A stretch of DNA of 12,680 bases from Lentisphaerota bacterium. Lineage in GTDB: Bacteria > Verrucomicrobiota > Kiritimatiellia > JAAZAB01. Within the stretch, counting starts at the first letter, position 1. Each line of letters opens with the position of its first letter. The notes under the pieces were generated by a model. It had not been told where the DNA came from. It saw only the letters and a program-made list of their open reading frames with translations, and searched no databases. A program made the position numbers and the translations under genes. Shown here piece after piece: positions 1 to 12,680 of this stretch. The stretch lies in assembly GCA_016182435.1 (NCBI GenBank), contig JACPGN010000079.1, positions 1 through 12,680 on the forward strand, written 5' to 3'.

Positions 1-44
1 AAGTGTGGTTCCATGTCTTCTTATGCAATTTACACCTTTGGTCT

Positions 45-118
45 GTCATTCCCGCGCAAGCGGGAATCCAGATCAGGCTCTCTACTACTCCTGGATTCCC
101 GATTAGATCGGGAATGAC
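45..118. repeat. Compound palindrome with ATTCCCG/CGGGAAT hairpins (dRS3-like)
   Basis: Two alternative folds are visible. Fold one has two short hairpins: ATTCCCGC (48-55) with GCGGGAAT (60-67), and ATTCCCGAT (95-103) with ATCGGGAAT (107-115). Fold two is one long hairpin, with GTCATTCCCG (45-54) pairing CGGGAATGAC (109-118) outside and GGGAATCCAG (62-71) pairing CTGGATTCCC (91-100) inside. The ATTCCC-n-GGGAAT core resembles the dRS3 repeats known from Neisseria and similar units seen in many bacteria. That resemblance is from memory and not from a search. Confidence 0.7.
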
Positions 119-131
119 GTACTGAATAAAC

Positions 132-162
132 TTGCCCATAAACAAAATCCGACAGTTATAGT
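132..162 (+). promoter_or_regulatory. Weak candidate sigma-70-type promoter for the aldolase gene
   Basis: TTGCCC (132-137) and TATAGT (157-162) are separated by 19 nt and lie about 70 nt upstream of the aldolase start. The spacing is longer than ideal and the -35 match is modest. It is listed only because it is the best match in the short upstream region. Confidence 0.2.
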
Positions 163-230
163 TACAACCACACTTTTCAAGACAGACCTACAAATGTAAA
201 GAAGCGTTTGACTCACTTCACTGGTGGGCC

Positions 231-1025
231 ATGATGGGCAAACATATTCGCTTAGAGCGGATTATTAACCGCGATACGCGGCGCACGGTCATCGTGCCCA
301 TGGATCACGGCGTAACCATCGGCCCCATCCGGGGCATTGAGAACATGCGCGACATGGTGAACGCCGCGGCGGAGGGCGGGGCCAACGCCGTACTGGGCCA
401 TCTGGGCTTGCCGCTCCACGGGCATCGGCGGCACGGCAAGGATATCGGGCTCATTCTACACCTTTCCGGCAGTACGGTGTGGAGCCCCGACCCGAACGCC
501 AAGGTGCTGGTTAACACGGTCGAAAACGCCGTAAAGTTTGGCGCCGATGGCGTCAGCGTGCACGTTAATCTCGGCGCGGCCAACGAGGCCGAGATGCTCA
601 AGGATTTCGGCGAGGTGGCGGTGAAGTGCATCGAATGGGGTATGCCGCTCCTGGCCATGATGTACACCCGCGGCGCGAAATTCAAATCGGAGTCCGACCC
701 CGCCGGCGTGCGGCACGCCGCCCGTATTGCCGCCGAACTCGGCGCCGACATCGTCAAAGTCAATTATACCGGCTCGCCGAAAACGTTTGCCCCCGTAGTG
801 GCCGGCTGCCCCATCCCGGTGGTCATTGCCGGCGGCGAAAAATTGAAGGACGAACGCAAGGTGTTCCGCATGATCCGCGAGGCGCTGGATGTCGGCGCCG
901 CCGGCGTGGCGGTCGGCCGCAACGCCTTTGGCCATGCCGCTCCCGTGGCCATGATCCGGGCCATCTGCGCCCTGATCCATAAGAACGCTTCGATCAATAA
1001 CGCCGAGCGCCTCTTGCGCCGGTAA
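231..1025 (+). CDS. Class I aldolase of the ADH synthase / DhnA family (2-amino-3,7-dideoxy-D-threo-hept-6-ulosonate synthase-like)
   Basis: This 264-aa TIM-barrel aldolase is of normal length for COG1830. Family enzymes use a Schiff-base lysine. In archaea ADH synthase joins aspartate semialdehyde to a deoxy-ketohexose phosphate at the head of an alternative route to 3-dehydroquinate; close relatives act as fructose-bisphosphate aldolases. Visible features are the MDHG motif with Asp25, the MMYTRG segment with Tyr145, the Schiff-base candidate Lys176 in DIVKVNYTG, and the phosphate-binding loops AGGEK (200-204) and VGRNAFG (228-234). The N-terminus MMGKHIRLERI matches the usual family start, so the first Met is chosen. 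No strong Shine-Dalgarno sequence is seen. It is the only plus-strand gene here and converges on the hypothetical gene at 1646-1182. Substrate choice between the hexose bisphosphate and the ADH reaction cannot be decided from sequence alone. Confidence 0.88.
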   Translation: MMGKHIRLERIINRDTRRTVIVPMDHGVTIGPIRGIENMRDMVNAAAEGGANAVLGHLGLPLHGHRRHGKDIGLILHLSGSTVWSPDPNAKVLVNTVENAVKFGADGVSVHVNLGAANEAEMLKDFGEVAVKCIEWGMPLLAMMYTRGAKFKSESDPAGVRHAARIAAELGADIVKVNYTGSPKTFAPVVAGCPIPVVIAGGEKLKDERKVFRMIREALDVGAAGVAVGRNAFGHAAPVAMIRAICALIHKNASINNAERLLRR

Positions 1026-1034
1026 CCGTTTTGG

Positions 1035-1186
1035 CGTAATCACTTAGAACGCGTGAAACAATTACCGAAGATCGCCGAAGCGGGGCTCGGCTCCTACATT
1101 TTCCCATCTATCATGGGGTTTTTGTAGGAGCGCTGCCCCGCCAGCGCGATGATTTTCTATTGTTTCACACCTTCCGAGGGATTACG
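1035..1186. repeat. 152-bp inverted repeat between convergent genes
   Basis: The two arms align without gaps about one axis. CGTAAT (1035-1040) pairs ATTACG (1181-1186), GTGAAACAAT (1053-1062) pairs ATTGTTTCAC (1159-1168), and CTCCTACA (1091-1098) pairs TGTAGGAG (1123-1130), with GC-rich matched stretches between. The centre can extend through CCCAT/ATGGG. Arms are about 70 nt and imperfect. The right end covers the TAA stop (1184-1182) of the minus-strand hypothetical gene. It could act as a bidirectional terminator for the two convergent genes or be a MITE-like insertion. Confidence 0.75.
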
Positions 1187-1646
1187 TTTTAGCCATTGCC
1201 AAGGTGTCAATTAATTGCTCTGGATCAAGACGGAACTGGGCGCCCTTGCCCTCATAAAACCCATGTGCGGCAATCAGGTGGATATTGAGATCGCTGAAGG
1301 TGATCTCAAGCCCGCGCGCCAGATTCCGCACAGTTGTATTGACTTTAGCCAACGCGCCCTTATCTCCGAACGGGCAGGGGAGATAGCCGCGTTCGGCCTC
1401 CACCCGCACCGCGAAATGCGGAGGCGCCGCCACGATCTCGCCTTGTCCCGGCCAGCCGGCTTGACGTAAGGCCCGCAGGCGCTTAGCCAGGCGCGCATGG
1501 GTCAGTCCCCGCCGCCGGACAGCGGCCGCATCCGTCCGAAGAATATCCTTTAAGCTCCGTTTGTCCGGCCCCAGGAATGCCCGGCGCGCGGCCGGGTCGG
1601 TTTGCAGAGCTTTCTCAATAGCAGCCAGTGAATCCGCTTTTTTCAT
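1182..1646 (-). CDS. Conserved-looking hypothetical protein, 154 aa
   Basis: I do not recognise a named family with certainty. The protein is soluble, with no signal peptide or membrane helix. Its N-terminal half is helical and basic (residues 15-65, rich in Arg, Ala and Leu). The C-terminal half ends in a segment around LNIHLIAAHGFYEGKGAQFR followed by LDPEQLIDTLA, which looks like the conserved tail of small hypothetical proteins in environmental bacteria; that is an impression from memory. The start is well supported by GAGGTGAG just upstream of the ATG. A 14-bp perfect palindrome sits upstream of that site. The stop codon lies inside the large inverted repeat. The gene is separated from the upstream reductase by a hairpin array and may be transcribed independently. 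Confidence 0.7.
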   Translation of the reverse strand: MKKADSLAAIEKALQTDPAARRAFLGPDKRSLKDILRTDAAAVRRRGLTHARLAKRLRALRQAGWPGQGEIVAAPPHFAVRVEAERGYLPCPFGDKGALAKVNTTVRNLARGLEITFSDLNIHLIAAHGFYEGKGAQFRLDPEQLIDTLAMAKT

Positions 1647-1649
1647 ATC

Positions 1650-1676
1650 TCACCTCAGCTTCATACATATATGTAT
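1650..1676 (-). promoter_or_regulatory. Strong ribosome-binding site and 14-bp AT palindrome upstream of the hypothetical gene
   Basis: On the minus strand GAGGTGAG lies a few bases before the ATG at 1646 and fixes the start. Just upstream is the perfect palindrome ATACATATATGTAT (1663-1676). Its AT-rich TATACATATATG reading could serve as a -10 region or as a binding site for a dimeric regulator. No clear -35 box is seen in the hairpin-rich DNA behind it. Confidence 0.45.
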
Positions 1677-1684
1677 AGGAATTT

Positions 1685-1826
1685 CCCGCCATAGGCGGGT
1701 CCGCCTCCGGCGGACAATCTTGCGGTTCTACCGAACCGCTACTACACCAGCATCCGTTGTAGTGGCCGTTCGATAGAACGGCAAAGTTGCCGAAGCCTAA
1801 TTCAGCGCTTGAGTCCACATCAAGCG
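1685..1826. repeat. Tandem array of six perfect hairpins downstream of the reductase gene
   Basis: Six consecutive stems are perfect: CCCGCC/GGCGGG (1685-1699), TCCGCC/GGCGGA (1700-1714), GCGGTTC/GAACCGC (1722-1739), ACTACA/TGTAGT (1741-1763), GCCGTTC/GAACGGC (1765-1782) and CGCTTGA/TCAAGCG (1806-1826). Loops are 3-4 nt in four of them and longer (11 and 7 nt) in the fourth and sixth. The last hairpin overlaps the TGA stop of the reductase. None is followed by a clear U-tract, so they do not look like classical intrinsic terminators. REP/BIME-like roles in protecting mRNA 3' ends are possible. Confidence 0.75.
1785..1802 (+). repeat. Short dispersed repeat, copy 1
   Basis: AGTTGCCGAAGCCTAATT recurs at 11253-11271 with one extra G. 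Both copies lie in intergenic DNA beside palindromic arrays, about 9.5 kb apart and in the same orientation. This suggests a shared repeat-family flank. Confidence 0.6.
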
Positions 1827-2887
1827 AACGCATCATAAAAGATGAGGTTATCGCTAACACCTTTTTCCCGGAGCACTTTGATACACGCCTGGATCATGGC
1901 CGGAGAGCCGCAGAGATAGGCTTCGCCGGGAAAGTGCTCTTCCAGGCGCCGCGCCAGGACGTCCGAAATAAGACCGGTTTCGCCGCGCCACTGGTCCTCG
2001 GGCAAGGGGGCGGAAAGCGCGGGAATAAATTGGAAATCCGGCAAGGTTTGCTCAAGCGTCGGCAGCTCATCCAGCAGCAGCAGATCGCGGCGCGCGCGCG
2101 CGCCGTAGAAATAGCGCACGCGGCGGCCAACCTTGCGGTCGCGCATATCCAGCAGGATGGAGCGCATGGGCGCCATGCCCGATCCGCCGGCCACCAGCAC
2201 CGCGAGGCGGTCGCTCTCCCGCAGGAAGAAGTCGCCATAGGGGCCGTGGAAAACGACCTGGTCATGCAGCTTGAGATACTTGAACACATAGGTCGTGCCG
2301 ATGCCGTTCAGGACCTGCTTGACTTCCAGTTCCAGCACGCCGCGTTGCGCCGGCGGCGAAGCAAGGGAATAAGCGCGGTAAGTAATCCGGCGCCCGGTGG
2401 CGTAAGCCGGAATGCGGAATTGGATATATTGTCCGGCCTTGAAATCCATATCTGGCGGTGACTTAAGCTGCATCGTGATTCCACGGATATCCGGGGTTAA
2501 GTCCTTGAGGGCGATGACTTCCGCCTTGTATTCGCGCGCGTGGAAGAAATCTTCGGGGATGGCCAGGCGCAGGTCGCGCTCGACTTTTACCTGGCAGGCC
2601 AGACGCTGTCCGGCCCGGCGCTCGCTGGCGCTTAAATGCTCTTCCTCGCGGGGCGATAGCGCATTGCTGGCGCCCGTTCGACTTTGCTCAGGGCTATTGC
2701 GGGCAGGCCCGCCATAGCCGGAGAGCACCTGAACCCGGCACAGCCCGCACAGTCCGTGCCCGCCGCAGGCGGAAGGGACAAAGATATTGTGCGTCTGCAG
2801 CGCCATCAGCAAGGATTGCCCGGTCGGCACGGCAAAAGCCGGCCGGTCATTGACGGTGATCTCTGCGGTTGTAGCTGGTTCAGGCAT
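1820..2887 (-). CDS. Soluble NqrF-like [2Fe-2S] / FAD / NAD(P)H oxidoreductase
   Basis: Taking the ATG at 2887 gives 355 aa; an in-frame TTG at 2908 preceded by purine-rich GGGAAGGGAAG would add seven residues. Order of domains (355-aa numbering): an N-terminal plant-type ferredoxin domain with cluster ligands Cys41, Cys47, Cys50 and Cys98; an FAD-binding barrel with RAYSLAS near 171-177; and an NAD-binding domain with GGSGMAP near 234-240 and YLCGSP near 324-329, ending in FYDAFA. This is the architecture of NqrF, the NADH-oxidising subunit of the sodium pump Na+-NQR. However, the N-terminal membrane helix of true NqrF is absent and no other nqr genes are present, so a soluble reductase feeding another acceptor is likely. 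An atypical insertion of about 19 residues lies between the third and fourth cluster cysteines and coincides with a palindromic repeat. Confidence 0.85.
   Translation of the reverse strand: MPEPATTAEITVNDRPAFAVPTGQSLLMALQTHNIFVPSACGGHGLCGLCRVQVLSGYGGPARNSPEQSRTGASNALSPREEEHLSASERRAGQRLACQVKVERDLRLAIPEDFFHAREYKAEVIALKDLTPDIRGITMQLKSPPDMDFKAGQYIQFRIPAYATGRRITYRAYSLASPPAQRGVLELEVKQVLNGIGTTYVFKYLKLHDQVVFHGPYGDFFLRESDRLAVLVAGGSGMAPMRSILLDMRDRKVGRRVRYFYGARARRDLLLLDELPTLEQTLPDFQFIPALSAPLPEDQWRGETGLISDVLARRLEEHFPGEAYLCGSPAMIQACIKVLREKGVSDNLIFYDAFA
2660..2719 (-). repeat. Palindrome-derived insertion inside the ferredoxin domain
   Basis: The DNA contains a 13-bp stem, GGCTATTGCGGGC (2692-2704) against GCCCGCCATAGCC (2707-2719), with a 2-nt loop and one mismatch. 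It adjoins CCCGTTCGACTTTGCTCAGG, which resembles a widespread bacterial repeat core (recalled, not searched). In frame it encodes YGGPARNSPEQSRTGASNA, a Gly/Ser/Asn-rich stretch not expected between cluster cysteines 3 and 4 of NqrF-type ferredoxin domains. Confidence 0.6.
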
Positions 2888-2982
2888 AGGCGGCCTTTGA
2901 GTTTGCAATTCTTCCCTTCCCTCCGTCGCCCGGGTTATGGAGGGCAGGCAGGGAGCGTTTCTTTGTTCGGACGTTCCCTTAA

Positions 2983-3112
2983 CCCAGCGCTGCGCACTGG
3001 GCTATGATATAGCACCCCTTTGGGGTGCATTGTCAGCAGGCCAAAGGCCTGCAACACTTGTCCTGCGTAGCCTCTGGCGAAGCAGGATCATAGCCTGGGG
3101 TGTAACCCCAGG
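2983..3112. repeat. Tandem array of six hairpins between the methyltransferase and reductase genes
   Basis: In order: CCCAG/CTGGG (2983-3001), GCTAT/ATAGC (3001-3013), GCACCCC/GGGGTGC with a TTT loop (3012-3028), GCAGGCC/GGCCTGC with an AAA loop (3036-3052), TCCTGC/GCAGGA (3061-3087) and CCTGGGGT/ACCCCAGG (3094-3112). Neighbouring stems share bases, so alternative folds compete. The array fills most of the 252-nt gap between the two minus-strand genes; I see no ORF in that gap. The fifth hairpin carries a motif related to the one near 11290-11310. Confidence 0.75.
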
Positions 3113-3139
3113 ACAAAATGTGTTGGCCAAAACATTCGT

Positions 3140-3985
3140 TCAATGTTTCCAGGCCACAATTACATCTTGGCCGGAGAGCGTGTGGGGCCGCCCGCACCAG
3201 GTTCCGTACCACGGCGGATGTTTCAAGATTAGCCCGGTCTGGGCGTAAAGCTCCAGAATGAATTGCTCCATAAAGCAGATGGCTGTTTCCGGGACGGCCG
3301 GATTCTCCGTGCGGTAGACGCCCTGCTCGCAGTAGAAATCAAATTGCGATTTGCCGGCCGCGGCCAACGCAGCGGCTTCAGCATTCCAGAGAAAGTAGGT
3401 GATGAGGCAGCGTCCGCCGGGTTTCAGGACCCGCGCAATTTCCGAGAGATATTGCCGCACTTCCTCCGGTAGCATGTGGGTGAAGACTGAGGACAAAAAC
3501 ACGAAATCAAACGAGGCGTCCGGAAAGGGAAAGCGATAAGCCTCTGCTGGATAGCGCCCTTTGGGGTTGTAGTGCCGATTGTAGACATCGGCGGCAAGAA
3601 AATGAAATGTCGGGAAGCGGGATGAAATTGCCGCGCGACACCACTCCACGCCGGAAGCCGCGATTTCAAAGCCTTCATAGCGGCCTTTCTCCGAGAGATA
3701 CTCTGTCAGCGCCGAGGCAATGCGGCCGCAGCCGCTACCGACTTCGAGAACGACCTCGTCCGGCGTGAGCGCAGCCAGCTCGATAAAGAAGCGCAGAAAA
3801 TCCCGGCCGGCGTCCTTATATTCCCGGATTCCGATAGTGCTGACGAACTTGGCGCGTAAGCGGCGGCGTGGCGTCAGCTCGTCGCGCGAGGCCCTTTCGC
3901 CAATTTCCATGACCAAATCGAGGAGAGTTCGTAGCCAGGATTTAAGGACCGGCGGCAGCCTGGTTCGGATGGCGCGAAAGCGCAT
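3140..3985 (-). CDS. Class I SAM-dependent methyltransferase, 281 aa
   Basis: The Rossmann-fold methyltransferase core is clear: motif I VLEVGSGCGR (79-88) for SAM binding, an acidic strand end around FEIAASGVEW (106-115), the DASFDFVFLSSVFTHM segment (156-171) typical of motif IV, and LKPGG (187-191). The first 70 residues are helical and Arg-rich and may select the substrate. The C-terminal part (212-281) contains several Tyr, Trp and Cys residues (CEQGVYRTE, HPPWYGTWCGRPH). The type resembles small-molecule, lipid or glycan-associated methyltransferases with the Methyltransf_11/25 fold; the substrate cannot be named. The start is supported by AGAGG 5 nt upstream of the ATG. It lies 106 nt after the bat operon end, separated by a three-hairpin repeat, so it may be co-transcribed. 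Confidence 0.85.
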   Translation of the reverse strand: MRFRAIRTRLPPVLKSWLRTLLDLVMEIGERASRDELTPRRRLRAKFVSTIGIREYKDAGRDFLRFFIELAALTPDEVVLEVGSGCGRIASALTEYLSEKGRYEGFEIAASGVEWCRAAISSRFPTFHFLAADVYNRHYNPKGRYPAEAYRFPFPDASFDFVFLSSVFTHMLPEEVRQYLSEIARVLKPGGRCLITYFLWNAEAAALAAAGKSQFDFYCEQGVYRTENPAVPETAICFMEQFILELYAQTGLILKHPPWYGTWCGRPHTLSGQDVIVAWKH

Positions 3986-4016
3986 AAGTGCCTCTGCTTT
4001 AACAGCTATTATTGAC

Positions 4017-4074
4017 GCCCGGTGAGGGCACCGGGCCTACAGCATTTTTTGTAGGCCGGGTCCCCTGACCCGGC
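4017..4074. repeat. Three interlocked hairpins after the BatE-like gene
   Basis: Perfect 8-bp stems occur in a row: GCCCGGTG/CACCGGGC (4017-4036), GGCCTACA/TGTAGGCC (4034-4057) and GCCGGGTC/GACCCGGC (4055-4074). The stems share ends, giving a cloverleaf-like or alternating fold. The CTACA...TGTAG centre recurs at 11199-11246. It fills the short gap between the BatE-like stop and the methyltransferase ribosome-binding site. A T-run lies in the middle loop on the plus strand, but no U-tract follows on the transcribed minus strand. Confidence 0.75.
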
Positions 4075-4091
4075 AGGATTGACAAAGGCGC

Positions 4092-4757
4092 CTATTTGCC
4101 GGCCGTAATTGCCGGGCTCAGATGGTAGCCGCGCATCGCGGTCTCCTGGTGCCACGAGGTCGCCGCGCTCGAGCCGAACAGGATCATGGCAATGGCCGCA
4201 AGAATCAGCACGGCGCGCACGGCACTGCGTTCGATCCCAATAAGCCGCAGGGTCAGCGCCACCCAGAAAATCGAAAAGGCCAGAGCGGCCACCATCGTGC
4301 GCGCGGCCGCCGGAAGATCGAAATGCCAGAAGAGCACCAGGCGGAACCAGGGCCATTGGACCGTCTCGCTATTCTGCTTGCGCGCCAGGGCGATTTTAAG
4401 ATTGTGACGCAGGTCAGCCTGGGCGCCGCCGAAACGTTCGGCGCGCTCAAACGCCGCAATGGCCGCATCAATCTGCCCGGCCTGCAACAGGGCGGTACCC
4501 AGGTTATAAAACAAGCTTCCATTGCGCACGCCGGAATCAACCAGTTTCTGATACGTCTGGGCCGCTTGCAGGTAGGCTGCCGGCGTGCGTGCGGCGGCCA
4601 GGCGCGCTTGAGCTTCGTTCCAAATGAAAGAGCGTTCGGGAGCGTCGAGGGCCCAGAGTGCCCGGCTTGATAGCAAGCTGCCGATTACAACCAAGGCCGG
4701 CAAATAAAGCCAAGCGATGGGAAGACGGAATTTCGGGTAATAAACGGCGATGTTCAT
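4092..4757 (-). CDS. batE: BatE-like TPR membrane protein, apparently lacking the C-terminal SH3 part
   Basis: This 221-aa protein has an N-terminal hydrophobic segment (about 13-35; signal or anchor), a TPR-like region (45-125, with YNLGTALLQAGQIDAAIAAF at 84-103 as the clearest repeat), and two membrane helices (about 152-172 and 178-198). It ends shortly after, in HLSPAITAGK. BatE proteins usually continue past the second helix with an SH3-like domain that begins with a similar strand, so the C-terminus looks cut short; a palindromic repeat lies just beyond the stop. Its ATG overlaps the BatD stop (ATGA), showing translational coupling. Bat systems are linked to aerotolerance and envelope stress in Bacteroides, Francisella and Leptospira, with unknown mechanism. 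The symbol rests on architecture and position. Confidence 0.75.
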   Translation of the reverse strand: MNIAVYYPKFRLPIAWLYLPALVVIGSLLSSRALWALDAPERSFIWNEAQARLAAARTPAAYLQAAQTYQKLVDSGVRNGSLFYNLGTALLQAGQIDAAIAAFERAERFGGAQADLRHNLKIALARKQNSETVQWPWFRLVLFWHFDLPAAARTMVAALAFSIFWVALTLRLIGIERSAVRAVLILAAIAMILFGSSAATSWHQETAMRGYHLSPAITAGK

Positions 4758-6733
4758 GCTGGCTTCCGTTTCTCATTGGCTTGGAGAGAGTGCTCGATAG
4801 CTTTAATCAGCTTCAAAAGCTTCCGGCCGTCGTTGATCAGGTTATTCAATTCAGCCCGTGTTGAAAAGCCGGCATTGAAATAATGTTCAAAGAGGCGGCT
4901 TAGCTCCTCGGCCAAATGCTGAGGCACGCCGGCTTTGGTCAACAAGTGCCGGGCATCCTCCGGGGTAAGCCCAGCACTGGAAACCTCCAGCCGCTCGCCC
5001 AGGTATTGACGGATGACGGCACAGACCAGATTGGCGGTGGAAGAATCCCGCGAAACGCGGGACAAGTCCCGCGCGGCGCGTGACTTCTCCGCTACACCCG
5101 ACTTGATCGCCGCGTTGAGCCGCTGCTGGGCATGCGCGCAAGAGAGTTGCCGCCGCCGGGCGGCCTTGTATTTTTCGCTATGCTCCTGGTAAAAGCGGAT
5201 TATCAGGCCGATCAGGAATAAGCCGGGTCCGGCCCCGGCCACTGTCAACCAGGCCGGGTGGCCCAGCAGCTCGGCCGGCTCCGCGCCCGCGGCGCCATTG
5301 CGCGCCGCCGCGATTTTGCGGGTGCGCTCATCGTCTTTCCTGGCTGCCTCTTGCAGGCGATTGGTGTCGCCCAAAATCTCCGAAGCCGTAACTTCCGTGC
5401 TGCGTTTAACCGCCAGCGGGATCGGGTCGGTCGCGATGGTTTTGTAACTGCGGCTTTGGACATCATAATAGGCTACTTCAATCGGCGGCACCTGGAATGC
5501 TCCGGCGCGCGTCGGTCGCAGAGTGTAAATATACTGACAGGTCGTGTCCCGTTTAATCGTTTGCACGGTGTTATCGTAGACCATGAAATGCGTAAGCAGG
5601 TTGGTTTGCAGCGCTAACTTCGGCGGCAGCATTTTGTCAAAGCGCACTTGCCCGGTTAGTTCCAGCGTCAGTTTCAGAGGATCGCCCACGGAACAGGTGG
5701 TTGTGTCTAAGCTGGCTTTGGCCGCGAGGTTGCTGCCGATGGCGCCGGTAAAGCTGCCGGGGCGACCTTGCTCGGGCGGCGGAATTACCCGCACCGTGCA
5801 GGCCGGGCCGACCGCAAAAATGGCCATACCGTGGATTTGGCCTGAGTCGTCCGGCGCGACCGGCGCGGACCCCTTGAAGACCGCCGGGCCGAACACATAG
5901 TTGCCCTCATCCTTGGGAGTATAGGGAAGAGTAAGATAATATTCCACATAATTGTTTCCGTCCTGCCGAACCATACGCCGGGGAAACGCGAACACGGCCC
6001 GCCGGCGGCCGCCCGGCAAGAAGCTGCCGAAATCAAACAAATCGGGCTGGCGTGTATAATCGTTGATGGCGAACCCCGGCCGGTTATTCGGGAGCAGCAT
6101 GTTATTCAAGAGCCGCCCGAGGTCGGGTCCGGCAGGTCCGCCAATGCCTTCCAGCTCCAGCCACGGAATGGTCAGGTGCGGGGGATTATCGGGGAAAATC
6201 GGCTCGGCTTCGGCCAGCTTGTCCGGCAAGCACTTGATTTGCACGGTGAGCGTAATCTCAAACGGCTCGTCAATCAGCACCGTCTCGCGGGAGGAGGTGA
6301 TGGCCAGCTTGACTAACTCCTGTTTTGCGATATCAGTGACGGTTACTACAGGTCCTTCGGTCGCGTAGGGAAGACCGTTCACGGTGACAGTAACGGGTCC
6401 GGCCCGGAAAGGCCCGGCGACCAAGGGGGTCATTTCGTAATTGATGATCACACCGGAAAACTCCTGGCGGGTCATCTGGCCGTTCACAAAACTGATGCTG
6501 AACTTACTGATGTTCTGCTGGCCCAGATTGCGGACCTTGACGTTCTTGATCTGGGAAAGGTCGGGCTCGGCCGCGCTCACCCCCGCGACGTTGACTTGCA
6601 GAATAAACGATTCGCCAAGGTAGAGCTGGCTGCGGTTGGCCTCAGCTTTTACGGTTATCTCATCGGCCGCCAGCGGCAGAACGGCAAAAAGCCCAAGGAA
6701 AATCGCCGCCATTTTCTTTACAAAGAATTGCAT
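4754..6733 (-). CDS. batD: BatD family exported beta-rich membrane protein
   Basis: From the ATG at 6733 the protein has 659 aa. It starts with a signal peptide (MQFFVKKMAAIFLGLFAVLP, cleavage likely after LAA), followed directly by EITVKAEANRSQLYLGESF, the usual opening of BatD (oxygen-tolerance, COG-type) proteins. Several Ig-like beta domains follow: about 24-140, 141-315 with LIDEPFEITLTVQI, and 335-445 with SVGDPLKLTLELTG. There is one membrane helix (494-513), then a cytoplasmic helical domain (520-659). The ORF is open upstream for 111 more codons, but that part is palindromic intergenic DNA and would bury the signal peptide. No clear Shine-Dalgarno sequence precedes the chosen start. 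DLSRVSRD (556-563) is encoded by a palindromic repeat. The gene lies between the BatB-BatC fusion and BatE, as in standard bat operons. Confidence 0.88.
   Translation of the reverse strand: MQFFVKKMAAIFLGLFAVLPLAADEITVKAEANRSQLYLGESFILQVNVAGVSAAEPDLSQIKNVKVRNLGQQNISKFSISFVNGQMTRQEFSGVIINYEMTPLVAGPFRAGPVTVTVNGLPYATEGPVVTVTDIAKQELVKLAITSSRETVLIDEPFEITLTVQIKCLPDKLAEAEPIFPDNPPHLTIPWLELEGIGGPAGPDLGRLLNNMLLPNNRPGFAINDYTRQPDLFDFGSFLPGGRRRAVFAFPRRMVRQDGNNYVEYYLTLPYTPKDEGNYVFGPAVFKGSAPVAPDDSGQIHGMAIFAVGPACTVRVIPPPEQGRPGSFTGAIGSNLAAKASLDTTTCSVGDPLKLTLELTGQVRFDKMLPPKLALQTNLLTHFMVYDNTVQTIKRDTTCQYIYTLRPTRAGAFQVPPIEVAYYDVQSRSYKTIATDPIPLAVKRSTEVTASEILGDTNRLQEAARKDDERTRKIAAARNGAAGAEPAELLGHPAWLTVAGAGPGLFLIGLIIRFYQEHSEKYKAARRRQLSCAHAQQRLNAAIKSGVAEKSRAARDLSRVSRDSSTANLVCAVIRQYLGERLEVSSAGLTPEDARHLLTKAGVPQHLAEELSRLFEHYFNAGFSTRAELNNLINDGRKLLKLIKAIEHSLQANEKRKPA
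5046..5068 (-). repeat. In-frame palindromic repeat, copy A (in batD)
   Basis: TCCCGCG (5046-5052), AAA, CGCGGGA (5056-5062), then CAAGTC. On the coding strand it starts exactly with the Asp556 codon and encodes DLSRVSRD. It matches copy B at 7561-7583 in 22 of 23 bases. A second GC palindrome (GTCCCGCG/CGCGTGAC type) adjoins it at 5066-5084. Confidence 0.8.
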
Positions 6734-6771
6734 TGGAACTTGAACATATATAACCGGTGCCGGGGTGTCAA

Positions 6772-6890
6772 TCGGCCTCGGTCTGGTTGGTGTGTCCCGG
6801 GCCCATGAGGCCGACGTCATACTATGACGTCCTACAGAGGCCAGCGCCATCCCTCCCGATGCAGAACAAGGGACTGCATCGGGATGGCGC
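6772..6890. repeat. Palindromes upstream of batD
   Basis: Three structures are seen: TCGGCCTC (6772-6779) against GAGGCCGA (6807-6814); a nearly loopless palindrome GACGTCATA/TATGACGTC (6813-6831, one central base); and a long hairpin with TCCCGATGCAG (6854-6864) pairing CTGCATCGGGA (6874-6884), extended by GCGCCAT (6844-6850) with ATGGCGC (6884-6890). With the neighbouring direct repeats they fill almost the whole 292-nt gap between the fusion gene and batD. No gene is visible there. Confidence 0.75.
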
Positions 6891-6907
6891 CCTAAAGTGA
6901 TGTATCC

Positions 6908-7017
6908 ACGTGCAACGCGCTTCTGTAGTGCGTCACAGTGTGGCGCGGTTCTATCACACTTTATAAAGTGTGATATGACGTGCAACGAGCTTCTGTAGCG
7001 CGTCACAGTGTGACGCG
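6908..7017. repeat. Pair of 40-bp direct repeats around a 24-bp perfect palindrome
   Basis: The units at 6908-6947 and 6978-7017 match in 37 of 40 positions; both begin ACGTGCAACG. Between them, 6952-6975 is a perfect 24-bp palindrome with arms beginning TATCACACTT. Each 40-bp unit ends in its own hairpin, perfect in the second (CGCGTCACA/TGTGACGCG) and with one mismatch in the first. The array begins 9 nt after the stop of the BatB-BatC gene on the transcribed strand. Confidence 0.8.
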
Positions 7018-7025
7018 TCCTATTT

Positions 7026-10004
7026 CTACCAGTCCTTCTCCACCGGCGATGGCGGGATATAAGCATCCGGCCGGCGTTCCTCGCGGTGTTCCTTGTCCCG
7101 TTGCTGGGCTTTTTCCAGGAGCGCGCGCGCCTGTTCAGGAGTCATGGTCTTGTCCTTGTCCGGTTCCGCGCTCTGTTGCTCCTCCCGCGGTTGAGGCTGA
7201 TGCGGCTGCTCCTCCGGCGGTTGCGGCTGAGATTCTTTTGGCTGGGGAGGCGGTTGCGGCGCAGTCTCTTGTTGTTGCGACTGTTGCTGCTGCTGATCTT
7301 GGGGGGACTGTTCCTGCTGTTGATTTTGCTCCTGCTCCTGCGGTTGCTGGTCTTGCTTCTTCGGCAGCAGCTTTTCGATTTCTTTCAAGAGCTCATACGC
7401 CTTACGTTGGTCGGGTAGGGCTGCCGTGAGGTTAGTTCCTCCAATAGCTTTAAGCGCCCGGCCTTGCAAAGTGACAGCCTCGCGCGCCAGCGCCAGAATG
7501 TTCGTGCGCGTTTCCGCCGTGATTTCCTGCTGGTTTTCCAACGCGTTGGTCATAGCCATTTCCCGCGAAGCGCGGGACAAGTCCGGTGAGCGGTTGGTTG
7601 ACACGAGGCCGGCATGTTGAGGCGCCGAGCCGCCTGGCGGAACCGCCTGGGAGAAGCGCTCGATGAACTCTCCGGTCAACGCCTGGGCTTCGCTCTGCTG
7701 ATAACGGATGACCGGCAATTCAACTTCCGCGGCGCGGGTCAGAACCGAGGTCGTCAGGGCAATTGCGTTGGTCTGGCGCCAGATATCCTCGCGAAGCAAC
7801 TGCGGAAAACCAGCCAGGCCTTTCCACAGCGAATAAATGCCGGACTCTGAAGTCATGGCTTCTCGGTAGGCCTCGGGTTCCAGGTTGCGCAGACTTTCCG
7901 TGGCCTGCTGCATGAGTGTCCGTAGAGCCTCAAGGTGCTGTTCAACCTGCTGGGTTTGCGGCGCAGCGGAAGTGGCGGCTGGAGCTTGGTGGGCCGCTGC
8001 CTCGGCCAGTCGAGCTTTCAAGGGAATCAGCAAATCGGCGTTATCCCGCTCCTCTTTGCTCAAGCTCTCCAGTTGACCGATCCGGGAAGGCGCGTTGTTG
8101 GTCAGGGCCGGGCGCAAGCCCTCAATCAACCGGCGTTGATTCACCAGCATCATATCGGCCAACTGCGCCGGCGGAGTTCCCTGGTAGCGCTCCAACAGTG
8201 ATTTGATTTTAGCCTCCTCGCGGGCGGCGGGCAGGAGGTTGCTGACTACGCACAAATTAGCCCGCGCGGCTTCATCCTGCGTGTTAAGGCGCAAGGCCTG
8301 CTGAAAGGCCTGTCCGGCGCGTTCCAGCATTTTGGGGCGTGTATCCGGCGGCAGATTGGTTCCGGCGGCTTGGGCTTGTTCGGCCAGTTGAAACGCCGCG
8401 CAGCCGGAATTGTAGCTGGCCGCCGCGGAATCGGAAATTGGGGTCATGGTCAACTCGCTGAATTTTTCGGCGGCCGCCTGATATTGACCCGCCCGGTAGA
8501 GCGCGCAGGCGGCATTGAAGCTGCAATTATTTTGCAGAGCCGGAGTCTGGCCTTGAGCGGCCTGCAAATAGGCTTCAGAGGCTTCCTGATATTTTCCAAG
8601 CCAATACAGCTTTTGGGCGCGCCGGGCGCCGGCGCGGCCAACGGCTTCGGGCTTGACCGGCGTGAGGTTGGTTGACGAAACGTTTACGGATTGAATATTC
8701 GTCCGATCCGCGCCGGACGCCTGAACCGGATTTGTGGCGGGGAGCGCCGTCAAGGCCTGAGCCTGTGCCAGGTCAACGGTCAACGACCACGCTAGGAATG
8801 CGGCGACGGAGCCCGTCGCCCTCCAGAGGGATGGATTATGGAGGGCGGTCGGCTCGACCGCCGGCATGCGGAATCGGCGGCAGAGCCCGTCGCCCTCCCT
8901 GGGAGGTGATGTCTTGTATGGAGGGCGGACCTCCGTGTCCGCCGCGCCGGCGGCTCGCGCGGCCTTTAGTGTTTGACTATCAGATTGGGCCGGAGACTTT
9001 TTCCGAGCGCCAAGCCGTCCTTTACTCAGCAGGGCGCCCGCCAGGAAGGCCAACACGGCGGGCAAGAGAAAGAGCTGGTAGCGCTCAACATATTGGCGCC
9101 GGATCGTCTCGGCGATGTCGCGCGCGGCGAGCTTGCTCAAGTGATCGCGGTAGAGCGCGCCGAGTTTGACATTAGCCGTGCCGACCGGCACGTAGGCGCC
9201 TCCGGTGATTTCAGCGATGGATTTCAGCGTCTCATGCTGGAGCCGGGTTACTACAGCCTGGCCCTGGTAGGTCATGAAATCGCGCGGGCGTGTTGAGCTG
9301 GGGATTTTAGCGCCCTGCGGGTCGCCCAGCCCGACGGTAAAAATGGCGACGCTTTTTTTCCGGGCGACTTCGGCCATGGCCTTGGCCCGGCCGGCCAAGT
9401 CCTCGCCATCGGAAATCAGAATAATGGCCTGGTAGGCGCCGGCGTCGCTTTCAAAGGCGTCCAGGGCCTTGGCAATGGCATCCCCGATATCAGTTTCGCC
9501 CCGTGGTGCCGAGTCCGGCGAAACATCGGCCAGAGTCTGCTCAAGATAAGCATAGTCGGTAGTCAGCGGGCAAAGCTGAACGGCCTTGCCGCGGAAAACG
9601 ATCAGGGCGGCGCGGTCGCCGCGCAGCTCGCGCAGCAAATCCTGGATATCGGTCTTAGCCCGCTGGAGGCGGTTGGGGTGAACGTCCTGGGCCAGCATGG
9701 AACGCGAGACATCGAGCGCGATGGTCAGATCGCGGCCGCGCTGCAGGACCGTTTCCGTGCGCAGGCCCCATTGCGGCCGGGCCGCGGCAATCAGGGCCAG
9801 CGCGAAGCCGAGCAGTACCAAGGCCCATTGCCAGTAAAAAAGAGCGGCTTGGGGCGCGGGAGCAAGTTTCGGACGCATGACCGGCGATAGAAACCGCTCC
9901 AGCGCTCTGGCCCGGCGCCGCCGGGCCGCCAGAGCGATAATGCCCAGGGCCGGCACGAGCCAGAGCAAAACGAGCAGCCAGGGATTAACGAATTGAATCT
10001 GCAT
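7026..10004 (-). CDS. batB: BatB VWA protein fused to a BatC-type TPR protein
   Basis: One uninterrupted 992-aa frame joins proteins that are normally separate. Residues 1-330 are BatB: N-terminus MQIQFVNPWLLVLLWLVP, membrane helices at about 8-27 and 60-76, a VWA domain with MIDAS motif DVSRS (98-102), GETDIGD (169-175) and ISDGED (197-202), and a third helix at 311-328. Residues 354-401 are encoded by two tandem palindromic repeats. A signal-peptide-like stretch follows (395-417, AAFLAWSLTVDLAQAQA). Then come TPR-like helices (about 455-600), a long helical region (600-880) containing DLSRASRE (808-815), a Gln/Pro/Glu-rich stretch (883-945), and a BatC-type end, PVEKDW. The start at 10004 is chosen over upstream GTGs because BatB proteins begin this way. 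The positive-inside rule puts the linker in the cytoplasm and VWA and TPR outside. Internal initiation at ATG 8867 or cleavage after AQA could still give two proteins. Confidence 0.82.
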   Translation of the reverse strand: MQIQFVNPWLLVLLWLVPALGIIALAARRRRARALERFLSPVMRPKLAPAPQAALFYWQWALVLLGFALALIAAARPQWGLRTETVLQRGRDLTIALDVSRSMLAQDVHPNRLQRAKTDIQDLLRELRGDRAALIVFRGKAVQLCPLTTDYAYLEQTLADVSPDSAPRGETDIGDAIAKALDAFESDAGAYQAIILISDGEDLAGRAKAMAEVARKKSVAIFTVGLGDPQGAKIPSSTRPRDFMTYQGQAVVTRLQHETLKSIAEITGGAYVPVGTANVKLGALYRDHLSKLAARDIAETIRRQYVERYQLFLLPAVLAFLAGALLSKGRLGARKKSPAQSDSQTLKAARAAGAADTEVRPPYKTSPPREGDGLCRRFRMPAVEPTALHNPSLWRATGSVAAFLAWSLTVDLAQAQALTALPATNPVQASGADRTNIQSVNVSSTNLTPVKPEAVGRAGARRAQKLYWLGKYQEASEAYLQAAQGQTPALQNNCSFNAACALYRAGQYQAAAEKFSELTMTPISDSAAASYNSGCAAFQLAEQAQAAGTNLPPDTRPKMLERAGQAFQQALRLNTQDEAARANLCVVSNLLPAAREEAKIKSLLERYQGTPPAQLADMMLVNQRRLIEGLRPALTNNAPSRIGQLESLSKEERDNADLLIPLKARLAEAAAHQAPAATSAAPQTQQVEQHLEALRTLMQQATESLRNLEPEAYREAMTSESGIYSLWKGLAGFPQLLREDIWRQTNAIALTTSVLTRAAEVELPVIRYQQSEAQALTGEFIERFSQAVPPGGSAPQHAGLVSTNRSPDLSRASREMAMTNALENQQEITAETRTNILALAREAVTLQGRALKAIGGTNLTAALPDQRKAYELLKEIEKLLPKKQDQQPQEQEQNQQQEQSPQDQQQQQSQQQETAPQPPPQPKESQPQPPEEQPHQPQPREEQQSAEPDKDKTMTPEQARALLEKAQQRDKEHREERRPDAYIPPSPVEKDW
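7170..7358 (-). other. Low-complexity Gln/Pro/Glu-rich coding segment
   Basis: Glutamine runs such as QDQQQQQSQQQ and proline/glutamate alternations occupy residues about 883-945 of the fusion protein, encoded by CAG/CAA-rich DNA. Such linkers are typical before the C-terminus of BatC-type proteins. The reverse frame gives a Leu-rich spurious ORF. Length variation by slippage is plausible. Confidence 0.75.
7561..7583 (-). repeat. In-frame palindromic repeat, copy B (in the BatB-BatC fusion)
   Basis: TCCCGCG (7561-7567), AAG, CGCGGGA (7571-7577), then CAAGTC. It is identical to copy A except for one base, in the same orientation and reading frame, beginning at the Asp808 codon and encoding DLSRASRE. 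Confidence 0.8.
8802..8943 (-). repeat. Two tandem palindromic units forming the BatB-BatC linker
   Basis: Unit 1 (8802-8862) contains GGCGACGG/CCGTCGCC (8802-8820), GCCCTCCA/TGGAGGGC (8818-8846) and GGCGGTCG/CGACCGCC (8844-8862). Unit 2 (8876-8943) repeats the order: the core AGAGCCCGTCGCCCTCC, TATGGAGGGCGG, and GGCGGAC/GTCCGCC (8924-8943). The shared words GAGCCCGTCGCCCTCC and ATGGAGGGCGG show they are copies of one element of about 65 bp. Both stay open in the coding frame and encode residues about 354-401. Confidence 0.75.
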
Positions 10005-10017
10005 TTTGTAATTACTC

Positions 10018-10095
10018 ACCACGGATTACACGGATGGCACTGATATGGAATTTGGGCCGGCTTTTCCCATCCGTGTTATCAGTGTAATCAGTGGT
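10018..10095. repeat. Inverted repeat of CACGGAT-type units before batB
   Basis: ACCACGGATTACACGGAT (from 10018) is the imperfect complement of the 3' arm ending ...GTGTAATCAGTGGT at 10095; both arms are about 28 nt on a common axis and are built of short ACACNGAT-like words. It occupies most of the 122-nt gap between batA and batB, overlapping the weak batB upstream region. A small hairpin CGGGC/GCCCG (10111-10124) lies next to the batA stop. Confidence 0.65.
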
Positions 10096-10126
10096 TGATT
10101 TTTTGGGTTTCGGGCCCAAGCCCGCC

Positions 10127-11161
10127 TTAAATAATTTCCCGGCGGGCAGTCATATTCAGCGAAGTTGCCGCGAGGAGCGCCAGCAATCCGGGCAAAAGGA
10201 ACCGGGAAAATAATTCCGTGTACTGGTTGTAGATCTCCTGGCGGATACTGGTTTTTTCAAGTTTATCAATGTCGGCAAAAGCCCGGGCCAGGCCCTTGGG
10301 GTCGCGGACGTTGAAATACTGCGCGAGAGTAGTGGAGGCAATGCGGCGCAGCAGGTCTTCATCAATCCGGACTTCGGCGTATTGAATGACGTTCCGGCCG
10401 AAGACGTCGCGAACCATGAACGGCGCGCGGCCGTTGGAGCCCACGCCGATGGTGTAGACCTTGATCCCCAGCGCCTTGGCGGCCTTGATGGCCTCGTCCG
10501 GCTTGATAATTCCGGTGTTGGATTCGCCGTCGCTCAAGAGCACGATGATTTTTGATTTGATCTCGGATTTTTCCAACCGGGCGCAGGCGGTGGCCATAGC
10601 ATCGCCGATGGCGGTCAGCAGCTCTTCCTGATTGGCCAATTGCCCGTTGGCGTCCAGCGCCGGCTTGGGGATCTGGACTCCCTTTAGGACGTGCCGCAGC
10701 GCGCTGTGGTCAATGGTCAGCGGCACACGGCTGGTGGCATAGCCGCCGAAGGTTACCAGGCCGATAAGATCATCGGGGCGCTTAGCGATGAACTGGTTGA
10801 ACGTTTCCTTGACCACGTCTAAGCGCGTGCGCACGGCATCGCGCGTGGAAAAATCCAATGCCTCCATTGAGCCGGAAACGTCCACCACCATCTGGATGGC
10901 GATAGCGTCGGCCTGCCGGGCGGTCCTGGCGAACACGGTTTGCGGGCGGGCCAGGGCAATGATGGCCAGGAGCGCGCCGGCCAGGAAGAGCGCCGGCGCG
11001 ACCACGAGCGCGGCCGTTCGCCAACTCCAGGGCGCGGTTCGAAGGCGATGGGTAGGGGCGAAGAGAATAGCCTGGCTTCGGCGGCGCGCGAGCACCGCCC
11101 AGGCGGCCGCAGCGAGCGGAATCAGCAGCAGCAAATAATATGGATCGGCAAACCGGAACAT
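10127..11161 (-). CDS. batA: BatA, VWA-domain membrane protein
   Basis: This 344-aa protein has the standard BatA layout: N-terminus MFRFADPYYLLLLIPLAAAA with membrane helices at about 7-25 and 50-71, then ARPQ just after the second helix, a VWA domain (about 87-300), and a C-terminal helix (318-335). The metal-ion-dependent adhesion site is intact: DVSGS at 94-98, Thr183 in LLTAIGDA, and Asp211 in LLSDGES. The arrangement predicts the VWA domain on the outer face of the membrane with a short cytoplasmic tail. A stretch around IPKPALDANGQLANQEEL (164-181) is somewhat longer than usual before the conserved TAIGDA. It is followed after 122 nt by batB and preceded by the DUF4381-like gene. The start is supported by AGG 7 nt upstream, a weak site. 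Identification is firm at family level; the in vivo ligand is unknown. Confidence 0.9.
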   Translation of the reverse strand: MFRFADPYYLLLLIPLAAAAWAVLARRRSQAILFAPTHRLRTAPWSWRTAALVVAPALFLAGALLAIIALARPQTVFARTARQADAIAIQMVVDVSGSMEALDFSTRDAVRTRLDVVKETFNQFIAKRPDDLIGLVTFGGYATSRVPLTIDHSALRHVLKGVQIPKPALDANGQLANQEELLTAIGDAMATACARLEKSEIKSKIIVLLSDGESNTGIIKPDEAIKAAKALGIKVYTIGVGSNGRAPFMVRDVFGRNVIQYAEVRIDEDLLRRIASTTLAQYFNVRDPKGLARAFADIDKLEKTSIRQEIYNQYTELFSRFLLPGLLALLAATSLNMTARREII

Positions 11162-11198
11162 GGTGAACCTGTAAATCTAAGCATAGGAATTTCAAAGT

Positions 11199-11246
11199 TG
11201 TAGCCGGGGTCGCCGACCCGGACCGGCCTCAGCGAGGCCGGCTACA
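11199..11246. repeat. Cruciform-type repeat between the DUF4381-like gene and batA
   Basis: The outer stem TGTAGCC (11199-11205) pairs GGCTACA (11240-11246) and encloses two inner hairpins, GGGTC/GACCC (11207-11219) and CCGGCCT/AGGCCGG (11223-11241). The inner right arm shares bases with the outer stem. The TGTAG...CTACA frame resembles the middle stem at 4034-4057. It sits 38 nt upstream of the batA start. Confidence 0.75.
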
Positions 11247-11252
11247 GTTTTT

Positions 11253-11271
11253 AGTTGCCGAAGGCCTAATT
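11253..11271 (+). repeat. Short dispersed repeat, copy 2
   Basis: AGTTGCCGAAGGCCTAATT is the partner of the copy at 1785-1802, with one extra G. Downstream, CTTCGCCAAGGCTTCGCAGG (11291-11310) resembles the reverse complement of the fifth hairpin at 3061-3087 (CTTCGCCAGAGGCTACGCAG), so two repeat families are shared between these distant gaps. Confidence 0.55.
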
Positions 11272-11317
11272 AAATGTCAGTTGTCCCTACTTCGCCAAGG
11301 CTTCGCAGGGCAAGCCG

Positions 11318-12397
11318 TCATCCGCCGTCCCGCTCGGAGCGGGATAAATCTGTCGCTTGCCACGCGTCCCGCGTGGTCCGTCGTCTGTCCTCCGTTGTCA
11401 GTGTTCGGTTGTCCGTTTCAATATAATCCCGGGCGGTGCCTAAGGCCCGGTCAATAATCGCCGGTTCGGGGCGGTAAACCGCGAACTTTACCAGGTCGGC
11501 GGTCTGGAGAAAGGCCCGCAGTTTGCCCAGAACCTCAGCGTGGAACCGCGGATTGTAAGAGGCGGCCAGCAAAAACTCCTCCGTGGTCTGTTCCGGCGCG
11601 CGGATGCGGTGCGCGCGTTCGATGTAGCGGCGGACAATTCCGGTCAGTTCCAGAAAGAATTCCTTGACCTGGTTTTGGGCGATCAAGTCGCGCTGCATCA
11701 GGTCGGCCAGTTCCCGCAAGGCGCGTTCGCGGGGCGACATGCGGAGCAAGCGGATAGCGCGCTGCAAGCGGCGGGCGAGCCGGTAGAGCGCCCAAAAAGC
11801 CGCGGCCGCCAGCGCGCCCGCGCCGGCCCAGCCGGCCACCGTCGTGAACGCCGGATAAATCCAGACCGGAGGACGAATGTCGCGGATGGAGGTTCCGGGC
11901 TGCCCGCTGCCAAGGGGCGCGACTTCAAAAACCAGGGCGCGGGTGGCAAACCAGTTTTCCAGCGGCTTGGGGCCGCTCGTATCGGTATAAGTCACGGCTA
12001 TAGGGGCCAGCCGGTATTCGGCGGCAATGAGCGGCGTCAGCCGGAAACAGTGTTCGCGGGTGATGGCGTCATTCCGGATGATTGGCTCGCGCTCAAAGGC
12101 CCCGCTCAAGGCGAATCCGGAGAACCGATCGTCCAGGGCCGGCAAACGAACCATGATATTGGTCGGCGCTTTTATTTTGATGGAAAGGAGAATATCGCGG
12201 GGCAAGTGAACCCGGGGCGGGTCGGCGGTCATGACGAGCTCCACGGGCCCCGATGAAAAATTCTCAACGCGGGGCGTGGCATTGGTAATTGCCGCCGGCG
12301 CATTGGCCAAGCCGGCAGCGGCGAACAGGCCAATGAACAAAGCAATAGCTATCAAGGCAATCGTTAACTTTATGGACAGGAAATTAACATTCATCAT
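11318..12397 (-). CDS. BatD/DUF4381-like membrane protein, 359 aa
   Basis: The chosen start (ATG 12397) gives a signal peptide, MMNVNFLSIKLTIALIAIAL onward, with likely cleavage near ANA (31-33). A beta-rich exported domain follows (about 45-165, with VELVMTADPPRVHLPRDILL resembling the BatD opening), then a membrane helix (180-205), and a cytoplasmic helical domain (220-325) with VKEFFLELTGIVRRYIERAH, the hallmark of DUF4381/BatD C-termini. The last 30 residues (330-359) are odd: they are encoded by heptameric and palindromic repeats and include DLSRSERD (350-357). The frame is open for 26 more codons upstream, overlapping the DUF58 gene, but that would bury the signal peptide. It sits between DUF58 and batA, a usual position for such proteins in bat operons. 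No clear Shine-Dalgarno sequence is seen; several ATGs from a heptamer repeat crowd the start. Confidence 0.8.
   Translation of the reverse strand: MMNVNFLSIKLTIALIAIALFIGLFAAAGLANAPAAITNATPRVENFSSGPVELVMTADPPRVHLPRDILLSIKIKAPTNIMVRLPALDDRFSGFALSGAFEREPIIRNDAITREHCFRLTPLIAAEYRLAPIAVTYTDTSGPKPLENWFATRALVFEVAPLGSGQPGTSIRDIRPPVWIYPAFTTVAGWAGAGALAAAAFWALYRLARRLQRAIRLLRMSPRERALRELADLMQRDLIAQNQVKEFFLELTGIVRRYIERAHRIRAPEQTTEEFLLAASYNPRFHAEVLGKLRAFLQTADLVKFAVYRPEPAIIDRALGTARDYIETDNRTLTTEDRRRTTRDAWQATDLSRSERDGG
11328..11376 (-). repeat. In-frame palindromic repeat, copy C, plus adjacent hairpin
   Basis: TCCCGCT (11328-11334), CGG, AGCGGGA (11338-11344), then TAAATC to 11350. On the coding strand it begins at the Asp350 codon and encodes DLSRSERD, the same phase as copies A and B though more diverged. 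Next to it CCACGCG/CGCGTGG (11360-11376) forms another perfect 7-bp, 3-nt-loop hairpin within the coding sequence. Confidence 0.65.
11366..11421 (-). repeat. Seven- to eight-copy heptamer tandem repeat (GTnnTCn) in coding sequence
   Basis: Successive 7-mers from 11366 read GTCCCGC, GTGGTCC, GTCGTCT, GTCCTCC, GTTGTCA, GTGTTCG, GTTGTCC and GTTTCAA. The GT at the start of each unit is invariant and TC is nearly so. Read on the coding strand it encodes residues about 326-344, rich in Thr, Arg and Asp. Copy-number change by anything but three units would shift the reading frame. Confidence 0.65.
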
Positions 12398-12415
12398 TCG
12401 GCATTTCACATTTGG
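12388..12415 (-). repeat. Four-copy heptamer repeat carrying the start codons of the DUF4381-like gene
   Basis: On the minus strand, immediately after the DUF58 stop, the 7-mers CCAAATG, TGAAATG, CCGAATG and ATGAATG follow without gaps. Each ends in ATG, and since 7 is not a multiple of 3 the ATGs fall in all three frames. The third (12397-12395) opens the chosen frame. Confidence 0.65.
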
Positions 12416-12416
12416 C

Positions 12417-12680
12417 TCACCCCCTGCGCAAGCGGCGCCGGCGCAGGTAGAAAAGGCGGTGCACATCATCAACAAAAGGGCGGTCGGTTGTCAGGGTCAG
12501 GCAGTCCATCTTGAACCGCAGAAATTGTTTGGCCAGCGCCTGTTGCTCGGCGGCGGCTTGGCGCTGGAACTGCGCCAACAACCGGCGGCAACGGGTATCC
12601 ACCAGCAGGAGTTCGCCCGTTTCCGGGTTGAGAACTTCCAGCAGCCCGGCGTCAGGCAGGCAAAGTTCGCGGGGATCGGC
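12417..12680 (-). CDS. DUF58-family protein, C-terminal part (runs off the window)
   Basis: The last 87 residues are present; the frame is open to the window edge, so the start lies outside. The visible part begins ADPRELCLPDAGLLEVLNPE and continues with TGELLLVDT, then ends in LTTDRPFVDDVHRLFYLRRR. DPRE-LPD-G, GE-LLVDT, and TDRP followed by a basic tail are the conserved C-terminal signatures of DUF58 proteins, which keep a degenerate VWA-like fold. DUF58 genes almost always follow a MoxR AAA+ ATPase gene and precede bat genes, consistent with the order here. The next gene starts 20 nt after this stop, through a heptamer repeat. Internal GTG or ATG codons could give shorter ORFs, but the conserved residues upstream show they are not the start. 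Confidence 0.88.
   Translation of the reverse strand, partial: ADPRELCLPDAGLLEVLNPETGELLLVDTRCRRLLAQFQRQAAAEQQALAKQFLRFKMDCLTLTTDRPFVDDVHRLFYLRRRRLRRG

Follow-up and report, generated by a model that had tools for sequence, protein, structure and literature searches.

Three short palindromic units lie in neighbouring genes of one operon, and the question this locus raises is whether they encode a peptide motif shared by interacting Bat proteins or belong to a small repeat that has entered the genes. The window, the whole 12,680-nt stretch of Lentisphaerota bacterium contig JACPGN010000079.1 that was analysed, does contain the 23-bp units that an earlier note described at 5046-5068 (copy A), 7561-7583 (copy B) and 11328-11350 (copy C), each yielding D-L-S-R in the coding frame. 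GACTTGTCCCGCGYTTCGCGGGA matches copies A and B exactly on the minus strand, the two differing by one base, and none of 200 shuffled sequences gave two matches to it. Copy C, GATTTATCCCGCTCCGAGCGGGA, is more diverged, as had been described: 7 of its 23 positions are unlike those of A (by eye), and T-A replaces G-C as its seventh stem pair. The 23-bp length holds as a set of position ranges, but the unit inserted at B is 21 nt long, its leading GA being flank. Similarly, the proposed in-frame insertion inside three bat genes holds for A and B but fails for C, which lies outside conserved coding sequence, in a repeat-derived C-terminal tail. The label "DUF4381-like" for the host gene of C could not be confirmed; no Pfam family matches it at E <= 0.001. 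An Rfam scan of the window gave no matches. The features are:

4754-6733, minus strand: batD (PF13584).
5046-5066, minus strand: copy A, a 21-nt module in batD made of a CTTG tag (5063-5066) and a hairpin (5046-5062), reading LSRVSRD after Asp.
5067-5083, minus strand: decayed second hairpin TCACGCGCCGCGCGGGA, adjoining A upstream on the minus strand, head-to-tail, with 3 mismatches to the palindrome.
7026-10022, minus strand: BatB-BatC fusion gene, with a VWA domain and a long C-terminal part.
7561-7581, minus strand: copy B, a 21-nt module in the fusion gene made of a CTTG tag (7578-7581) and a hairpin (7561-7577), a clean gain relative to L001.
11318-12397, minus strand: host gene of copy C, without a Pfam family; start from our own gene-calling script, ORF start at 12475.
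11318-11410, minus strand: repeat-derived C-terminal tail of this third gene, heptad-like repeats plus a doublet, reading NRTLTTEDRRRTTRDAWQATDLSRSERDGG; boundary set by eye.
11328-11344, minus strand: copy C, hairpin 2 of the doublet.
11345-11348, minus strand: TTTA tag of copy C.
11349-11355, minus strand: 7-nt doublet spacer CGACAGA, a heptad resembling the flanking CGACGGA and CGGCGGA.
11356-11359, minus strand: CAAG tag of doublet hairpin 1.
11360-11376, minus strand: doublet hairpin 1, CCACGCGGGACGCGTGG.

Within this one operon, A and B lie inside two genes and C at the tail of a third, the genes remaining unbroken and gaining seven-amino-acid pieces.

Each module spans 21 nt and joins a 4-nt tag, usually CTTG or TTTA, to a 17-nt hairpin with a 7-bp stem and a 3-nt loop. 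Across all 114 bare palindromes listed for three related genomes (G001, G003 and G005), YTTR stands on exactly one side in 90, on both sides in none and on neither in 24, with spellings of CTTG (46), TTTA (34), TTTG (7) and CTTA (3); a partial count over 100 of these palindromes had given 78 tagged. At eight other control offsets, YTTR occupied 0-5 of 228 sides. The stems covary, with 21 two-sided cells against 6.8 after shuffling, a value that none of 500 shuffles reached. Under a loose hairpin rule, the control tag RTTY produced 109 hits against 130 for YTTR in 309,504 bases; because these densities are so close, that rule fails to separate the family, and the tag claim rests on the 114-palindrome count. 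Copies vary in loop and stem, giving no sign of a recent burst. Another CTTG-tagged hairpin family (CTTGTCCCGC-GTAGC...GCGAAG, in the BatD linker of L001) was considered and not established: seven genomes gave only two matches, a G007 site and a G001 site (C45), the latter taken as the L001 linker itself, having the same 28 letters.

Comparison with homologues, which the earlier note had proposed as a check for clean insertion, gives a precise answer at copy B. Compared with L001, the nearest relative, the gene has gained exactly 21 nt, in frame, at B. With these 21 nt deleted, the right flank is identical to L001 at 42 of 60 positions and the left at 38 of 60, whereas control deletions of 15-20 or 22-27 nt leave only 11-21 of 60 identical on the right. 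Copy A occupies a linker of BatD; in relatives, this linker holds different tagged hairpins or lacks them, and the same position reads DLSRSERD in L002 and DLSRRS in L001. Since A and several other intragenic copies sit in such variable linkers, exact edges cannot be set there.

Copy C represents a second arrangement, as one partner in a 49-nt element of two hairpins (11328-11376); the orthologues of its host gene in L001 and L004 stop shortly past YIETD/YIDTD. Modules can pair tail-to-tail in this way, as hairpin-CAAG-N7-YTTR-hairpin, over 49 nt. Among 43 doublet rows, in which symmetric doublets appear twice, the spacer measures 7 nt in 37, 4 nt in 4 and 8 nt in 2, and scrambled-tag controls yielded 0, 0, 0 and 2 doublets. 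The spacer also follows the register of neighbouring heptad repeats: in 26 doublets it agrees with the right flanking heptad at 4.73 of 7 positions and with the left at 4.42, falling to 2.77 two heptads away, and none of 5000 permutations matched either heptad-register score. The 29 heptad arrays listed include a run of N, which would score at other periods too. Tagged palindromes lacking a CAAG-ended partner hairpin within 60 nt make up 22 of 24 in G005 and about half in G001 and G003, so the doublet is one form among others. In L009, and apparently in L007, modules are also nested within the loop of a different REP hairpin (by eye).

The module is dispersed among relatives. Six related genomes hold 13, 10, 4, 2, 5 and 0 copies, the backwards control finding none in any, so that the unit occurs in five of the six genomes first searched; it occurs in seven of ten genomes examined for the order. 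As far as searched, in a set of 387 genomes drawn from the larger phylum without G002 and G007, the hairpin family is limited to this Kiritimatiellota lineage. By a coding-score rule built on our own hexamer score rather than annotation, 28 of 128 sites are intragenic and 100 are not, 6 of the latter falling inside a script-called gene, although about 83% of the censused loci is coding sequence. The 128- and 124-site sets were partly drawn with a GAYTTR pattern, and the gene and frame census omits the last 14 palindromes. With 17 sites lacking two neighbours excluded, 77 classed sites divide into 59 between unidirectional, 11 between convergent and 7 between divergent genes; a possible bias against divergent pairs (about 18% of intergenic bases) was set aside, these being raw counts. 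Within limited literature coverage, no earlier report was found, either for Kiritimatiell together with tandem repeats or for SDR, heptamer and Nostoc repeats. Kiritimatiell is absent from the 20 papers listed of 572 on palindromic or repetitive extragenic elements, and the main text of PMC12306157, the RepRanger paper, mentions neither Kiritimatiell nor Verrucomicrob.

The gene-hosted copies bear on whether the peptide itself matters. In-frame modules occur in unrelated genes, including those for MutL, E2, HypF, DegT, a CHASE2-cyclase and a histidine kinase, several between domains, and intragenic modules use all six reading frames. The DLSR frame accounts for 7 of 21 intragenic copies of known orientation (A, B and the BatD of L002 among them), the remaining 14 using the other five frames. 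A selected DLSRxSRD peptide in interacting Bat proteins, the earlier note's other suggestion, could draw on the identical frame in three neighbouring genes, on the DLSR readings at one BatD linker position in L001 and L002, and on that 7 of 21. Nevertheless, just 4 of the 35 BatD proteins in the alignment, counting the window's, have DLSR at the linker and none of the other 28 aligned BatB/C proteins does (by eye), the same DNA lies in MutL, DegT, HypF and E2 and in other frames, and C sits in a non-conserved tail. Such selection is therefore very improbable, and the motif reading was rejected on frame usage and range of host genes, which favour a coding-compatible repeat. The three units probably do not constitute a peptide motif of Bat proteins, and DLSR is probably nothing special in itself. 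Because 7 of 21 exceeds one in six as a raw count, weak selection on the peptide may still act.

What the copies are is best judged against other origins. Hairpins selected as RNA signals, either terminators or stability elements that overlap genes by chance, would suit the covarying stems, the mostly intergenic placement and the low count of sites in divergent gaps. Yet every gene orientation hosts sites, some sites fall inside reading frames on either strand, and arm-to-arm copying is an alternative source of covariation, making this origin improbable. Local slippage and template switching, building heptads and hairpins in place without movement, fits the many different sequences of the heptad arrays and the likeness of spacer to local heptad, and polymerase slippage has been proposed for heptanucleotide repeats in the excerpted text of PMC4679880. 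It is judged equally improbable, since identical spellings of hairpin and tag turn up beside unrelated heptads and in genes without heptads.

Mobilisation by a RAYT (Y1 transposase), as a REP/REPIN family with an unusual tag, is unlikely, although less so. Y1_Tnp genes are present in five of six genomes, and a tag at one end, a hairpin and pairing in inverted orientation are how REPs are built (PMC3733652, in excerpt). However, the tag is CTTG or TTTA rather than GTAG, and G002 has 10 copies and no Y1_Tnp match, albeit in an assembly of just 2.0 Mb. Of 16 listed Y1_Tnp matches, 12 had a locus and 4 did not; none of the 12 loci carries the YTTR-TCCCGC module, and a link through flanking copies was accordingly discarded. 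Two of them (L063 and L067, by our own rule) hold GTAG-tagged hairpins, and L061 and L062 hold other hairpins. Another, doubtful idea is a separate class of micro-element with a copying process of its own in 7-nt register; a single system would then produce both the heptad arrays and the tagged hairpins (3 x 7 nt, 7 codons) and would repeatedly fill interdomain linkers (BatD, HypF, DegT, E2, MutL) with new disordered sequence.

The family is probably a REP-like micro-element: an apparently lineage-restricted 21-nt tagged-hairpin module, partly in tail-to-tail pairs beside heptads, with DLSR incidental. This reading builds on direct observations (dispersal, the one-sided tag, stem covariation, heptad register beside doublets and the exact 21-nt gain at B). 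From sequence, we infer that modules may spread as a folded strand: copies would travel as folded single-stranded DNA (or RNA), with interdomain linkers, heptad arrays and other hairpins as capture sites. Intragenic modules would survive because 21 nt equals seven codons and the CTTG form leaves six reading frames open, the TTTA form five of six, DLSR being the likely by-product of one frame in six. The earlier suggestion of a small, coding-compatible mobile repeat thus gains support as a dispersed, apparently insertable element, given the copies in relatives, the gain at B and the unrelated host genes.

How very small repeats spread without a known enzyme has long been a puzzle. The present one is unusually small, with a layout of its own, and its clear edges (tag, 21 nt), recurrent doublet layout and exact empty site make mobility and the enzyme testable. 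It also shows how protein linkers can acquire new sequence in seven-residue steps and cautions against giving motif meaning to repeat-coded peptides such as DLSR.

Among known systems, tagged REPs and cyanobacterial SDRs come nearest. SDRs (Elhai et al. 2008) are reportedly hairpins of 21-27 nt with compensatory changes, often in tandem heptamer arrays and with nested insertions. By that description they resemble the 21-nt module with its covarying stem, its doublets embedded in heptads and its nesting (L009, apparently L007), but they belong to an unrelated phylum. In the excerpts of Di Nocera et al. (2013, PMC3733652), GTAG and CGTC REPs are short, dispersed, mainly intergenic palindromes that often form inverted pairs and bear, on one end, a 4-nt tag left unpaired; in-frame REPs inside genes are most numerous in Opitutus terrae (GTAG) and Rickettsia conorii (CGTC), and recB of two Xanthomonas species carries different REPs at about the same site. 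The module shares with these a dispersed, mostly extragenic palindrome (its 21 nt within the 20-40 bp criterion), inverted dimers in the form of tail-to-tail doublets and, as in recB, differing hairpins at one place in the BatD linker. It departs from both super-families in its CTTG or TTTA tag, and from tagged REPs in a 7-nt doublet spacer resembling local heptads and the lack of a RAYT link at 12 loci. Rickettsia palindromic elements, compared by description, likewise insert in frame into unrelated proteins, but they have another tag; according to the same excerpts, RPE-4 and RPE-6 correspond to CGTC REPs, and RPE-1 is a longer element. REPINs (PMC3116915, in excerpt) are also inverted doublets of REP-like hairpins, differing in the RAYT link, which the 12 loci did not show for the module, and in the 7-nt spacer of most module doublets. 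Finally, heptanucleotide repeats form the most abundant 5-11 nt class in most genomes surveyed in the excerpted PMC4679880, where heptamer direct repeats such as TAACTGA make degenerate or exact 7-nt intergenic arrays in several phyla, much like the arrays here; tagged hairpin doublets do not appear in those excerpts.

The 23-nt units that the earlier note had described as one palindromic repeat lie where it had placed them, and the window sequence and its translation put all three on the minus strand and in frame with their host genes:

5046-5068, minus strand: copy A, in batD (PF13584)
7561-7583, minus strand: copy B, in the BatB-BatC fusion gene (VWA domain)
11328-11350, minus strand: copy C, in a third gene, for which Pfam gives no family

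Sequence comparison bears out the single-base difference between copies A and B, and none of 200 window shuffles yielded two copies of the 23-mer at three or fewer mismatches. Copy C, held to be more diverged with its stem kept, does share the head pattern and palindrome with the other two; its tag differs (context GATTTA, versus GACTTG in A and B), and one stem pair is compensated. The host is a Kiritimatiellota-like bacterium. Its nearest BatD (79%) comes from JACPGM010000151.1, labeled Lentisphaerae bacterium NC_groundwater_387, and other close homologues are labeled Kiritimatiellota or Verrucomicrobiota.

The repeat consists of a 21-nt module, in which a four-nucleotide YTTR tag precedes a hairpin of seven stem pairs and a 3-nt loop. 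Among 114 bare palindromes, all from three related genomes (45 in G001, 32 in G003 and 37 in G005), the tag stands on exactly one side in 90 (31, 26 and 33, respectively), on both sides in none and on neither in 24, while at eight other offsets between 0 and 5 of the 228 sides carry YTTR. Its spellings are CTTG (46), TTTA (34), TTTG (7) and CTTA (3). The seventh stem pair is complementary at 104 of 124 sites, with 10 further G-T pairs, and four Watson-Crick types are found. Tagged hairpins also occur tail to tail as 49-nt doublets (hairpin-CAAG-N7-YTTR-hairpin). In 24 of these, 99.1% of stem cells are paired, and 21 cells carry two-sided changes versus 6.8 after shuffling, a value as high being reached in 0 of 500 shuffles; pairing falls to 26-60% when the partner is shifted by 1 to 3 columns.

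Dispersal was measured in relatives of the window bacterium. A pattern search with GAYTTRTCCCGCN5GCGGGA gave 13, 10, 4, 2, 5 and 0 matches in genomes G001-G006, with none for the reversed pattern, and seven of ten genomes supplied for the order carry the sequence. Counts of the bare palindrome TCCCGCN5GCGGGA in G001-G006 are 45, 31, 32, 5, 37 and 1 (reversed control: 0, 0, 0, 1, 0 and 2). Across 387 genomes drawn from the phylum, the doublet pattern GGCAAGN7YTTRTCCCGC matched 27 times in G001, 13 in G003, three in G010, once each in G004 and G005, and once each in six further genomes, with two matches in total for its reversal. As far as searched, the family is limited to this Kiritimatiellota-like lineage.

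The proposed clean insertion into a Bat protein holds for copy B. Against L001, the one related locus used as DNA reference, removing exactly the 21-nt module leaves 42 of 60 right-flank bases identical (left flank, 38 of 60), compared with just 11 to 21 of 60 when 15-20 or 22-27 nt are removed; L003 and L004 were set aside because they are too variable at that site. By this comparison, copy B is a clean gain of 21 nt relative to L001. Its peptide is absent from 28 other aligned BatB/C proteins, of which, by eye, 27 are gapped there and P0129 has other residues. Copy A lies in a BatD linker: L002 carries a TTTA module (GATTTATCCCGCTCCGAGCGGGA) in the position and frame of copy A, L003 a decayed module and L001 a longer CTTG-tagged hairpin, and no hairpin was found at this site in L004. 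Judged from these alignments, relatives occupy the copy A site with differing sequence, through either repeated insertions or one old insertion since rewritten. A second, decayed hairpin at 5067-5083 lies directly upstream of copy A, which may therefore be a tandem of two modules. Copy C should not be taken as an insertion into a conserved protein region: the L001 and L004 orthologues stop shortly past YIETD or YIDTD, and in the window the reading frame continues across heptad-like repeats plus a full doublet, adding a repeat-derived tail of about 30 residues in which the copy sits.

The earlier note had considered either a coding-compatible mobile repeat or a peptide motif shared and selected in interacting Bat proteins. 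By coding score on both sides, 28 of 128 distinct sites are intragenic, and six more lie inside a called gene, even though coding sequence makes up about 83% of these loci. Seven of the 28 are untagged. The other 21 read in sense as DLSR (7), PA (3) or PR (1), and in antisense as SRxxRDKS (2), PAxxG (7) or IP (1); window copies A and B and the L002 BatD module account for three of the seven DLSR sites. The CTTG module has no stop in any of its six frames, and the TTTA module has one in a single frame. Pfam, run on 19 intragenic-site and edge ORFs, assigned a family to 17 at E <= 0.001, and by these assignments the host genes are ordinary and mutually unrelated. Modules lie at residue 393 of MutL (past a domain that ends at 348 and before one that starts at 446), at residue 136 of an E2 acyltransferase (between the lipoyl and E3-binding domains), at residue 280 of HypF (ahead of the Sua5 domain at 303) and at the C-terminus of DNA polymerase III delta'; further hosts include DegT, a CHASE2-cyclase and a histidine kinase, among others. 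At 8796-8960 in the window, the BatB-BatC gene holds clustered hairpins of the GGAGGGCGG/GGCGACGG type together with a 24-nt repeat, which looks like another in-frame repeat insertion.

Doublets keep a strict spacing. A scan for hairpin-CAAG-spacer-YTTR-hairpin over 630 kb of loci, mostly chosen around palindromes, gave 43 rows (symmetric doublets counted twice), with spacers of 7 nt in 37, 4 nt in four and 8 nt in two; scrambled-tag controls gave 0, 0, 0 and 2. On a first, incomplete tag count, 22 of 24 tagged palindromes in G005, 13 of 23 in G003 and 16 of 31 in G001 have no doublet partner within 60 nt. The spacer resembles the 7 nt immediately outside the hairpins (CGACAGA/CGACGGA, CATCGAA/CGCCCAA, CCTCTGA/CCTCTGA). 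In 26 doublets, in-register identity to the adjacent flank averages 4.73 of 7 on the right and 4.42 of 7 on the left, drops to 4.19 one heptad further and 2.77 two further, and is 1.1-2.7 of 7 at out-of-register shifts. Flanks of other loci give 3.8 (right) and 3.4 (left), and the observed values were reached in 0 of 5000 permutations. Since a doublet measures 49 nt, its hairpins stay in heptad phase. The scanned loci hold 30 period-7 arrays, one of them a run of N, versus 1-6 for every other period from 4 to 13, along with 17 at period 14 and 15 at period 21. Long heptanucleotide arrays of differing sequence, such as TCCATCG and ACGGCAG, also occur in the same lineage (L100, L019, L074 and L147). 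The relevant passages of PMC4679880 already report heptamer arrays themselves in several phyla.

Two host genes were compared across relatives. Many homologues of the L012 DegT (L178; L012:782-2170) align as two pieces, one reaching about residue 207-211 and the other beginning near 264; the stretch is gapped in four of nine aligned loci (L179, L180, L182 and L185), with gaps elsewhere in the other five, and the insert of about 53 residues comprises heptad-like repeats and one hairpin doublet. The HypF interdomain linker varies in length and inserted content among five relatives (L168-L173). Period 7 tops periods 4-11 in its DNA in G010 (0.54), G002 (0.59) and G004 (0.44), while its lead is marginal in G003, which holds the doublet (0.35 versus 0.34); it is not elevated in G005 (0.24), where the inserted sequence differs, or in G009 (0.28), where the linker is shortest.

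The module has fixed edges, is dispersed, covaries, and can occur within genes as a gain of precisely 21 nt. It would spread as a folded strand and be tolerated wherever reading frame and linker permit. By eye, L009 has modules nested in the loop of a different REP hairpin, as L007 apparently does, which suggests looped DNA as a possible target. Y1 transposase genes are present in five of six genomes, and the module was not found at any of 12 such loci examined. Among these loci, GTAG-tagged hairpins occur in L063 and L067, and different sets of hairpins in L061 and L062. At 1699-1782, the window itself has a REP hairpin pair (GTGTAGTAGCGGTTC..GAACCGC plus the inverse) that resembles the tandem hairpins next to the Y1 transposase gene of L062. 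Other window repeats are an inverted element at 48-116 (TCATTCCCGCGCAAGCGGGAATCC...GGATTCCCGATTAGATCGGGAATGA), an intergenic GC-rich hairpin cluster at 3009-3112 (at 3012, 3036 and 3094, with CTTGTCCTGC at 3057), a direct repeat pair upstream of batD (6908-7017; units of 40 nt, 93% alike; hairpin at 6999-7017), and an inverted repeat between both VWA genes (CACGGATTACACGGATGGCACTGAT...ATCAGTGTAATCAGTGG, 10010-10100).

Among known repeats, cyanobacterial SDRs have size, hairpin and heptamer setting in common with the module family. In the relevant sections of Di Nocera et al. (PMC3733652), most REPs are sorted by a GTAG or CGTC tag, inverted REP dimers are described, and in-frame intragenic REPs are listed, most of them in Opitutus terrae and Rickettsia conorii. 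As those sections present them, GTAG/CGTC REPs share their plan with the present module family, but not their tag.
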